Assembly (NCBI GenBank): GCA_026989265.1
Contig: JALSJP010000002.1
Coordinates: 1 to 64,000, forward strand
Reading direction: 5' to 3'
DNA length: 64,000 bases
Source: Micavibrio sp.
GTDB lineage: Bacteria; Pseudomonadota; Alphaproteobacteria; Micavibrionales; Micavibrionaceae
Shown here: positions 1 to 64,000 of the stretch, piece after piece
How the letters are laid out: every line of letters starts with the position of its first letter
How positions within the stretch are numbered: position 1 is the first letter of the stretch
Position numbers and translations under genes: made by a program
The notes under the pieces: generated by a model
Databases searched by the model: none
Seen by the model: only the letters and a program-made list of their open reading frames with translations
Told to the model about the DNA's origin: nothing

Positions 1-112
1 CATGGAAGTGACACTGATTGCACCAATTGCAATGACTGAGGGTCTTCGTTTTGCTATCCGTGAAGGCGGCAGAACTGTTGGCGCGGGCGTCGTTGGTAAA
101 ATTATTGAGTGA
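1..112 (+). CDS. tuf: Elongation factor Tu, C-terminal end (partial)
   Basis: Only the last 36 codons and the TGA stop are inside the window; the reading frame enters from the left edge. The visible end, with [16 protein letters not shown] followed by KIIE, is the conserved end of domain 3 of EF-Tu, the GTPase that delivers aminoacyl-tRNA to the ribosome. It lies 27 nt upstream of rpsJ, the usual tuf-rpsJ arrangement of proteobacterial str/S10 regions, so the window starts at the str-S10 boundary. Confidence 0.95.
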
Positions 113-139
113 TTTTGAAAAAATATAAGGTATAGAATA

Positions 140-463
140 ATGGATACTCAAAGTATTAGAATTACACTTAAGGCATTTGATCACCGTATCTTGGATACGG
201 CGAGTGCTGAAATTGTTAATACAGCAAAAAGAACGGGCGCATCAGTACGTGGTCCTGTTCCTTTGCCTAACAGAATAAAGAAATTCTCTGTTATTCGATC
301 ACCCCACGTTAATAAGGGGTCTCAAGAACAATTTGAAATGCGTACACATAAGCGCCTTTTGGATATTGTTGAGCCAACTCCGCAAACTATCGATGCTTTG
401 ATGAAGCTTGATTTGCCAGCGGGCGTGGATGTTGAAATTAAAATAGGTCAAATGGCTGCTTAG
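140..463 (+). CDS. rpsJ: 30S ribosomal protein S10 (NusE)
   Basis: 107 residues, close to the usual 102-105. GPVPLP and the loop [20 protein letters not shown] are the family signature. S10 sits in the 30S head and, as NusE, pairs with NusB in transcription antitermination. It is the first gene of the S10 operon. The ATG follows an AAGG ribosome-binding site, and 63 nt separate it from rplC. Confidence 0.97.
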
Positions 464-488
464 TAATTGCCTAAATTTGACAAGCTAT

Positions 489-507
489 GTTGATTGTAAG
501 GATCAAC
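489..507 (+). other. Small hairpin in rpsJ-rplC spacer
   Basis: GTTGAT (489-494) and ATCAAC (502-507) form a perfect 6-bp stem with a 7-nt loop, ending about 20 nt before the rplC start. There is no U-run, so it is not a terminator. It may stabilise the mRNA or affect rplC translation; this is inference only. Confidence 0.4.
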
Positions 508-526
508 CTCTGGAAAGGAAGAAAAA

Positions 527-1285
527 ATGACCAAAATGGTTAAAAGAACTGGATTAATTGCACGTAAAGAAGGGATGAGCCGTATCTTCGATGAAGATGG
601 CCGCCATATCCCTGTTACTGTTTTAAAAGTTGATGAATGTCAGGTTATTGCTGTTCGCTCGGAAGAAAAAGATGGCTATGTCGCTGTGCAGCTTGGAGCG
701 GGCAAGGCGAAAGTTAAGCGCACATCAAAGCAAAATCGTGGGCATTTTGCCAAAGCTAAAGTTGAGCCTAAGAAGAAATTGGCTGAGTTTCGTGTTTCTA
801 ACGAAAATATATTAGAAGTTGGCGCGGAAATTGGCGCGAACCACTATATAGCTGGTCAATTTGTTGATGTTACGGGAACATCAATTGGTAAGGGTTTTCA
901 AGGAGCTATGAAACGCCATAATTTCGGCGGAATGCGCGCCACTCATGGTGTGTCGGTTTCTCACAGAGCGCATGGTTCAACTGGTCAATGTCAAGACCCT
1001 GGTCGTGTTTTCAAAGGTAAGAAAATGGCTGGTCATATGGGCGCAGAAAAAGTTACAACGCAAAATCTTGAAATAGTTGCGGTTGATTTGGAAGATAACC
1101 TAATTCTTGTTAAGGGCGCAGTGCCTGGAGCAAAAAAAGGTTGGGTTTTGATTAATGACGCGGTTAAAAAGCCAGCGCCAGAAGGCATTCCACTTCCTGC
1201 GGGCTTTAGAGAAGCTCCAAAAGTAGAAGATATTAAGGCAGATGCTCCTTCTGAAGAAGCTCCTGTATCAAGTGAAGAGGAATAG
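527..1285 (+). CDS. rplC: 50S ribosomal protein L3
   Basis: 252 residues, longer than E. coli L3 (about 209) because of a C-terminal extension from about residue 215 that ends in an acidic Glu/Ser run. [17 protein letters not shown] and [10 protein letters not shown] are the conserved loop that reaches toward the peptidyl-transferase centre. It initiates 50S assembly near the 3' end of 23S rRNA. A strong GGAAAGGAAG site precedes the ATG, and rplD follows after 5 nt. Extended C-termini of L3 are common in Alphaproteobacteria, as far as I recall. Confidence 0.97.
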
Positions 1286-1290
1286 GGTTA

Positions 1291-1914
1291 ATGAAACTAT
1301 CTGTAAAGACTTTAGAAAATAAGGATGCAGGGGAAATTATCCTTGATAAATCCGTATTTGGCGTAGAAATTCGCCAAGATATTTTACATCGCATGGTGAA
1401 CTACCAGCTAGCGAAGCGTCGCTCTGGTAACCATAAAGCGAAACAGCGCCATGAAATTACTGGTACAGGTAAAAAGCCTTGGGCGCAAAAAGGAACTGGG
1501 CGCGCGCGCGCTGGTGATTTGAAGCGTAATATTGACCGCGGCGGAGCGGCTGTTCATGGGCCAGTTGTTCGCTCTCATGCGGTTGACCTCCCTAAGAAAA
1601 TTCGTAAATTAGCTTTGAAAATCGCACTTTCTTCAAAAGCAAAAGATGGAAAAATCATTATCATTGATGAAGCAAAATCTAAGGACCATAAGACTAAGCC
1701 AATGGCAGCAAAAATCGCTAAATTTGGATTTAATTCCGCTTTAATAGTTAGTGGGCAAGAAGTTGATGCAAATTTTGCAAGAGCTACTGCTAATTTGCCG
1801 CGCATTGATGTTCTTCCGAGCGCCGGTGCAAATGTTTATGACATTATTCGCCGTGATGTTTTGGTATTAACAAAAGACGCGGTTAATGATTTAACTGCAA
1901 GATTGAAAGGTTAG
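1291..1914 (+). CDS. rplD: 50S ribosomal protein L4
   Basis: 207 residues, normal length. The tunnel-lining loop is recognisable by [19 protein letters not shown] (about residues 64-82). L4 binds 23S rRNA domain I and lines the exit tunnel; in E. coli it also represses the S10 operon through its leader. It begins 5 nt after rplC and ends 4 nt before rplW, so the three genes are almost certainly co-translated. Confidence 0.97.
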
Positions 1915-1918
1915 GGCA

Positions 1919-2233
1919 ATGGCTAAAGCAAAGAAAATAGCACCCGCAGAATGGATGTATGAAATTATCCGCTCTCCGCATATAACAGAAAAAGCAACTC
2001 TTGGAAGTGAGTATTCTAAAGTAACTTTCAAAGTTCCTAATTCTGCGACTAAGCCAAATATTAAACAAGCCGTTGAGGTTTTGTTTGGTGTAAAAGTTAA
2101 GGGCGTTAATACTGTTATCCAAAAAGGTAAGAGTAAGACTTTTAAGGGTGTTAAAGGTAGTCGTTCTGATTTCAAAAAGGCGATTGTAACGCTTGAAGAA
2201 GGTCAAACAATTGACACTGGAGCAAATATCTAA
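1919..2233 (+). CDS. rplW: 50S ribosomal protein L23
   Basis: 104 residues. The [12 protein letters not shown] start and the C-terminal basic strand typify L23, which sits at the tunnel exit and docks trigger factor and SRP. The ATG at 1919 is 4 nt downstream of the rplD stop, with the site lying in the rplD end. A 58-nt spacer separates it from rplB. Confidence 0.96.
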
Positions 2234-2291
2234 ATTAATGCAACCATGGTGGCTCGCCGATAATGAGTGAATATAAAAGGAAGTTAAGAAA

Positions 2292-3122
2292 ATGGCATTG
2301 AAAAAATTTAACCCTGTTACCCCTGGTATGCGCCAGCTAATTCAGATTGATAGATCTGACCTATGGAAAGGCGCACCAGAAAAAGCTCTAACCGAAGGTT
2401 TGAGCAAGACTGGTGGTCGTAATAATATGGGGCGCATTACCTCTCGCCATATTGGTGGTGGTCATAAGCGTAAATATCGCATAATTGACTGGAAACGTAC
2501 AAAATGGGATATGCCCGCCACTGTTGAGCGCATAGAATATGACCCTAACCGTACATCTTTTATCGCATTAATCCAGTATGAGGACGGCACTCGTAACTAT
2601 ATTATCGCGCCTCAACGTTTGAAAGTTGGCGATAAAGTTATTGCAGGATCAAAGGTTGATATTAAACCAGGTAATGCAATGCCACTTAAGAATATGCCAG
2701 TTGGTACAATCATCCATAATATTGAGATGAAACCAGGTAAAGGCGCTCAGATGATTCGCTCTGCTGGCACATATGCTCAGCTTGTTGGTCGCGATCAAGG
2801 CTACGCTCAAATTAAGCTTGCATCAGGGGAGCTTCGCATAGTACTTTCCGAATGTATGGCAAGTGTTGGCGCGGTTTCTAATCCAGATCACAGCAACACC
2901 AATATGGGTAAGGCTGGACGTAACCGCTGGAAAGGTCGTCGTCCTCATGTTCGCGGAGTTGTTATGAACCCTGTTGATCACCCTCATGGCGGTGGTGAAG
3001 GTAAAAGCTCTGGTGGTCGTAATCCTGTTACGCCTTGGGGCGTGCCAACTAAGGGTTATAAAACACGTAAAAAAGGTAAAGCGAGCGATAAATATATTAT
3101 TCGCCGCCGTAACAAGAAATAG
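2292..3122 (+). CDS. rplB: 50S ribosomal protein L2
   Basis: 276 residues, the standard bacterial length. The C-terminal [15 protein letters not shown] block contains the conserved histidine near the peptidyl-transferase centre, and the [12 protein letters not shown] region is present. L2 is a primary 23S rRNA binder needed for subunit association. An AAGGAAGTTAAGAAA leader precedes the ATG. In nearly all bacteria the next gene is rpsS; here an extra small ORF intervenes. Confidence 0.97.
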
Positions 3123-3141
3123 GATTTAAGGAGCATTTATT

Positions 3142-3324
3142 ATGGATAAACAGTTTAAATCAAGAGCTAGTATTATTGATGGTAGTGTCGAAATTGATGA
3201 GAGCTTAAAGCCTATAACTAACGATGATATTGGCAGATTAATGCGCCAAGAGGAAAAGGCTATGGCTGAAGTAATGAGTGAAGTAACAGGTAATAAAGCT
3301 GATAACACAGCATTAGATTTATAA
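3142..3324 (+). CDS. Small acidic hypothetical protein inserted in the S10 operon
   Basis: 60 residues, beginning [20 protein letters not shown] and rich in Asp/Glu, with no membrane segment, cysteines or recognised motif. An AAGGAG site (3128-3133) stands 8 nt before the ATG, and the gene ends 13 nt before the rpsS start, which has its own site. It therefore looks like a translated cistron and not spacer. I know of no standard S10-operon gene at this position. The unknown product could be a ribosome-associated or assembly factor, inferred only from position. Confidence 0.75.
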
Positions 3325-3337
3325 GGAAAGAAATAAA

Positions 3338-3613
3338 ATGGCACGTAGTGTATGGAAAGGTCCGTTTATCGAGAAATCTCTTCTAAAAAAGATTGAGGTA
3401 GCAAGAGCAAGCGGCAAGAACACAGTAATTAAAACATGGTCACGCCGATCAACAATTCTGCCAAATATGATCGGTTTAACTTTTGGTGTGCATAATGGAA
3501 AGAAATTTATTCCTGTCATTATATCAGATCAGATGATCGGGCATAAATTGGGTGAATTTGCTCCTACGCGCACATATTATGGTCATGGCGCTGATAAAAA
3601 AGCCAAAAAATAA
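3338..3613 (+). CDS. rpsS: 30S ribosomal protein S19
   Basis: 91 residues, normal. The start [17 protein letters not shown] and the middle [20 protein letters not shown] are diagnostic. S19 binds the 16S rRNA head beside S13 and contacts the A-site side. An AAGGAAAG site precedes the ATG. It is followed after 22 nt by rplV. Confidence 0.97.
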
Positions 3614-3635
3614 AGTATAACTTGAGGAAAATAAA

Positions 3636-4013
3636 ATGGGACAGTCAACAAATCCTAGTAGAACAAAAGAGAATGAAGCGAGGGCGTATGGTAAATACTT
3701 GCGCACTTCTCCACAGAAATTAAATCTTGTGGCGCAAACTATTCGCGGCAAAACTGCTTCTAGAGCGTTAGTGGATTTACAGTTCTCTAAAAGACGTATT
3801 GCACAAGATGTGTTGAAACTGTTACAGTCTGCTGTCGCAAATGCAGAGAATAATCATGGGCTTGATGTTGATCGCTTGGTGGTATCCGAAGCTTATGTTG
3901 GCAAAACTATTATGATGAAACGTTTTAGAGCAAGAGCTCGCGGACGTGGCGCAAGAATTGAAAAGAAAGTCAGTAATATGACTATAATCGTTAAAGAAGC
4001 AGAAGAGGCTTAA
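3636..4013 (+). CDS. rplV: 50S ribosomal protein L22
   Basis: 125 residues, with an N-terminal extension of about 12 residues before the conserved [19 protein letters not shown]. The beta-hairpin loop [19 protein letters not shown] lines the exit tunnel, where macrolide-resistance changes occur in other species. The start has a TTGAGGAAAAT site, and rpsC follows after 5 nt. Confidence 0.96.
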
Positions 4014-4018
4014 GTAAT

Positions 4019-4705
4019 ATGGGACAGAAGATTAATCCAATTGGTTTAAGAGTAGGAATTAACCGTACGTGGGATTCACGTTGGTATGCTGGACGTGATT
4101 ACGCGGATAAGCTGGTTAATGACATTAAATTACGTGAATATATTCATGAGCATTTAAAAGCCGCTGGCGTTAGTAAAGTTATTATTGAGCGCGCTGCTAA
4201 AACAACTAAGGTAACAGTTTATACTGCTCGCCCCGGTGTTATAATTGGTAAAAAAGGCGCAGATATTGAAAAGCTTCGCCAGAATCTGTCTCGCCGCGCT
4301 GGTGGTGAGGTTGGTCTTAATATCGTTGAGGTTCGCAAACCTGAGGTTGATGCTCAATTAGTTGCTGAAAATGTTGCGCAACAATTGGAACGCCGCGTAT
4401 CTTTCCGCCGTGCTATGAAACGCGCGGTGCAAAATGCCCTTCGTTTTGGAGCGCAAGGTATCCGCATTAACGTATCTGGTCGTTTGGGCGGGGCAGATAT
4501 TGCGCGCATGGAATGGTATCGTGAAGGTCGCGTTCCATTGCACACTTTCCGCGCTGATATTGATTACGGCACAGCAGAGGCTTTGACAACATACGGTATC
4601 ATTGGCGTTAAAATCTGGCTTTATAAAGGTGATGTTATGGAGCATGATCCTATGGCTCGTGATAAACGTTTGTCAGAAGCGCGTGGTGGTGCGCCAAAAA
4701 GATAG
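4019..4705 (+). CDS. rpsC: 30S ribosomal protein S3
   Basis: 228 residues. It starts [20 protein letters not shown], and the KH domain shows [15 protein letters not shown] (about residues 74-88). S3 forms part of the mRNA entry site. It is followed by an unusually long 218-nt gap before rplP, where most bacteria have only a few nucleotides. Confidence 0.97.
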
Positions 4706-4807
4706 TGCTAGAATAAGTTTTTTAAATAAAATTTAATAAAGTACTGGATTTTTATTTTTAAATGCGATAAGTTCGCGCCAACTAATGTAAAGCTTGATAA
4801 TAAGCGC

Positions 4808-4847
4808 CATATGGGAACTATAACTCAAAGAGTTAAAAGTCCATGTG
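4808..4847 (+). other. Long imperfect hairpin in the rpsC-rplP gap
   Basis: Pairing from outside to inside: 4808-4814 with 4841-4847 (7 bp, one G-U), a 2-nt bulge, 4817-4819 with 4838-4840 (3 bp), a small internal loop, then TAACTC (4821-4826) with GAGTTA (4830-4835) and an AAA loop. That is 16 pairs in 40 nt with no U-run after it, so it is neither a simple terminator nor random-looking. The remainder of the 4706-4923 gap is AT-rich and holds no ORF. A weak promoter-like pair, TTCCTG (4872-4877) and GATAAT (4895-4900) with 17-nt spacing, could drive rplP onward. Confidence 0.55.
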
Positions 4848-4923
4848 AATGATAATTTTTTTATGTCCGCATTCCTGCATTATTTGCAAGGGGCGATAAT
4901 TAAAGAGTGAAAGACTAGAAGAG

Positions 4924-5352
4924 ATGTTAAGTCCAAAAAAGTTTAAACACCGTAAACAGTTTAAGGGTCGTATCCACGGCAATGCTAAAGGTGGCGCTAC
5001 GTTAGCGTTTGGTGCTTATGGTTTAAAGGCGCAAAGCCCTGACCGTATTACTGCTCGTCAGATTGAGGCTGCTCGCCGCGCTATGACGCGCCATATGAAG
5101 CGTCAAGGTAAGGTTTGGATACGCATATTCCCTGATGTTCCTGTAACGGCAAAGCCGCTGGAAGTTCGTCAAGGTAAGGGTAAAGGCTCTCCTGAATATT
5201 GGGCTGCTCGCGTTAAACCGGGTCGTATTATGTTTGAAATTGATGGAGTTTCTGAGGAAGTTGCGCGCGAGGCATTTGATCTTGCGGCTATGAAGCTTCC
5301 GCTTAAAACTAAATTTGTTAAGCGCGTTGGCGCGATAGGGGAGGCAGCATAA
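4924..5352 (+). CDS. rplP: 50S ribosomal protein L16
   Basis: 142 residues, starting [16 protein letters not shown], the conserved L16 N-terminus; no shorter start fits. L16 organises the A-site region of 23S rRNA. The site before the ATG is a weak GAAGAG run, and the upstream gap could supply a separate promoter. Its TAA overlaps the rpmC ATG by one base, implying coupled translation. Confidence 0.96.
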
Positions 5353-5573
5353 TGAATGTTGAAGACTTGAGATCAAAATCTATTGATGAGCTTGTGAAGA
5401 TCGTTCTTGATTTGCGTAAGGCGCAATTCAATGCACGTTTTCAGCAGTCTCAAGGCGCTTTGGAAAATACAGCGCCTATTCGCGTAGCGCGCCGTGATAT
5501 CGCTAGAGCGAAGACAATATTAAATGAAAAACGAGCTGCAGAAGTTAAATCTGCTGCTAAAAAAGCCGCTTAA
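5352..5573 (+). CDS. rpmC: 50S ribosomal protein L29
   Basis: 73 residues. It starts [20 protein letters not shown], with helix 2 carrying [20 protein letters not shown]29 is a two-helix protein beside L23 at the tunnel exit. It is coupled to rplP through a TAATG overlap. The Ala/Lys-rich tail is modest. Confidence 0.96.
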
Positions 5574-5587
5574 GAGGAGTAGGTAAT

Positions 5588-5914
5588 ATGCCACGTCGTG
5601 TATTAGAAGGAAATGTAGTAAGTGATAAGGCTGACAAGACTATAACTGTTCTTGTTGAGCGTCGTTATATGCATCCTGTTTATAAGAAATATATTAAAAG
5701 CTCAGACAAATACACTGCGCATGATGAAGCCAATCAGTTTAAGTCAGGTGATCGTGTCTCTATTATTGAGTGCCGCCCGCTTTCTAAGCGTAAGCGTTGG
5801 GCTGTTATTACTGGTGATGAGGCTTCAAATGAAGCTGAAAAGCCTGCTGTTAAAAAAACACCAGCTAAAAAAACACCAGCTAAAAAGACAACCGCTAAAA
5901 AGAAGGGTGCATAG
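5588..5914 (+). CDS. rpsQ: 30S ribosomal protein S17 with Lys/Ala/Pro-rich tail
   Basis: 108 residues, about 25 more than usual. The core (1-78) has [20 protein letters not shown] and [11 protein letters not shown], typical of S17, an early 16S rRNA binder. From about residue 85 a low-complexity tail repeats [10 protein letters not shown], encoded by near-identical tandem codons at about 5850-5905. Similar tails occur in L30 and L15 in this window. An AGAGGAGTAGGTAAT site precedes the ATG. Confidence 0.96.
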
Positions 5915-5916
5915 AC

Positions 5917-6285
5917 ATGATACAGATGCAATCCCGTATGAATGTTGCTGATAATAGCGGCGCAAGAGAAGTTCAATGCATTAAGGTGCTTGGCGGTTCT
6001 CACAGGCGCACTGCTAATGTTGGTGATGTTGTCGTAGTATCCGTTAAGGAGGCAATTCCACGCGGTAAAGTTAAAAAAGGCGATGTTCGCAGGGCTGTAA
6101 TTGTTCGCACTAGATTTGGCTTGCAGCGCAAACATGGCGAGAAAATTCGCTTTGATACAAATGCTTGTGTGTTAATAAGCACGAATGGCGAGCCTATTGG
6201 CACACGTATTTTTGGACCAGTTACGCGTGAGCTTCGCGCGGGCGGTTACATGAAAATTATTTCATTGGCATCGGAGGTACTATAG
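5917..6285 (+). CDS. rplN: 50S ribosomal protein L14
   Basis: 122 residues, exactly the usual length. [20 protein letters not shown] and the [17 protein letters not shown] block are diagnostic. L14 forms an intersubunit bridge and is the docking site of RsfS in other bacteria. It begins 2 nt after the rpsQ stop. Confidence 0.97.
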
Positions 6286-6287
6286 CT

Positions 6288-6629
6288 ATGGCACAGTCCC
6301 AAGTGAAAAATAAATTAAAAATTCAAAAAGGCGATGAAGTTGTCGTTTTAACAGGCCGTGATAAAGGCGCAAAAGGTGAGGTTCTCAAGGTTCTTACTGA
6401 AAAACGTCGTGTCCTTGTTAAGGGCATTAATCTTGTGACTAAGCATCAAAAGCCTACGCAAGCATCACCAGGTGGGATTCAAAAAATTGAATTGCCTATT
6501 CATGTTTCTAATGTAGCGATTGCAGATCCTAAAGATGGGTCACCTAGTCGCGTTGGTTATAAAGTTTCAAAAGATGGTAAAAAGATTCGCGTGGCTAGAA
6601 AGTCTGGCGAGGAAATTAAGCAAGGTTAA
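6288..6629 (+). CDS. rplX: 50S ribosomal protein L24
   Basis: 113 residues. The KOW motif is visible as [21 protein letters not shown] (about residues 14-33). L24 starts 50S assembly at the 5' end of 23S rRNA. Its TAA overlaps the ATG of rplE (TAATG), so translation is probably coupled. Confidence 0.96.
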
Positions 6630-7177
6630 TGGAAATGTCTGTACGTTACAAAGAGTTATACGAAAAAGAAATCGTTCCTGCACTGGATAAAAAATTTGGG
6701 TATAAAAACCCACATATGCGTCCTCGCTTGGATAAAATTGTGCTTAATATGGGAGTTGGTGAAGCGACTCAAGACCGTAAGCACATGGAAAATGCAATTG
6801 AGGCTATGACATTAATAGCGGGGCAAAAGCCTGTTATTTGCAAGGCGCGCCAATCAAATGCATCATTTAAAATCCGTGAAGAGCAAGCAATTGGAACGAA
6901 AGTTACATTGCGCGGTGACCGTATGTATGAGTTTTTAGATCGTTTGATTACAATTGCTATGCCACGTATTCGCGACTTTCGCGGAGTTAATGGCAAAAGC
7001 TTTGATGGTCGCGGAAATTATGCGATGGGCATTACTGAGCATATTATCTTCCCTGAAATCAACTATGATAAGGTAGATAAAATCCGCGGTATGGATATTG
7101 TGATTTGTACAACAGCATCAAATGATGAAGAAGCAAAAGAACTTCTTTCTGCATTTAAGATGCCGTTTAAAAAATAG
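6629..7177 (+). CDS. rplE: 50S ribosomal protein L5
   Basis: 182 residues. Conserved blocks include [17 protein letters not shown] and the [20 protein letters not shown] region. L5 binds 5S rRNA with L18 and contacts P-site tRNA. The overlapping start at 6629 codes [10 protein letters not shown]; an in-frame ATG at 6635 is an alternative that changes only two residues. Confidence 0.96.
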
Positions 7178-7202
7178 ATAATTTAAGGAAAGAAGTAAGT
7201 TA

Positions 7203-7508
7203 ATGGCAAAAGTCTGTATGATCGAAAGAGATAAAAAGCGCAAAAAGCTGGTTAATAGCCTTGCCCCTAAGCGTGCTGCACTTAAGGCAATTATCAAGGA
7301 TAAGGCTATTCCTGCGGATGAGCGTTTTCAAGCAGTTTTAAAACTTGCTGAAATGCCTCGTAATTCATCAAAAATAAGAATGAGAAATCGTTGCGCGATC
7401 ACTGGTCGCCCGCGTTCTTATTATCGTAAATTTAATATCTCTCGTATTGCATTGAGAGACCTTGCATCTCGTGGTGAGTTGCCGGGCGTTGTGAAATCAA
7501 GTTGGTAG
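7203..7508 (+). CDS. rpsN: 30S ribosomal protein S14 (zinc-independent type)
   Basis: 101 residues, the long zinc-free form: the CxxC pairs of the short form are absent, and [18 protein letters not shown] marks the C-terminal half. It lies in the 30S head near S3 and S10. An AAGGAAAG site precedes the ATG, and the rpsH site (GGAGGA) overlaps the spacer. Confidence 0.96.
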
Positions 7509-7523
7509 AAGGAGGATACAATT

Positions 7524-7922
7524 ATGACTATGAGTGATCCCCTAGGTGATATGTTAACGCGCGTTCGTAATGGGCAACAAGCTGGTAAAACAATTGTTGA
7601 ATGTCCATTTTCAAAGGTTCGTGAAAACGTATGTAATGTTTTAAAGGATGAAGGCTTTATCCGTGGCTATAAAATTGAAGATATTGGCGGTAACAAAAAG
7701 AATCTTCAAATTCAGCTGAAATATGCGGATGGTGAAGGCGTTATTCGTCAAATTAACCGTGTGTCTAAGCCAGGTCGTCGCGTTTATACAAATGTAAAAA
7801 CTATGCCACGCTTTTATAATGGTCTTGGTATTTTGGTTGTGTCTACTCCGCAAGGCGTTATGGCTGACCATAAGGCACGCGCGGCAAATGTTGGTGGTGA
7901 AATTCTTTGTCGCGTCTTCTAG
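7524..7922 (+). CDS. rpsH: 30S ribosomal protein S8
   Basis: 132 residues. It starts MTMSDPLGDMLTRVRN, as in other alphaproteobacteria, after a strong AAGGAGGAT site; a second ATG two codons in is less favoured. The C-terminus GVMADHKARAANVGGEILCRVF is diagnostic. S8 binds the central 16S domain and in E. coli also represses the spc operon at L5 mRNA. Confidence 0.97.
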   Translation: MTMSDPLGDMLTRVRNGQQAGKTIVECPFSKVRENVCNVLKDEGFIRGYKIEDIGGNKKNLQIQLKYADGEGVIRQINRVSKPGRRVYTNVKTMPRFYNGLGILVVSTPQGVMADHKARAANVGGEILCRVF

Positions 7923-7958
7923 GCTGGGCATAGATTAATTATTTAAGGAATGTGAGAA

Positions 7959-8519
7959 ATGTCACGTATTGGTAAAAATCCTGTAACAATCCCTGAAGGC
8001 GTTGAAATTCAAATCAATGGTCAGGATGTTAAAGCAAAAGGTAAATTAGGCGAGCTTAAGCTTGTTCTTCATGATGAGGTGTCTGCCGTGATAGAAGACG
8101 CTGCGAATGATGACGGGAAAGCTTCTAAAATAGTGCGCCTAAGCCCTAAATCAAATTCTAAGTTTGCTCAAAAAATCTGGCCAACTATGAGAACTTTGGT
8201 TGACAATATATGTATTGGCGTAAGTCAGGGATATGTTAAAAACCTTGAGATCCATGGTGTTGGTTACCGTGGAAATCTGCAAGGGACAAAATTAGTTCTT
8301 GCTCTAGGATTTTCTCATGATGTAATTTATGAGATTCCTGCTGGAGTTAAGGTTGAGCTGGAAAAGCAGACAAAGCTTAAAATAAGTGGAATTGATAAAC
8401 AGCGCGTTGGTCAAGTTGCCGCTGAAATTAGAGCATTTAAAAAACCTGAGCCATATAAAGGCAAAGGCATTCGTTATGTGGATGAATATATCATTCGCAA
8501 AGAAGGTAAGAAGAAATAG
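7959..8519 (+). CDS. rplF: 50S ribosomal protein L6
   Basis: 186 residues, slightly above the usual 177 because of a polar insertion around residues 46-58. MSRIGKNPVTIPEGVE and the C-terminal EPYKGKGIRYVDE are signatures. L6 is near the factor-binding site and is the target of aminoglycoside-associated mutations elsewhere. An AAGGAATGTG site precedes the ATG. Confidence 0.97.
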   Translation: MSRIGKNPVTIPEGVEIQINGQDVKAKGKLGELKLVLHDEVSAVIEDAANDDGKASKIVRLSPKSNSKFAQKIWPTMRTLVDNICIGVSQGYVKNLEIHGVGYRGNLQGTKLVLALGFSHDVIYEIPAGVKVELEKQTKLKISGIDKQRVGQVAAEIRAFKKPEPYKGKGIRYVDEYIIRKEGKKK

Positions 8520-8531
8520 GGAATTAATAAG

Positions 8532-8927
8532 ATGGCAAAAGCAGCATCAGTTAAAACAACTCCGGCGCAGCGCCGCAAGTTTAGAACACGTAATAAAATC
8601 CGTCGCGTCAATATTGATCGTGTTGGAGTGCGCGTTACTCGTCCGCGTCTTTCAGTCTACCGCAGTGGTAAGCAGATTTATGCGCAAGTTATTTGTGACT
8701 TGCAAGGCAAAACTTTGGCGGCAGCTTCTACTTTAGAGGCAAGCTTGAAGGAAAAGCTTAAAACTGGAGCAAATAAAGAAGCTGCTAATGAGGTTGGTAA
8801 ATTAGTTGCGCAGCGTGCTAAAAAAGCAGGCGTTAGCAAGATTGTATTTGATCGTGGTCGCTATCTTTATCATGGACGTGTTAAGGCTTTGGCTGACGGC
8901 GCGCGCGACGGCGGATTAGAATTTTAG
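8532..8927 (+). CDS. rplR: 50S ribosomal protein L18
   Basis: 131 residues with a short N-terminal extension before [14 protein letters not shown]. The conserved [16 protein letters not shown] and [20 protein letters not shown] bind 5S rRNA. It lies between rplF (12 nt) and rpsE (17 nt) in normal spc order. Confidence 0.97.
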
Positions 8928-8944
8928 ACAAAGGATTATATGAA

Positions 8945-9517
8945 ATGGCATATGGACAACAAGAAAAAAAGCACCGCGATGATAGCGAGCAGCCAGAACT
9001 AATTGAGCGTTTGGTTGGTATTAACCGCGTTGCAAAAGTTGTAAAGGGTGGTCGTCGCTTTGGTTTTGCTGCACTCGTTGTGGTCGGCGATGGTAAAGGT
9101 CGCGTTGGCTATGGACATGGTAAAGCCAAGGAAGTTCCTGAAGCTATCAAAAAGGCTACGGATCAGGCAAAACGTAAAATGATCCGCGTTCCTCTTCGTG
9201 AAGGTCGTACTTTGCATCATGACGTATTTGGTAAAGATGGCGCTGGTAAAGTTTTCCTTCGCTCTGCCCCTGCTGGTAAAGGTATCATCGCTGGCGGGCC
9301 AATGCGCGCAGTATTCGAAGTTCTTGGAATACAAGATATTGTTGCTAAAGCGATTGGCTCAAACAACCCATACAGCATGGTAAACGCAACATTCGCAGCA
9401 TTAAAAGACACGCAAAGCCCGCGCCACGTAGCAAATCGCCGTAATAAAAAAGTAAGCGATATTGTTTCTAACCGCGAAGTTGGTATGACTACTTTGGCAG
9501 CGGATGCTGGCGAGTAA
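8945..9517 (+). CDS. rpsE: 30S ribosomal protein S5
   Basis: 190 residues. The dsRNA-binding-like N-terminal domain has [19 protein letters not shown], and the second domain has [16 protein letters not shown]5 takes part in mRNA entry and decoding fidelity. An AAGGATTATATGAA leader precedes the ATG. Confidence 0.97.
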
Positions 9518-9553
9518 TAGATAAATAAGATTTTAAGCATAAGGATTTGAGTT

Positions 9554-9835
9554 ATGGCTGAAGAAAAAAAGAAAACACCAGCGAAAAAAGCGGTTGCTAA
9601 GAAGCCTGTAGCTAAGAAAGCTCCAGTGAAAAAAGCACCTGTAAAGAAAACAGCCGGCAAGACTCTTAAGGTTACACAAATTGGTTCACCTATTGGTCGT
9701 AAAGCATATCAACGCGCTACATTAATTGGGCTTGGTTTAAATAAAATGCACAAAACGAGAGAGCTAGAAGATACTCCATCGGTGCGCGGTATGGTTAATA
9801 AAGTTAGTCATTTGGTTAAAGTTGAAGGCGAGTAA
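9554..9835 (+). CDS. rpmD: 50S ribosomal protein L30 with N-terminal Lys/Ala/Pro extension
   Basis: 93 residues, against about 60 normally. L30 proper starts near residue 36 ([20 protein letters not shown]) and ends [17 protein letters not shown]. The first 35 residues are a repeating KK/PA/VA low-complexity segment resembling an H1-type tail. The ATG at 9554 has an AAGGATTTGAGTT leader, and no good start lies nearer the core, so the extension appears to be translated. Confidence 0.95.
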
Positions 9836-9877
9836 TACCGCCTGACATAGTAACTGATAAAAAAAGGATATAGTTAG

Positions 9878-10417
9878 ATGAAACTTAATGAATTAAAACC
9901 ACAAGATGGATCTACTAAAAACCGCATGCGCGTTGGTCGCGGTATCGGAAGCGGTAAAGGCAAGACTTGTGGATCTGGTCAAAAAGGTCAAAAATCACGT
10001 TCAGGCGTAGCTATTAAAGGTTTTGAAGGCGGTCAAATGCCTTTGTACCAACGCTTACCTAAGGTTGGCTTCCGTAATACTCAATTTACAACAAACCTGT
10101 CCGAGCTTACCTTTGTGCAGTTGCAATATGCTATTGATACTAAAAAGATCGACCCTAAAAAAGTAATTGATGAAGATGTTTTGCTCGCTGCTGGCATGGT
10201 TCGCCGCAAGTTAGACGGCGTAAAAGTTCTTGCAACTGGTGAGCTTACATCTAAAGTTAATCTGAAAGTTACAAAGATTTCAAAAGGTGCATTAGAAGCC
10301 GTTGAAAAAGTGGGCGGCAAGGTTGAGCTTATAGTGCGCGAAGTTGCCCCTGTTAAAAAGCGCGGTGAAAAAGCTGCCGCTGCAAAAGCTGCCGCTGCAA
10401 AAGCTGCTAAAAAATAA
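9878..10417 (+). CDS. rplO: 50S ribosomal protein L15
   Basis: 179 residues, longer than the usual 145-160 because of a C-terminal Ala/Lys tail ([14 protein letters not shown]). The glycine-rich [20 protein letters not shown] and [15 protein letters not shown] are diagnostic. L15 is a late-assembly 50S protein. In most bacteria secY follows directly; here transcription ends 28 nt later and secY is elsewhere on the other strand. Confidence 0.97.
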
Positions 10418-10444
10418 TTTTGCTGCATATTTAATATTATTTAT

Positions 10445-10480
10445 AAAGCCTTCGCATATTCGGAGGCTTTGTTCATTTTG
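10445..10480 (+). terminator. Rho-independent terminator of the S10-spc operon
   Basis: A 10-bp stem (10445-10454 with 10461-10470, one G-U) starts AAAGCCT and closes AGGCTTT with a CATATT loop, followed by a T-rich run. It lies 28 nt after the rplO stop and ends the ribosomal transcript before secY, which is displaced. Confidence 0.85.
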
Positions 10481-10506
10481 ACATATATTGTTTTAATGTT
10501 TACTAT
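10478..10506 (+). promoter_or_regulatory. Strong sigma-70-type promoter
   Basis: TTGACA (10478-10483), a 17-nt spacer and TACTAT (10501-10506) sit immediately after the rplO terminator and 33 nt before the 10539 gene. The -35 is a perfect consensus and the -10 has one mismatch. It gives the junction gene its own transcription. Confidence 0.75.
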
Positions 10507-10538
10507 TTATATGTTGTTTAATTTACAGGTAAAAACAT

Positions 10539-11252
10539 ATGCTCCGCTATCGCTTCTTGCCTTTTTTTCTTTTATCTATATTTATTACGATTTTGTTTGT
10601 GAGTAATGCTTATGCTGCGCAAGATCGCTGCCCAAGGCATGTTGTTAAGACAGAGCTTAAATCAAAGAAGGATAAAACTAGATTCTTGTCTGGCTCTCTT
10701 AGCGGTATTAACGATTATTTAAACAGCCATAACGTATTAGCATTCGTTCAAAACCCACTAAGTGTAAAGACTTATTATAATTTTAGCACCAAAGATATGG
10801 GTAATGGTCGTTACTGCATCGTGCTTGACAAGGTTGTTGCTCATTATAGGTCATCTCCTAAAATTGTCATGCCATCGAATATAGGAAGGCAAAGCTGTGA
10901 ATATAAGCTCATTAGAAAGCATGAGCAAAGACATTTGGATGTGCATTACAAATATTATAATAAAAGCGTTAAAAAATATAAGGTTTTCTTAGGTAGAATA
11001 GCTAGAAATGTGCCTATATTTGGCTCTGTTAAAACCGCTAAGGAGGCTGACTTAATCCGTCAAAGAATTATGAATCATTTTGATGAAAAATTCTATGAGA
11101 AAGTAGGGCGCTCAATAAATGAGATGCAAAGACTTCAAAAAAAGATTGATAGCGCTCAAGAATATACTTTTGTGAATAGAAAAATCAATCGCTGCGCCAA
11201 ATTAGAGGAAAGAAAGAAGCGCCCTAATAAAAAATCCTTCTATGGTCATTGA
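10539..11252 (+). CDS. Predicted secreted HExxHxxxH protein (DUF922-like putative zinc protease)
   Basis: 237 residues. A signal peptide (about 1-26, ending SNAYA before AQ) implies periplasmic export. At residues 128-136 HEQRHLDVH matches HExxHxxxH, a zinc-binding pattern; C31, C93, C120 and C219 could form disulfides. The overall layout recalls the DUF922 family of predicted secreted zinc proteases, but this is from memory and catalysis is not shown. The C-terminal part is a basic, probably helical region. It has its own promoter and lies at the junction where the ribosomal gene order is inverted. The start is the ATG after TTACAGGTAAAAACAT, a weak site. Confidence 0.7.
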   Translation: MLRYRFLPFFLLSIFITILFVSNAYAAQDRCPRHVVKTELKSKKDKTRFLSGSLSGINDYLNSHNVLAFVQNPLSVKTYYNFSTKDMGNGRYCIVLDKVVAHYRSSPKIVMPSNIGRQSCEYKLIRKHEQRHLDVHYKYYNKSVKKYKVFLGRIARNVPIFGSVKTAKEADLIRQRIMNHFDEKFYEKVGRSINEMQRLQKKIDSAQEYTFVNRKINRCAKLEERKKRPNKKSFYGH

Positions 11253-11273
11253 AATATTTTTTGAAGTTTACAA

Positions 11274-11316
11274 AAAATAACGGCTAGCAAATTAATGCTA
11301 ACCGCTTTGTTTTTTG
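11274..11316. terminator. Bidirectional terminator
   Basis: CGGCTAGCA (11281-11289) pairs with TGCTAACCG (11296-11304) with one mismatch, flanked by an A-run on the left and a T-run on the right. It can end both the + strand 10539 gene and the - strand rplQ transcript. Confidence 0.8.
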
Positions 11317-11332
11317 ATATTGCTAAGTTGAT

Positions 11333-11797
11333 TTAACCCGCAGCAACTTTTTGCTCTTCTTGAACATCTAAATCATCATCACTGAATTGCACAGGACCAG
11401 AATCCTTGCCCTTCGCAGATATATCACGATCCACTAGCTCAATAACAGCCATCGGCGCAGCGTCACCATAACGAAAGCCTGCTTTTAAAACGCGAACATA
11501 ACCGCCTGGGCGATCCATATAACGCTCTGCAAGTATGTCGAATATTTTCTTAACTTGGGTTTCATCACGCATTTTTGATATAGCCTGACGACGCTTTGCA
11601 ACATATCTATCAGGGTTAGCCGCAGCTTGCTTACCCATAGTTATTAATTTCTCAACATAAGGGCGCAGCTCTTTTGCTTTTGGCAAAGTTGTTACGATTT
11701 GCTCATGCTTAACCAGTGAAGCCGCCATATTAGCAAGCATAGCCTTACGGTGGCTGGAGGTTCTGTTTAGTTTACGATGTTTAATACGATGTCTCAT
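11333..11797 (-). CDS. rplQ: 50S ribosomal protein L17
   Basis: 154 residues. It starts [20 protein letters not shown], the invariant L17 N-terminus. The last 35 residues are an acidic extension ([15 protein letters not shown] end) beyond the core. It ends the alpha operon on the minus strand and is separated from rpoA by an unusual 263-nt spacer with RNA hairpins. An AAGGAAAATGAT site precedes the ATG. Confidence 0.97.
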
Positions 11798-11928
11798 ATC
11801 ATTTTCCTTCTGGCTTACTAGCCTTATCAGCGGATTTCAATATTGAAAATCCATGTTACAAATCATCTCTCACTTGCTTATTAAAGCCGTTCTACAAATG
11901 ATGCGGACAAGCTTTGTCCATTTATGCC

Positions 11929-11977
11929 TAAGCCCAAAACACTCGGGCTTAAACTATTATTAGGGCAACAGTGTTTT
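11929..11977 (-). other. Competing RNA hairpins in rpoA-rplQ spacer
   Basis: Stem A pairs 11929-11935 with 11945-11951 (7 bp). Its loop, 11936-11943 (AAAACACT on the + strand), is perfectly complementary to 11970-11977 (AGTGTTTT). The transcript can therefore form either stem A or an 8-bp alternative, or a pseudoknot combining both. The rest of the 11798-12060 spacer has further hairpins: GGACAA/TTGTCC at 11905-11919 and CGTAT/ATACG at 12004-12018. No ORF is present. A role in rplQ expression is inferred. Confidence 0.5.
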
Positions 11978-12060
11978 AGTATGGCTATGAAGGTAAGGGG
12001 AAGCGTATAATTCATACGTAAGCCGAAACCTGACAACGTCAAACTGAAACAATGGAAGCT

Positions 12061-13077
12061 CTAAAATTGTTGGTCATCAAGCTTTTTAGCTAGCTCCTCA
12101 ATATTTTCAGGAGGCCATTCCTCAATCTGCATACCAAGATAGATGCCCATAATTTGAAGCACTTCTTTGATTTCATTCAAAGATTTACGCCCAAAGTTAG
12201 GTGTACGTAGCATATCGCTCTCGCTTTTTTGCACAAGGTCGCCAATATAAATGATATTGTCATTTTTCAGGCAATTCGCACTACGAACCGAAAGCTCAAG
12301 CTCATCAACCTTTCTAAGTAGATTTTTGTTGAATGGCAGCTCTTGCTCTTCTTCTTTTGCTTTTTCCTCTTCAGGCTCATCAAAATTAACGAACACATTA
12401 AGTTGATCTTGCATAATGCGCGCAGCAAATGCCACCGCATCTTCGGGAGTAATAACGCCGTTTGTCTCAACAGTTAGCGTAAGCTTGTCAAAGTCAGTGA
12501 TTTGCCCAACGCGCGTATCAGTTACTTCATATGTAACTTTACGAACTGGTGAGAACACAGAATCGATAGGAATCATGCCAACAGGGCAGTCTTCTGGGCG
12601 ATTTTGTGCAGCAGGGCGATAGCCTTTGCCAGTATCAACTGTCATCTCCATGTTAAGTTTTGCGCCTTTATCAAGGCTGCAAATAACAAGGTCAGGGTTC
12701 ATGATTTCAATATCCGCGCCCGCTTCGATTTGCGCAGCAGTTACATCACAAGGACCAACAGCAGATAAGCGCATTTTACGAGGACCTTCGGCATGCATGC
12801 GAACGCCAAGCGCCTTTAGATTAAGGATAATATCCGTAACATCTTCGCGAACACCCTCGACAGAAGAGAATTCATGCAAAACACCATCAATTTTAACAGC
12901 AGTAACAGCCGCGCCTTGCAATGATGAAAGCAAAATACGACGCAGCGCATTACCAAGTGTTAGACCAAATCCGCGCTCTAATGGATCCGCTATAACGCGA
13001 CCTACATTAATGCGACCTGTGTCATCTAGTTCTAGTTTTTGTGGTTTAATAAGCTCTTGCCAGTTTTTAAGTATCAA
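12061..13077 (-). CDS. rpoA: DNA-directed RNA polymerase subunit alpha
   Basis: 338 residues, normal. The N-terminal domain carries [20 protein letters not shown], used in dimerisation and beta/beta' assembly. The C-terminal domain (about 255-320) has [18 protein letters not shown], which binds UP elements and activators. The start is [16 protein letters not shown], preceded by AGGAGCTAATC. It lies between rpsK (52 nt) and rplQ in standard alpha-operon order. Confidence 0.98.
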
Positions 13078-13129
13078 GATTAGCTCCTATTTCTTTTAAA
13101 TTTATTTAATTATTACACTCTATTTAATC

Positions 13130-13519
13130 TTAAACGCGGCGCTTTTTAGGCGGGCGACATCCATTATGTGGAATTGGTGTAATATCCTTGATAGATTTGA
13201 TTGTAAATCCGATAGTCTGCAATGCACGCAAAGCCGACTCACGACCAGAACCTGGTCCTTTAACAAGGACATCAAGTTCTTTCATTCCGTGCTCTTGAGC
13301 CTTGCGACCTGCATCTTCCGCTGCCATTTGTGAAGCGTAGGGCGTTGATTTACGTGAGCCTTTAAAGCCCATCAAACCAGAAGAAGACCATGAAACCACA
13401 TTTCCTTGCACATCAGTAATAGTAACTAATGTATTATTAAATGTAGAGTTAACATGAACAATACCAGATGCGATATTCTTCTTTTCTTTTTTCTTTGTTT
13501 TTACTTTAGCTTTAGCCAT
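13130..13519 (-). CDS. rpsK: 30S ribosomal protein S11
   Basis: 129 residues. [18 protein letters not shown] and the C-terminal [15 protein letters not shown] are diagnostic, with a basic KKKEKKN extension at the N-terminus. S11 forms the platform near the 3' end of 16S rRNA. It begins 14 nt after the rpsM stop. Confidence 0.97.
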
Positions 13520-13533
13520 TTTTCATGTCTCCC

Positions 13534-13905
13534 TTACTTTTTCTTGCCAGCAATAGGTCTAGCAGGACCTTTGCGTGTTCTTGCATTAACTCGTGTATTT
13601 TGACCACGAACAGGAAGGCCATTTCTGTGACGAAGACCGCGATAGCATTTCATATCCATCAAGCGTTTGATATTTATAGAGATTTCACGGCGTAAATCAC
13701 CTTCTATTTTATAGCTATCAGTATCAATTTCAGCGCGGATAGCATTCAATGTATCATCATCGATTTGCCCCATACGTGATTGCGTGTCTATTTTAAGCTT
13801 GGCGCAGATTTTAAATGCGGTAGTACGTCCAATGCCATAAACATATGTCAAAGCAATCGGTACGCGTTTATTATCGGGTACATTGACCCCAGCAATACGT
13901 GCCAT
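13534..13905 (-). CDS. rpsM: 30S ribosomal protein S13
   Basis: 123 residues from the ATG at 13905 ([20 protein letters not shown]). An upstream in-frame TTG (13920) would overlap the AAAGGAAAA ribosome-binding site and is rejected. The C-terminal [17 protein letters not shown] contacts tRNA, and S13 forms intersubunit bridges. It is the first gene of the alpha operon, behind its own promoter and a structured leader. Confidence 0.97.
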
Positions 13906-13930
13906 TATTTTTCCTTTCAAATTTCAAAAC

Positions 13931-14063
13931 CAAACCGTTGATGCTCCACGCATTAAGTTTTCACATCGTCGGTTTGTAAACTATATCTTCATAAGCATTG
14001 TTTTCAGCTCTTAATTAAGAGCATAGACGCATCGTCACACCCACAAAGCCACACTATGAAGAT
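13931..14063 (-). other. Structured 5' leader of the alpha operon
   Basis: The roughly 150-nt leader between promoter and rpsM can form three long-range pairings: 13985-13993 with 14055-14063 (9 perfect bp, ATCTTCATA/TATGAAGAT); an inner 16-nt perfect palindrome GCTCTTAATTAAGAGC (14007-14022); and CAAACCG (13931-13937) with CGGTTTG (13970-13976), enclosing GATG (13940-13943) with CATC (13964-13967). In E. coli the alpha leader is a pseudoknot bound by S4. rpsD is not in this operon here, so a different regulator (such as S13 or S11) or distant S4 is possible. Confidence 0.6.
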
Positions 14064-14069
14064 GCGGGC

Positions 14070-14097
14070 ATTATATAAATTAATAGAGCCGCGTCAA
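14070..14097 (-). promoter_or_regulatory. Promoter of the rpsM operon
   Basis: Minus-strand TTGACG (14092-14097), a 16-nt spacer and a perfect TATAAT (14070-14075). It lies between adk and rpsM, giving the alpha operon independent transcription and a leader of about 155 nt. Confidence 0.8.
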
Positions 14098-14114
14098 CAA
14101 ATAAAAATAATATT

Positions 14115-14687
14115 TTAAAAATTAGCTAAAATAGCTTCGATTTGCGCTGTTACTTCGTTAACAGGCTCCATGCCGTTAATTTTGCGAAGTACGCCTCGGT
14201 CTTTATAATAAGGCAGGACGGGAGCTGTTTGTGCTTCATAAACTTCTAACCTATTTCTAAGTATTTCCTCATTATCATCGCTGCGCGTCTCACCAGATTC
14301 GGAGGCGCGGATTTTAATGCGGTCTATTAGAATGTCATTATCAACTTCTAAAACAAGGACATGCTCGATCTTGCGCGCCATATGCCCAAGCATTTCATCA
14401 AGAGCCTTAGCTTGCGGCACTGTTCTTGGAAAGCCATCAAGGATAAAGCCACGCTCACATTCTGGTTCACTAATGCAATTGCCGATTAGCTCTATAATTG
14501 TTTCATCAGAGACAAGCTCTCCAGCGTCCATAGTGGCTTTCAGTGTTTTGCCAAGCGCGCTTTCGCTTGCTACTTCTGCGCGAAGCATATCACCAGTTGA
14601 GAGCTGCTTTAGTTTGTATTTTTCTTGAATGCGCGCTGCTTGAGTGCCTTTGCCTGCTCCAGGTGGCCCAAATATAATGATATTCAT
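14115..14687 (-). CDS. adk: Adenylate kinase (short-LID type)
   Basis: 190 residues. The P-loop [10 protein letters not shown] is at residues 7-16, with [10 protein letters not shown] in the AMP-binding part and [10 protein letters not shown] around residue 86. The LID is the short form without the zinc domain. It converts ATP + AMP to 2 ADP in the cytoplasm. It begins 6 nt after the secY stop, preserving the secY-adk pair typical of spc operons. Confidence 0.97.
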
Positions 14688-14693
14688 TTCAGT

Positions 14694-16037
14694 TTATCTC
14701 CTGCTTGATCTGTTTCGCCCGCGCAATTTTGATTTCTTGATTAGCCCTTCATATTGATGCGCAATCATATGAGAGTGAACTTGCGCAACAGTATCCATTG
14801 TAACGCTAACTACAATCAAAAGGCTAGTACCACCAAAGTAGAACGGCATATTATATTTTGCAATCAGAAATTCAGGTAGCAAGCAGATGAAGACTAAATA
14901 TATTGCCCCAACAACGGTAATCCTTGTTAGCACGTAATCAAGATAATCTGCGGTATTCTTACCAGGCCTTATCCCTGGAATAAAGCCACCATATTTGCGT
15001 AACGTGTCTGCATTCTCTTCTGGGTTAAATACAATAGCAGTATAAAAGAAGCAGAAAAATGCAACTAACGCTCCATATAAAATCATATATATCGGTTGCC
15101 CATGTTGCAAAAACCTAGAAATTTCTGACCAAATGCCGCTTCCATCTGATAGTCCTGAAAATCCGACCACAGTCAATGGAAGCAATAATAATGACGAAGC
15201 AAAAATCGGAGGTATAACGCCAGCAGTATTGATTTTCAGCGGGATATGGTTAGTTTCCCCCGCGCTCATTTTATTACCCATTTGGCGTTTTGGATATTGC
15301 ACAATAACGCGGCGTTGCGCGCGCTCAACAAATACGATTAACGCAATAACACCAACAACCATAATAAATAGAGTAAATAGCTCAAACCCATTAAATGTGC
15401 CTTGACGGGTTAGCTCTAATGTAGAGGCGATAGCGCGCGGAAGCTCCGCCACGATACCAGCAAATATAATTAAGGATATACCATTACCAACGCCCCTGCT
15501 TGTAATTTGCTCACCAAGCCACATAAGGAAGACTGTACCGCCAACGATAGTAATAATTGTTGATATCTTAAAGAAAATACCAGGTGATATAACCGCGCCT
15601 GATGCCTCAAGCCCCACAGCCATGCCATATGCTTGAACCGTAGCAAGCAAAACAGTAAGATAGCGCGTATATTGGTTGATTTTCATCCGCCCAGTTTCGC
15701 CCTCTTTTTTCAGCTCACCCAAATGTTTAGACATCGCCGTGGCAAGCTGCATAACGATAGAGGCAGAAATATAAGGCATAATGTTAAGCGCAAATATGGT
15801 CATACGCGATAGCGCGCCACCAGAAAACATGTTGAGCATATCAAGTATGCCACCACCTTTTTTGGTGAAAACATCATTCCATGCCGTCGGATCAATACCA
15901 GGTATTGGTATATATGTTCCAAGGCGGTAAACCAATAACGCCAATATAACAAATAATATACGTTTTTTAAGCTCGGTTGCTTTTGTAAAACTTCCCCAGC
16001 TTGAGTTTTTTGCAAGTTGCTCAACGGCTGATGCCAT
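14694..16037 (-). CDS. secY: Preprotein translocase subunit SecY
   Basis: 447 residues from the ATG at 16037 (MASAVEQLAKNSSWGSF). An in-frame TTG two codons upstream is only 3 nt from AAGGA and is less likely. Ten membrane segments are expected; RLGTYIPIPGIDPTAW and the GKNTADYLDYVLTRIT loop are conserved. It forms the SecYEG channel. It lies 73 nt downstream of panC, not after rplO, so it must have acquired new transcription, either from panBC or from a weak promoter in that gap. Confidence 0.97.
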   Translation of the reverse strand: MASAVEQLAKNSSWGSFTKATELKKRILFVILALLVYRLGTYIPIPGIDPTAWNDVFTKKGGGILDMLNMFSGGALSRMTIFALNIMPYISASIVMQLATAMSKHLGELKKEGETGRMKINQYTRYLTVLLATVQAYGMAVGLEASGAVISPGIFFKISTIITIVGGTVFLMWLGEQITSRGVGNGISLIIFAGIVAELPRAIASTLELTRQGTFNGFELFTLFIMVVGVIALIVFVERAQRRVIVQYPKRQMGNKMSAGETNHIPLKINTAGVIPPIFASSLLLLPLTVVGFSGLSDGSGIWSEISRFLQHGQPIYMILYGALVAFFCFFYTAIVFNPEENADTLRKYGGFIPGIRPGKNTADYLDYVLTRITVVGAIYLVFICLLPEFLIAKYNMPFYFGGTSLLIVVSVTMDTVAQVHSHMIAHQYEGLIKKSKLRGRNRSSRR

Positions 16038-16109
16038 ATTCAAGAATCCTTATAAATGTAATTTAACACCAAATTCATAAAGAAAATTATGCGCATATAC
16101 AAGCGATAT

Positions 16110-16886
16110 TTATTTGATTGTGATATTATCTATTAAACGGGTTTTACCAAGCCATGCAGCAGCCAATATTCTGTTCCAGCGCATTTCTATATAATCAATT
16201 TTATCAAACCCTATTGATAACAGCTCATCTTTTGCAGCTTTTAAATTCCTTGTTTGACAAACTTGGCGCAATATTTTATTAAGGCTGCGCGCTATTTCTA
16301 TCTCGCTATCGGATAGATAAGCATTGCGAGAGGATAGGGCTAGCCCGTGATTATCTCTATATATCGGAGCGCCTATAATAGTTATGGGCATTTGCAGAAA
16401 TGCTGTCATTTCTTTTATAACTTGGAGCTGCTGAAAATCCTTTTCACCAAATATGGCTATGTCAGGCTTAACAGCATTAAACAGGCGGCTTACTACATTA
16501 ACTACGCCATCAAAATGAGTGGGGCGGAATGTAGCCTCCAATCCTTTCGCGGCATCGCCCATTTTTATGTTGCAGTCTTTGCCATCGGGATATAGATCAT
16601 CTTCGGTAGGCAGGAATAATATATCAACCCCCGCAAGTTTTAGCTTTGCGGCATCGCTTTCTTGCATGCGCGGATAGCTGCCGAAATCTTCATTGGGGGC
16701 AAATTGTGTGGGGTTTACAAAGATGCTCACCACTATGCAAGAGCTATGATCCCTCGCGCATTCTATCAAGGATAAATGCCCATCATGCAGCGCGCCCATT
16801 GTCGGGACAAAGCCAATTTTATCGCCCTTATTGCGCCTTAGAGATATTTCAGAGGATAGCTCATTTATGGTATGTATAATTTTCAT
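16110..16886 (-). CDS. panC: Pantothenate synthetase (pantoate-beta-alanine ligase)
   Basis: 258 residues, shorter than the roughly 280 of E. coli. The ATP-site VPTMGALHDGHLSLI (residues 27-41) carries the HxGH pair, FVNPTQFAPNEDF binds pantoate, and LSSRNAYL is the KMSKS-like loop. It condenses pantoate with beta-alanine in the cytoplasm, the last step to vitamin B5. It overlaps panB by 26 nt, so the pair forms a coupled operon. Confidence 0.97.
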   Translation of the reverse strand: MKIIHTINELSSEISLRRNKGDKIGFVPTMGALHDGHLSLIECARDHSSCIVVSIFVNPTQFAPNEDFGSYPRMQESDAAKLKLAGVDILFLPTEDDLYPDGKDCNIKMGDAAKGLEATFRPTHFDGVVNVVSRLFNAVKPDIAIFGEKDFQQLQVIKEMTAFLQMPITIIGAPIYRDNHGLALSSRNAYLSDSEIEIARSLNKILRQVCQTRNLKAAKDELLSIGFDKIDYIEMRWNRILAAAWLGKTRLIDNITIK

Positions 16887-17661
16887 CGGGAAATTTCCGC
16901 GTCCTTACTTCCTCTGCATAATTTTGCACTGCTTTATCAATTTCCGCAGCAATATTAATATATTTCTTGGCAAATTTAGGTGTATGACCGCTTAAAAGCC
17001 CGATCATGTCATCCGTTACTAAAATCTGCCCATCACAATATTTAGACGCGCCAATGCCAATAGTTGGAATATCAATTGCATTTGTGATTTTTTGAGAAGT
17101 GCTTTCAATTGTGCCTTCTATAACAACCGAGAACGCTCCCGCGCGCTCTACTGATTTTGCATCATTAATAAGTGTGTATATTTCTTGCGATGTGCGCCCT
17201 TTGATTTTATAGCCTCCGTCCTTTACTACTGATTGAGGTTGCAGCCCTATATGCGCCATAACGGGGATATTGCGCTTTGTTATATATTCTATGGTGGCTG
17301 CCATATCCTGACCCCCCTCAAGCTTTACCGCGTTGCACCCCGTCTCATCCATAATGCGTTTCGCATTTTTATAGGCAAGCTCTGGGATTTGCTCATATGT
17401 GCCATATGGCATGTCAACAACTATGCAGGCATTGGGCTTGGCTCTCATAACTGCTTTGCCATGGTTAATCATCATGTCAAGAGTAACGCCAAGAGTGCTT
17501 TCCATGCCATACATAACCATGCCAAGCGAATCACCAACCAGCAAAATATCGCAATGTTTATCCAGTATTTGCGCCATTGGCGTAGTGTAAGCGGTAAGAC
17601 ACACCAAAGGAGCCTTAGTGTTTTTTTGTGCCTTTATATCTGCTATGCTTATTTTTTTCAT
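16861..17661 (-). CDS. panB: 3-methyl-2-oxobutanoate hydroxymethyltransferase
   Basis: 266 residues. LVGDSLGMVMYG (about residue 41) and the catalytic GGYKIKGRTSQE loop are the family signature. It transfers a one-carbon unit from 5,10-methylene-THF to ketoisovalerate to make ketopantoate, the first committed step to coenzyme A. The ATG at 17661 has no clear Shine-Dalgarno sequence, a possible leaderless or weak start. Its 3' end overlaps panC. Confidence 0.97.
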   Translation of the reverse strand: MKKISIADIKAQKNTKAPLVCLTAYTTPMAQILDKHCDILLVGDSLGMVMYGMESTLGVTLDMMINHGKAVMRAKPNACIVVDMPYGTYEQIPELAYKNAKRIMDETGCNAVKLEGGQDMAATIEYITKRNIPVMAHIGLQPQSVVKDGGYKIKGRTSQEIYTLINDAKSVERAGAFSVVIEGTIESTSQKITNAIDIPTIGIGASKYCDGQILVTDDMIGLLSGHTPKFAKKYINIAAEIDKAVQNYAEEVRTRKFPDENYTYHK

Positions 17662-17716
17662 GTCTATAGTGATAATATATCTTGATTATTTAGGAAAGCC
17701 CCCCATCCCAAAAAAG

Positions 17717-17751
17717 AAAAAAGACGCTGGATTTTTCCATGCGCCTTTTTT
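17717..17751 (-). terminator. Rho-independent terminator (possibly bidirectional)
   Basis: AAAAAAG (17717-17723) then CGC pairs with GCG then CTTTTTT (ending 17751); one A-C mismatch interrupts the stem, and a T-rich loop lies between TGG and CCA. On the minus strand it lies about 100 nt downstream of the 88-residue gene and upstream of panB. A second palindrome AGAGGATTAATCCTCT (17794-17809) lies between. Confidence 0.7.
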
Positions 17752-17844
17752 ACCCCAATCTCAAAGGCTTTTTGCCTTCTTTTCTATAGTGCGAGAGGAT
17801 TAATCCTCTTCTTTTTATGGTATATGATGTTCAACTCATATTTT

Positions 17845-18111
17845 TTAAACTAATAATTCATCCATTGGTGGTTCGCCCATCGCCCCTTCAAGGAAGCGGA
17901 CTAATACACTTCGTGCGTTTCTTGCTGCTTGAGCGTGTTTTTGATATTCCTCAGAAAGATTTTGTTGCCCGCCGCCCATAAAGTCAGAGAATTTTTCTGA
18001 TGCGTTACCAAATGAAGATCTCATGCGTGAGCCAGCAGTTCTATTTTCCTCTTTGTGACCAAAGGTTTTTTTGCCAGTAGCCCCTGGTTGCATGCTTTCA
18101 AAATTTTGCAT
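17845..18111 (-). CDS. Hypothetical protein, 88 residues
   Basis: Hydrophilic, Gly/Ser/Asn-rich in the first half and helical (QKHAQAARNARSVLVRFLEG) in the second; no signal peptide, cysteine or recognised motif. A GGAAGGGAAG site stands about 9 nt before the ATG, which supports translation. It is flanked by a terminator and by a 331-nt noncoding gap toward the divergent glycyl-tRNA synthetase gene. No function assigned. Confidence 0.65.
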   Translation of the reverse strand: MQNFESMQPGATGKKTFGHKEENRTAGSRMRSSFGNASEKFSDFMGGGQQNLSEEYQKHAQAARNARSVLVRFLEGAMGEPPMDELLV

Positions 18112-18442
18112 TTAATTAACTTCCCTTCCTTATGTCTTAAATATACCTCTTCAGAATCATAAAGTCAAGAAAAATCATGTAAAACTGCAAAAACAACTAA
18201 ACGACTTTACTTTAGTTACGTAAGTAAAGATATTGTATTTCTTGAATATTTCTATTGTAATTGCTGTGCTTACTTTACCATATACATGATTGTTTCGCTT
18301 TTGGGTTTTGTAATATCGGTTTTGGTTAAGTAATAAATATTTTATATTTAGAGCAATAAAAATCAATCTAAAGCCTTGTTTTCTGTGGCATTTAGCTCCA
18401 TTATGCCACCCAAGAAAAATATTAAAAAGTGGATAATTTATT
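18112..18442. other. Noncoding divergent region with inverted repeat
   Basis: This 331-nt AT-rich gap lies between two divergently transcribed genes. CTTTACTT (18205-18212) and AAGTAAAG (18222-18229) form a perfect 8-bp inverted repeat with a 9-nt centre, and a related CTTACTTTAC occurs again at 18269-18278, so a dimeric repressor site is plausible. GTGGCAT (18385-18391) and ATGCCAC (18403-18409) form a hairpin about 35 nt before the synthetase start. I see no T-box or glycine-riboswitch core and no convincing ORF. Confidence 0.5.
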
Positions 18443-19948
18443 ATGAGTGACCAAATGAAAGACCGAATGAAAGATATTGTTTCCTTGTGCAAGCGAAGGG
18501 GCTTTATCTTTGCTGCTTCCGATATTTATGGCGGAATCAATGGGTTTTGGGACTATGGTCCGCTTGGCGTAGAGCTTAAAAATAACCTGCGTGATCGCTG
18601 GTGGCATGATATGGTAATTGCTCCGCCGCTTGGGCTTGATGGCACACCTATCAGCATTGTGGGACTCGATTCGTCTATTATCCAAAACCCTAAATGCTGG
18701 GAAGCATCAGGTCATGCGAGCGGATTTAATGACCCGATGGTCGATTGTAAGGAATCAAAAAAGCGTTATAGAGCGGATCATGTAGTTGTTCTTATTCCAA
18801 AAGATGGGCAAGGTTATGCTCTTGCTTTTGATAAAGACGCTGAAGATATAGAGATTGAAAAACGCCTTAAAAAATTGGCAAAGAATAAATCTATAAGTGA
18901 TTTTGATAGAAAATCATTGGATCAAATTCCTGTGGAAGACTTTCCTAACATAATTGCTCCAGATACTAAAAAGGCTGGCACACTAACCGAGCCTGTTCAA
19001 TTTAATATGATGTTTAAAACAACTAGTGGCGCAAAAGAGGGTAGCGATAGTGAAGTTTACTTGCGTCCTGAAACTTGCGCGGGGATATTTTTAAATTTCA
19101 AGAATGTGCTGGATTCCAGCCGCGTTAAAGTCCCGTTTGGCATTGCTCAAATTGGTAAGGCTTTTCGTAATGAGGTAACGCCGCGTAACTTTATATTTAG
19201 AAGCCGTGAGTTCGAGCAAATGGAGCTTGAATGGTTTTGCGCAGAAGAAGATGTTCCTAAATGGTTTGATTTTTGGGTAGAACAGCGCACTAATTTCTGG
19301 CTATCCCTTGGTATTCCAAAGTCAGAGCTGCATTTCTTGGATGTTCCAAAGGAAGATTTATCGCATTATTCAAGCCGTACAATTGACGTGGAATATCGCT
19401 TTCCATTTGCTGCCCCTGATTTTGATGAGCTAGAAGGCATCGCGCATCGCGGTAATTATGACCTAACTCAACACCAAGAATTTTCAGGGCAAAAGCTTGA
19501 TTATTTCGATCAAGCCGAAAATAAACGCTATTTACCTCATGTGATAGAGCCGTCCACTGGTCTAACGCGCGGAGTTTTGGCACTTATTTGCGAGGCTTAT
19601 ACGGTCGATGAAAATCGTCCAAGTGGAGTGTATCTTAACTTCCATCCCTCTATGGCACCTAAAAAGGCGGCTATCCTGCCATTAACGGCAAAGCCTCACC
19701 ACGTAGAGCCAGCGCAAAAGCTCTATATGGAATTGCGCGATGAGTTTGTGGTTGATCTCGATATTAAGCAAAATATCGGCAAGCGCTATGCCCGCCAAGA
19801 TGAGATTGGCACGCCTTATTGCTTTACTATTGATAATGAAACGCTAGAGGATCATAGCGTAACTGTGCGTGATCGTAATACTATGGAGCAGCAGCGCATC
19901 CCGCTTGATAAGGTCAAAGCATTCCTACGCGAAAAGATTTATGGTTAA
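18443..19948 (+). CDS. glyS: Glycyl-tRNA synthetase, single-chain (alpha2) type
   Basis: 501 residues. The N-terminal KRRGFIFAASDIYGGINGFW and class II motif 2 (FRNEVTPRNFIFRSREFEQM, about residues 237-256) and motif 3 (STGLTRGVLAL) identify the archaeal/eukaryotic-like dimeric GlyRS, not the alpha2beta2 GlyQ/GlyS enzyme common in Proteobacteria. The C-terminal anticodon-binding domain starts near residue 400 (AAILPLTAKPHHVEPA). It charges tRNA-Gly in the cytoplasm. No glyQ is nearby. The symbol follows usage for the one-subunit enzyme; some annotators call it glyQS. Confidence 0.93.
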   Translation: MSDQMKDRMKDIVSLCKRRGFIFAASDIYGGINGFWDYGPLGVELKNNLRDRWWHDMVIAPPLGLDGTPISIVGLDSSIIQNPKCWEASGHASGFNDPMVDCKESKKRYRADHVVVLIPKDGQGYALAFDKDAEDIEIEKRLKKLAKNKSISDFDRKSLDQIPVEDFPNIIAPDTKKAGTLTEPVQFNMMFKTTSGAKEGSDSEVYLRPETCAGIFLNFKNVLDSSRVKVPFGIAQIGKAFRNEVTPRNFIFRSREFEQMELEWFCAEEDVPKWFDFWVEQRTNFWLSLGIPKSELHFLDVPKEDLSHYSSRTIDVEYRFPFAAPDFDELEGIAHRGNYDLTQHQEFSGQKLDYFDQAENKRYLPHVIEPSTGLTRGVLALICEAYTVDENRPSGVYLNFHPSMAPKKAAILPLTAKPHHVEPAQKLYMELRDEFVVDLDIKQNIGKRYARQDEIGTPYCFTIDNETLEDHSVTVRDRNTMEQQRIPLDKVKAFLREKIYG

Positions 19949-19969
19949 TATCGCAAAACAGATAGTAAT

Positions 19970-20929
19970 TTAAGGGCGGGGGGGGCTCCTCCCAGTAGTC
20001 ACCTTACTCATAGCAGCATCAAACGCTTTTTGAGCTTTATCCAAAGCAGCATTTGCACTGTTAAGTTTCGTCTCAAATTCAACTAATGTGGCTTCTTCAT
20101 TCTCATATTCATATGTAGCGTCAAGTACTGGTTTGTATCTACGGCAGATTTTAAAGTTACTATCACGAGGTTCCACACTATTACACGAGGCTCTAATTAG
20201 GTTTCTAGGCGGATTTCCAAATTGGGCAATAAGAGCATCCATTCTGATTTTTGCAATATCACGAATTCGTTTTTGGAAGTTGAAATTTTCTTGCGCTTCC
20301 TCGGCTTTTTCTTTAGCGTTGGCAAGAGTATCAGCTGCACTTTCAGCGGCACCTTCTTCTGGTGTCATTGTATTAGACCCATCTTTTTTATTGCTCGACC
20401 GACAGGATTTTCTGTGTTTGAACTTAATCCAGCCTTTCTCATCCCTTCCTGAATTCGTTGGCTTAGTGTTTGCGCTATTAGCCATAGATGTTACAGAGGA
20501 AATGTCGTTATCAATCCCAACCATTTTATTATTAAGGTAATCCCCAAGCTTTGCTTTATCTGCAATTTTATTCTCAGCCCCTCCAATAGCGGTAAGCTTC
20601 GATTCGATAGATGATAGCTTGCCGCTAATAAGGGTAGATAAGGGGCTGCTTGCTCCGCCAGAAAAACTATCTACAGTCGAGCATAAAAGGTTTAATGTTG
20701 TTTCAAGTGTTTCAAATAAATTATTTGTATTGCACTTAACTTCTAATTTAACACTTGATTTAAAACCTCTTTTATGAAGGTGGAATCTAAAACCTTCATA
20801 GTATGATATAGTTTTAAATGCCCCTGGTATTTTCCCTAAAACCTTATTGATAGCATTGCACCCCGCAGCATTAGCAGTCGTAGGAAAACTTAAGAAAAAT
20901 AATGCTGTAAGAAAAAGAAAAAACCTCAT
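19970..20929 (-). CDS. Hypothetical secreted coiled-coil protein
   Basis: 319 residues from the ATG at 20929. A signal peptide is clear (MRFFLFLTALFFLSFPTTAN, cleavage after NA). An upstream in-frame TTG (20989) would place 20 residues in front of it and is rejected. The mature part has Cys at several points and two predicted helical Ala/Glu/Lys-rich stretches (EGAAESAADTLANAKEKAEE; FETKLNSANAALDKAQKAF). No family recognised. The end is encoded in an unusual run of eight G bases (19978-19985, + strand). Confidence 0.7.
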   Translation of the reverse strand: MRFFLFLTALFFLSFPTTANAAGCNAINKVLGKIPGAFKTISYYEGFRFHLHKRGFKSSVKLEVKCNTNNLFETLETTLNLLCSTVDSFSGGASSPLSTLISGKLSSIESKLTAIGGAENKIADKAKLGDYLNNKMVGIDNDISSVTSMANSANTKPTNSGRDEKGWIKFKHRKSCRSSNKKDGSNTMTPEEGAAESAADTLANAKEKAEEAQENFNFQKRIRDIAKIRMDALIAQFGNPPRNLIRASCNSVEPRDSNFKICRRYKPVLDATYEYENEEATLVEFETKLNSANAALDKAQKAFDAAMSKVTTGRSPPRP

Positions 20930-20963
20930 AAAACCACCCAGATATAAAATAACTATATTAATC

Positions 20964-20993
20964 AGTGTAGCATAAGCTCCACATAACAAGCAA
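20964..20993 (-). promoter_or_regulatory. Promoter of the secreted coiled-coil gene
   Basis: Minus-strand TTGCTT (20988-20993), an 18-nt spacer and TACACT (20964-20969) preceded by TGC (extended -10), about 35 nt upstream of the chosen ATG at 20929. This fits that start better than the upstream TTG, which would lie at or within the promoter. Confidence 0.5.
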
Positions 20994-21071
20994 TTATTTT
21001 GTGAATCTGCAGGTTCTGCCCCTTCTTTGTTTATTTACTATCATTTGCAAACAGCTATTCCAGAAATTATG

Positions 21072-21818
21072 TTAGAAAAGTTTTTCGGCATCTCTTAAAA
21101 TTCTATCCGCTTGTTTTGTGTAATCGCCATTGCTTTCATGCATGATAATGCCTTGATGTAAAATGCAAGATGATTTCTTATGCTTCCACGCACGTATTAT
21201 AATGCGCTTGGCTGGTTTTCCTTGGCGCGGATATAGCGGGAATAGCTCAACCCCGCCAAACATTTTACCCCCGCGACTGCCATATAGTGCATGTATAATA
21301 TTATCTGTCTGCCCCGCATCATGGATAATGCTAAACGAGCCTTGCCCCTTAATGTGACGGTGCGCGCAAGCTATCCAGTCTTGCAAATCTATATTTGCAT
21401 CAATATGCCCCATAGCCCGCGCCTTTGCAGTGGAAGGGGAGCTTATATGTTCATCAAATTTCATATATGGCGGGTTGCAAATAACATGATCGAAAATATT
21501 TCCAAGCCGCGCCGCCTTTATATCCTCGCATATAAAACTGGCTCGCTCGCTCATTCCATTAATAGATGCATTTTTTTGCGCTAACTCTATGTGGTCGCTT
21601 TGTATGTCAATGCCTGTAAGGCTTGTTTTTTCTATGCGATATATCGCGCACAGCCCCGCGCTGCCCACGCCGCAGCCTAAATCTAAAATGCTTTGATGGG
21701 GTTTATCAGGGCAAGCAGAGCCAAGCATCACACTATCCATAGAGGTGCGAAAACCGTTCGGTGCTTGATGCAGCGCAAGTTTCTTGTCTAATACATGAAT
21801 TAGGTTTTTATTGCTCAT
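21072..21818 (-). CDS. tRNA1(Val) adenine-N6 methyltransferase-like protein (TrmN6/YfiC family)
   Basis: 248 residues. The SAM-binding LDLGCGVGSAG (residues 45-55) and the N6-adenine/amino-methyltransferase motif NPPY (115-118) followed by MKF are present, and the N-terminal DSVMLGSACP block is typical of the TrmN6 group (COG4123). The likely reaction is m6A37 formation in a valine tRNA. The exact substrate is inferred from the family; other small-molecule or RNA substrates cannot be excluded. Confidence 0.85.
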   Translation of the reverse strand: MSNKNLIHVLDKKLALHQAPNGFRTSMDSVMLGSACPDKPHQSILDLGCGVGSAGLCAIYRIEKTSLTGIDIQSDHIELAQKNASINGMSERASFICEDIKAARLGNIFDHVICNPPYMKFDEHISSPSTAKARAMGHIDANIDLQDWIACAHRHIKGQGSFSIIHDAGQTDNIIHALYGSRGGKMFGGVELFPLYPRQGKPAKRIIIRAWKHKKSSCILHQGIIMHESNGDYTKQADRILRDAEKLF

Positions 21819-21840
21819 GCTTTAATTTTTATAGAAAATC

Positions 21841-22755
21841 TTAAGCCTTGTCACGGATTGTTTGAGTTAGCATCATAAGGTCAATAGGCTTTGCTATCAG
21901 GCTGTAAAACGGCATTTTCCGCGTTTCATTAATAGTTTCATTAATGCTTTGATTAATATTATTTACAGCCATAATCTGCCCATAGTTATTTTGCATCTCG
22001 GCAGATTCGCGCATAGCTTGTGATTTTTGCATGATCACATTATCCGATATCCGATTATTTGCAGTATAAGACATTATATTTTCAGTAATTTGCGGCGGCG
22101 GTGGCATCGTCGGAGGCGAAGCAGGGGCGTTAGATATATCTATTTCATCGCCATTAACTTGGAATTTTTTATCAAAAAATTGATAGACCTCTTCTAATGA
22201 CCTTGCACGACCATCTTTAGAATCATAAAATACATTGCGGTTAGCCGCCGCCGCGCGCGGGAATAGATCAGCCGCCGCTTGCATTGGATTTTCGTCGCGT
22301 GCATTCAAAAATGATGAAGCTCCGCTTGCCCCCATAAAATGCGCAAAATAAAGCTCGGTCGAGCCAGTATCGCCGCCCCAATTACTATTGAGGGTTTTTT
22401 CATTCTCCGAAGCAAATGCCGCCGCCATAAATGACGCTTTTTCAGGGTCTTTTCGCATCTCTAAAATTTCCTTATTTGTCAAACCATTGCTATCAATTCC
22501 ATATTTATCACCATATTTATCAACCATCGAAAGCCACGTAGAATCAATAAACTGATATAACCCAGTAGCAGAGCTGGTCTTGGCTTTAGCATGCGGGTTA
22601 AAGCTACTTTCCGCCGCCGCTTGTTGCACTAGATAGGAAAAATCAACCCCCGAGCGTTTGCTAGCTTGCTCTATCGCATTAATAACACCATTGGATGCGC
22701 GCGCAGTTATGCTATCTAATGTTTTGATTTCTATAGTGTTCGTCTCGTAACTCAT
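21841..22755 (-). CDS. SLT-domain lytic transglycosylase-like protein
   Basis: 304 residues. The soluble lytic transglycosylase fold occupies about residues 25-180: AAAESSFNPHAKAKTSSATG holds the catalytic Glu49, followed by GLYQFIDSTW. No signal peptide is seen, as in flagellar-rod or phage-type murein lyases that are exported by a secretion system or released by lysis. A Pro-rich linker (PPTMPPPP) leads to a polar helical tail. It would cleave the MurNAc-GlcNAc bond. It overlaps no neighbour; a flagellar role is only a possibility since no flagellar genes are here. Confidence 0.85.
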   Translation of the reverse strand: MSYETNTIEIKTLDSITARASNGVINAIEQASKRSGVDFSYLVQQAAAESSFNPHAKAKTSSATGLYQFIDSTWLSMVDKYGDKYGIDSNGLTNKEILEMRKDPEKASFMAAAFASENEKTLNSNWGGDTGSTELYFAHFMGASGASSFLNARDENPMQAAADLFPRAAAANRNVFYDSKDGRARSLEEVYQFFDKKFQVNGDEIDISNAPASPPTMPPPPQITENIMSYTANNRISDNVIMQKSQAMRESAEMQNNYGQIMAVNNINQSINETINETRKMPFYSLIAKPIDLMMLTQTIRDKA

Positions 22756-22832
22756 GCTATAATTTTACTCTTAGTTTAATATCAATTTAATAAATGCAAG
22801 CACCGTGCCAAAATATTTTATGGAGAGCAAAT

Positions 22833-24404
22833 ATGAGCGAATATAATCCGCCAGTTAAAGAAATGTCATTTATCCTTAACGATGTTTTGGGGTTTGAGCA
22901 TGACGATCTTGATAGAGAAACCGTCGAAGCTGTGCTGGATGAAGCGGCTAAACTAGCCTCAACCGTGCTTGCTCCGCTTAATAAAATTGGCGATTTACAA
23001 GGGGCAAAATTGATTGACGGGCAGGTTGAAACCGCCGATGGTTTCAAGGAAGCCTATAAGGCTTATTGCGAGGGCGGTTGGAACGCTGTGCCATTTGATG
23101 AGCAATATGGCGGGCAAGCCTTACCATGGGCATTGGCTTTTCCCGTGCAAGAAATGTGGCAAGGCGCAAATATGGCTTTTGGTCTATGTCCGCTACTTAA
23201 TCAGGGCGCGGTTGAGGCTATTTCCTCGCATGGCTCTGATGAGCAAAAATCTAAATATTTGCCAAAGCTTATATCGGGCGAGTGGAGTGGCACTATGAAT
23301 ATCACGGAAAGCGGGGCTGGCTCTGATCTCGGGCTGATAAGCGCGAAAGCCGATAAGCAAAATGATGGCAGTTATAAAATCACAGGGCAGAAGATTTTTA
23401 TAACTTACGGCGACCATGATATGAGCGATAATATCATTCATTTGGTGCTGGCTAGAACCCCTGACGCTCCCGAAGATGTTAAGGGTCTATCCTTGTTTAT
23501 TGTCCCTAAAATATTGGATGACGGCTCTAAAAACTCTCTGGAATGCATAGGGTTAGAGCATAAATTAGGCATTCATGCCTCGCCCACCTGCACTATGGAT
23601 TTTTGCGGCGCAACTGGATATTTGATTGGCGATGAAAATAGCGGGCTTAAATATATGTTTACAATGATGAATAATGCGCGGCTTTGTGTTGGGCTGCAAG
23701 GCGTTGCTATTGCTGAGCGTGCTTATCAAGCGGCACATAATTACGCAAATGAGCGCGTGCAGGGCAAATCACTTAATAGCGGGGAGCGCGTTCCTATTGC
23801 TCAGCATGCTGATGTTCGGCGTATGCTGCTGGACATGAAATCACGCATTATTGCTGGTCGTCTCATGAGCTATAGCGCGGCATTAGAGCTTGATAACTCT
23901 AGTAATATAGCGCCTTTCCTCACGCCAATTGTGAAAAGTTTTTGCACTGATATGGCGGTGGAAATTGCCTCAACTGGCATTCAAGTGCATGGCGGCATGG
24001 GCTTTATCGAGGAAAGTGGCGCTGCTCAATATTACCGTGATGCGCGGATTTTGCCCATATATGAGGGAACAAACGGCATTCAGGCACTTGATCTGGTTTT
24101 CCGCAAAATCATTCATGATGGCGGGGAAGTGGCGTTTAGCTATATAAAGGAAATGGAAGGACTGGTTGAGCAATCTAAGCTAGATAACTTAATAAGCAAA
24201 ACTAACCGCATATTAGAGCTAGCCAAAGATAAAAAGATGGATGAGATTGCATGGATGTCCAGCCCGTATTTAAAGGCTTTTGGAATTATTATTGGCGCAG
24301 CATTAATTGAAAAAGCCGCTCGAAAAAATGAAACATTTCAATGCGATAAAGGCATATCTTTAAAAGATATCAAAGATTTTTATAATGCGAATATTTTGCC
24401 TTAA
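22833..24404 (+). CDS. Acyl-CoA dehydrogenase family protein
   Basis: 523 residues from the ATG at 22833 (GGAGAG six nt upstream); a longer frame from 22794 is rejected. MNITESGAGSDLG in the middle domain, VHGGMGFIEESGAAQYYRDA and YEGTNGIQALDLV, which holds the usual catalytic Glu of the long DmdC-like subgroup, are visible. It is shorter than the roughly 590 residues of that subgroup, ending soon after the fourth domain begins. It would oxidise an acyl-CoA thioester with FAD; substrate unknown. Its end overlaps the convergent Cys-repeat gene by 4 nt. Confidence 0.9.
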   Translation: MSEYNPPVKEMSFILNDVLGFEHDDLDRETVEAVLDEAAKLASTVLAPLNKIGDLQGAKLIDGQVETADGFKEAYKAYCEGGWNAVPFDEQYGGQALPWALAFPVQEMWQGANMAFGLCPLLNQGAVEAISSHGSDEQKSKYLPKLISGEWSGTMNITESGAGSDLGLISAKADKQNDGSYKITGQKIFITYGDHDMSDNIIHLVLARTPDAPEDVKGLSLFIVPKILDDGSKNSLECIGLEHKLGIHASPTCTMDFCGATGYLIGDENSGLKYMFTMMNNARLCVGLQGVAIAERAYQAAHNYANERVQGKSLNSGERVPIAQHADVRRMLLDMKSRIIAGRLMSYSAALELDNSSNIAPFLTPIVKSFCTDMAVEIASTGIQVHGGMGFIEESGAAQYYRDARILPIYEGTNGIQALDLVFRKIIHDGGEVAFSYIKEMEGLVEQSKLDNLISKTNRILELAKDKKMDEIAWMSSPYLKAFGIIIGAALIEKAARKNETFQCDKGISLKDIKDFYNANILP

Positions 24405-25177
24405 TTATAATTCTCATTGCGCCGGCAATATGCGATTGCGCGCTCTTTCATTAAATTCTTTGAGCTGAAATTTATAAGTCCTTGATAAGCCTCAAAATGT
24501 TTTGCCCATTGACCAGCATAGCATTCGCAATAGTCTTTTGGCTCAATATTTTTAACAGGGCGCTTAGTCGTCATAGCCATGCAACGAGTATATTCATAAC
24601 CAGTTGTTTCAACTATATTTCTGCAATCACTAATGAATGTCTCTATTATTCCTTCTTTTGAGGCGAGCGGGCCTTTTTCGATTCTAGCGTCTAAATATTT
24701 AGCGGCATAGCACTCACAATCGTAAAAACGGCTGATTTTCAAGCTTGATTTACACTGGTCAAACACCATTTGTGCTTCTTCTAATTGGGCTTTTGTGATT
24801 TTGGGTAAGTCAGATTTAGTTTTAGTGCCATAAATGTCTTCTACATCTTGACCATCTTTAAGGCATTTATCAACATTAGCCGCCATTATATCGCTTATTG
24901 TTGCCTCATCACCAAGCTCTATCCTTTTATCTAAAAATTCACTAGATGCGCATTTGCAATCCCTTATATTGCTCATGCTGTCATTTTTCATACACAAGTC
25001 ATAAAATTTTGCAGCTTCTTCTATTTGCTCATCAGATGCTTTTGAGAGAATAGTTTGCTCTTTTTCTTCTTGTGTAGTTGTGGCAGGCGATAACTCCACC
25101 TCTGATTCTTGAGCGTAGCTAGGCATAATCAATAATAACATTAAAGAAGATAATAATGTTAGGGCTAAATATCTCAT
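24401..25177 (-). CDS. Secreted protein with three four-cysteine repeats
   Basis: 258 residues from the ATG at 25177, giving a signal peptide (MRYLALTLLSSLMLLLIMPS, then YAQ). Three related repeats follow. Repeat 1 has C62, C74, C76, C105; repeat 2 has C142, C154, C156, C185, with identical spacing (12, 2, 29) exactly 80 residues later; repeat 3 has C199, C217, C219, C251 with looser spacing. Each repeat has a C-x-C preceded by D or Y and followed by a conserved helix (FLDKRIELG, YLDARIEKG). Twelve cysteines suggest disulfides in the periplasm or metal binding. The family is unknown to me. It begins 16 nt after the HTH/coiled-coil gene, so the two are probably co-transcribed. Confidence 0.8.
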   Translation of the reverse strand: MRYLALTLLSSLMLLLIMPSYAQESEVELSPATTTQEEKEQTILSKASDEQIEEAAKFYDLCMKNDSMSNIRDCKCASSEFLDKRIELGDEATISDIMAANVDKCLKDGQDVEDIYGTKTKSDLPKITKAQLEEAQMVFDQCKSSLKISRFYDCECYAAKYLDARIEKGPLASKEGIIETFISDCRNIVETTGYEYTRCMAMTTKRPVKNIEPKDYCECYAGQWAKHFEAYQGLINFSSKNLMKERAIAYCRRNENYN

Positions 25178-25193
25178 ATTGAGTTTTGTAGGG

Positions 25194-25778
25194 CTATCCC
25201 CTAGCCTTTTTCCAGAAACGGAACACTGACCCTGCATTTTCATAATCATTTTCATTCTGAGCCTTTAATTTTTTCATCTTATCATCAAGATTTCTTGTTC
25301 TTTGGCTGCTGCTGCGCTGCGCGATTTTGCCTGACTGCGAGTTTTGCAAGCGGCGTTGGCGCGCTCTATCTTCGCGTTCTTTTATTTGCGCGCGGAGCTC
25401 TTCTGCTTGTTTTTGTGAATATTGGCTAGTTATTAGAATTTGAGAAGCTTGCTTTTCCCACTTATCACGTTGATCCATTAAGTCTTCAACGCGTTCATCT
25501 GCCGCTGTTAGTTGCTGTTCAAGCATTTTGATTTGCATTTTCATGCGCTCTTTTTCTACAGCTTCTGTTATTTCTTTTGCTTCTGTTTTTACGGGGGTAG
25601 CTTTCGTGACATTTTGTTGTTTTATACCAAAGACACGCTCAAGTTCGGAAACTTCAATAACGCGACGTTTGTTTTGATCAAGCTCAAATGATAGTTTTCC
25701 GCTATTCATTGCGCGTTGAACTGTTGATTTTGATTTTCCAGTTAGAGTAGCTGCTCTTTGCGCTCCTACTTTTGCCAT
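25194..25778 (-). CDS. HTH plus coiled-coil DNA-binding protein (plasmid-type)
   Basis: 194 residues. Residues 1-35 (GAQRAATLTGKSKSTVQRAM) form a helix-turn-helix like those of plasmid/excisionase-type binders, followed from about residue 75 by a long Glu/Lys-rich coiled coil (ERMKMQIKMLEQQLTAADER). KfrA-like and other plasmid-associated proteins share this layout. Upstream of its start are inverted repeats at 25794-25825 and 25878-25917, plausible autoregulatory operators. The ATG follows GAGGGAAAT. The Cys-repeat gene lies downstream. Function inferred only as DNA binding. Confidence 0.75.
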   Translation of the reverse strand: MAKVGAQRAATLTGKSKSTVQRAMNSGKLSFELDQNKRRVIEVSELERVFGIKQQNVTKATPVKTEAKEITEAVEKERMKMQIKMLEQQLTAADERVEDLMDQRDKWEKQASQILITSQYSQKQAEELRAQIKEREDRARQRRLQNSQSGKIAQRSSSQRTRNLDDKMKKLKAQNENDYENAGSVFRFWKKARG

Positions 25779-25793
25779 GATTTCCCTCGTTCG

Positions 25794-25825
25794 TTTCTTG
25801 AAGTAAAAAGATATATATCAAGAAA
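25794..25825 (-). promoter_or_regulatory. Inverted repeat in front of the HTH/coiled-coil gene (candidate operator)
   Basis: TTTCTTGA (25794-25801) and TCAAGAAA (25818-25825) are perfect 8-bp arms with a 16-nt centre, 16 nt upstream of the start codon at 25778. The AT-rich centre (ATATATAT) overlaps a likely -10 region. Position fits repression by the neighbouring DNA-binding protein. Confidence 0.5.
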
Positions 25826-25877
25826 TATCATAGGCTATTATTTTGGCGCAAGCATCAATAGTATTCTAATAGCATCT

Positions 25878-25917
25878 ATCCACAACTCGCATTAAAAGCT
25901 TGATACGAATTGTGGAT
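25878..25917. promoter_or_regulatory. Second inverted repeat (12-bp arms)
   Basis: ATCCACAACTCG (25878-25889) is complementary to CGAATTGTGGAT (25906-25917) in 11 of 12 positions, with a 16-nt centre, the same spacer length as the repeat at 25794. The arms contain TATCCACA-like ends that also resemble half DnaA boxes. It lies downstream of the sapC-like gene but lacks a U-run, so it is unlikely to be a terminator. Confidence 0.45.
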
Positions 25918-25944
25918 TTAGTTATGCAGCATTTTGTTTCGAAA

Positions 25945-26712
25945 CTACGCGGCTTCTTTTTCTAGGCGCTCATTTAGGCGGCGAGTAAGGTTTTGCCACT
26001 GCGCTCCTGAGAAAAGGTGAGCATAAATAAATGGAAGCCATCCTTTTGCTCTCCACTCCAAAAATACCTTATCATCTAATTCAGCAAATTTTTTCTCATC
26101 AATGATTTTAAATCCAGAGAAATTGATTCGGCGATTTCCAGAGATATTAATTTGCGCCTCACGCTCAATAAGAAGTCCGCTATCTGCTATAGCTTTACTG
26201 AATTCCAATGTTTGACCAGAAGCTGCGTGATATGATTTGCAAAATTCCAGTGCATTCTTTGATAGATCGCTTGGGTTGCCTTCACCATCAAAAAATGGTT
26301 GAGAAGTTCCCTTTTCAACAGCTTCGGGAGTGTTATCAATGCAAAGTGTTAGCTGATCACTATTTGGAAGTTCAGAGAATATAAACGGATAACGCCTTAT
26401 ATAAGCAGGAATATATGTGCTTAAATCCCAATTGTTTTTAGCATCAAGAAAAAGATTTTCATTATCGCGCAATCCCAAAATAGCAACTGGCGTTGCGTTA
26501 GCATCAGGGCTAAATGCTATTGGATAATGATGAGATATTTGCGGCATTTCTATCATATTTACAGGGACAGCATTAATGTCCTTAGTAAAGCCAAACCCGA
26601 AATCTTTTTTCAAAGATAGCTCATTATGTTTTTTAGCGTCAAGCGGCATTGGCTGCTTATAAAATAGTGGTAGCTGTGTTGCTGCTTGTTCTTTAGGTGT
26701 CTCGTTAGCCAT
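25945..26712 (-). CDS. SapC family protein
   Basis: 255 residues from the ATG at 26712 (GAGGA seven nt before); an upstream ATG (26724) includes that site and is rejected. The pattern HYPIAFSPDANATPVAILGL, SELPNSDQL, LFDGEG-like PFFDGEGNPS and the C-terminal LEWRAKGWLPFIYAHLFS are typical of SapC (PF07277), named for an S-layer-associated protein in Campylobacter but widespread as a cytoplasmic protein of unknown role in Alphaproteobacteria. No signal peptide. Confidence 0.85.
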   Translation of the reverse strand: MANETPKEQAATQLPLFYKQPMPLDAKKHNELSLKKDFGFGFTKDINAVPVNMIEMPQISHHYPIAFSPDANATPVAILGLRDNENLFLDAKNNWDLSTYIPAYIRRYPFIFSELPNSDQLTLCIDNTPEAVEKGTSQPFFDGEGNPSDLSKNALEFCKSYHAASGQTLEFSKAIADSGLLIEREAQINISGNRRINFSGFKIIDEKKFAELDDKVFLEWRAKGWLPFIYAHLFSGAQWQNLTRRLNERLEKEAA

Positions 26713-26885
26713 TATAATCCTCATTATACTTATAAATTATTGATTTATCGGGATCATATAAAAAAAACAAGTGTTTGGGAAATGATTTTTAATATTTATT
26801 ATCTTTGTATTAGGCTTTGTATTGTTTTTTAAAATCGTATAAGTTTTGGCACATAGCTATAATTAGATATCTGGAGACATTATTT

Positions 26886-28187
26886 ATGCGCATTGGAATG
26901 ATTGGAACGGGCTATGTTGGTTTAGTATCAGGCGTATGTTTTGCTGAATTTGGTCATACGGTAATTTGCGTTGATAAAGATGAGGGAAAAATTAACAGCC
27001 TAAAAAATGGCGAAATCCCTATTTTTGAATCTGGTCTTGAGGAACTTTTGAAACGTCAAATTGACGCGGGGCGAATTAAATTTACCACTGATATATCAAA
27101 AGCAGTTAAGGGATCAGAAGCGGTGTTTATCGCCGTTGGTACCCCATCTCGCCGTTATTGCCGTGATGCTGATCTGTCATATGTTTATGGCGCGGCGCGT
27201 GAGATTGCGGAAAATCTTGAGGGCTATACGGTTATTGTGAATAAATCCACCGTGCCTGTTGGCACTGGGCGTGAGGTTGAGCGCATCATAAAAGAAGCAG
27301 CCCCAAACGCTGATTTTAATGTGGCATCTAACCCTGAATTTTTGCGTGAGGGCGCGGCAATTGATGATTTTATGCGTCCTGATCGCGTGGTTGTCGGCAC
27401 AACAACGCAGCGCGCGCAAGATATTATGCGTGAGGTTTATCGCCCGCTCTACCTTAATGAAACGCCGATATTATTTACATCGCGTGAGACGGCAGAAATT
27501 ATTAAATATGCGGCGAATGCTTTTCTTGCAACAAAAATTACATTCATTAACGAGATAGCAGATTTATGCGAAAAAGTTGGCGCAGATGTCCAGCAAGTAG
27601 CCAAGGGAATTGGGCTTGACGGGCGCATTGGCTCTAAGTTTTTGAACGCAGGGCCAGGTTATGGCGGGTCATGCTTTCCTAAAGACACGCTTGCTTTGAG
27701 CCGCGCAGGGCAGAAATACGGCGCTCCACAGCGCATTGTCGAGGCAGTGGTTTCGGTAAATGAAGACCGCAAAGCGCGCATGGCTGATAAGATTGTTGCG
27801 GCATGTGGCGGTGATGTTCGCGGCAAGAAAATCGGGATTCTTGGCGTTGCGTTTAAGCCTAACACCGATGATATGCGCGATGCGCCTGCCTTGACCGTTG
27901 TGCCAGTGTTGCAGCAAGCGGGAGCAGAAATCCTTGCATATGATCCCGAGGCTATGAAATGCGCAAAAGATATGATGGCGGATATATCATGGCGCAGTGA
28001 TGCTTATTCGGTCGCAAATGGCGCTGACTGCATCGCCATTATGACGGAATGGAACGAATTCCGCGCCCTTGACCTTAAACGCATTCGCGAGGAAATGGCA
28101 GGGAATGTTATTGTAGATTTGCGCAATATTTATAATCAAGATGAAATGCTTGACCTTGGCTTTCATTATATTTCTGTTGGGCGGTAG
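26886..28187 (+). CDS. ugd: UDP-glucose 6-dehydrogenase
   Basis: 433 residues from the ATG at 26886 (GGAGA nine nt before); a longer frame from 26817 has no family match in its extra 23 residues. The Rossmann MRIGMIGTGYVGLVSG starts the NAD domain, and GPGYGGSCFPKD holds the catalytic Cys near residue 263. It makes UDP-glucuronate for capsule or LPS sugars. The downstream cysQ follows after 5 nt. The organism could use it for the glycan pathway implied by the O-antigen ligase-like gene nearby. Confidence 0.95.
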   Translation: MRIGMIGTGYVGLVSGVCFAEFGHTVICVDKDEGKINSLKNGEIPIFESGLEELLKRQIDAGRIKFTTDISKAVKGSEAVFIAVGTPSRRYCRDADLSYVYGAAREIAENLEGYTVIVNKSTVPVGTGREVERIIKEAAPNADFNVASNPEFLREGAAIDDFMRPDRVVVGTTTQRAQDIMREVYRPLYLNETPILFTSRETAEIIKYAANAFLATKITFINEIADLCEKVGADVQQVAKGIGLDGRIGSKFLNAGPGYGGSCFPKDTLALSRAGQKYGAPQRIVEAVVSVNEDRKARMADKIVAACGGDVRGKKIGILGVAFKPNTDDMRDAPALTVVPVLQQAGAEILAYDPEAMKCAKDMMADISWRSDAYSVANGADCIAIMTEWNEFRALDLKRIREEMAGNVIVDLRNIYNQDEMLDLGFHYISVGR

Positions 28188-28192
28188 ATAAC

Positions 28193-29029
28193 ATGTCATC
28201 AAAACTACTCTCTCATCATGGCGCTCTTTGTAATATGGTTCGGCGCATAGCAGTTGATGCAGGCGCTCTTATACTTGAATATTCTGACGGCATTAAGGAT
28301 ATGGAGATTAGGTCTAAGGGCGATGGCTCTCCCGTAACGCTAGCTGACAAAGAGGCGGAAATTCTCATAGAAAAACGCTTGCTTGATATATTTCCTAATA
28401 TACCCGTAATTGGTGAGGAGTCATTTGCCAGTAAAAATATTAATATTGCTGACCATGAGTATTTTTGGCTGGTAGATCCGATTGATGGAACAAAGGCTTT
28501 TGTAGCAGGCGAGCCTGATTACACCGTAAATATTGGTCTAGTGCATAGAAATGATCCAATTCTTGGCGTTATATATGCACCCGAAAAAGGGGAGCTTTAT
28601 TCTGGGCATTGCGGAGATGTTACAAAGGCTAGCAGGTATTTCGAAGATAGTGACACCGAAAAAGATATGCGCGTTCGCTCCATGCCTAAACATGGCTTGA
28701 CCGTGATGTCTAGTAATTATCATGGCGGCTGCGAAGCTCAAGACAAAATGTTGGAGCAGTTCAAGGTTAATAAAATTATGCGTAAATCCAGCTCCCTTAA
28801 AATTTGTATGGTGGCAAATGCGAAGGCTGATTTATATCCGCGCTTTGGCGCAACTTGCGAATGGGATACGGCTGCTGGTCACGCTATTTTGCGCGCTGCG
28901 GGCGGTGATATAATGGATATGAGCGGCAAGCCTCTTAAATATGGGGGCGTGCATCCTGACTTGCTAAACCCTGATTTTATAGCTGCGTCGCACGATATAT
29001 TGAATAGTGGGATTTTTAGCTCAAGTTAA
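28193..29029 (+). CDS. cysQ: 3'(2'),5'-bisphosphate nucleotidase (CysQ family)
   Basis: 278 residues. The metal-binding Glu-Glu (GEES, residues 74-77) and DPIDGT (95-100) followed by KAF are the inositol-phosphatase superfamily core, and WDTAAGHAILRAAGG near the C-terminus completes the site. CysQ hydrolyses PAP from sulfate assimilation and lipid sulfation. It is 5 nt after ugd, probably one operon; related SuhB/IMPase proteins would look similar, so the name is probable, not certain. Confidence 0.85.
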   Translation: MSSKLLSHHGALCNMVRRIAVDAGALILEYSDGIKDMEIRSKGDGSPVTLADKEAEILIEKRLLDIFPNIPVIGEESFASKNINIADHEYFWLVDPIDGTKAFVAGEPDYTVNIGLVHRNDPILGVIYAPEKGELYSGHCGDVTKASRYFEDSDTEKDMRVRSMPKHGLTVMSSNYHGGCEAQDKMLEQFKVNKIMRKSSSLKICMVANAKADLYPRFGATCEWDTAAGHAILRAAGGDIMDMSGKPLKYGGVHPDLLNPDFIAASHDILNSGIFSSS

Positions 29030-29066
29030 ACTTGTTCTTTATCTTGAATTATGCCTATAATTTAAT

Positions 29067-29780
29067 ATGCATTATTTTATTAAAAACACACGTAACATTG
29101 TAATTTTAGCTTCACTATTATTGGTCATATTGGCGATTTTGGGATATTCATCATTATCACTTAATGCTCAAGGAGTATTAGACCCCAAAGCTCTAGCAGA
29201 GGCAGATGCTAGGAGCTATGCGGAAAAACAAGCTGAGGGGCTTTTTGCACCGATAGATGTTGAAGAAGTTGCATTTTCTAAGGATAAGAGCGGCTGCGGC
29301 ACGAAAGCGGCAATGTTTGTTATAATGTCGAATAACTATGGGTCGGGCGCTTCTGTTGATGATGTTGTTACAAATAAAATATTCACACCATTAGTTGAGT
29401 CGGTTTATGAAAAAATTGAAAAAGATGGTCTGGAAGAGGCAACGCTAAATAATATGAGGGAATATCAAGATTGCATCGCAAAGGCAAAGCCGCATAAAGA
29501 TCCTTCACGTGAATATGATTTATCCCTTAAACATGACGCTTGTAATGAGCTAAATACTGCTCTTTTAGATACGCTTGATGCGATTAAAAAACGACGGAGT
29601 ATTAAGCATATTGTAAATAAATATGAAAGAAAAGAAGTTGATTTCTCAGGCACTCTTTATAAAGATATGCCCTATCCTATAATATTATTTATTGGCAAAC
29701 TTTATGAAGTATCAAAAAAGAGCGAGTATAAAAACGTAGTTTTAACAGCTTCTGGCTTTAGTATGGCCTGTTATGGTTGA
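29067..29780 (+). CDS. Hypothetical membrane-anchored protein
   Basis: 237 residues. A single N-terminal hydrophobic segment (about 10-32, NIVILASLLLVILAILGYSS) suggests an anchor or uncleaved signal. The rest is polar with Cys at about 71, 132, 152 and 235; no family recognised. The 3' end overlaps the convergent O-antigen ligase-like gene by 10 nt. No clear Shine-Dalgarno sequence precedes the ATG. Confidence 0.65.
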   Translation: MHYFIKNTRNIVILASLLLVILAILGYSSLSLNAQGVLDPKALAEADARSYAEKQAEGLFAPIDVEEVAFSKDKSGCGTKAAMFVIMSNNYGSGASVDDVVTNKIFTPLVESVYEKIEKDGLEEATLNNMREYQDCIAKAKPHKDPSREYDLSLKHDACNELNTALLDTLDAIKKRRSIKHIVNKYERKEVDFSGTLYKDMPYPIILFIGKLYEVSKKSEYKNVVLTASGFSMACYG

Positions 29781-30982
29781 TTATATTTCTTTGGTGCAAT
29801 CAATGCGCATAAAGAAATAAGCAACATAAACTCACCAATCCACCAGCTTTGCCACATGCCATAACCAGTAGAAGATACGGCTAGCGTGGCAATAAGCAGC
29901 GCAATAACAATCCTCCTGTCAGGCGGTGCTATCTTGCTTATTTGCTTTATCACAAATGCAATAAGCGCGGCTGCTAACAATATGCCGATAATGCCAAACT
30001 CTATCCATATTTGGATAGAGAAGTTATGCGGATGCAAAATGGTTGACCCTTTATGATATATATAATCATGCTCAAATTCTTTGATAAAGCGCGTGGCTTC
30101 TATGCCATATCCGTAAATCGGATTATTCAGGGCATATCTCATGACAAAGTCCCAAATCTCTACGCGGTTTCCTACATAGGCATCCTTAATCCATGGTATT
30201 TCTTGAGCATTGCCAATAAAAACATCAAATAATATTTGGACAACCAGCGGAGTTAAAACCATCGTTAGTGCTATAAGTGATGCTAATATTTTATATGAAA
30301 GTTTAAATCTGTATGGGAATAGAAAAATCATTGATAAGCCAACGACAAACGCCACTTGCGCTGATTGGCATTGCGTTAGATAGAGCATTATAAGAACGTT
30401 TATACTCACTATTGCTAGCAATGCATATTTCACCTTTTTTGCGCTATCCATATTATTGATTAATAAAATAGCAATAAAAAATGATAATGTGGTGGAGATA
30501 ACCCCTCTATTCATCACCGCGGAGCTTAAATCAAAATTTTCGGGCAGTATATGCGTTGCTCTATATATTGGCATATCAAGCGCTAGCTCTGCGCTGGCTA
30601 ACATAGCCGAGAGCGTAACCCCCGCAGGGAATAACCATAGAAATGGCTTTAACATTTTAATATCAATAGAGCGCATAAGGTTAAATAGCGGCACGCTAAA
30701 TAGCAAAATAGCCGTTATTTTTATGGCTTGTTTATACGCGCCCATTGGTTCTATCGACCATAGCACGCTGATAATTGCCATTAATGACACGCCTGCCAAG
30801 CAATAGAAATACTTAGGCGAGTGGGTTAGTATTTCTTTTTTGCCAAAAACCCACCATGCGCTCATTATTAATCCGAATAAAAGCGGCAGCCATGCCAATA
30901 TGCGCGGCATATGAATGAATAAAACAGGCATGATAGAAAGCACTATCATAAATATAAGTGGAAAAAGATTATGGCGTGTCAA
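29771..30982 (-). CDS. O-antigen ligase-like membrane protein (Wzy_C family)
   Basis: 403 residues with about 10-12 hydrophobic segments. The large periplasmic loop region has NRVEIWDFVMRYALNNPIYG, then YGIEATRF and HPHNFSIQIWIEFGIIG, the conserved Arg and His signatures of Wzy_C/WaaL-type ligases and polymerases. It would transfer or polymerise undecaprenol-linked glycan at the outer face of the inner membrane. Ligase and polymerase cannot be separated from sequence alone. Confidence 0.8.
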   Translation of the reverse strand: MTRHNLFPLIFMIVLSIMPVLFIHMPRILAWLPLLFGLIMSAWWVFGKKEILTHSPKYFYCLAGVSLMAIISVLWSIEPMGAYKQAIKITAILLFSVPLFNLMRSIDIKMLKPFLWLFPAGVTLSAMLASAELALDMPIYRATHILPENFDLSSAVMNRGVISTTLSFFIAILLINNMDSAKKVKYALLAIVSINVLIMLYLTQCQSAQVAFVVGLSMIFLFPYRFKLSYKILASLIALTMVLTPLVVQILFDVFIGNAQEIPWIKDAYVGNRVEIWDFVMRYALNNPIYGYGIEATRFIKEFEHDYIYHKGSTILHPHNFSIQIWIEFGIIGILLAAALIAFVIKQISKIAPPDRRIVIALLIATLAVSSTGYGMWQSWWIGEFMLLISLCALIAPKKYNQP

Positions 30983-31092
30983 AATAAACCCCTATATTTT
31001 TTATCATTATTTTTTATTATCAGTTTTTTCCTAGCTTTTCTATTAGTTTTATACTACATAGGCTTTTGAAATTTAAAAGAGATAGAAAAACC

Positions 31093-32913
31093 ATGAGTGA
31101 CAAGATAAGAAACATCGCAATCATAGCCCATGTTGACCATGGAAAAACCACCTTGATCGATTCAATAATGAAGCAAAGCGGAATGTTTCGCGAAAATGAA
31201 GCCGTTGAAGTTTGCGCTATGGATTCCAATGAGTTAGAGCGTGAGCGCGGAATTACTATTTTGGCAAAACCTACATCTATCCAGTGGGGCGATGTTCGCA
31301 TTAATATTATAGATACGCCTGGGCATGCTGATTTTGGCGGCGAGGTGGAGCGCGTGCTTCACATGGCGGACGGCGTTATTTTGCTTACTGATGCAGCCGA
31401 AGGACCAATGCCACAAACTAAATTTGTGCTTGGAAAAGCGCTGGCTCTTGGGCTTAAGCCTATTGTTATTATCAATAAAATTGACCGCCCCGACGGACGC
31501 CCCGAAGAAGTGGTAGACGAAGTATTTGACCTGTTCGTATCACTTGACGCTACAGATGAGCAGCTAGATTTCCCAATCCTCTATGCTTCTGGTCGTGATG
31601 GCTGGTGCGTCAAGGAATTGGAAGATGAGCGCAAGAACCTAACTCCATTGCTTGACCTTGTGCTAACCCATGTTCCACCTCCTGAAGCGGATTATGATAA
31701 GCCATTTGCTATATTGGCGACATTGCTTGATTCTGATCCATATCTTGGGCGCTGCCTTACTGGTCGCGTTATTCAAGGGCGCGCCAAAGTAAATGACACG
31801 GTTAAGGCTATTAATCTTGATGGTGAGACTGTGGAAACTGGTCGCCTTACTAAATTACTTATGTTTGAAGGCACAGAGCGCGTCCCTGTTAAAGAAGTAA
31901 AAGCGGGCGATATTATATGTATTGCGGGGCTTTCCAAAACATCTGTTGCTGATACTATTTGTGATCCTGCTGTGACCGAGGCTGTCGCTTCAACGCCGAT
32001 TGATCCGCCAACAATGTCTGTGACTATCTCTGTTAATGATGCGCCGTTCGCTGGTAAAGAAGGCACAAAAGTAACTTCCACCATGATTCGTGAGCGCTTG
32101 CTTGCCGAAGCGGAGGTAAATGTTGCTATTACCTTTAAGGAAAGTGAAAATAGAGATTCGTTTGAAATTGGCGGACGCGGAGAGCTTCAACTTGGCGTTT
32201 TAATAGAGACTATGCGCCGTGAAGGCTTTGAGATGACAGTATCTCGCCCTAAAGTTTTATTCAAAGAAGATGAAACCCGCAATGTGCTTGAGCCTATCGA
32301 GGAAGTATTCATTGATGTTGATGAAGAATATTCATCAAACGTTGTAGATCAAATGAACCGCCGTAAAGCTCAAATGACTGATATGCGCTCTAGCGGCATT
32401 GGTAAAACTCGCATAACTTTCCTTGCGCCCTCACGCGGGCTTATTGGCTATCAAAGTAAATTCATGACTGACACGCGCGGCACTGGTATTATGAACCGCT
32501 TATTCCATTCTTATGAACCATATAAAGGTGATGTGGGGCAGCGCAGGCATGGCGCTCTTATATCTACCGATACGGGTCAAGCCGTCGCATTTGCTATCTT
32601 TAACTTGCAAGATCGCGGCGTTATGTTTATTGGTCATCAAACCCCCGTCTATCAAGGCATGATAGTGGGCGAGCATAACCGCGAGAATGACCTTGAGATT
32701 AACGTGCTTAAAGGTAAGAAACTCACCAATATGCGCGCAAGCGGCACGGATGATGCGACTATCCTTGTTCCGCCACGCATTATGTCTTTGGAAGAGATGA
32801 TGTCATATATTAATGATGATGAACTTATGGAAGTAACGCCACAAAACCTGCGGTTGCGCAAGAAACATCTCTGCCCGAATGATCGCAAAAAAGCAAGCCG
32901 CGCTGCTGGATAA
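31093..32913 (+). CDS. typA: GTPase TypA/BipA
   Basis: 606 residues from the ATG at 31093 (MSDKIRNIAIIAHVDHGKTT); the frame extends upstream to 31066 but the family N-terminus fits the second ATG. G1 HVDHGKTT, G3 DTPGHADFGGE and G4 NKID are present, and the C-terminal TypA-specific domain follows (SGTDDATILVPPRIMSLEE). It is a ribosome-associated GTPase for 50S assembly and stress or cold growth. Confidence 0.96.
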   Translation: MSDKIRNIAIIAHVDHGKTTLIDSIMKQSGMFRENEAVEVCAMDSNELERERGITILAKPTSIQWGDVRINIIDTPGHADFGGEVERVLHMADGVILLTDAAEGPMPQTKFVLGKALALGLKPIVIINKIDRPDGRPEEVVDEVFDLFVSLDATDEQLDFPILYASGRDGWCVKELEDERKNLTPLLDLVLTHVPPPEADYDKPFAILATLLDSDPYLGRCLTGRVIQGRAKVNDTVKAINLDGETVETGRLTKLLMFEGTERVPVKEVKAGDIICIAGLSKTSVADTICDPAVTEAVASTPIDPPTMSVTISVNDAPFAGKEGTKVTSTMIRERLLAEAEVNVAITFKESENRDSFEIGGRGELQLGVLIETMRREGFEMTVSRPKVLFKEDETRNVLEPIEEVFIDVDEEYSSNVVDQMNRRKAQMTDMRSSGIGKTRITFLAPSRGLIGYQSKFMTDTRGTGIMNRLFHSYEPYKGDVGQRRHGALISTDTGQAVAFAIFNLQDRGVMFIGHQTPVYQGMIVGEHNRENDLEINVLKGKKLTNMRASGTDDATILVPPRIMSLEEMMSYINDDELMEVTPQNLRLRKKHLCPNDRKKASRAAG

Positions 32914-33022
32914 ATACTAGCTTCAAGCTGTTAGCAAATAAGCATTTTGGCTTGTGGTTTTTATTATAAACTGCAAAGCTAACATGCATCAGTAATCGTA
33001 GATTAGTAAAGAAAGAGAATAT

Positions 33023-34111
33023 ATGTTTGGTGAGACAGCTACTCAAAATGATATGGATCGTGATAATACCCAAAACATCTCAAGTAAAAGGGATGCTGAA
33101 AAAGAGATGGTTAAGGGCTTTGTAGAGCATTGCGCTAAATATCAAAAAGCAAGCTACTATAACGCATTGTTCCAGCTTGCAAATACACTCATTCCATTTT
33201 TTATAATTTGCGGAATTATGCTATATAGCTTTTCTACTGCCTATTGGGTAACCGCGCTTTTAACAATTCCTGCCGTTGGGTTGCTTGTTCGTATATTCAT
33301 TATCCAGCATGATTGCGGTCATGGATCATTTTTTCCATCTCGGAAGTGGAATAACCGCGTCGGGCGCATAATGAGCCTATTCACATGGACGCCATATGAT
33401 TTTTGGCGCAAAACTCATAACATGCATCACTCAGCATCTGGAAATCTTGATGGGCGGGGTTTTGGCGCGATTGAAACTATCACAGTTGCAGAATACGAAG
33501 CATTAGATAGCAAGATGAAGTTTTGGTATCGTATATATCGCAACCCTTATATAATGCTGCTTTTGGGTAATCCATATTTCATAATAGTGGGGCAGCGTTT
33601 CCCAATTGTTAATCCGCTGCCATTTTTTGAAACTGATAAATCTATATCCCCAAAGCAAATTTACAAGAGTGTGTTTGGTCTGGATATTGCCTTGATAGCA
33701 TTCTTTGGAGGTCTAGGGTTTGTTTTTGGTTTCGGAACTGTTTTACTAGCATATCTGCCAATTGTTCTTATAACGGCGTGGCTTGGTGGTTGGCTGTTTT
33801 ATGTGCAGCATCAATTTGAGGATTCATATTGGGAAAGACAAGATAAATGGGATTATTCGCAGGCCGCAGTCTTGGGTAGCTCATATTACGATCTTCACCC
33901 TATATTACAATGGTTCACGGGTAATATTGGCTTGCACCATATTCATCATTTAAATGCTAAAATCCCTAATTATCGCTTGCAAGAATGCATGGATGATGAG
34001 CCATCTCTTCGTAAAATAAACCGTATTACCTTGCTGGAAAGCTTTAAGCTGCGCAAGCTAAGACTTTGGGATGAAAAACAAAGCAAAATGGTCAATAATT
34101 TCCCTGCTTAA
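33023..34111 (+). CDS. Membrane fatty acid desaturase (omega-6/Delta-12-like)
   Basis: 362 residues. Three histidine boxes are visible: HDCGH (96-100), HNMHH (132-136) and HHIHH (305-309), binding the di-iron centre. Four membrane spans are expected. Box spacing and GNLDGRGFGAIETITVAEY resemble DesA/omega-6-type acyl-lipid desaturases. It would insert a double bond into membrane-lipid acyl chains; regiospecificity is not readable. An AAGAAAGAGAA site precedes the ATG. Confidence 0.9.
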   Translation: MFGETATQNDMDRDNTQNISSKRDAEKEMVKGFVEHCAKYQKASYYNALFQLANTLIPFFIICGIMLYSFSTAYWVTALLTIPAVGLLVRIFIIQHDCGHGSFFPSRKWNNRVGRIMSLFTWTPYDFWRKTHNMHHSASGNLDGRGFGAIETITVAEYEALDSKMKFWYRIYRNPYIMLLLGNPYFIIVGQRFPIVNPLPFFETDKSISPKQIYKSVFGLDIALIAFFGGLGFVFGFGTVLLAYLPIVLITAWLGGWLFYVQHQFEDSYWERQDKWDYSQAAVLGSSYYDLHPILQWFTGNIGLHHIHHLNAKIPNYRLQECMDDEPSLRKINRITLLESFKLRKLRLWDEKQSKMVNNFPA

Positions 34112-34225
34112 GTGGCTTGGCTTGGTGGCAATTTTTATTATTATTCACCACATGATATCGGCTATAATTTTGACCAATACGGAACATTCCCCATATTTAG
34201 CTATGGTTCTAGCCAAATAATCACG

Positions 34226-34281
34226 AAAACTTAGTCCATTCAGCTCTTAAAACTTAGTCCAGTTTAGGGCAAAGTTAGTCC
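34226..34281. repeat. Three short direct repeats near parS
   Basis: AAAACTTAGTCCA occurs at 34226-34238 and 34249-34261, and a degenerate CAAAGTTAGTCC at 34270-34281, so the period is 21-23 nt, close to two helical turns. They lie 46 bp left of the parS palindrome in a 264-nt noncoding stretch (34112-34375) between the desaturase and the ABC-F gene; nothing else is recognised there. Confidence 0.55.
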
Positions 34282-34326
34282 TATTGACCATGTTTTTGAG
34301 CGTTATTTAACATATCCCTTCTCCAA

Positions 34327-34342
34327 TGTTTCACGTGAAACA
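34327..34342. promoter_or_regulatory. parS centromere site (ParB binding)
   Basis: TGTTTCACGTGAAACA is a perfect 16-bp palindrome identical to the canonical chromosomal parS recognised by ParB proteins (Spo0J/ParB) in Bacillus and Caulobacter. It lies in the gap between convergent genes. Chromosomal parS sites cluster near the replication origin in most species, so the origin may not be far; parAB themselves are not in this window. Confidence 0.9.
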
Positions 34343-34375
34343 AATCAAGAACATGCGTGGTTTTATCATTTCAAA

Positions 34376-36220
34376 CTATTTATTTGCAGCAGTTTTTATT
34401 TCCTCAAGCTCAAGCCAGCGTAATTCCGCCTTATCCAATTCTTCCCTAGCCTCGGGCAGGCGTTTAGATATGCGGGTGAACTCGCCTGCATCCTTGGTAT
34501 AGAGGTCAGGATCACTCATAAGATCCTCTAATTTCGCTATTTCACCCTCCAATAACTTAATAGATTTCGGCAGTTTTTCCAGCTCATGTTTTAGGCTGAA
34601 TGTAAAGGCTACAGGCTCTTTTGGCGTATTTTTCGCTCCAGATTTTTTCTTGGTTTTAGTTGGTTTATTATCGGCAGGATCGCTTTTTTGTGATTTCTTG
34701 AAAGCTATGTAATCGCTATAGCCGCCAACAATGCCCTCAACCTTTGCATCGCCTTCAAATGCAAGGGTTTTGGTGACTATTTGATCGAGAAAATCACGGT
34801 CATGCGATACAATAAACAGCGTCCCGTCATAGCTTTTCAATATGCCTGTCAGCATATCAAGCGTATCCATATCCAAATCATTTGTCGGCTCATCCATAAT
34901 AAGCATAGAGCCTGGATTTGCTAGGATTTTTGCCAGCATCAGGCGGTTTTTCTGCCCTCCTGAGAGCGTAGAAACCGCTCTCCAAGCGTCTTCAGGGTCG
35001 AATAAATAATCCTTAAGATACCCGCAAACATGGCGTGATTTTCCGCGTACATCAAGGTAATCCGAGCCTTCAGGGCATAGATTATCCTTTAATGTTTTAT
35101 CATCACGCAGCATAGAACGGGTTTGATCAAAATAGCTAAAAGTAAGGTTTTTGGCGCGTTTCACCCTACCAGTATCAGGTTCTATATCACCAGTTAGCAT
35201 CTTTAAAAACGTGGTTTTACCAGAGCCATTTTTTCCCAAAATTCCAATGCGGTCTTTCCTTTTTATCCGCATATTAAAATGGTCTAATATCTTCTTTTCA
35301 CTGCCATTATCGGGGGATATAAAGCTTTTCCCAACATTAAAAAACTCGGCAACATTCTGCGATGATTGCTCGGTCGTCATGGGCGGAAGCTCGATTGTAG
35401 AGGTAACGCGGCGATACGCTTTTTGGTCTTTTTCCAGATCATCACGCGCTTCATAAGCAAGGGACTGGCGGCGGACATTGCGCTTAACCCGCGCTTTTAC
35501 GCCCTTATTCGCCCATTCCATTTCCTGTTCAACCTTCTTTGCGCGGTTATGAAGTGCGCGTCCTTCTTGCTCTAACATTTCGCGTGACCATTGTTCAAAG
35601 TGAGCAAATCCCTTAGGCGCGGTCTTTAATGTCCCACGATCAAGCCAAAAAACCCGATCCGTAGTATTAGCCAAAAACCGCCTATCATGCGATACAATAA
35701 CCACCGCCCCGCGATAATTATTGATATAGTTTTCCAGCCACTCAATAAGCTCTAAATCCATGTGGTTTGTCGGCTCATCAAGCAATAATATGTCAGGCTC
35801 TTCGACCAGCGCTCTAGCAAGGCAAGCCCTGCGAAGCTGCCCGCCTGATAGGTTTTCCAGCTTATCATCAACGTTAAGCAGCAGCGGAGCTATTACCATC
35901 TCAATTCGGTAGTCAATATCCCAGTCCTCTAATTCATCGCTTAAGCCCTCAAACACATAGTCACGCACGGTCTTGCCTGCGGTAATCGCGGCTTTTTGCT
36001 TCATATATCCAGTAGTAGTAGCGGGGTATAAAAACCTGCGCCCATCGTCAATTTCGCGCTCTCCCGTTATGATATTCATAAGCGTAGTTTTACCCGCGCC
36101 GTTTTTGCCCACAAGCGCGATTTTCCGCCCAGCATGGATATGAAAAGTCAGCCCCTCAAAAAACGGCTTGCCCGCTATTAAAACGCCAGCATCTTCAACC
36201 GATAATAGTAAATCACTCAT
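34376..36220 (-). CDS. ABC-F family ATP-binding protein (Uup-like)
   Basis: 614 residues with two ABC domains and no membrane segments. Walker A GKNGAGKTT (about 38-46) and GKNGSGKTT (about 330), signatures LSGGQLRRACLARAL and LSGGQKNRLMLAKIL, and Walker B ILLLDEPTNHMD and MLIMDEPTNDLD are clear. The basic interdomain linker (ARVKRNVRRQ) and a C-terminal coiled coil (about 540-614) are typical of Uup-like ABC-F proteins that bind ribosomes or DNA junctions. Confidence 0.93.
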   Translation of the reverse strand: MSDLLLSVEDAGVLIAGKPFFEGLTFHIHAGRKIALVGKNGAGKTTLMNIITGEREIDDGRRFLYPATTTGYMKQKAAITAGKTVRDYVFEGLSDELEDWDIDYRIEMVIAPLLLNVDDKLENLSGGQLRRACLARALVEEPDILLLDEPTNHMDLELIEWLENYINNYRGAVVIVSHDRRFLANTTDRVFWLDRGTLKTAPKGFAHFEQWSREMLEQEGRALHNRAKKVEQEMEWANKGVKARVKRNVRRQSLAYEARDDLEKDQKAYRRVTSTIELPPMTTEQSSQNVAEFFNVGKSFISPDNGSEKKILDHFNMRIKRKDRIGILGKNGSGKTTFLKMLTGDIEPDTGRVKRAKNLTFSYFDQTRSMLRDDKTLKDNLCPEGSDYLDVRGKSRHVCGYLKDYLFDPEDAWRAVSTLSGGQKNRLMLAKILANPGSMLIMDEPTNDLDMDTLDMLTGILKSYDGTLFIVSHDRDFLDQIVTKTLAFEGDAKVEGIVGGYSDYIAFKKSQKSDPADNKPTKTKKKSGAKNTPKEPVAFTFSLKHELEKLPKSIKLLEGEIAKLEDLMSDPDLYTKDAGEFTRISKRLPEAREELDKAELRWLELEEIKTAANK

Positions 36221-36308
36221 AAATCACTCATATATATTGTAATTGATGTGTTCTTGTAGCAGAATTTAAGTATAAAATACTATATTATTTTAATCAGGAG
36301 CAACCCAC

Positions 36309-37829
36309 ATGAATAATAAGCAGATATACAAGAAACTAGACTTGAATAAATCTGTTTTAAGCGGCGGGGATTTGGATGTTTTCAGCCCCATAGACGGCGC
36401 AAAAATCGCAAGCATTTCATGTGATAGCCCCGATAATGTTAGTCAAAAAATTGCAAATTCGCACGCCGCATTTAAAGAATGGCGATGCGTTCCTGCCCCG
36501 CGCAGGGGGGAGCTTATCCGCCTATTTGGTGATGTGTTGCGCGATAATAAAGAGGCACTAGCAGCCCTTGTTACTCTTGAATGTGGCAAGATATATCAAG
36601 AAGGGCTTGGCGAAGTTCAAGAGATGATTGATATTTGCGACTTTGCCGTGGGTCTATCGCGCCAGCTTTATGGTCTAACGATTGTATCAGAGCGCCCGCA
36701 GCATAAAATGCGGGAGATTTGGCAGCCAATCGGCGTTGTTGGAATTATTAGCGCATTTAATTTCCCAGTAGCAGTATGGGCTTGGAACGCCGCCCTAGCC
36801 ATTGTTTGCGGGGATAGCGTGATATGGAAGCCTTCGGAAAAAACTCCTATATGCGCTCTTGCTTGTCAAAAATTATTTGAACAAGCCATGGCAGAATTTG
36901 GCGCAGATGCCCCGAAAGCTTTATCACAAATCATAATTGGTGAGCGCGATATTGGCGAGGCTCTCGTCGATGATACCCGCGTTCCAGTAATTAGCGCAAC
37001 GGGCAGCACAGCAATGGGCAGAGCAGTTGCCCCCCGCGTTGCCAAGCGATTCGGGCGCAGTATTTTAGAGCTAGGCGGAAATAATGCTGTTATTGTTGCG
37101 CCAAGCGCAGATTTAGACCTAGCCTTTCAAGGGATATTATTTGGAGCGGTTGGAACTTGCGGGCAACGCTGCACCAGCACGCGGCGCTTATTCGTGCATG
37201 ACAGCGTCTATGGCGAGCTTATCCCGCGCCTGAAAACCGCATATGCAGGGCTTAGCATTGGAAATCCACTGGATGATAAAACGCTGGTTGGCCCTTTGAT
37301 TGATGAGCAATCTTATTTAAGCATGGAAGATGCACTTAATAAGGCGCAGATTGAGGGCGGGGTTATAACTGGCGGTGGGCGCGTGCTTGGCGATAAAGGC
37401 TTTTACGTGCGCCCCGCCATTATTGAGATGCTTGGTGATGTTGATAATGTGAGCGAAGAGACATTCGCGCCAATTCTCTACGTCTTTAAATATTCGGATT
37501 TAAATGATGCTATAACTCGTCAAAATGATGTGCCGCAGGGCTTGTCCTCATCAATATTCACCAATGATGTTAGGGAATCGGAGCTTTTCACCAGCGAGTC
37601 GGGCAGTGATTGCGGCATTGCCAATGTTAATATAGGCACAAGCGGGGCGGAAATTGGCGGAGCGTTCGGCGGTGAGAAAGAAACGGGCGGCGGGCGTGAA
37701 AGCGGCTCTGATAGCTGGAAAGCATATATGCGCCGTATGACCTCAACGGTCAACTACTCGTCCGAACTACCCCTCGCACAGGGCGTTAATTTTGATGCTG
37801 ACAATGTGCTTAATTCTTCAAAAAGGTAA
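36309..37829 (+). CDS. Aldehyde dehydrogenase, ALDH7A1/alpha-aminoadipic semialdehyde-like
   Basis: 506 residues. Catalytic Cys sits in GQRCTSTRRLF (about residue 290-300) with the Glu in LELGGNNAVIV. The C-terminal FGGEKETGGGRESGSDSWKA is the antiquitin-specific stretch. The family oxidises alpha-aminoadipate semialdehyde in lysine breakdown or related aldehydes using NAD. No other lysine-catabolic genes are near. An AGGAGC site precedes the ATG. Confidence 0.92.
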   Translation: MNNKQIYKKLDLNKSVLSGGDLDVFSPIDGAKIASISCDSPDNVSQKIANSHAAFKEWRCVPAPRRGELIRLFGDVLRDNKEALAALVTLECGKIYQEGLGEVQEMIDICDFAVGLSRQLYGLTIVSERPQHKMREIWQPIGVVGIISAFNFPVAVWAWNAALAIVCGDSVIWKPSEKTPICALACQKLFEQAMAEFGADAPKALSQIIIGERDIGEALVDDTRVPVISATGSTAMGRAVAPRVAKRFGRSILELGGNNAVIVAPSADLDLAFQGILFGAVGTCGQRCTSTRRLFVHDSVYGELIPRLKTAYAGLSIGNPLDDKTLVGPLIDEQSYLSMEDALNKAQIEGGVITGGGRVLGDKGFYVRPAIIEMLGDVDNVSEETFAPILYVFKYSDLNDAITRQNDVPQGLSSSIFTNDVRESELFTSESGSDCGIANVNIGTSGAEIGGAFGGEKETGGGRESGSDSWKAYMRRMTSTVNYSSELPLAQGVNFDADNVLNSSKR

Positions 37830-37834
37830 TACAC

Positions 37835-38002
37835 ATGGAAGATGTAAAAGAAGAAAAAAGAAAATTAAAAATTCGCAATCTTTTTAAAAAGCCTGCCAAG
37901 AATGTATTTTGGGCATGGATAGCGTACCAAACCATCAAGGGAACTTTAACACTTAGCTTTATATGGATACCGTTATTTTACTATTTATGGTTTTCAAAAT
38001 AG
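37835..38002 (+). CDS. Small membrane protein, 55 residues
   Basis: MEDVKEEKRKLKIRNLFKKP starts a basic cytoplasmic stretch, followed by a hydrophobic segment (about 32-52, GTLTLSFIWIPLFYYLWFSK), so a one-pass membrane protein. An AAGGT site is 7 nt before the ATG, and it lies only 5 nt after the aldehyde dehydrogenase stop. It was found by reading because it is below common ORF cut-offs. Function unknown. Confidence 0.65.
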   Translation: MEDVKEEKRKLKIRNLFKKPAKNVFWAWIAYQTIKGTLTLSFIWIPLFYYLWFSK

Positions 38003-38017
38003 AGTCTTAGATTGACC

Positions 38018-38998
38018 CTAAATAGGGATTATCATTTCATAAAGATTAATAAGTATATTAATTCTTTCATATTCAGCGCGCAAAGCTGCAAGAGCCGTAT
38101 TATACGCCTCATCGCAATTATTATCTTTGGCAGTTAAACATTTTTCTTCATATTCATTGGCTGCATTTTTGAGGACGATATATTGCTCTTCCATATTGGC
38201 GTAAGAAATAATTTTACGCTCAATATTAACTAGACCAGCGTAAACATTGTCAATAAATTCAATATATGCGGGATTATTTGAATATCTACTTTCAAGCTCG
38301 GTTAAATCAAGGTTCCTTATTGAATCACCAATAGCAACGCCCCAGCTTGAATTATTATTCAAATAAACACCATCTGTTATGCCAAAAAAGCGACTAAATG
38401 TTATGTCGGGGAAGATGTTTTTCATATCAGATAGACTAGTCGCGCCGCCAGTATTTTTTACAAATAATGCGCTAGCCGCAATAATTTCAGGCGAATTAAA
38501 AGCAATAGAAGCTCCGCTTGCGAATATAGTAGTTATATCAGAACTTGGCATTGCTGCATCTTTTTTCAATATTTGCGTAACATATTCGGGCAAAAGATTA
38601 GTTGCTTTTGCCAGCTCAATAGAAATATCAATGGCTTTATTCTCAAGCTCTATTTTATTTTTAAGCAAAGCGATTTGCTGTGGTTTATCTTCTATATTAC
38701 GTTTTTCAATATATTGTTCCAGCAAATTATTTTGGTTTTGGGTATAATGATATTGCACGTATTTCCGCATAATATTTAAAGCAATGGCATTGTCTGATAA
38801 TTCATTATCAGAAGCTATGCTTAGGGCTGATGATACTAAGCGATCTAATGTTGGATCATTAAAAAAGCTCCACCAAGATTCTAAAGAGCTATCCTCGTAT
38901 GATAGTGAGTAAGTGTCTTTTTCAATGATTGGGGGTTGAATAACGCACCCTATCAATAGACCAAAGCAAGCCACCATCACAACTAAACGCTGTAGCAT
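38018..38998 (-). CDS. Divergent TolC/NodT-like outer membrane lipoprotein
   Basis: 326 residues. Lipoprotein signal with lipobox LIGC (C18). ESWWSFFNDPTLDRLVSSAL lines up with the WWELYNDEELGALMTQAF start of the neighbouring NodT efflux protein, and later ITFSRFFGITDGVYLNNNSS with its second repeat. At 326 residues it is about 130 shorter than a full outer-membrane factor and lacks the usual strong repeat. Whether it still forms a trimer is unknown. Transcribed away from the efflux operon, sharing a roughly 150-nt divergent region. Confidence 0.65.
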   Translation of the reverse strand: MLQRLVVMVACFGLLIGCVIQPPIIEKDTYSLSYEDSSLESWWSFFNDPTLDRLVSSALSIASDNELSDNAIALNIMRKYVQYHYTQNQNNLLEQYIEKRNIEDKPQQIALLKNKIELENKAIDISIELAKATNLLPEYVTQILKKDAAMPSSDITTIFASGASIAFNSPEIIAASALFVKNTGGATSLSDMKNIFPDITFSRFFGITDGVYLNNNSSWGVAIGDSIRNLDLTELESRYSNNPAYIEFIDNVYAGLVNIERKIISYANMEEQYIVLKNAANEYEEKCLTAKDNNCDEAYNTALAALRAEYERINILINLYEMIIPI

Positions 38999-39151
38999 TT
39001 ATCATTTTCCTTTTAGAATCATATAGGGTAATAATAAACGAACAGCATATTAGAGCAAGATGCCCCAATATTTTATACAAATTTACTTTTTTATAGCACT
39101 AAAGCATTAGGCAGGGTGCAACATATATTATCAATAAAAAAGGCTGGAACT

Positions 39152-40525
39152 ATGGTTAGAAGAAAATCATCTATCACATTGATTACACTAATGTTTATCC
39201 TATCAGGATGCGTTAGCCTTCCTGCGCGTGATATGTCAGAGCCAGTCAATCTTGAGTATGATTATAAAACGCAAATAGATGCCGATATCGCGCCCGATAT
39301 AAAATGGTGGGAGCTTTATAATGATGAAGAGCTAGGCGCTCTTATGACGCAAGCATTCACTAACAATCCTAATATAAACCAAATTCGCGCAAGGTTAGAG
39401 CAAAGTTCTGCAATATTTAACCAAAGCCGAGCAGCACTGCTTCCTAATCTAAATATCGCAGCATCCCATGATGAATACAGAGGAGATACTATTTTAAAGT
39501 CAGGATTTAGCCTTAATGGCGCGGCTAGTTTCGAGATTGATCTTTGGGGCAAAAACAAAGCAAGAGCCGAGTCTAATGCTCTAAATGTCATGGCAAATAT
39601 TGCCGATATTGCCGCTGCTAAAATCACATTAAGCGCCGCTATAACAGAAAATTGGCTTGAGATATTATCATTGCTAGAGCAAGAAAAAATAACGCAAAAG
39701 CAAATAGAAATTAATCACACAGTTTTAAAATTACAGAAAAAACGCTTTGAGATGGGTGCGGCAAGCGCGCTTGATATATTGCAACAAGAAGAGCTGCTTG
39801 CTAAATCAGAAGCTGAATTACCTGATATTTTATCAAAACAAGGACAAGTGGCTAATAATATATCCCGCTTAATCGGAAGCTCTCCCTATGATAAATTGAA
39901 AATTAGTGATAAAGATTTTCCAAAAGCCCTGCCTATACCAAGCGCTGGTTTGCCGTCAGATTTGCTAAATAATCGCCCCGATATAATTGCAGCGTGGCTG
40001 CGCCTTAAATCCTCCGATTGGGCTGTAAAATCTGCCCATGCCAATCGCTTGCCCAGCTTTACTTTATCGCCAACATACTCGACTAGCAGTATTGCTCTAA
40101 ACGGTTTATTCAACACATGGGTAGCTAATATGGCAGTGGGGCTTGCCTCCCCAATATTTGACGGTGGAAGCAAAAAAGCCGAGCAATTAAAGCAGCAAGC
40201 CTTATCAGATGAGAAATATCATAAATACCGCGAGATTGTTTTAAACGCCGTTATAGAGGTTGAAAATTCACTTATTGCAAATATATATCAAGATAAAAAG
40301 CTCGCCGCCCTTGAAAAACAAATGATAGCGTCAAAAAACACGTTAGAGCAAGCGCAAATGAGCTATATTAATGGTAAGATTAGCTATATTAATGTACTTA
40401 GCAGCTTGTTTAATACTCAGTTTTTAGAAAAACAAATAACGAGTGAGAAGCTAAAGCAAGCTTATTTACGAATTGAATTATACCGCGCATTAGGCGGTCA
40501 AAATTGGGCAAAAATATATGAATAA
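39152..40525 (+). CDS. NodT-family RND efflux outer membrane lipoprotein
   Basis: 457 residues from the ATG at 39152. A GTG 36 nt upstream is in frame, but the lipoprotein signal MVRRKSSITLITLMFILSGC fits the ATG. Two OEP repeats, each with conserved coiled-coil helices, are visible; the first begins KWWELYNDEELGA. It forms the trimeric TolC-like duct of the tripartite pump. The stop overlaps the adaptor ATG by 8 nt. Confidence 0.92.
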   Translation: MVRRKSSITLITLMFILSGCVSLPARDMSEPVNLEYDYKTQIDADIAPDIKWWELYNDEELGALMTQAFTNNPNINQIRARLEQSSAIFNQSRAALLPNLNIAASHDEYRGDTILKSGFSLNGAASFEIDLWGKNKARAESNALNVMANIADIAAAKITLSAAITENWLEILSLLEQEKITQKQIEINHTVLKLQKKRFEMGAASALDILQQEELLAKSEAELPDILSKQGQVANNISRLIGSSPYDKLKISDKDFPKALPIPSAGLPSDLLNNRPDIIAAWLRLKSSDWAVKSAHANRLPSFTLSPTYSTSSIALNGLFNTWVANMAVGLASPIFDGGSKKAEQLKQQALSDEKYHKYREIVLNAVIEVENSLIANIYQDKKLAALEKQMIASKNTLEQAQMSYINGKISYINVLSSLFNTQFLEKQITSEKLKQAYLRIELYRALGGQNWAKIYE

Positions 40526-41648
40526 TATAACTATATTTAAAATTATTATTATTGTAGCAATCCTTGGTTTTGCGGGGCTTGGGGCGTATTATTTCGTCAA
40601 GAACCCCGCCCATACGGACAAAAAAACAGATATTACGCCCAAAACTATAAATGTAGTATCAAAGCCAATATCGCTAGGTGAATACCCTGTTAAGATCGAG
40701 GTTATGGGGCAGGTTATCCCTGCGCGAAGTGCTGTTTTAAAGCCTCAAATATCTGGCAAGATTATTCATGTTGACAGTGAATTTATCGAAGGTGGGGTTT
40801 TTGAAGAAAACGCGCAAATTCTGCAAATTGATCCTTCTGATTATGAGATTGATGTAAATATTAAAAAAGCGGCAGTAGACCAAGCAAATGCAGCGTTAAA
40901 GCTAGAACTTGGGCAGCAAGAAATTGCGCGTGATGAGCTTGAAATTATCGAGAAAAGCACGGGGCGCAAGCTAAAAAACAATGATTTAGCATTGAGAAAG
41001 CCGCAGTTAGCACAAGCTAAAGCTAATTTAAACTCTACCAAGGCGCAGCTTGAACTTGCCAAGCTTAACCTTAATCGCACAAAAATAACCGCGCCATTTA
41101 ATGGTTTAATAACCCATCGTAACACGGATATAGGAAATATAATAACTACGCGGGACGCAATAGCGACATTAGTTGCAACCGATGAATATTGGATAGATAT
41201 TGAAATTCCTACCTATGATGCAAAATGGCTTGAAATTGGGGCGGCAGCTAAGATAACCCTTAATAATAATTTGGGAACTCGCAATGGTGCGTTATTAAAA
41301 ATCACAGGATCACTTAATAAAAATAGCCGCCTAGCATCTATGATTATATCAGTTTCAAAGCCTCTATCAGTAAAACCCGCCCTTATGCTTGGGGATTATG
41401 TGCATGTCACTTTAATTGGTGATAACCTAAAAAATGCCGCCCGCATTCCTATAGAATATATTAGGAATAATAACACTGTTTGGCTGGAAAGAGGCAGTAA
41501 ACTGGTGATAGCCCCCGTTATTATCGCTTATAAAGATCGCAGATTTGCCTATATAGTAAAAGGCATTAATGATGGCGATAACATAATCATCTCTAATATC
41601 ATCACCCCTATTAATGGCATGGATATAAAGCTGCAAAATCATGAGTAA
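40518..41648 (+). CDS. RND efflux periplasmic adaptor (membrane fusion protein)
   Basis: 376 residues. A single N-terminal anchor (about 4-28) and a lipoyl/hairpin core (ARSAVLKPQISGKIIHVD; KLNLNRTKITAPFNGLIT) mark the HlyD/AcrA family. It bridges the inner-membrane pump and the outer-membrane factor. It overlaps nodT upstream and the RND gene downstream by 8 nt each, so the three are translationally coupled. Confidence 0.93.
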   Translation: MNNITIFKIIIIVAILGFAGLGAYYFVKNPAHTDKKTDITPKTINVVSKPISLGEYPVKIEVMGQVIPARSAVLKPQISGKIIHVDSEFIEGGVFEENAQILQIDPSDYEIDVNIKKAAVDQANAALKLELGQQEIARDELEIIEKSTGRKLKNNDLALRKPQLAQAKANLNSTKAQLELAKLNLNRTKITAPFNGLITHRNTDIGNIITTRDAIATLVATDEYWIDIEIPTYDAKWLEIGAAAKITLNNNLGTRNGALLKITGSLNKNSRLASMIISVSKPLSVKPALMLGDYVHVTLIGDNLKNAARIPIEYIRNNNTVWLERGSKLVIAPVIIAYKDRRFAYIVKGINDGDNIIISNIITPINGMDIKLQNHE

Positions 41649-44600
41649 ATTTGATGAAAGTGAGATAAAAGACATTAAGGCGGGCCCTATTGCGTGGATG
41701 GCATCCCATCCTGTTGCCGCAAATCTTGCTATGATTTTGATGCTGCTTGGCGGGTTATTTATGCTACATAGCAGCAAGAAAGAGGTGTTCCCTGAATTTG
41801 ATTTTGACGCGGTTTTGATAAAAATGAGCTATATAGGGGCAAGCCCCGAAGAGGTCGAACAAGGCATTATCCTTCCGATTGAAAAGGCTATTAAGGGCGT
41901 TGATAATGTAAAGAAAATACAATCCTCGGCGCATGAAAATTACGGGCAAGTCCTTGTCATTCTTCATAATAGCAATGAGATAATGCGCATTTATCAAGAT
42001 ATAAAAACCGCTATTGACCAGATAACAACTTTCCCGATTAATGCAGAAAACTTAAATGTTTCCATCATAAGTGATAAGCAAAAAGTCATGGAGCTTGTCC
42101 TTTATGGGAGCGTTAGTGATAATATTTTGCGTGATACGGCAGAAGAGCTTCAATCAAGGTTAGAGGGCGACCCTGATATAGCGATTGTTGATTTTGCAAA
42201 TGTCAAAGAGCATGAAATTCATATTGAAGTGCCACAGGAAAATTTGCGCCGCTATGGGCTGAACATCCCCCAAATTGCCAATATAATCTCAAAAACAGCC
42301 ATAGAAATTGGCGGCGGCTCTCTTAAAACTTCTAGCGGTGAAATACTTGTGCGCATGTCAGAGCGACGAGATTATGCGGCGGATTTTCGAGATATACCGA
42401 TTATAAAATCGCCAAATGGCGCGGTTATATATCTTGGTGATATAGCAACTATTAGTGATGGTTTTGATAACTCAAATAAATATTCGAACTTTAATAATAA
42501 GCCTGCAATTAAAATGATTATAAGAAGCGCAGGCGGTCAAACGCCAACGGGGATTTCTAAAGCCACCAGAAAAATAATCACAGAATTTAACAATGAATTA
42601 TTAGGTGATTTAAAGATTGTAGTCACAAAAGATGACTCGATTTTATTCCAGCAGCGCGCCGATCTTTTAATAAAAAATGGAGCATTAGGGCTTATCTTGG
42701 TTGTGATATTCCTTGCTCTATTTTTAGATGTGCGGCTGGCTTTTTGGGTGGCTATGGGCATTCCTATATCTTATATGGGGGCGTTTCTTTTGCTGCCTGC
42801 GGTTGACAATTTTTCCATTAATATGGTTTCTATGTTTGCCTTTATAATTGCTTTGGGAATCGTTGTTGATGATGCCATAGTCGTTGGTGAGAATATTTAT
42901 CACAAGCGATCACAGGGCATGAAGCCACTTGCCGCATCGGTTAATGGCGCGCGCGAAATGGCTATCCCTGTTACAATAAGCGTTCTTACAAATATTGTTG
43001 CATTCATGCCTATGCTATTCATGCCAGGGCTTATGGGTAAGATATTTGCTATTATTCCAGCAATAGTTATTTCAACATTCATATTATCATTGATAGAATC
43101 GCTGTTTATTTTGCCTGCTCACTTAAGGTTTAAGCAGTCTAAGAATATCAAAAACCGCCCGCTACTTTCTATTATTAGTATGCAAAAATCCTTTAACAAG
43201 AAATTTGATGCTTTTGTTCAAAATAAATATATTCCATTTTTAAGAAAAGCCGTGTCAGTGAGATATATCTCACTTTCTGCATTCTTGTTTATCATGATAA
43301 TTATGGGGGGATATATTTCTGGCGGGCATTTAGGATTTCAAATATTCCCGCGCGTGGAGTCTGATTTTTCTTATGCACAGGCAACTTTAAAGGTTGGCGC
43401 AGCTCAGCATGAAGTTAAGGCAGTCGAGGCTTTGCTCAATGACGCTGCGCAAGAAATTATATCTGAAAATGGCGACGATAAACTTTCTTTTGGCATTCAA
43501 TCTGACATTAATGAAAATACAATAACAATGCGGGCATATCTTACCGATATCAATATCCGCCCAATTAGCACAAAGGCATTTACTGAGCTTTGGCGCGAAA
43601 AAGTTGGAGATATTGCAGGTATTAAATCAATTAAATTCGCAGCAAATCGCGGCGGGCCTGGCGAGGGGGCAGCCCTTAGTTTAGAGTTAAGCCATAATGA
43701 TCCTGCTATACTGCACAAAGCAGCAAAAGCTTTAGCTTTGGATTTATCGGACTTCCCTAATGTTCAAGATATTAATGATGGCTCGGCGCAAGGCAAGGCA
43801 CAATTTAATTTTACCGTAACAGACTTAGGCTATGCTCTTGGATTTACCCCTGCAGATATAGGTCTTCAAGTGCGCGGAGCATTCTATGGCAGCCAAGCAC
43901 TTAAACAGCAGCGCGGCAAGAATGAGGTGCGTGTGCTTGTCATGTCACCAGAATATGAGCGTAATTCCTCCTATTTCGTAAGGAATATGATGATAAAAGC
44001 CCCTAATGGCGCGGATGTCATGCTAAGCGATATTGTGGAAATGACAGAAGGGCGAGCATATACAACAATAAACCGCAGAGATGGGCAACGCATAGTCACA
44101 ATAGAGGCGGACGTAAATCCTCCATCAGATGCAAATATTATTATAAGCTCTATAACCAGTGATATACTGCCAAAATTACAAGCTAGATATTCAGGACTTA
44201 GCTACTCATTTGAAGGTGAGCAAGCAGAAATGCGTGATAGCTTGAAAAGCTTATTCAAAGGCATGTTTGCAATATTATTTGTCATGTATGCCATACTCGC
44301 CGTGCTATTTTCCAGTTATACGCAGCCTTTAATGGTTATGATAGTAATACCGTTTAGCATGGTTGGCGCGGTAATAGGGCATTTCATCATGGGCTTTCCA
44401 ATGAGCATAGTTAGCATGTTCGGAATTATCGCGCTTGCGGGTGTTGTAATAAATGACAGCCTTATATTAATTGATATGTCGAATAAAAAACGCAAAGAAG
44501 GGCTTGATAATTTTAATGCAATAGTTGCCGCGGCATCTTTAAGATTTCGCCCTATAATATTAACAACCCTAACAACATTTTTAGGGCTTGCCCCCATGAT

Positions 44601-44763
44601 GTTTGAAACATCACTTCAGGCGCGGTTTCTTATTCCAATGGCAGTATCATTAGGATATGGTATTGTCTTTGCTACATTTATAACTCTTATCCTAATTCCA
44701 TCGCTTTATATGATTAATGAAGATATAAAACGAGGGTTTCGCCTCATTACAAAAAGGAAATAA
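41641..44763 (+). CDS. RND family efflux transporter (AcrB-like inner membrane pump)
   Basis: 1040 residues, normal for RND pumps. Twelve membrane segments are expected. TM4 carries GIVVDDAIVVGENI with the proton-relay Asp pair, and PFSMVGAVIGHFIMGFPMSI is in the C-terminal half. Two large periplasmic loops frame the porter domains. Proton-driven export of drugs, solvents or lipids; substrate unknown. It is the last gene of the coupled nodT-mfp-rnd set, and mtnP starts 3 nt after its stop. Confidence 0.94.
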   Translation: MSKFDESEIKDIKAGPIAWMASHPVAANLAMILMLLGGLFMLHSSKKEVFPEFDFDAVLIKMSYIGASPEEVEQGIILPIEKAIKGVDNVKKIQSSAHENYGQVLVILHNSNEIMRIYQDIKTAIDQITTFPINAENLNVSIISDKQKVMELVLYGSVSDNILRDTAEELQSRLEGDPDIAIVDFANVKEHEIHIEVPQENLRRYGLNIPQIANIISKTAIEIGGGSLKTSSGEILVRMSERRDYAADFRDIPIIKSPNGAVIYLGDIATISDGFDNSNKYSNFNNKPAIKMIIRSAGGQTPTGISKATRKIITEFNNELLGDLKIVVTKDDSILFQQRADLLIKNGALGLILVVIFLALFLDVRLAFWVAMGIPISYMGAFLLLPAVDNFSINMVSMFAFIIALGIVVDDAIVVGENIYHKRSQGMKPLAASVNGAREMAIPVTISVLTNIVAFMPMLFMPGLMGKIFAIIPAIVISTFILSLIESLFILPAHLRFKQSKNIKNRPLLSIISMQKSFNKKFDAFVQNKYIPFLRKAVSVRYISLSAFLFIMIIMGGYISGGHLGFQIFPRVESDFSYAQATLKVGAAQHEVKAVEALLNDAAQEIISENGDDKLSFGIQSDINENTITMRAYLTDINIRPISTKAFTELWREKVGDIAGIKSIKFAANRGGPGEGAALSLELSHNDPAILHKAAKALALDLSDFPNVQDINDGSAQGKAQFNFTVTDLGYALGFTPADIGLQVRGAFYGSQALKQQRGKNEVRVLVMSPEYERNSSYFVRNMMIKAPNGADVMLSDIVEMTEGRAYTTINRRDGQRIVTIEADVNPPSDANIIISSITSDILPKLQARYSGLSYSFEGEQAEMRDSLKSLFKGMFAILFVMYAILAVLFSSYTQPLMVMIVIPFSMVGAVIGHFIMGFPMSIVSMFGIIALAGVVINDSLILIDMSNKKRKEGLDNFNAIVAAASLRFRPIILTTLTTFLGLAPMMFETSLQARFLIPMAVSLGYGIVFATFITLILIPSLYMINEDIKRGFRLITKRK

Positions 44764-44766
44764 AAC

Positions 44767-45615
44767 ATGCTTTCTATTATTGGTGGCTCTGGACTATATG
44801 CCCTTGATGATCTGGATATAGTGGCAGAGCATAATATAGACACGCCGTTTGGCAAGCCATCCGCGCCAATTATCGAAGGCAAAGCCTTTGGCTCATCAGT
44901 ATTATTCCTGCCAAGGCATGGACGCAATCACGAGTTCTTGCCATCCGAAGTCAATTACCGCGCCAATATTTATGCGCTGAAAAAACTTGGAGCGCGCACG
45001 ATATTAAGCATTTCCGCATCAGGCTCATTGCAAGAAGAGATAGTGCCTGGTGACATGGTGCTTACCTCGCAATATTTTGACCATACAAGAGGAGTGCGCA
45101 AAGCCTCGTTTTTTGGCGACGGAGTGGCAGCGCATATTTCAACGGCAGCGCCCACCTGCCCGATTTTAGCGGAAGACGTTCTAAAAGCTGCTGGCGATAT
45201 TGGAATATCTTTGCATTCAGATAAAATATATGCCTGCGTGGAAGGCCCTCGCCTTGGTACAATCGCGGAGAGTAATTTCCTGCGTAGCGCGGTTGGCGCG
45301 GATATTGTTGGCATGACAAATGTCCCCGAAGCATTCCTAGCGCGTGAGGCGCAGATGGGTTATGTAACGCTCGCCATTGCCACAGATTATGATTGTTGGC
45401 GCGAAGATCCTGAGCAGCATGTGAGCGTAGAAGCCGTGTTTAAGGTTTATTTTGAAAATATAGGCAAGGTTAAAAAGATAATCCTTAAACTGCTGGAAAA
45501 TGGAATTTCTGATACGCCCGCAAATATCCGCACCGCCCTTAATGGCGCGGTTATGACTCCTGATGAGCGTTTAAGTGATAGCCAAAAACAATGGCTAGGT
45601 GTGTTGCGGGGTTAA
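44767..45615 (+). CDS. mtnP: S-methyl-5'-thioadenosine phosphorylase
   Basis: 282 residues. IIGGSGLYAL at the start, LPRHGRNHEFLPSEVNYRAN for phosphate binding and GMTNVPEAFLAREAQM near residue 180 identify the trimeric nucleoside phosphorylase of the methionine salvage pathway. It cleaves MTA to adenine and methylthioribose-1-phosphate. It lies 3 nt after the RND pump stop, so it may be in that transcript. An AAAGGAAATAAAAC site precedes the ATG. Confidence 0.94.
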   Translation: MLSIIGGSGLYALDDLDIVAEHNIDTPFGKPSAPIIEGKAFGSSVLFLPRHGRNHEFLPSEVNYRANIYALKKLGARTILSISASGSLQEEIVPGDMVLTSQYFDHTRGVRKASFFGDGVAAHISTAAPTCPILAEDVLKAAGDIGISLHSDKIYACVEGPRLGTIAESNFLRSAVGADIVGMTNVPEAFLAREAQMGYVTLAIATDYDCWREDPEQHVSVEAVFKVYFENIGKVKKIILKLLENGISDTPANIRTALNGAVMTPDERLSDSQKQWLGVLRG

Positions 45616-45671
45616 ATAATTGATGCATGTCAATTTAATATCAAAATGATAGAGTCTAAAAATGCAATATT

Positions 45672-47861
45672 TTATCTATAATTATAGGTGTTTTGCATAT
45701 AGTTAAGCAATTCTTGTGATGCTTTGCCATTAACATCTAAATCCATGGATCGTTGGAATTGCTTGATAGCATCTTCCGTCATAGGCCCACTCATACCATC
45801 AATTGATCCTGAATATAGCCCTTTATTCATTAGCTCCTCTTGCACGCGCGATATTATATAGCTTTGCGCATTAGCATTATTTTTAGTTTTTGGCAGGCTT
45901 TCAATTATAATATCTACGTCATCGACGCTGATGCCTAGAGTTTTTGCAAGCTGTTTAAGCGCAGCCTTAGCCTCTTTTGAGCCTTTATCCGCCGCCGCCT
46001 TATACCATGCAAGCGCGTCATTTGGACTGGTCTCTCCTAATAGCCCATTTTCATAGATTAGCCCTAGATTATATGCCGCTTCGACTACGCCTTTATTTGC
46101 CGCTATCTTAAAGAATTCCGCCGCGCGTGTAGGGTTATATGGAACTCCTATCCCTTCAATATTTGCAATTCCAAGATTATAGCTAGCCTCAGCATGACCT
46201 TTATCCGCGGCTTCCTTATATAATGCCATTGCCTTTGATATATCTTGCTTAACGCCAAGCCCTTGATGGTGCAACACTCCTAAATTATATTTTGCGTTAG
46301 CAATGCCATTTTGCGCAGCTTCGTTAAACCATAAAGCCGCACGTTTCATGTTTTGCTTAATTTGACCGTGACCAGCAACATAAATTGCGCCCATATCATG
46401 TTGAGCCTCGCCAACGCCGTTAAATGCTTGGTTTTCAATCTTTTTAGCAATATCATTTAGGTTAGGATCAGGCTTAATCCGTGCCTTTAATGATTTTATA
46501 TATTGCTCATTATTTTGCTTTATAACGGGGGCTTTTTTAATTGGCTCAATTTTATCTTGGACAGTCAGGCTTGACGGCTCAATCTGGTTTAGTCGCTCTG
46601 CTACAATATTAGGGTCTTCCTCAAATGCTTTTATCATTTGCGCGTCATTATTTATATCTAATGCTTTTATATTATCATTTATATTATCATTTATATTATC
46701 ATTAAGGGGCGCAGGCTCCTCATAGCTAGAATAATTATCTTGAATATCTATTGCTGCGCTATTATCTATAAGCGGTATCCCTGCCATAGGCTCGATATTC
46801 TCATAGTCGGGTTGTATGGATATTATCGGCGGCGCAGCGCCACTTCCACGTATAACTTTATTAGGGGCAGGGGGATTTGTAGCCCCGCTTATAATCCAGC
46901 CAAGCAGCAACACCACAACCATCATTAGTGCAAGGCTAGTCGTTTGAATGCGAACAGGCCTCCTCCACCAAGGCATGAGAGCTTCTTCTTGCAAGCGGCG
47001 ATTAAGTGCAATCGGATCAGTTTGCATTGTTTCATCTGTTATTTGCGGCATATTAATGCCAGCAACCGCCCCTTGATCGGTTAGCAAAACCATAGCCTTA
47101 GCATTTAGGGCATCGCGCGTTTCAAGTACAGCTTGCTCTATCCTATCTACTTTCCGCAATATACGGTTGCGATCCTCGATAGCTTTATCAATTTTACGAT
47201 CAAGCTTTATATATTCTGATTTAGTTTCTTCTATCTTATTATCGAAAGCCTCATTGCGTGCCTCTGATTCACTAACCCTCTTTGTAAGTGCAACATAGGC
47301 AGCAACATTATCAACCATCTTCTCGCCTTGCTGTTTTTGCATAGTGGCAAGGGCTTTTTGGCGTTTAATTATTGCCTCATCTTTTTTCTGCTGATCTGTG
47401 ATTTTTTCCTTAAGCTCTTCTAGCGTTTCATCACGCCCGCTATTTTTTTCTTCCAGCTCAATCACTAAATTTTTAGCTTCTTCTAATTGCTTAAGCGTGT
47501 TTTTAACGCTATTTTCAATTCTTGTCGCCTTTTTGCTAGCTTCACTTTGCTTGCTTGAAATCTTTTGCTCAAGATCAATATAGTTTTTTTCTTGCGCAGA
47601 GGTTTTTTCCTCAAGATTTTTTATTGTATCTTTATATTGCTTAAGCTCTTTTGTTACCGCCCCCTTATCAATCTTTGAGCTTTTAAGCTTTGTGTTCAAA
47701 GATTTAAGTAAAAGCAATATCTGCATTTGGGTGTTGTCAGCGGGTAATATAGGCGCATTAGCCTTTTTCGCAGGCTTATCTGCTTTACTGCTTATCGGGG
47801 TATCGTCATTATCGGCATTTTTAAAAAATACGCGCCCTTCTGATGTTTTAGTAAAGCCCAT
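45672..47861 (-). CDS. PodJ-like coiled-coil, Sel1-repeat, peptidoglycan-binding protein
   Basis: 729 residues from the second ATG (47861), since AAGGA lies in the first seven codons; the upstream ATG (47882) has no room for a site. Domains: a long cytoplasmic coiled coil (about 50-270), a membrane segment (about 308-330, MMVVVLLLGWIISG), a low-complexity Asn/Asp region, Sel1-like repeats (about 480-640, AQHDMGAIYVAGHG and later copies) and a C-terminal PG_binding_1 domain (LYSGSIDGMSGPMTEDAIKQ). This order is that of Caulobacter PodJ, a polar-localisation factor. Role inferred from the layout. Confidence 0.8.
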   Translation of the reverse strand: MGFTKTSEGRVFFKNADNDDTPISSKADKPAKKANAPILPADNTQMQILLLLKSLNTKLKSSKIDKGAVTKELKQYKDTIKNLEEKTSAQEKNYIDLEQKISSKQSEASKKATRIENSVKNTLKQLEEAKNLVIELEEKNSGRDETLEELKEKITDQQKKDEAIIKRQKALATMQKQQGEKMVDNVAAYVALTKRVSESEARNEAFDNKIEETKSEYIKLDRKIDKAIEDRNRILRKVDRIEQAVLETRDALNAKAMVLLTDQGAVAGINMPQITDETMQTDPIALNRRLQEEALMPWWRRPVRIQTTSLALMMVVVLLLGWIISGATNPPAPNKVIRGSGAAPPIISIQPDYENIEPMAGIPLIDNSAAIDIQDNYSSYEEPAPLNDNINDNINDNIKALDINNDAQMIKAFEEDPNIVAERLNQIEPSSLTVQDKIEPIKKAPVIKQNNEQYIKSLKARIKPDPNLNDIAKKIENQAFNGVGEAQHDMGAIYVAGHGQIKQNMKRAALWFNEAAQNGIANAKYNLGVLHHQGLGVKQDISKAMALYKEAADKGHAEASYNLGIANIEGIGVPYNPTRAAEFFKIAANKGVVEAAYNLGLIYENGLLGETSPNDALAWYKAAADKGSKEAKAALKQLAKTLGISVDDVDIIIESLPKTKNNANAQSYIISRVQEELMNKGLYSGSIDGMSGPMTEDAIKQFQRSMDLDVNGKASQELLNYMQNTYNYR
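46666..46701. repeat. 12-bp tandem repeat, three perfect copies
   Basis: TTTATATTATCA is repeated three times without a mismatch inside the PodJ-like gene, coding NDNI-type repeats in the periplasmic low-complexity linker. The unit is a multiple of three, so copy-number change lengthens the linker but keeps the frame. Confidence 0.85.
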
Positions 47862-48028
47862 AACTGCCCATCCTTTTTTCATCCTTTCGGAAGATTACCC
47901 AAGAAACTAAAAATAATATCCATATACATAATATGAATCAGTGTTTTTTTGCAAGAAAATCATGATTTTTGTGGTTTTATTCTTTGGATAAGTAGAGATT
48001 GGTGAGCTAATATGTTATTGCTTGCCTC

Positions 48029-48235
48029 ATGGATAATGAAAAATCAGAAAATATTGAGATCACACTGGCGCACCATGAGCAGCAACTTATTGATTTGAAT
48101 GATGTTATTACAGATCAGTGGAAGCATATAGAGCTATTAAACCGCCGCTTGGATAAAGCTCTTGGCAAGATTGAGGATTTGGAAAATCCAGATAAGAGCG
48201 GCTCTGCCCCCGTGGATAGACCACCTCATTATTAG
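48029..48235 (+). CDS. slyX: SlyX family protein
   Basis: 68 residues. A short coiled coil (ITLAHHEQQLIDLNDVITDQ) followed by the SlyX-type C-terminus PVDRPPHY. The family is widespread in Proteobacteria with an unclear role. No strong Shine-Dalgarno sequence is seen before the ATG. It converges with dusB, whose stop is 12 nt beyond its end. Confidence 0.85.
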   Translation: MDNEKSENIEITLAHHEQQLIDLNDVITDQWKHIELLNRRLDKALGKIEDLENPDKSGSAPVDRPPHY

Positions 48236-48247
48236 TCATTAAAGAAA

Positions 48248-49213
48248 TTAGTCATTAAAGAATTTTTGCAGATTGCCCCTAACTTTCTCAGGGTCTTTGA
48301 GTTTATTAATTTTAGCCCTAAACTCTGCCGATGAGGGCATCCCCGCGCAATACCATGATAGATGCTTGCGAGCTAATGGCACTCCTTTTCTTTCCCCATA
48401 ATGAGATAATATGGCATCGTAATGCTCTAATATTACCGTAAGTTTTTCTTGACTGTCAGGCTCATTGCTAATTATTCCAGTGCGCATATAGTCTATTACC
48501 TGCTTTAAAAGCCATGGTCTGCCTTGAATTCCGCGCCCAATCATGACCCCGTCTGCATTGGATTGCTTTAGGGCGCTAATTGCATCTTGCGGAGTGATTA
48601 TATCTCCATTTACAATTACGGGAATATCCACCGCGTCCTTAACTGCGCGTACAGCTTGCCAGTCTGCCTGTCCACTATATTTTTGCTCCCGCGTTCTGCC
48701 GTGGACTGTAATCATTTGAACCCCAACATCTTGCGCCATTTTAGCAAGTCTAGCAGCGTTTAAATTATCACTATCCCAGCCAAGGCGCATTTTGACGCTA
48801 ACGGGGATATTGACCGCCTTAACCGTGGATTCCATAATGGCAGTGGCAAGTTTTTCATCACGCATAAGAGCAGAGCCAGCCATTTTCTTAACTACCTTTT
48901 TTACGGGGCAGCCAAAGTTAATGTCAATAATATCAGCTCCCCGCGCTTCGTTCATGGCGGCAGCTTTCGCCATTATATCAGGATCACAACCTGATAGCTG
49001 CACTGCTATTGGTGATTGCTCTTTGTAGTTTTCATTCATTCGTATAGATCGGCTGGTTTCTTGCAGCATCTCACGGCTAGCAATCATTTCCGAAAAGGTA
49101 AGCCCCGCGCCATATCGCTTTACAAGGGTGCGAAAGGGCAGGTCTGTTATCCCCGACATGGGGGCAAGCAAGACAGGATCTTCAATTTTAATGTTACCTA
49201 CGGAAAAAACCAT
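48248..49213 (-). CDS. dusB: tRNA-dihydrouridine synthase (DusB type)
   Basis: 321 residues. [20 protein letters not shown] and [19 protein letters not shown] (catalytic Cys) are the Dus fold signature, and [14 protein letters not shown] is the phosphate-binding end of the TIM barrel. It reduces uridines in the tRNA D-arm with FMN. DusB is the most widespread member; the subtype is probable. In enterobacteria dusB precedes fis; here the amidase gene starts divergently, 34 nt away. Confidence 0.92.
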
Positions 49214-49247
49214 GCTAATATATAGGGGATAAGAAGGTGTTAGCGCA

Positions 49248-49955
49248 ATGTTTTTTGGAAAGCCAAAGAATTTGAATTATGAAGATCGCCCTGACGGGGC
49301 AGATCCCTATATCTTATTACTGCATTATACGGGCATGGAAACTATGCAAGCGGCAAAAGACCGTCTGTCTGACCCAAAAAGCAAGGTAAGCGCTCATTAT
49401 TTAATTGATATAGATGGCAGTGTATTTAACCTTGTGCCAGAGGATAAGCGAGCTTGGCACGCTGGGGTATCGTATTGGGATCATGCTACGGATATAAATT
49501 CGCTATCAATAGGGGTGGAGCTTGTAAATCGCGGGCATGAGTTTGGCTATCATGATTTTCCTGATGCGCAAATGCAAAGCTTGCTTGAGCTAAGCTGCGG
49601 TATAATGTCACGCCATGATATTACCCATGTGCTTGGGCATTCTGACGTTGCGCCAGAGCGTAAATCTGATCCAGGGGAATTATTTAACTGGAAATGGCTC
49701 GCAGATCATGGGGTTGGCATCTACCCTAACCCTAATGAGCAAGATATAGAGCAAGCAAAAATAATCGCGCGTAATGATTATGAAGTGGAAAAGCTTTTTG
49801 TTGCTTTTGGCTATAACCCAATGGCGGCTTATATTGATACGGTTATGGCGTTTCATCGTCATTTTTATCCTGAGATATTTGATGTTAGGGGTGAGGGGCA
49901 GATATGTAAGGAAAGCGTCGCCCGTCTATTATCCTTAATTCGCCAATCTCAATAA
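49248..49955 (+). CDS. N-acetylmuramoyl-L-alanine amidase (AmpD/AmiD-like)
   Basis: 235 residues. Amidase_2 fold with zinc ligands H26 (LLLHYTGM), H131 and D141 ([14 protein letters not shown]) and the catalytic-site Glu in GVELVNRG (about 91). The C-terminal about 60 residues form a helical region resembling a peptidoglycan-binding domain, as in AmiD. No signal peptide, so cytosolic recycling (AmpD-like) is more likely than a periplasmic role. It precedes rnpB. Confidence 0.9.
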
Positions 49956-49968
49956 TGCCTCATAATAG

Positions 49969-49996
49969 TTGATTTTATATATATGTTGTGTATCTT
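49969..49996 (+). promoter_or_regulatory. Promoter of rnpB
   Basis: TTGATT (49969-49974), a 16-nt spacer and TATCTT (49991-49996). A start 7 nt further falls at 50003, exactly where the P1 helix of the RNase P RNA begins, which supports both calls. Confidence 0.65.
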
Positions 49997-50002
49997 TGCC
50001 AT

Positions 50003-50401
50003 GTCGAAGGAATCGGATGACCGCTGCATATTTATATGGAGAGGAAAGTCTGGGCTTCACGGAAAGACGACGCTGAATAACGTTCAGGAAGGGTTTTTTG
50101 CCCTTACGGCTAGTGCTGCAGAAAATTAAACTACCTCTATTGCCCTCGTGGCATAAGAGGAAAAGGTGAGAAGGTGCGGTAAGAGCGCACCGCGAATTTG
50201 GCAACAAATTTGGCATGGTAAACCCCGTCGGAAGCAAGACCAAATAGGGGCTGCATTTATATATGCTTGTCATATATGAAAGATGCTTTCCGCATCGCAG
50301 CTCGGGTAGGTCGCTTGAGATATTTGGTAACAAATATCCTAGATGAATGGTCATCCCTTGATTTTATCAAGGACAGAACCCAGCTTATAGATTTCTTCGA
50401 C
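50003..50401 (+). ncRNA. rnpB: RNase P RNA, bacterial type A
   Basis: Conserved blocks in order: GAGGAAAGTCTGGGCTTCAC (50041-50060), GAAGCAAGACCAAATAGG (50231-50248) and ACAGAACCCAGCTTATAG (50373-50390), which are the universal P-RNA core sequences. The ends GTCGAAGGAA (50003-50012) and TTTCTTCGAC (50392-50401) pair as helix P1. It removes 5' leaders from pre-tRNAs with protein RnpA. Length about 399 nt is normal. Open frames read through here on both strands are shadows. A T-run follows at 50403. Confidence 0.93.
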
Positions 50402-50418
50402 ATTTTTAATTTAAGAGC

Positions 50419-50523
50419 GCGGAATTATCCGCGAGGATGCCGTCGCATCCTTTGGGTTTCAAGAGAGGCGGAATTATCCGCGAGGATGCCGTCGCATCCT
50501 TTGGGTTTTAAGAGAGGCGGATT
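50419..50523. repeat. 49-bp tandem repeat with paired hairpins
   Basis: Two nearly identical 49-bp units start at 50419 and 50468, and a third begins at 50517 but stops after GCGGA. Each unit holds two perfect hairpins, GCGGA/TCCGC with an ATTA loop and GGATGC/GCATCC with a CGTC loop, followed by TTTGGGTTT. The units differ at one base. This looks like a REP-type extragenic palindrome downstream of rnpB; I did not see other copies in the window. Confidence 0.85.
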
Positions 50524-50622
50524 GCTGTTATTTACCTAAAGTATAGCAAAAAGTGCATAAATTATTCACAAGACATGCGGAGGCATATGGGTGTGCGTAT
50601 GCTTATATTATTTTGCGCAAAT

Positions 50623-50656
50623 AAAAACCGCCAGAGTTATCCTCCAGCGGTTTTTT
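50623..50656. terminator. Bidirectional terminator
   Basis: AAAAACCGC (50623-50631) pairs with GCGGTTTTT (50647-50655), with an inner GAG/CTC stem. Flanking A- and T-runs allow termination in both directions: of the rnpB-side transcript on + and of the small ORF on -. Confidence 0.85.
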
Positions 50657-50709
50657 GATTGTCTATTTTGTTCTCTTGTTTTTGAATAAAAACCTGAAAC
50701 TCTTGGTTT

Positions 50710-50814
50710 CTATAGGTTTTCGCCATGTAGGCTTGAGTAATATGAGTGTAAAATTGCACCCATATACAAGCCTCCATTAACAGCCAAAACAAGCATTAAA
50801 ATATTCATTATCAT
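50710..50814 (-). CDS. Candidate 34-residue membrane protein
   Basis: Starts MIMNILMLVLAVNGGLYMGA, a likely membrane segment, preceded by GGGGAG 7 nt before the ATG and followed 54 nt later by a terminator. A second frame in the same DNA (start about 50778, ending in the terminator) codes a 46-residue polar peptide; a frameshift joining the two would give one anchored protein. Coding is not certain. Confidence 0.4.
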   Translation of the reverse strand: MIMNILMLVLAVNGGLYMGAILHSYYSSLHGENL

Positions 50815-51233
50815 AGTTTTCTCCCCACACACGTTTGTAACTATGTTTATTAAGTAAAATAAGTTTTAACGACTTGTTTCGTAAAGTGCAAGAAAAAAAT
50901 TAAGCGTTTGCAGTGAGTTAGATCATTAAGCCTTATATTCCGCGGGGTTGGGGCGTAAAATTATTTTTTGAAAAGTACATTTTTTATGCGATTTTTGTAA
51001 TTTTTGCAAAAAAACCGATTAAACCGAGTATTTTTATTACGCGCTTAGGTTGTGTTTTTGTTATGCATAGGCTTGCCCACAGTTTTATGCACAAGTAAAA
51101 AATATGTTATTTATTAGTGGATTACACGGAGTCCTTGTTGACCTCCCAATCAATCCCATGGTATCCCATATATATACATGCATTACCATTCGGTGTGCTT
51201 TACCTGTGTTTTAAGTGTAAATTAGGAATTATT
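50815..51233. other. Noncoding AT-rich region before mraZ with DnaA-box-like sites
   Basis: This 419-nt stretch has no credible ORF. Its AT-rich core (about 50951-51060) is followed by three 9-mers at 12-bp period: TTATGCATA (51061), TTGCCCACA (51073) and TTATGCACA (51085); the last matches the DnaA-box consensus TTATNCACA. A perfect TTATTCACA lies at 50562-50570 with an inverted one-mismatch partner at 50552-50560. It could be a regulatory or origin-like region. The MraZ operator lies at its right end. Confidence 0.5.
51138..51168 (+). promoter_or_regulatory. MraZ operator (three TGGGA boxes) beside a -35-like TTGACC
   Basis: On the minus strand TGGGA occurs three times with exactly 5-nt spacers, at 51164-51168, 51154-51158 and 51144-51148 (TCCCA on +). 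MraZ of E. coli binds three TGGGN repeats separated by 5 nt upstream of its own gene, so autorepression of this cluster is expected. TTGACC (51138-51143) abuts the boxes; no good -10 was found, so the promoter position is unsure. Confidence 0.8.
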
Positions 51234-51692
51234 TTGGCGTTATTTTTATCGACATACACGAATAAAATAGACAAAAAAGGGCGGGTTTCCGTGCCTGCTC
51301 CATTCCGCTCGGCGCTTGCGGATCAGCTCCATCATGGCATTGTGCTGTTTGGATCTAACCAGCATGCATGTATTGAAGGCTTTGATTGGGCGAAAATGGA
51401 TGAGATTGGTACTCGCATGGATCACTATGATTTGTTTTCTGATGATCAGGATGATCTTGCAACTACGATTTTTGGTGAGAGCGTCCAGTTGTTTTTTGAT
51501 GGTGAGGGCAGGGTGACATTGCCGCTTGATCTGATTGAGGCTGCTAATATCAGTGATAAAGCCACATTTGTTGGGCTTGGGCGTAAGTTTCAGATATGGT
51601 CGCCTGATATGTTCGCCCGCCGTAAGGAGCAAGCAAGGGGTGCGGCTGCCGAGCGCAATTTAACAATTCCAAAAGTGGGTGGCGCATCATGA
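51234..51692 (+). CDS. mraZ: Transcriptional regulator MraZ
   Basis: 152 residues from a TTG at 51234 (MALFLSTYTNKIDKKGRVSV), with AGGAAT 7 nt before it. A longer frame from 51117 would read through the operator and has no family match, so it is rejected. Two SpoVT/AbrB-like repeats hold DKKGRVSVPAPFR and DGEGRVTLPLDLI. It forms a ring that represses the dcw cluster. The stop overlaps the rsmH ATG (ATGA). Confidence 0.93.
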   Translation: MALFLSTYTNKIDKKGRVSVPAPFRSALADQLHHGIVLFGSNQHACIEGFDWAKMDEIGTRMDHYDLFSDDQDDLATTIFGESVQLFFDGEGRVTLPLDLIEAANISDKATFVGLGRKFQIWSPDMFARRKEQARGAAAERNLTIPKVGGAS

Positions 51693-52621
51693 ATTTGCAC
51701 TACCCCGTTATGCTGCCTGAAATTTTGCAGGCGTTATCCCCCAAAGATGGTGGGGTATATGTTGACGGGACTTTTGGAAATGGCGGCTATACATCTGCGA
51801 TTTTAGAGTCTTCTAATTGCACCGTCTATGCGATTGATCGTGATGGAAATGCGGCGGCTAGGGCAGGTGAGCTTAAAGATAAATATGGTGATCGCTTTGT
51901 TTTTTTGCGCGGATGTTTTGGTGATGTTAAATCTTTGCTTTCTTCTGCTGGAGTTGAAAAATTGGACGGATTTGTTCTTGATGTTGGCGTATCTTCCATG
52001 CAAATTGATGAGGCCGCGCGCGGATTTTCATTCCAAAGGGACGGCGCACTTGATATGCGTATGGACGCTAGCTCGGGCATTACAGCGGCAGATATCGTAA
52101 ACACATATGAGGAAGAAAAGCTTGCCAATTTAATTTATGAATATGGCGGAGAGCGTAAATCTCGCCATGTTGCGCGTAAAATCGTAGAAATGCGCATTGA
52201 TAAGCCGTTCGAGCGAACTTTGGAGCTAGCGGATGCGGTGCGCTCGGTCATATATAGGTCTCATAAAGATAAGATCGACCCCGCAACCCGTACATTTCAG
52301 GCTTTGCGCATTGCTGTAAATGATGAGCTTGGCGAGCTTGAGCGCGCGTTAGATGCTTCTATTGACATTTTATCATTGGGCGGGGTTTTGGCGGTTGTGT
52401 CATTCCATTCGCTTGAAGACGGGCGCGTAAAGCGTTTTTTAAAGGAAAAAGCTGGCGATATATCTAAAGGCTCGCGCCATATGCCGCAAGTCGATGATAA
52501 GGCTGCCTCCGTGTTTAAAATACTGTCTCGAAAGGCTATTAAACCATCTGATCAGGAAATATCCGAAAACCCGCGCTCACGCTCGGCTAGGATGAGGGTG
52601 GGGGTGCGCTGTGAAGGGTAA
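51689..52621 (+). CDS. rsmH: 16S rRNA (cytosine-1402-N4)-methyltransferase
   Basis: 310 residues. HYPVMLPEILQAL at the start, the SAM loop VDGTFGNGGYTSAIL and SFHSLEDGRVKRFLKEK in the C-terminal half identify RsmH (MraW). It methylates C1402 in the 16S decoding centre. It overlaps mraZ by 4 nt and ftsL by 11 nt in the standard dcw order. Confidence 0.96.
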   Translation: MNLHYPVMLPEILQALSPKDGGVYVDGTFGNGGYTSAILESSNCTVYAIDRDGNAAARAGELKDKYGDRFVFLRGCFGDVKSLLSSAGVEKLDGFVLDVGVSSMQIDEAARGFSFQRDGALDMRMDASSGITAADIVNTYEEEKLANLIYEYGGERKSRHVARKIVEMRIDKPFERTLELADAVRSVIYRSHKDKIDPATRTFQALRIAVNDELGELERALDASIDILSLGGVLAVVSFHSLEDGRVKRFLKEKAGDISKGSRHMPQVDDKAASVFKILSRKAIKPSDQEISENPRSRSARMRVGVRCEG

Positions 52622-53054
52622 TATCATCAAATATGGCGTTGTTATTGCCCTTGTTGTTAGTAGTGGTGGCGTGCTTATGAATGTCTCTCAGCAAGTGCAA
52701 ACTGCAGAGCGCGAGGTTAAAAGATATGATAGAAAATTAGCCGCCAAAGAAGAATCTATCCGCGTTTTAAAGGCGGAGTGGGCATATCTAAATAACCCTG
52801 CTCGCCTTGAACTATTGGTATCTAGCGGGCTTAGTCTATCCGCAGCTAACTCTATGGATATAATTTCTGATATATCCAATGATGAGGAGAGCAATAAAGA
52901 GCCTTCCGTCTCCTCCCCCGTGTTTGCGCCCGCAAATCATGTTAATTCTGCGCCATTGCATCGCGATATCTCCTATGTGCCTATTCCGCGCAAATCCCCC
53001 GTTAATATTAAGAATGCTAATTTCAATAATAATAACAATGGAGGTGCGCGGTAA
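52611..53054 (+). CDS. ftsL: Cell division protein FtsL
   Basis: 147 residues, GTG start (52611) inside the end of rsmH. One membrane segment (about 7-26) then a leucine-zipper-type coiled coil (REVKRYDRKLAAKEESIRVL), with a long polar periplasmic tail that ends in an Asn run. It forms the FtsQLB/FtsL complex that activates FtsWI. Sequence is poorly conserved; the call leans on position between rsmH and ftsI. Confidence 0.85.
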   Translation: MKGNIIKYGVVIALVVSSGGVLMNVSQQVQTAEREVKRYDRKLAAKEESIRVLKAEWAYLNNPARLELLVSSGLSLSAANSMDIISDISNDEESNKEPSVSSPVFAPANHVNSAPLHRDISYVPIPRKSPVNIKNANFNNNNNGGAR

Positions 53055-53056
53055 TA

Positions 53057-54784
53057 ATGTGGAAACATTCTCGTTATAACGCGATTTCCATTGATGGAGA
53101 GCGTAGATCATCCGTTTATATGGCGCAAAGCAGGCTATCTATTTTGGCAGTGTGCTTTGTGCTTGCCTATTTTATGGTCGTGTTGCGTTTGCTGGATTTA
53201 GCCATTATTCAAGGTGAAGTGAGTAGCTATGACACGGCTAATTCTAAGATTGAAAAATCGCAAGATGTAAGCGCTATCTCGGCGCGGCGCGGTGATATTT
53301 ATGATCGTAACGGATTTTTACTTGCAACAACGCTTAAAACTCCGTCTTTATTTGTTGATCCGTTATTGGTGATTGACGCGGGTTCTTTGAGCGATGATCT
53401 TGCCGTTATTATTCCGCAGCTTGATAAAAGCAAGCTTGATAGAGTTTTACATGCCAAAAATCGTTTTGGCTGGATTGCTCGTAATATCACCCCCGCGCAG
53501 CAGCAAGATATTTTGAATTTAGGTGACCCATCTTTGGGTTTTGAATATGAGTATAAGCGCATCTATCCGCAAGGTGAGCTATTCGCGCATTTGGTGGGTT
53601 ATACTGATCGTGATGGTTTGGGGCTAGCAGGCATTGAGCGCAGCTATAATGATGTTTTAAGCACAGGAAAAGACGTTAATCTAACGCTGGATTTACGGTT
53701 GCAACACGCGGTTAAGCGTGAGTTATCAAAGGCTATTAGTGATTTCACCGCTATTGCTGGCACTGGCGTTATACTTGATGCAAAAACGGGCGAGATTTTG
53801 GCGGGGGTTTCGCTGCCTGATTTTAATCTCAACACCGTAAATAAAGCTAGCAAAAACCAGATGTTTAATCGCCTGACTTTAGGGGTTTATGAGCTTGGCT
53901 CTATGTTTAAAATATTCTCTACTGCCGCGTTATTTGATTTGCATGATGTTGATATGGGAAAAACTTTCGATGCGCGCACGCCTTTGCGCGTTGGGCGTTT
54001 TACCATTAATGATTACCATGCGGAAAAACGTATATTAACCGTGCCAGAGGTGTTTATGCATTCCTCTAATATAGGCAGCGCATTAATGGGTGATATGATT
54101 GGCGGTGAGGCGTTAAGAAAGTTTTACTCTGATTTAGGGCTTTTAGAGCCGATGGATTTTGATATCAGAGAGATCGGCAAGCCGCTTGTTCCTAGTATTT
54201 GGCGCAGATCAACGACTTTGACGGCGTCTTATGGGCATGGGCTTGCTACTACTCCATTGCAGATGAGCGCGGCAGTTGCGAGCGTAGTTAATGGCGGAAT
54301 GCTTGTAAATCCTATGCTTGTAAAGCCTAGCAATGATAATATCAAAAGCGAGATGCGTGTTATGTCGGAGGATACATCTGATAAAATGCGTAAGCTCCTT
54401 AGGCTTGTAGTGACCAAAGGCACTGGCAAAAATGCAGATGTTAAGGGTTTTGCCATTGGCGGGAAAACAGGCACAGCAGAAAAAAGCGTTAATGGGCGTT
54501 ATGATCGCAAAAAGCTTATCTCTTCTTTTGTTGGCGCGTTTCCTATGGATGACCCTAAATACGTGCTTATGATTATGGTGGATGAGCCAAAGGGCAATAA
54601 AAAGAGTTATGGCTATGCTACTGCCGGTTGGGTCGCTGCGCCTGCATTTGCAAGGATTGTAACTTCTATGGCGGCTATATTGGGGTTGCCAGCAGATAAG
54701 TATGATCCGCAAAAAGATATTAGCTTGGAATTATTACCTTATTTATATGATGAAAAGGGAGGAAAGAAACTTGTCTCTTATTGA
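53057..54784 (+). CDS. ftsI: Peptidoglycan transpeptidase FtsI (PBP3)
   Basis: 575 residues. One N-terminal anchor (about 27-50), the pedestal domain, then the transpeptidase motifs: S282-M-F-K, SSN (336-338) and KTGT (470-473). It cross-links septal peptidoglycan with FtsW. The last codons overlap the murE start by 14 nt. Confidence 0.96.
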   Translation: MWKHSRYNAISIDGERRSSVYMAQSRLSILAVCFVLAYFMVVLRLLDLAIIQGEVSSYDTANSKIEKSQDVSAISARRGDIYDRNGFLLATTLKTPSLFVDPLLVIDAGSLSDDLAVIIPQLDKSKLDRVLHAKNRFGWIARNITPAQQQDILNLGDPSLGFEYEYKRIYPQGELFAHLVGYTDRDGLGLAGIERSYNDVLSTGKDVNLTLDLRLQHAVKRELSKAISDFTAIAGTGVILDAKTGEILAGVSLPDFNLNTVNKASKNQMFNRLTLGVYELGSMFKIFSTAALFDLHDVDMGKTFDARTPLRVGRFTINDYHAEKRILTVPEVFMHSSNIGSALMGDMIGGEALRKFYSDLGLLEPMDFDIREIGKPLVPSIWRRSTTLTASYGHGLATTPLQMSAAVASVVNGGMLVNPMLVKPSNDNIKSEMRVMSEDTSDKMRKLLRLVVTKGTGKNADVKGFAIGGKTGTAEKSVNGRYDRKKLISSFVGAFPMDDPKYVLMIMVDEPKGNKKSYGYATAGWVAAPAFARIVTSMAAILGLPADKYDPQKDISLELLPYLYDEKGGKKLVSY

Positions 54785-56165
54785 TCTAGATATTAAATCC
54801 CTAAAAGGTGTAACCCAAGATAGCCGTAAGGTTAAAGATGGCTATCTTTTTGCAGCTTTCCAAGGTGATTTCGTTGATGGATATGATTATATCAGTGACG
54901 CTATTGCTCGCGGGGCATCGGTTATATTATCGGATAGAGATGTGCAAATATCTGGAAATGCAAGACTTTTGTTAGTGGATAACCCGCGAAAAGTCTTTAG
55001 CTATATAGTAGCGGAGTTTTATCAAAATCAGCCCGAACATATCGTTGCGGTAACTGGCACTAATGGCAAAAGCTCGTTTGTGCATTTCGTTAATCAGCTA
55101 TGGCATGCTTTGGGCAAAAAAGGCGCATTTATTGGTACAGGGTCAGGGGCAATGACAACGCCTGACCCTGTGTCATTGCATGAAGCTCTCAACGAATTTT
55201 ATCAAAATAAAGTCACAAATATAGCCATAGAAGCATCTAGTCATGGTCTAGACCAATATCGCATTGATGGCGTGCATGTTGCTGTCGCAGCATTCACAAG
55301 TTTTTCCCAAGATCATTTGGATTACCATGGGAATATGGATGATTATTTCACGGCTAAATCTAGGCTATTCTCCGAGATATTAAAGCAAGGTGGAACTGCT
55401 GTGTTAAATGCGGATATTCCGCGATATAAAGCTCTATTAGAAATATGCAAAGTTAGGGGTATTAAAGTTTTATCATACGGCAAAAATGGCACAGATATTA
55501 AGCTGATTTCTAACATTGTTAAAAGCGCATCTCAACAAATAGAAATTGAGGTTATGGGGGAGGATTATTCCATAGAACTTCCATTGGTTGGAGGCTTTCA
55601 AGTGATGAACGTGCTTTGCGCTCTTGCATGTGTGATATCACAATATCCCGAAAAAACTGCTGAGCTAATCACTGCGCTTTCTAAGCTAGAAGGTGTAACG
55701 GGCAGAATGCAGCATGTTGGCAGTAGTAATATTTATGTGGATTACGCTCATACGCCCGATGCTTTGGAAAATGCTCTTAAATCCCTGCGCCTTCATACGG
55801 ATGCGCGAATTATTTGTGTATTTGGTTGCGGGGGGGATCGTGATAAATCAAAGCGTAGATTGATGGGCGAGGTAGCTTCTCGCATAGCCGATATTGTCAT
55901 TGTAACCGATGATAATCCAAGATCTGAAAATCCTGCTGATATCCGCAAAAAGATCTTAAGCGGGGTTGATAATCATAATTCAAATATCCATGAAATAGCG
56001 GATAGACGCGAGGCGATAAAATTCGCAATTAGCCAAATGGATAAGAACGATATTTTGCTTGTGGCTGGAAAAGGTCATGAGCAAGGTCAAATCTTTGATG
56101 GGCTTGTCGAGCCTTTTGATGATGTGAAAGAGGTCGAAGCTGCAATGGCTCGGCTTAATAATTAA
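54771..56165 (+). CDS. murE: UDP-MurNAc-L-Ala-D-Glu:meso-DAP ligase
   Basis: 464 residues from a TTG at 54771 with GGGAGGAAAG just before it. A longer in-frame frame (54702) lies inside ftsI and lacks family similarity. GTNGKSS (96-102) is the ATP loop, with Ser instead of the common Thr. DYAHTPDAL and DDNPRSENP, the meso-DAP-recognition motif, show that DAP is added. Cytoplasmic step of lipid II synthesis. A 54-nt gap follows, then an ORF where murF would be. Confidence 0.96.
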   Translation: MSLIDLDIKSLKGVTQDSRKVKDGYLFAAFQGDFVDGYDYISDAIARGASVILSDRDVQISGNARLLLVDNPRKVFSYIVAEFYQNQPEHIVAVTGTNGKSSFVHFVNQLWHALGKKGAFIGTGSGAMTTPDPVSLHEALNEFYQNKVTNIAIEASSHGLDQYRIDGVHVAVAAFTSFSQDHLDYHGNMDDYFTAKSRLFSEILKQGGTAVLNADIPRYKALLEICKVRGIKVLSYGKNGTDIKLISNIVKSASQQIEIEVMGEDYSIELPLVGGFQVMNVLCALACVISQYPEKTAELITALSKLEGVTGRMQHVGSSNIYVDYAHTPDALENALKSLRLHTDARIICVFGCGGDRDKSKRRLMGEVASRIADIVIVTDDNPRSENPADIRKKILSGVDNHNSNIHEIADRREAIKFAISQMDKNDILLVAGKGHEQGQIFDGLVEPFDDVKEVEAAMARLNN

Positions 56166-56219
56166 AGTAAGTAACTAGTAAAATTGCGTGCAATGCGTGA
56201 TATATTAAGGAAGTAAAAT

Positions 56220-56684
56220 ATGATTGAGAATAATCGCTATTATTGGTCTCACCTAAAGACAAAGACTGCATCAGTTAGGGTAAGGCCTAAAAAGCCGGAA
56301 AAGGGCGTGGTTTTTCGTGTTGGTAATATGATTGACCTTGGTGCGGGCAGGCAAACTATCATGCTAGAGCATGTGGATTGTCCAAAAACCTATGGCAAGC
56401 GCAGCGGTGATGATGGCGCTGCTATCCCATTTTGCATGGGAGAGCTTGATTTTATATATACATCAAAGGGTAAACCAAAGGTTCAAAATGTGAGTAATTT
56501 ACTTTCTACTCTTTACAAAGGTGAGAATGTTGAGAAAATAGTATCCGAGGTCTTAGCACCAGGTGATTTGCTGGTTTTCAAGCAAGGGCAAGGCGGGGCA
56601 AAAGTTGAAATGGTACAAGCTTTGCGAGTAGTAAAAGAAAACTCGTATAAGAAACAAGCAGGTAATAAACGCAATGCTCTATAA
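56220..56684 (+). CDS. Stand-alone MurF C-terminal-domain-like protein at the murF position
   Basis: 154 residues with an AGGAAG site 6 nt before the ATG. GNMIDLG (35-41) resembles the GDMxELG of MurF domain 3, and [16 protein letters not shown] then MVQAL (115-135) resembles its GDxxLVKGSRxxxME..V..AL end. The N-terminal substrate domain and the central ATPase domain (GTNGKT, DDSYNA) are absent here and in the 54-nt gap upstream. It cannot itself be a complete D-Ala-D-Ala-adding enzyme. It overlaps mraY by 11 nt, so it is part of the operon. It could be a relic, a regulatory or scaffold domain, or half of a split ligase. The similarity was judged by eye. Confidence 0.6.
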
Positions 56685-57759
56685 TTTACTAACTCCATAT
56701 GCAGATCAATTTTTGTTCTTTGATCTGTTTCGCTCGGTAACTTTTAGAGCGGGAGGAGCGATTGTAACATCATTAATTATTTGCTTTTTGATCGCGCCTT
56801 TTACTATTCGGTGGCTGAAAGCCAAGCAAAAAGAAGGGCAGCCAATCCGTGAGAATGGTCCTGAAACGCATTTCAAAAAGGCGGGAACGCCAACAATGGG
56901 CGGGCTTATGATATTGATATCTGTTTGTATTAGCACATTGATATGGGCTGATCTAACTAATCCATTCATATGGTATTCCCTGCTTATCATGGTGGGGTAC
57001 GGGGCGATTGGCTTTGCGGATGATTACCTAAAACTCACCAAGCGCAACACAAAAGGGCTTTCGGGCAGGCTTAAAATATTAGGGCAAGTGATTATCGGAA
57101 CTATCGTTACAATCGGCATTATGGGCGCTCTTCCTGATGGTCTGCAAACCCACGTCGCGCCGCCATTTTTCAAAGATGTGCTTATTAATTTATCATGGTT
57201 TTTTATTCCATGGTCGCTGATTGTTATGATTGGCGCATCAAACGCGGTTAATCTAACGGATGGTCTTGATGGTCTTGCTATTGTGCCAGTAGCCATTGCT
57301 GCGGCTTGTTTTGGGCTGATAGCCTACCTTGTCGGGCGCGTGGATTTCTCCGAATATTTATATCTGCACCATGTCGCGGGAACTTCTGAGCTTGCGATTA
57401 TTTGCGGTGCATTAATCGGCGGAGCAATGGGTTTTTTATGGTATAATGCCCCGCCTGCTGCGATATTTATGGGCGATACAGGTTCGCTTGCAATGGGCGG
57501 TTTTATTGGCGCGATAGCTGTAATGACAAAGCATGAGATTGTCTTGGCAATTATTGGCGGGCTATTTGTGTTAGAGGCGTTATCTGTAATTATTCAAGTG
57601 GCATCCTTTAAGCTTACAGGAAAGCGCGTATTTGCTATGGCTCCTATTCATCATCATTTCGAGAAAAAGGGCTGGTCAGAATCACAAATAGTCATAAGAT
57701 TTTGGATTATAGCAGTTATTTTAGCTTTAGTTGGACTCGCCACGCTAAAATTGAGATAG
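56674..57759 (+). CDS. mraY: Phospho-N-acetylmuramoyl-pentapeptide transferase
   Basis: 361 residues, ten membrane spans expected. [33 protein letters not shown] and [11 protein letters not shown] carry the catalytic Asp residues; [12 protein letters not shown] is the conserved His motif. It makes lipid I from UDP-MurNAc-pentapeptide and undecaprenyl phosphate. Its presence requires a pentapeptide donor, hence a MurF activity somewhere. Confidence 0.97.
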
Positions 57760-57766
57760 TATCAAA

Positions 57767-59167
57767 ATGAGTGAGATTAAAGACTTTGTTAAATCGCTAA
57801 ATGGCAAGCCAGTGCTTATATTTGGGCTTGGTCGCTCTGGCATGTCTTGTGTAAAAGCCCTTCAAAAAGCAGGCGCAAATATTGTGGTTGGTGATGATAA
57901 CCCAGCAAATCTTGAAGATTTAAAAGATATTAAGATATTAGACACTGCCCATGATGATTTATCTAAATATGCTTATCTGGTTTTATCGGCAGGAATCCCC
58001 CTAACTCACCCAACGCCGCATGATATCGTGGTAAAAGCCAAATTAGCGGGGCTTGATATTATATGTGATATAGAATTATTCGCCCATATCTATCCCGATA
58101 TTAAGACAATCGGCGTTACGGGGACTAATGGCAAGTCAACTACTGCAACGCTTATGCATCATATTTTAAATGATTGCGGGGTAACGGCGCAGCTTGGCGG
58201 TAATATTGGCACTCCTGTATTTGATTTTGATATGGATAATAAGGATCAATGGATAGTACTTGAAATGTCATCATTTCAAATAGATTTATGCCCTGAATTC
58301 CGCCCCGATATTGCGGTAATTTTAAACATCACCCCCGATCATTTAGACCGCCATGGCACTATGGATAATTATATGGAGGTAAAAGAGCGCATTTCCGAAC
58401 TTTCGAAAAACAGTGATTACAACAGCGCAATTATTTGCAGTGATGACCCTTATACGCAGAAAATCTATGATAGAGCAAAAGAGCTTGGTCTGCGCGAAGT
58501 GATAGAGGTATCAACCCTAAAATCCATGATTGGTGGGGTTTATGTTCAAGGTGATATTTTATTTGATGAAACGGGCGATAGCCCCATAGAAGTCGGCGAC
58601 TTATCATCAATATCAAATTTATTAGGAATCCATAATTATCAAAATGCCGCATGCGCCTATGCTGCTATGATTAAAATAGGGTTAGAGCAAGGTAATATAT
58701 GGGAATCCTTTCAAACATTTGCAGGGCTAAATCATCGTCAATACCATGTGCGCACAATAAACGGCGTTGATTATATTAATGACAGCAAGGCAACTAATGC
58801 AGCTTCTACCGCTGTAGCTCTAGGATGCAGGGAAAATGTTTACTGGATAGTAGGCGGGCGGCAAAAGAAAACAGGGCTAGAGGGGCTGGAAGAGTTTTTC
58901 CCACATATAAAGCATGCTTTTCTTATTGGTGAGAGTACAGAGGATTTCGCCGATTGGCTGGGTAAATACGGGGTGGAATATTCACGCTGTTATGAGCTTG
59001 AAGCCGCAGTTACAAAGGCGCATTTAATCGCGCAGGAAAATCGCGGGCAGCCTAAAGGGGCGGGGGTGGTGCTGCTTTCTCCTGCTTGCGCATCATTTGA
59101 TCAGTTTAAATCATTTGAGGATCGCGGGGATGAATTCGCTAAAATAGTTAAGGCTTTGGAAGAATGA
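57767..59167 (+). CDS. murD: UDP-MurNAc-L-Ala:D-Glu ligase
   Basis: 466 residues. The N-terminal Rossmann VLIFGLGRSGMSCVKAL, the ATP loop GVTGTNGKSTT and the NDSKATNAAST motif are present. Adds D-Glu to UDP-MurNAc-L-Ala in the cytoplasm. It begins 7 nt after mraY and overlaps ftsW by 4 nt (ATGA). Confidence 0.96.
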   Translation: MSEIKDFVKSLNGKPVLIFGLGRSGMSCVKALQKAGANIVVGDDNPANLEDLKDIKILDTAHDDLSKYAYLVLSAGIPLTHPTPHDIVVKAKLAGLDIICDIELFAHIYPDIKTIGVTGTNGKSTTATLMHHILNDCGVTAQLGGNIGTPVFDFDMDNKDQWIVLEMSSFQIDLCPEFRPDIAVILNITPDHLDRHGTMDNYMEVKERISELSKNSDYNSAIICSDDPYTQKIYDRAKELGLREVIEVSTLKSMIGGVYVQGDILFDETGDSPIEVGDLSSISNLLGIHNYQNAACAYAAMIKIGLEQGNIWESFQTFAGLNHRQYHVRTINGVDYINDSKATNAASTAVALGCRENVYWIVGGRQKKTGLEGLEEFFPHIKHAFLIGESTEDFADWLGKYGVEYSRCYELEAAVTKAHLIAQENRGQPKGAGVVLLSPACASFDQFKSFEDRGDEFAKIVKALEE

Positions 59168-60399
59168 GCGCATCTAATCAACCCCAAGCTTTCACGCGCA
59201 TGGATAAGTCATTTTTGGGCTCGTGGTGGTGGACGGTTGATCGCGCTATGCTTGGTTGTGTCATTGCATTGATCGTGCTTGGCGTTGCTATCGTGGCAAC
59301 TTCCAGCCCATCAGTAGCGCAGCGCATAGGTGCATCAAGTGATTACTATTTTATTATAAAACATATGGTGTTTTTGCTTCCTACTATTTTCTTGATAATC
59401 TCTATATCAATGTTTAGTCCGCGTTATATCTGGCGGATTTCTAGCCTGATATTTTTAGGCGGGATAGTTATGATGATTCTTGTGCTTATGCTGGGGGTAG
59501 AGGAAAAGGGAGCAAGGCGCTGGATCAGGATCATGGGGTTTTCCTTGCAGCCTAGCGAGTTTATAAAACCCGCCTTTGCCGTAGTTGTGGCGTGGTTCAT
59601 AACTTTGCAGCGAAAAAAAGATCAGCAAGCCTTGAGTGTTATCCATAAAGGTGAAAATAGTAAAAAGCCGTTTCCTATATACTATGCTGCAGTTTTTGGA
59701 GTATATGTAACGGTGCTAGCCCTTTTGATTATGCAGCCTGACCTTGGCATGAGCGTAGTTATTACAATTATAATTGCTGTGCAGGTTTTTATAGCAGGGC
59801 TTCGTTTCCGTTATATGGCAGGCGTTTTTGCTGCTTTATCTGCTGGTCTTACCATAGCATATTTCTCACTTTATCATGTGCAAAGCCGTATTGATAGGTT
59901 CTTTGACCCTAGTAGCGGTGATAATTATCAAGTTGAAAGATCGCTTGCTGCCATTAAGAAAGGCGGTCTTGTTGGCGTAGGTGCAGGGCAGGGTGTTGAG
60001 AAAACAACTATACCTGATGCTCATGCGGATTTCACTTTTTCTGTCCTGATAGAAGAAGGCGGGGTTTTATTTGCATTTATAATTATATCCCTATTCTTGT
60101 TTATTTTATTGCGTGGCTTTAAGCGCTTGCAAGAAGCAAGTGATGATTTCTCTGTATTAGCGGCAGGCGGACTGCTTGCAATGTTTGGCGTGCAATCATT
60201 AATTCATATGGGGTCTAGTATAAATTTAATTCCAACAAAGGGCATGACGCTGCCTTTTATTAGCTATGGCGGGTCATCTCTAGTATCAATGGGGATTGCT
60301 ATGGGCATGGTTTTGGCATTAACGCGCTATAAAAGCCGTGGCTCTATTTCTCGTAGTAGTTTGAAGATGCGCCGCGCATCTGATAAGGATAGTAAATGA
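59164..60399 (+). CDS. ftsW: Septal peptidoglycan glycosyltransferase FtsW
   Basis: 411 residues of the SEDS family with about 10 membrane spans. QPSEFIKPAFAVVVAW holds conserved charged residues, and GGSSLVSMGIAMGMVLAL and INLIPTKGMTLPFISYGGSS are the C-terminal SEDS signature. It polymerises lipid II at the septum with FtsI. Four-nt overlaps with murD and murG imply coupled translation. Confidence 0.96.
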   Translation: MSASNQPQAFTRMDKSFLGSWWWTVDRAMLGCVIALIVLGVAIVATSSPSVAQRIGASSDYYFIIKHMVFLLPTIFLIISISMFSPRYIWRISSLIFLGGIVMMILVLMLGVEEKGARRWIRIMGFSLQPSEFIKPAFAVVVAWFITLQRKKDQQALSVIHKGENSKKPFPIYYAAVFGVYVTVLALLIMQPDLGMSVVITIIIAVQVFIAGLRFRYMAGVFAALSAGLTIAYFSLYHVQSRIDRFFDPSSGDNYQVERSLAAIKKGGLVGVGAGQGVEKTTIPDAHADFTFSVLIEEGGVLFAFIIISLFLFILLRGFKRLQEASDDFSVLAAGGLLAMFGVQSLIHMGSSINLIPTKGMTLPFISYGGSSLVSMGIAMGMVLALTRYKSRGSISRSSLKMRRASDKDSK

Positions 60400-61517
60400 G
60401 TAATAGTAATAAGTCATATTATATATTAATAAGTGCAGGCGGTACGGGCGGTCATATGAGTCCTGCTAGCGCGCTTGCTAGTGATTTACTCGGCAGGGGA
60501 TATAGGGTTGAGCTTATAACCGATAATCGCGGCATGCAGTTTTCCTCTATGTTTGAAGGTCTTGCTATACATATTGTTCGCTCTGGCACTGCTCGCGCTG
60601 GTATTATGGGTAAGGTAAAAGGAGCATTAAATCTTGGGCTTGGCATATTACATGCCCTTAGGCTGGTTAGCTCTTTAAATCCTGATCTTGTGGTTGGGTT
60701 TGGCGGCTATCCTTCCGTTCCTGCTGTATTTGCAGCGCAAAAATTAAATATTCCAACCATATTGCATGAACAAAATGCTATTATCGGCAAGGCAAACGCT
60801 TTTCTTGCGCCAAATGCAGAGCGCATTGCCCTATCTATGAGGGCTATAAGCGGGCTTGAGGGGGACGAAAAATATCGCAGCGTTATAACGGGCAATCCTG
60901 TTCGCCCTGAAATATCCGTGCTTTATGATGATGAATATGAGGCTTTATCTGATGAAAGCGACATGCGAATTTTAGTTATGGGCGGCTCTCTTGGCGCAAC
61001 AGTGTTTAGTGATATTGTGCCAAAATCAATGGCTCGCCTTTCTGAAGAATATCGCACTCGCCTTAAAATCGTGCAGCAATGCCGCAAAGTTGATATCGAG
61101 GCAGTCAGAGCCATATATAAAGACGCTGGCATAGATGCGCAGCTATCAGTTTTCTTTGATGACGTGGCAGGAGAGCTGCAAAAGGCGCATCTTGTAATTG
61201 CAAGATCAGGGGCAAGCACGGTTGCAGAAGTTTCAATCGCGGGAAAGCCTGCAATATACGTTCCCTATCCTCACCATAAAGACCAGCAGCAAAAGAAAAA
61301 TGCTATCGCTATTTCTGATACAGGCGGTGCTTGGGTAATGGAAGAGGTGGTCTTTACCGAAGATGCCTTGCTTGCAAAAATAGAGGGTTTCTTTCAAAAT
61401 CCGCAAAGCTTGTCTAAGGCGGCTATAAATGCTAAATCTTGCGGCAAGCCTGATGCAGCAAAAAAGCTTGGTAATTTAGTTACCGCTATTGTTGCTGACC
61501 AGATAAGTTATAAATAG
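60396..61517 (+). CDS. murG: Undecaprenyl-PP-MurNAc-pentapeptide GlcNAc transferase
   Basis: 373 residues, GT28 family. GGTGGHMSPASALA near the N-terminus, LHEQNAIIGKAN and the UDP-GlcNAc site RSGASTVAEVSIAGKPAIYV are diagnostic. It converts lipid I to lipid II at the inner leaflet. It overlaps ftsW by 4 nt; murC begins 11 nt after. Confidence 0.96.
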   Translation: MSNSNKSYYILISAGGTGGHMSPASALASDLLGRGYRVELITDNRGMQFSSMFEGLAIHIVRSGTARAGIMGKVKGALNLGLGILHALRLVSSLNPDLVVGFGGYPSVPAVFAAQKLNIPTILHEQNAIIGKANAFLAPNAERIALSMRAISGLEGDEKYRSVITGNPVRPEISVLYDDEYEALSDESDMRILVMGGSLGATVFSDIVPKSMARLSEEYRTRLKIVQQCRKVDIEAVRAIYKDAGIDAQLSVFFDDVAGELQKAHLVIARSGASTVAEVSIAGKPAIYVPYPHHKDQQQKKNAIAISDTGGAWVMEEVVFTEDALLAKIEGFFQNPQSLSKAAINAKSCGKPDAAKKLGNLVTAIVADQISYK

Positions 61518-61528
61518 GAATAAATAAA

Positions 61529-62971
61529 ATGAGAATGATGTCGCCTGATATAGGCACGCTGCACTTTATTGGTATTGGCGGGATAGGGATGAGCGGTATT
61601 GCGTTGCTCCTTAAATCCCTTGGCTATGACGTGCAAGGCTCTGATATTGCCGATAATGCAAATGTTAAGCGCATGATTGATATGGGGGTGCGCATTTCTA
61701 TCGGGCATGACGCGGGTAATATCTATGGGAAGGGCGGCGAGCTGCCCGCCGTGGTTGTAATATCTTCCGCTGTTAAGGATGATAATGTTGAGCTGGTAGC
61801 CGCGCGTACTGCCAAAGTTCCAGTAATTGGGCGTGCTGAAATGCTAGCCGAGCTTATGCGCCTTAAATCCGCGGTTGCAGTTGCGGGAACTCATGGAAAA
61901 ACTACAACTACTTCAATGGTTGGGCAGATGCTAGATCAAGCGGGGCTTGATCCCACTATTGTTAATGGCGGCATAGTTAATGCGTACGGCACTAATACTA
62001 GATTTGGTCAAAGTGACTGGATGGTAGTGGAAGCGGATGAAAGCGATGGCAGTTTTATCCGCCTTCCCGCAACTGTTGCAGTGGTAACGAATATTGACCC
62101 CGAGCATATGGATCATTACGGCTCGTTTGATCGGGTGAAGCAGGCATATAAACGCTTTGTGCTTAATTTGCCCTTTCATGGCTATGCGCTTTTATGCATT
62201 GATCACCCTGAAGTTCAAAGCCTTGCTGCGCAAGTATCGGATCGCAAGATAATAACTTATGGCTTTAATCCACAAGCCGATATCAGAGCGGAAAATATAT
62301 TCTCTGATGCAAATGGCAGCAGGTTTGATGTAATATTTAGCGGATGGCTTTCAGATGATGGACAAGAGCAGATTATCAAGGATATTCATTTATCCATGCT
62401 AGGCAGGCATAATGTTCAAAACTCATTAGTAGCATTAGGCGTTGCTAAGGAAATGGGCGTATCTGCTGATAAAATGAAGGTGGCTATGGCTAATTTTGGC
62501 GGGGTAAAACGCCGCTTTACCAAAACTGGCGTAGCGTGCGGAGTTACTATTATTGATGACTACGCTCACCACCCCGTTGAAATTGACGTAGTGCTTAAAA
62601 CTGCGCGAGATGCAGTTAAAAAGGCGGGCGGCAACGTCATAGCCGTGATGCAGCCCCACAGATATACGCGCCTTAGTGATCTATATGAAGAATTTTGCCG
62701 CTGTTTTAATGATGCGGATCACGTGATTATCACGGATGTTTTTGAAGCTGGGGAAGTCCCTATTGATGGCGTTGATAAACATTATCTTGCTGAGGGCATT
62801 AAAAGCCACGGGCATCGCTCGGTCATTACATTAGATAATAAGAATGACTTGCCTGATATATTGTCGGATATTGCAAATTCAGGTGATTATATTATTCTGA
62901 TGGGCGCGGGTAATATTACGGCTATGGCTTATGAGCTGCCTGATTTGCTAGTTAAGGCTATGGGCAAATGA
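61529..62971 (+). CDS. murC: UDP-MurNAc:L-Ala ligase
   Basis: 480 residues. HFIGIGGIGMSGIALL is the nucleotide-sugar fold, AGTHGKTTTTSMVG the ATP loop, EADESDGSF and IDDYAHHPVEI the catalytic-site motifs, distinguishing MurC from MurD/E/F. It adds the first residue of the stem peptide. A TAGGAATAAA site precedes the ATG; murB overlaps its end by 4 nt. Confidence 0.97.
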   Translation: MRMMSPDIGTLHFIGIGGIGMSGIALLLKSLGYDVQGSDIADNANVKRMIDMGVRISIGHDAGNIYGKGGELPAVVVISSAVKDDNVELVAARTAKVPVIGRAEMLAELMRLKSAVAVAGTHGKTTTTSMVGQMLDQAGLDPTIVNGGIVNAYGTNTRFGQSDWMVVEADESDGSFIRLPATVAVVTNIDPEHMDHYGSFDRVKQAYKRFVLNLPFHGYALLCIDHPEVQSLAAQVSDRKIITYGFNPQADIRAENIFSDANGSRFDVIFSGWLSDDGQEQIIKDIHLSMLGRHNVQNSLVALGVAKEMGVSADKMKVAMANFGGVKRRFTKTGVACGVTIIDDYAHHPVEIDVVLKTARDAVKKAGGNVIAVMQPHRYTRLSDLYEEFCRCFNDADHVIITDVFEAGEVPIDGVDKHYLAEGIKSHGHRSVITLDNKNDLPDILSDIANSGDYIILMGAGNITAMAYELPDLLVKAMGK

Positions 62972-63885
62972 TTGATATCTATGATTATAATGGTAAGTTC
63001 ACTAAAGATGCAGCTTTAGGGCAGAAAAGCTGGTTTAAATGCGGCGGTACGGCTGATCTTTTATTTGAGCCAGATGATATTGATGATCTTGCGCGTTTCT
63101 TAAAGAATTATCCATTAGATGAGCCGTTATTAGTGCTTGGCTCTATGGCTAATTGCATTATCCGTGATGGCGGTATTCGAGGTTGTGTCATTCATTTAGG
63201 CAAGCCATTTGCAGATATAGAAGTTAAAGGCACTAAAATCATGGCGGGCGCGGGAGCGTTAAATGGCTCGGTAGCCTCCGCTGCGGCGAAAGCTGGGATT
63301 GGCGGGTTAGAGTTTCTATCAGGAATCCCCGGGACTATTGGCGGCGCTTTGGCTATGAATGCGGGTGCATATGGCACAGAGGTTAAAGATGCGTTATATG
63401 CCGTAATGGCGCTAGGGCGCGGCGGAGTATTTACGCCACTTGATCCAAAGGATATGGATATGGGATATCGCTATTGCGGCGCGGCAAGTGGAAATATCTT
63501 TGTTGGCGCGGTTTTTGAGGGCGCGGTAGAGGACAAAAATCTGGTTAGAAAACGCCTTAAAGATATTAAATCTAAACGCCAAAAAACACAGCCAATATCA
63601 GAGCAAACAGGCGGCTCAACCTTTGCTAATCCTTCCGCTGAATACTTGGCAAAAGCAGGGCTTCCCGAGGATATGCGCGCATGGCAATTAGTTGAAAAGG
63701 TCGGCGGGCGCACTCTTCAAATTGGCGGCGCTAGGATGAGTGATAAGCATTTGAACTTCATGATAAATACTGGCAACGCAACCGCAACAGACCTTGAAAA
63801 TCTTGGTGATGAACTAATCAAGCGCGTTCAAGATGATTGCGGCTTAACGCTTCACTGGGAAATTAAACGCCTTGGTTATAAATAG
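62968..63885 (+). CDS. murB: UDP-N-acetylenolpyruvoylglucosamine reductase
   Basis: 305 residues, the short (type II) MurB. SWFKCGGTADLLFEP, LGSMANCIIRDGGIRGCVIH and GIPGTIGGALAMNAGAYG form the FAD-binding domain; TGGSTFANPSA holds the catalytic Ser. NADPH-dependent reduction gives UDP-MurNAc. It is the last visible gene of the dcw cluster; ddl, ftsQ, ftsA and ftsZ do not follow immediately because a convergent gene ends 2 nt away. Confidence 0.97.
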   Translation: MIDIYDYNGKFTKDAALGQKSWFKCGGTADLLFEPDDIDDLARFLKNYPLDEPLLVLGSMANCIIRDGGIRGCVIHLGKPFADIEVKGTKIMAGAGALNGSVASAAAKAGIGGLEFLSGIPGTIGGALAMNAGAYGTEVKDALYAVMALGRGGVFTPLDPKDMDMGYRYCGAASGNIFVGAVFEGAVEDKNLVRKRLKDIKSKRQKTQPISEQTGGSTFANPSAEYLAKAGLPEDMRAWQLVEKVGGRTLQIGGARMSDKHLNFMINTGNATATDLENLGDELIKRVQDDCGLTLHWEIKRLGYK

Positions 63886-63886
63886 G

Positions 63887-64000
63887 TTAAATTTTTAAAA
63901 CGCGTTCATAGATATCGGGCAGGTCATTTTCCAGCAATATAACATCACCATTTTGCTTATTCTTAAATATCCATTCTTGAGCTTGTTCAAAGCGATCAAA
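63887..64000 (-). CDS. 3' end of a convergent gene, possibly Mur-ligase-like (partial)
   Basis: Only the last 37 codons are inside the window, ending NGDVILLENDLPDIYERVLK then I. The GDVxLxENDLPDxY ending recalls, from memory, the C-terminus of a Mur-ligase/MurF-related family, which would matter because murF is missing upstream, but I could not verify this. The stop at 63887 is 2 nt beyond murB's stop, so the two genes converge without a terminator. Confidence 0.5.
   Translation of the reverse strand, partial: FDRFEQAQEWIFKNKQNGDVILLENDLPDIYERVLKI

Follow-up and report, generated by a model that had tools for sequence, protein, structure and literature searches.

Dispersed parS sites with a fixed GAAC arm resembling part of a LexA box in an alphaproteobacterial genome

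The window analysed here is a 64,000-nt stretch of DNA (positions 1–64000 of contig C2) from a 1.74 Mb draft genome of 34 contigs (G000), whose gene content and RNase P RNA are those of an alphaproteobacterium. Within it, a perfect palindromic parS site, TGTTTCACGTGAAACA, lies between two convergent genes, one for a fatty acid desaturase, which ends 215 bp before the site, and one for an ABC-F type ATPase (Table 1). This position makes a role as a promoter element inapplicable to the window site. As originally predicted, the 16-mer is identical to the known ParB site; it is the sole parS match in the window at up to three mismatches, and from base composition, 2e-5 copies would be expected in the window and 6e-4 genome-wide. 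Conservation extends past the 16-mer to give TGTTTCACGTGAAACA-AATCAA-GAACAT, which ends 21 bp from the 3′ end of the ATPase gene. This longer sequence contains a LexA-box-like direct repeat that has its first half-site in common with parS and is one mismatch from GAAC-N7-GAAC. The desaturase gene is a flanking gene outside the system, and its relatives gave no information when used for synteny. Further along the window, a class A RNase P RNA (50005–50403) is found directly upstream of a co-directional run of genes that looks like a division and cell-wall cluster.

Table 1 Positions, within the window, of the parS site, the elements that overlap it and the flanking genes.
Feature	Position	Strand	Basis
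Perfect palindromic parS, TGTTTCACGTGAAACA	34327..34342	.	0 mismatches to the 16-bp consensus
Composite: parS + 6 nt + GAACAT	34327..34354	+	Geometry common to 11/11 dispersed G000 copies
LexA-box-like direct repeat AAAC-N7-GAAC (AAACAAATCAAGAAC)	34338..34352	+	Sequence; published and lexA/recA promoter consensus
Fatty acid desaturase gene	33023..34111	+	PF00487
ABC-F type ATPase gene	34376..36220	-	PF00005 x2 + PF16326

Across the genome, 13 perfect and two one-mismatch parS sites were counted. Four perfect, plain copies lie within 4.6 kb of one another (C19:44256–48833), in or beside mnmE, mnmG, rsmG and parB. The remaining 11, which comprise nine perfect and two one-mismatch sites and include the window copy, are dispersed over eight contigs (three on C1, two on C7 and one each on C2, C5, C10, C16, C17 and C19), where they are located inside rimM, ileS, hisD and sufD, between convergent genes or near gene starts. 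The ParB encoded beside rsmG and mnmG on C19 is full-length, with ParB_N, HTH_ParB and ParB_C domains (Pfam). The presence of this three-domain protein and of a perfect site in the same genome supports the original proposal that the window 16-mer is a chromosomal parS. In a search of G000 for a second ParB paralogue, only one ParB scored over the cut-off, and two weak ParB-domain hits were to phage-type ParB-methyltransferases. Two near-identical phage-like gene groups (L098, L099; C21, C6) encode a 403-aa protein with a ParB domain and a DNA methyltransferase. The parB gene follows rsmG at ~37 bp (L014:13960–15592, on C19) without the usual parA between them; in G003, G006 and G034, a ParA Walker motif adjoins parB. 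The 1.557 of 1.741 Mb of G000 that were searched contained no chromosomal ParA motif, and ParA may have been lost or may lie within the remaining 11% of the genome.

This distribution bears on a further part of the original prediction, namely that this part of the contig may be origin-proximal. Clustering near oriC is usual, not obligatory, for parS, and it is because many parS lie near oriC that the window site could be taken for an origin marker. Here that is very unlikely: the plain parS cluster with parB, rsmG, mnmG and mnmE is on C19, dnaA is on C31, the GC skew of C2 has one sign throughout with no switch, and dispersed copies occur on eight different contigs. The GC-skew switch and minimum of G034, a near-complete relative, fall at its plain parS cluster (1.923–1.927 Mb). 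Three window genes have G034 counterparts, at 0.64, 1.07 and 1.29 Mb, 630–860 kb from that cluster, distances that are weak and indicative only because gene order differs between G000 and G034. In this relative, too, parS is dispersed, with one composite copy at the terminus. The window parS belongs to the dispersed class and not to a cluster near oriC. Dispersed copies of this kind are not supported as origin markers and give no origin information, and the presence of a perfect parS is no guarantee that a contig is close to the origin.

All 11 dispersed G000 copies carry GAAC exactly 6 nt beyond parS, on one side (TGTTTCACGTGAAACA-N6-GAACA(T/C/A)), and this arm is absent from all four of the parB-proximal plain copies. 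Given the observed GAAC frequency, the probability of the word occurring at offset 6 in nine of nine perfect dispersed sites is P=1.5e-22. No other tetranucleotide at offsets 0–29 reaches nine, with a neighbouring register of the same word reaching eight. A search of G000 for degenerate composites, using the 28-mer and allowing up to three mismatches, returned the same 11 sites and no further copies. The sequences flanking the copies are unrelated, and information outside the motif is near zero except at two or three bases. A composite site, made up of parS and a fixed GAAC arm, is well supported. As regards other features of the set, a role as promoter element of neighbouring genes was rejected for most copies. 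KOPS-like polarity was not supported: the motif is on the G-rich strand in nine of the 11 G000 copies, a small margin, and its orientation is mixed in G034 and G332. Only G060 gave a hint of even spacing (minimum gap 82 kb, P=0.011), and for G332 and G372 the signal in the skew samples was insufficient to place copies on the replichores.

The arm resembles parS itself, since GAACA is similar to RAACA, the parS half, from which it is displaced by 11 bp, or about one helical turn. It could on these grounds be a third, degenerate ParB half-site that creates a higher-affinity or directional site. We regard this as improbable, as the arm has G in 11 of 11 G000 copies whereas all 26 ParB half-sites of the 13 perfect copies have A (GAAAC), the arm does not retain the GTG portion of a half-site, and the plain parS beside parB do without an arm.

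The composite was found in 18 of the 142 genomes of the order, all within one family, with same-genus carriers being G001, G002, G003, G005, G006 and G010. The composite in rimM occupies a matching position in seven species, that in ileS does so in three genera, and those at sufD, cmk/aroA and ruvB/ybgC are common to G000 and G010. In the suf and clpX neighbourhoods of G034 and G104, the composite is present and displaced by 1–2 kb. Within rimM, the motif forces the protein to carry an unusual peptide, KCS-x-x-V-[SP]-RET, in which Ser becomes Pro where GTGAAAC in the DNA becomes GTGGAAC. The composites inside ileS (L011:9927) and hisD (L012:9925) of G000 encode unusual peptides, MFHVKH in IleS and MFHVKQ in HisD, where the DNA site seems to shape the encoded protein.

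Copy number differs between close relatives, and G060 has 11 composites while its sister G059 has four. By the pattern used, the near-complete, same-genus genome G009 contains two plain parS only and no composite, and the complete relatives G062–G069, in which LexA is present, contain no composites; in close relatives such as G009, the dispersed copies may have been lost or may have escaped detection. Such variability, and the existence of lineages with scattered parS (PMC8357415), would be compatible with these being ordinary scattered parS, the extra motif having arisen from mobile or repeated DNA. The unrelated flanks of the copies and the retention of the motif bases at orthologous places in coding genes leave this explanation hardly credible.

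A class-wide pattern search gave matches in 15 of 386 genomes. Depending on base composition, ~1 in 130 to 270 parS would match the composite by chance, and only multi-copy genomes were taken as independent support because single hits in this search may be chance. Multi-copy sets beyond chance were present in independent families, in G332 (8), G372 (6), G404 (7) and G473 (6), with the copies of G404 and G473 forming in part 33–34-bp arrays in intergenic DNA. Short arrays of parS plus GAAC at 33–34-bp spacing were seen in intergenic chromosomal DNA of family f90 (L297:1433–1514, L293:1462–1520, L298:1523–1600). The f90 arrays have AAAC and GC-rich spacers, and are less LexA-like.

Taken with the arm, the parS half beside it forms RAAC-N7-GAAC. 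The alphaproteobacterial LexA box is GAAC-N7-GAAC (GTTCN7GTTC; Caulobacter, PMC12700426). In G000, GAAC-N7-GAAC boxes are carried by the promoters of lexA (GAACCAAGCTAGAAC) and recA (GTTCTATTTTTGTTC); LexA is encoded (C7:14272) with the same box before its own gene. The perfect repeat occurs seven times in 934 kb, four of the seven being just upstream of reading frames and outside them. Among ten composites of G002, G003 and G005, the arm-side half has G in eight, giving perfect GAAC-N7-GAAC, and the far half in none (Fisher p=7e-4), although some of the ten are orthologous and hence not fully independent. The same arm-side asymmetry was seen in G119–G121, from another genus, and perfect GAAC-N7-GAAC composites are also found in G059 and G060. 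In g41 both halves have G, and G387 is a counter-example, with two sites that have G in the far half. One Caulobacter LexA box, GTTCttgttatGTTC (PMC12700426), reads GAACATAACAAGAAC when reversed, one base from AAACATAACAAGAAC, the arm of a G010 composite. Of the 142 genomes of the order, 124 have a LexA scoring over the cut-off, among them all 18 that bear composites; LexA being nearly universal, its phyletic link with the composite is uninformative.

It is quite possible, if short of probable, that the dispersed copies are ParB-loading sites overlapped by an operator for LexA (or, less likely, for another GAAC-N7-GAAC binder), which would make ParB loading conditional. We infer both the gating and the identity of LexA as the second protein from sequence. 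The main point against LexA is the shared half-site of the G000 composites: it is AAAC, differs from the LexA consensus at one base, and should be bound less tightly by LexA. Complete relatives that have LexA, such as G009 and G062–G069, also count against this reading, as they contain no composites by the pattern used. In addition, the window composite lies between convergent gene ends, and several other copies are intragenic, which is not the promoter position of LexA operators.

Several of these observations would also suit a direct-repeat binder other than LexA, acting with ParB to aid loading, to block sliding on one side or to mark chromosome domains. The geometry demands a second recogniser, AAAC is a poor LexA half-site and is found in many genomes, composites lie away from promoters, and the f90 arrays, at 34-bp spacing, look architectural. 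This alternative is possible but rather doubtful: GAAC-N7-GAAC is the LexA box of G000 itself, and we know of no other alphaproteobacterial protein that binds it.

On the LexA reading, the window site would belong to a special, dispersed class of ParB-loading sites, in which a perfect parS and a direct-repeat operator, RAAC-N7-GAAC, have a half-site in common. Because this half-site overlaps, ParB and the second protein could hardly bind together. In undamaged cells, LexA on the shared half-site would exclude ParB; departure of the repressor, for example after DNA damage, would allow the scattered sites to load ParB and, by way of ParB, condensin and the MipZ division inhibitor. The plain, origin-proximal parS would be active all the time. 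G000 encodes ParB, LexA and MipZ, and contains an SMC-like reading frame whose N terminus is canonical. The fullest version of this proposal, in which LexA-blocked parS are SOS-gated centromere sites that DNA damage frees, with ParB, condensin loading and MipZ redistributed over the chromosome as part of the SOS response, strikes us as somewhat unlikely. If it were true, segregation and division control would be linked directly to the DNA-damage response. The composite itself provides a simple sequence rule for finding such sites. No relevant papers naming parS together with LexA or SOS boxes were found among the open-access papers searched, and this absence of a description of the composite is weak evidence of novelty.

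Compared with known systems, the composites share RAAC-N7-GAAC with the alphaproteobacterial LexA box (PMC12700426), including perfect GAAC-N7-GAAC in G002, G003, G005 and g41; they differ in that they are mostly not upstream of genes, in that one half-site belongs to parS, and in having AAAC in G000. ParB of Hyphomonas neptunium binds exactly TGTTTCACGTGAAACA in vitro (PMC6650430). With the chromosomal parS of ParABS systems, G000 has in common the identical 16-mer and a canonical ParB, but its composites are dispersed and carry a fixed GAAC arm, and only the four parB-proximal copies are ordinary. The Noc-binding sites of Bacilli are dispersed, parS-related sites of a ParB-like nucleoid-occlusion system. 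The composites are likewise dispersed and parS-related; by contrast, they keep an unaltered parS, and the search of G000 gave no Noc paralogue. Finally, the scattered parS of some lineages have been discussed as unexplained and as counterproductive, on the grounds that condensins loaded by ParB would run into one another (PMC8357415). The composites resemble these in being multiple parS away from the origin, and differ in adding a second conserved element at a fixed spacing. A conserved, overlapping operator may offer a reason why scattered parS are tolerated, namely that they are conditional sites.
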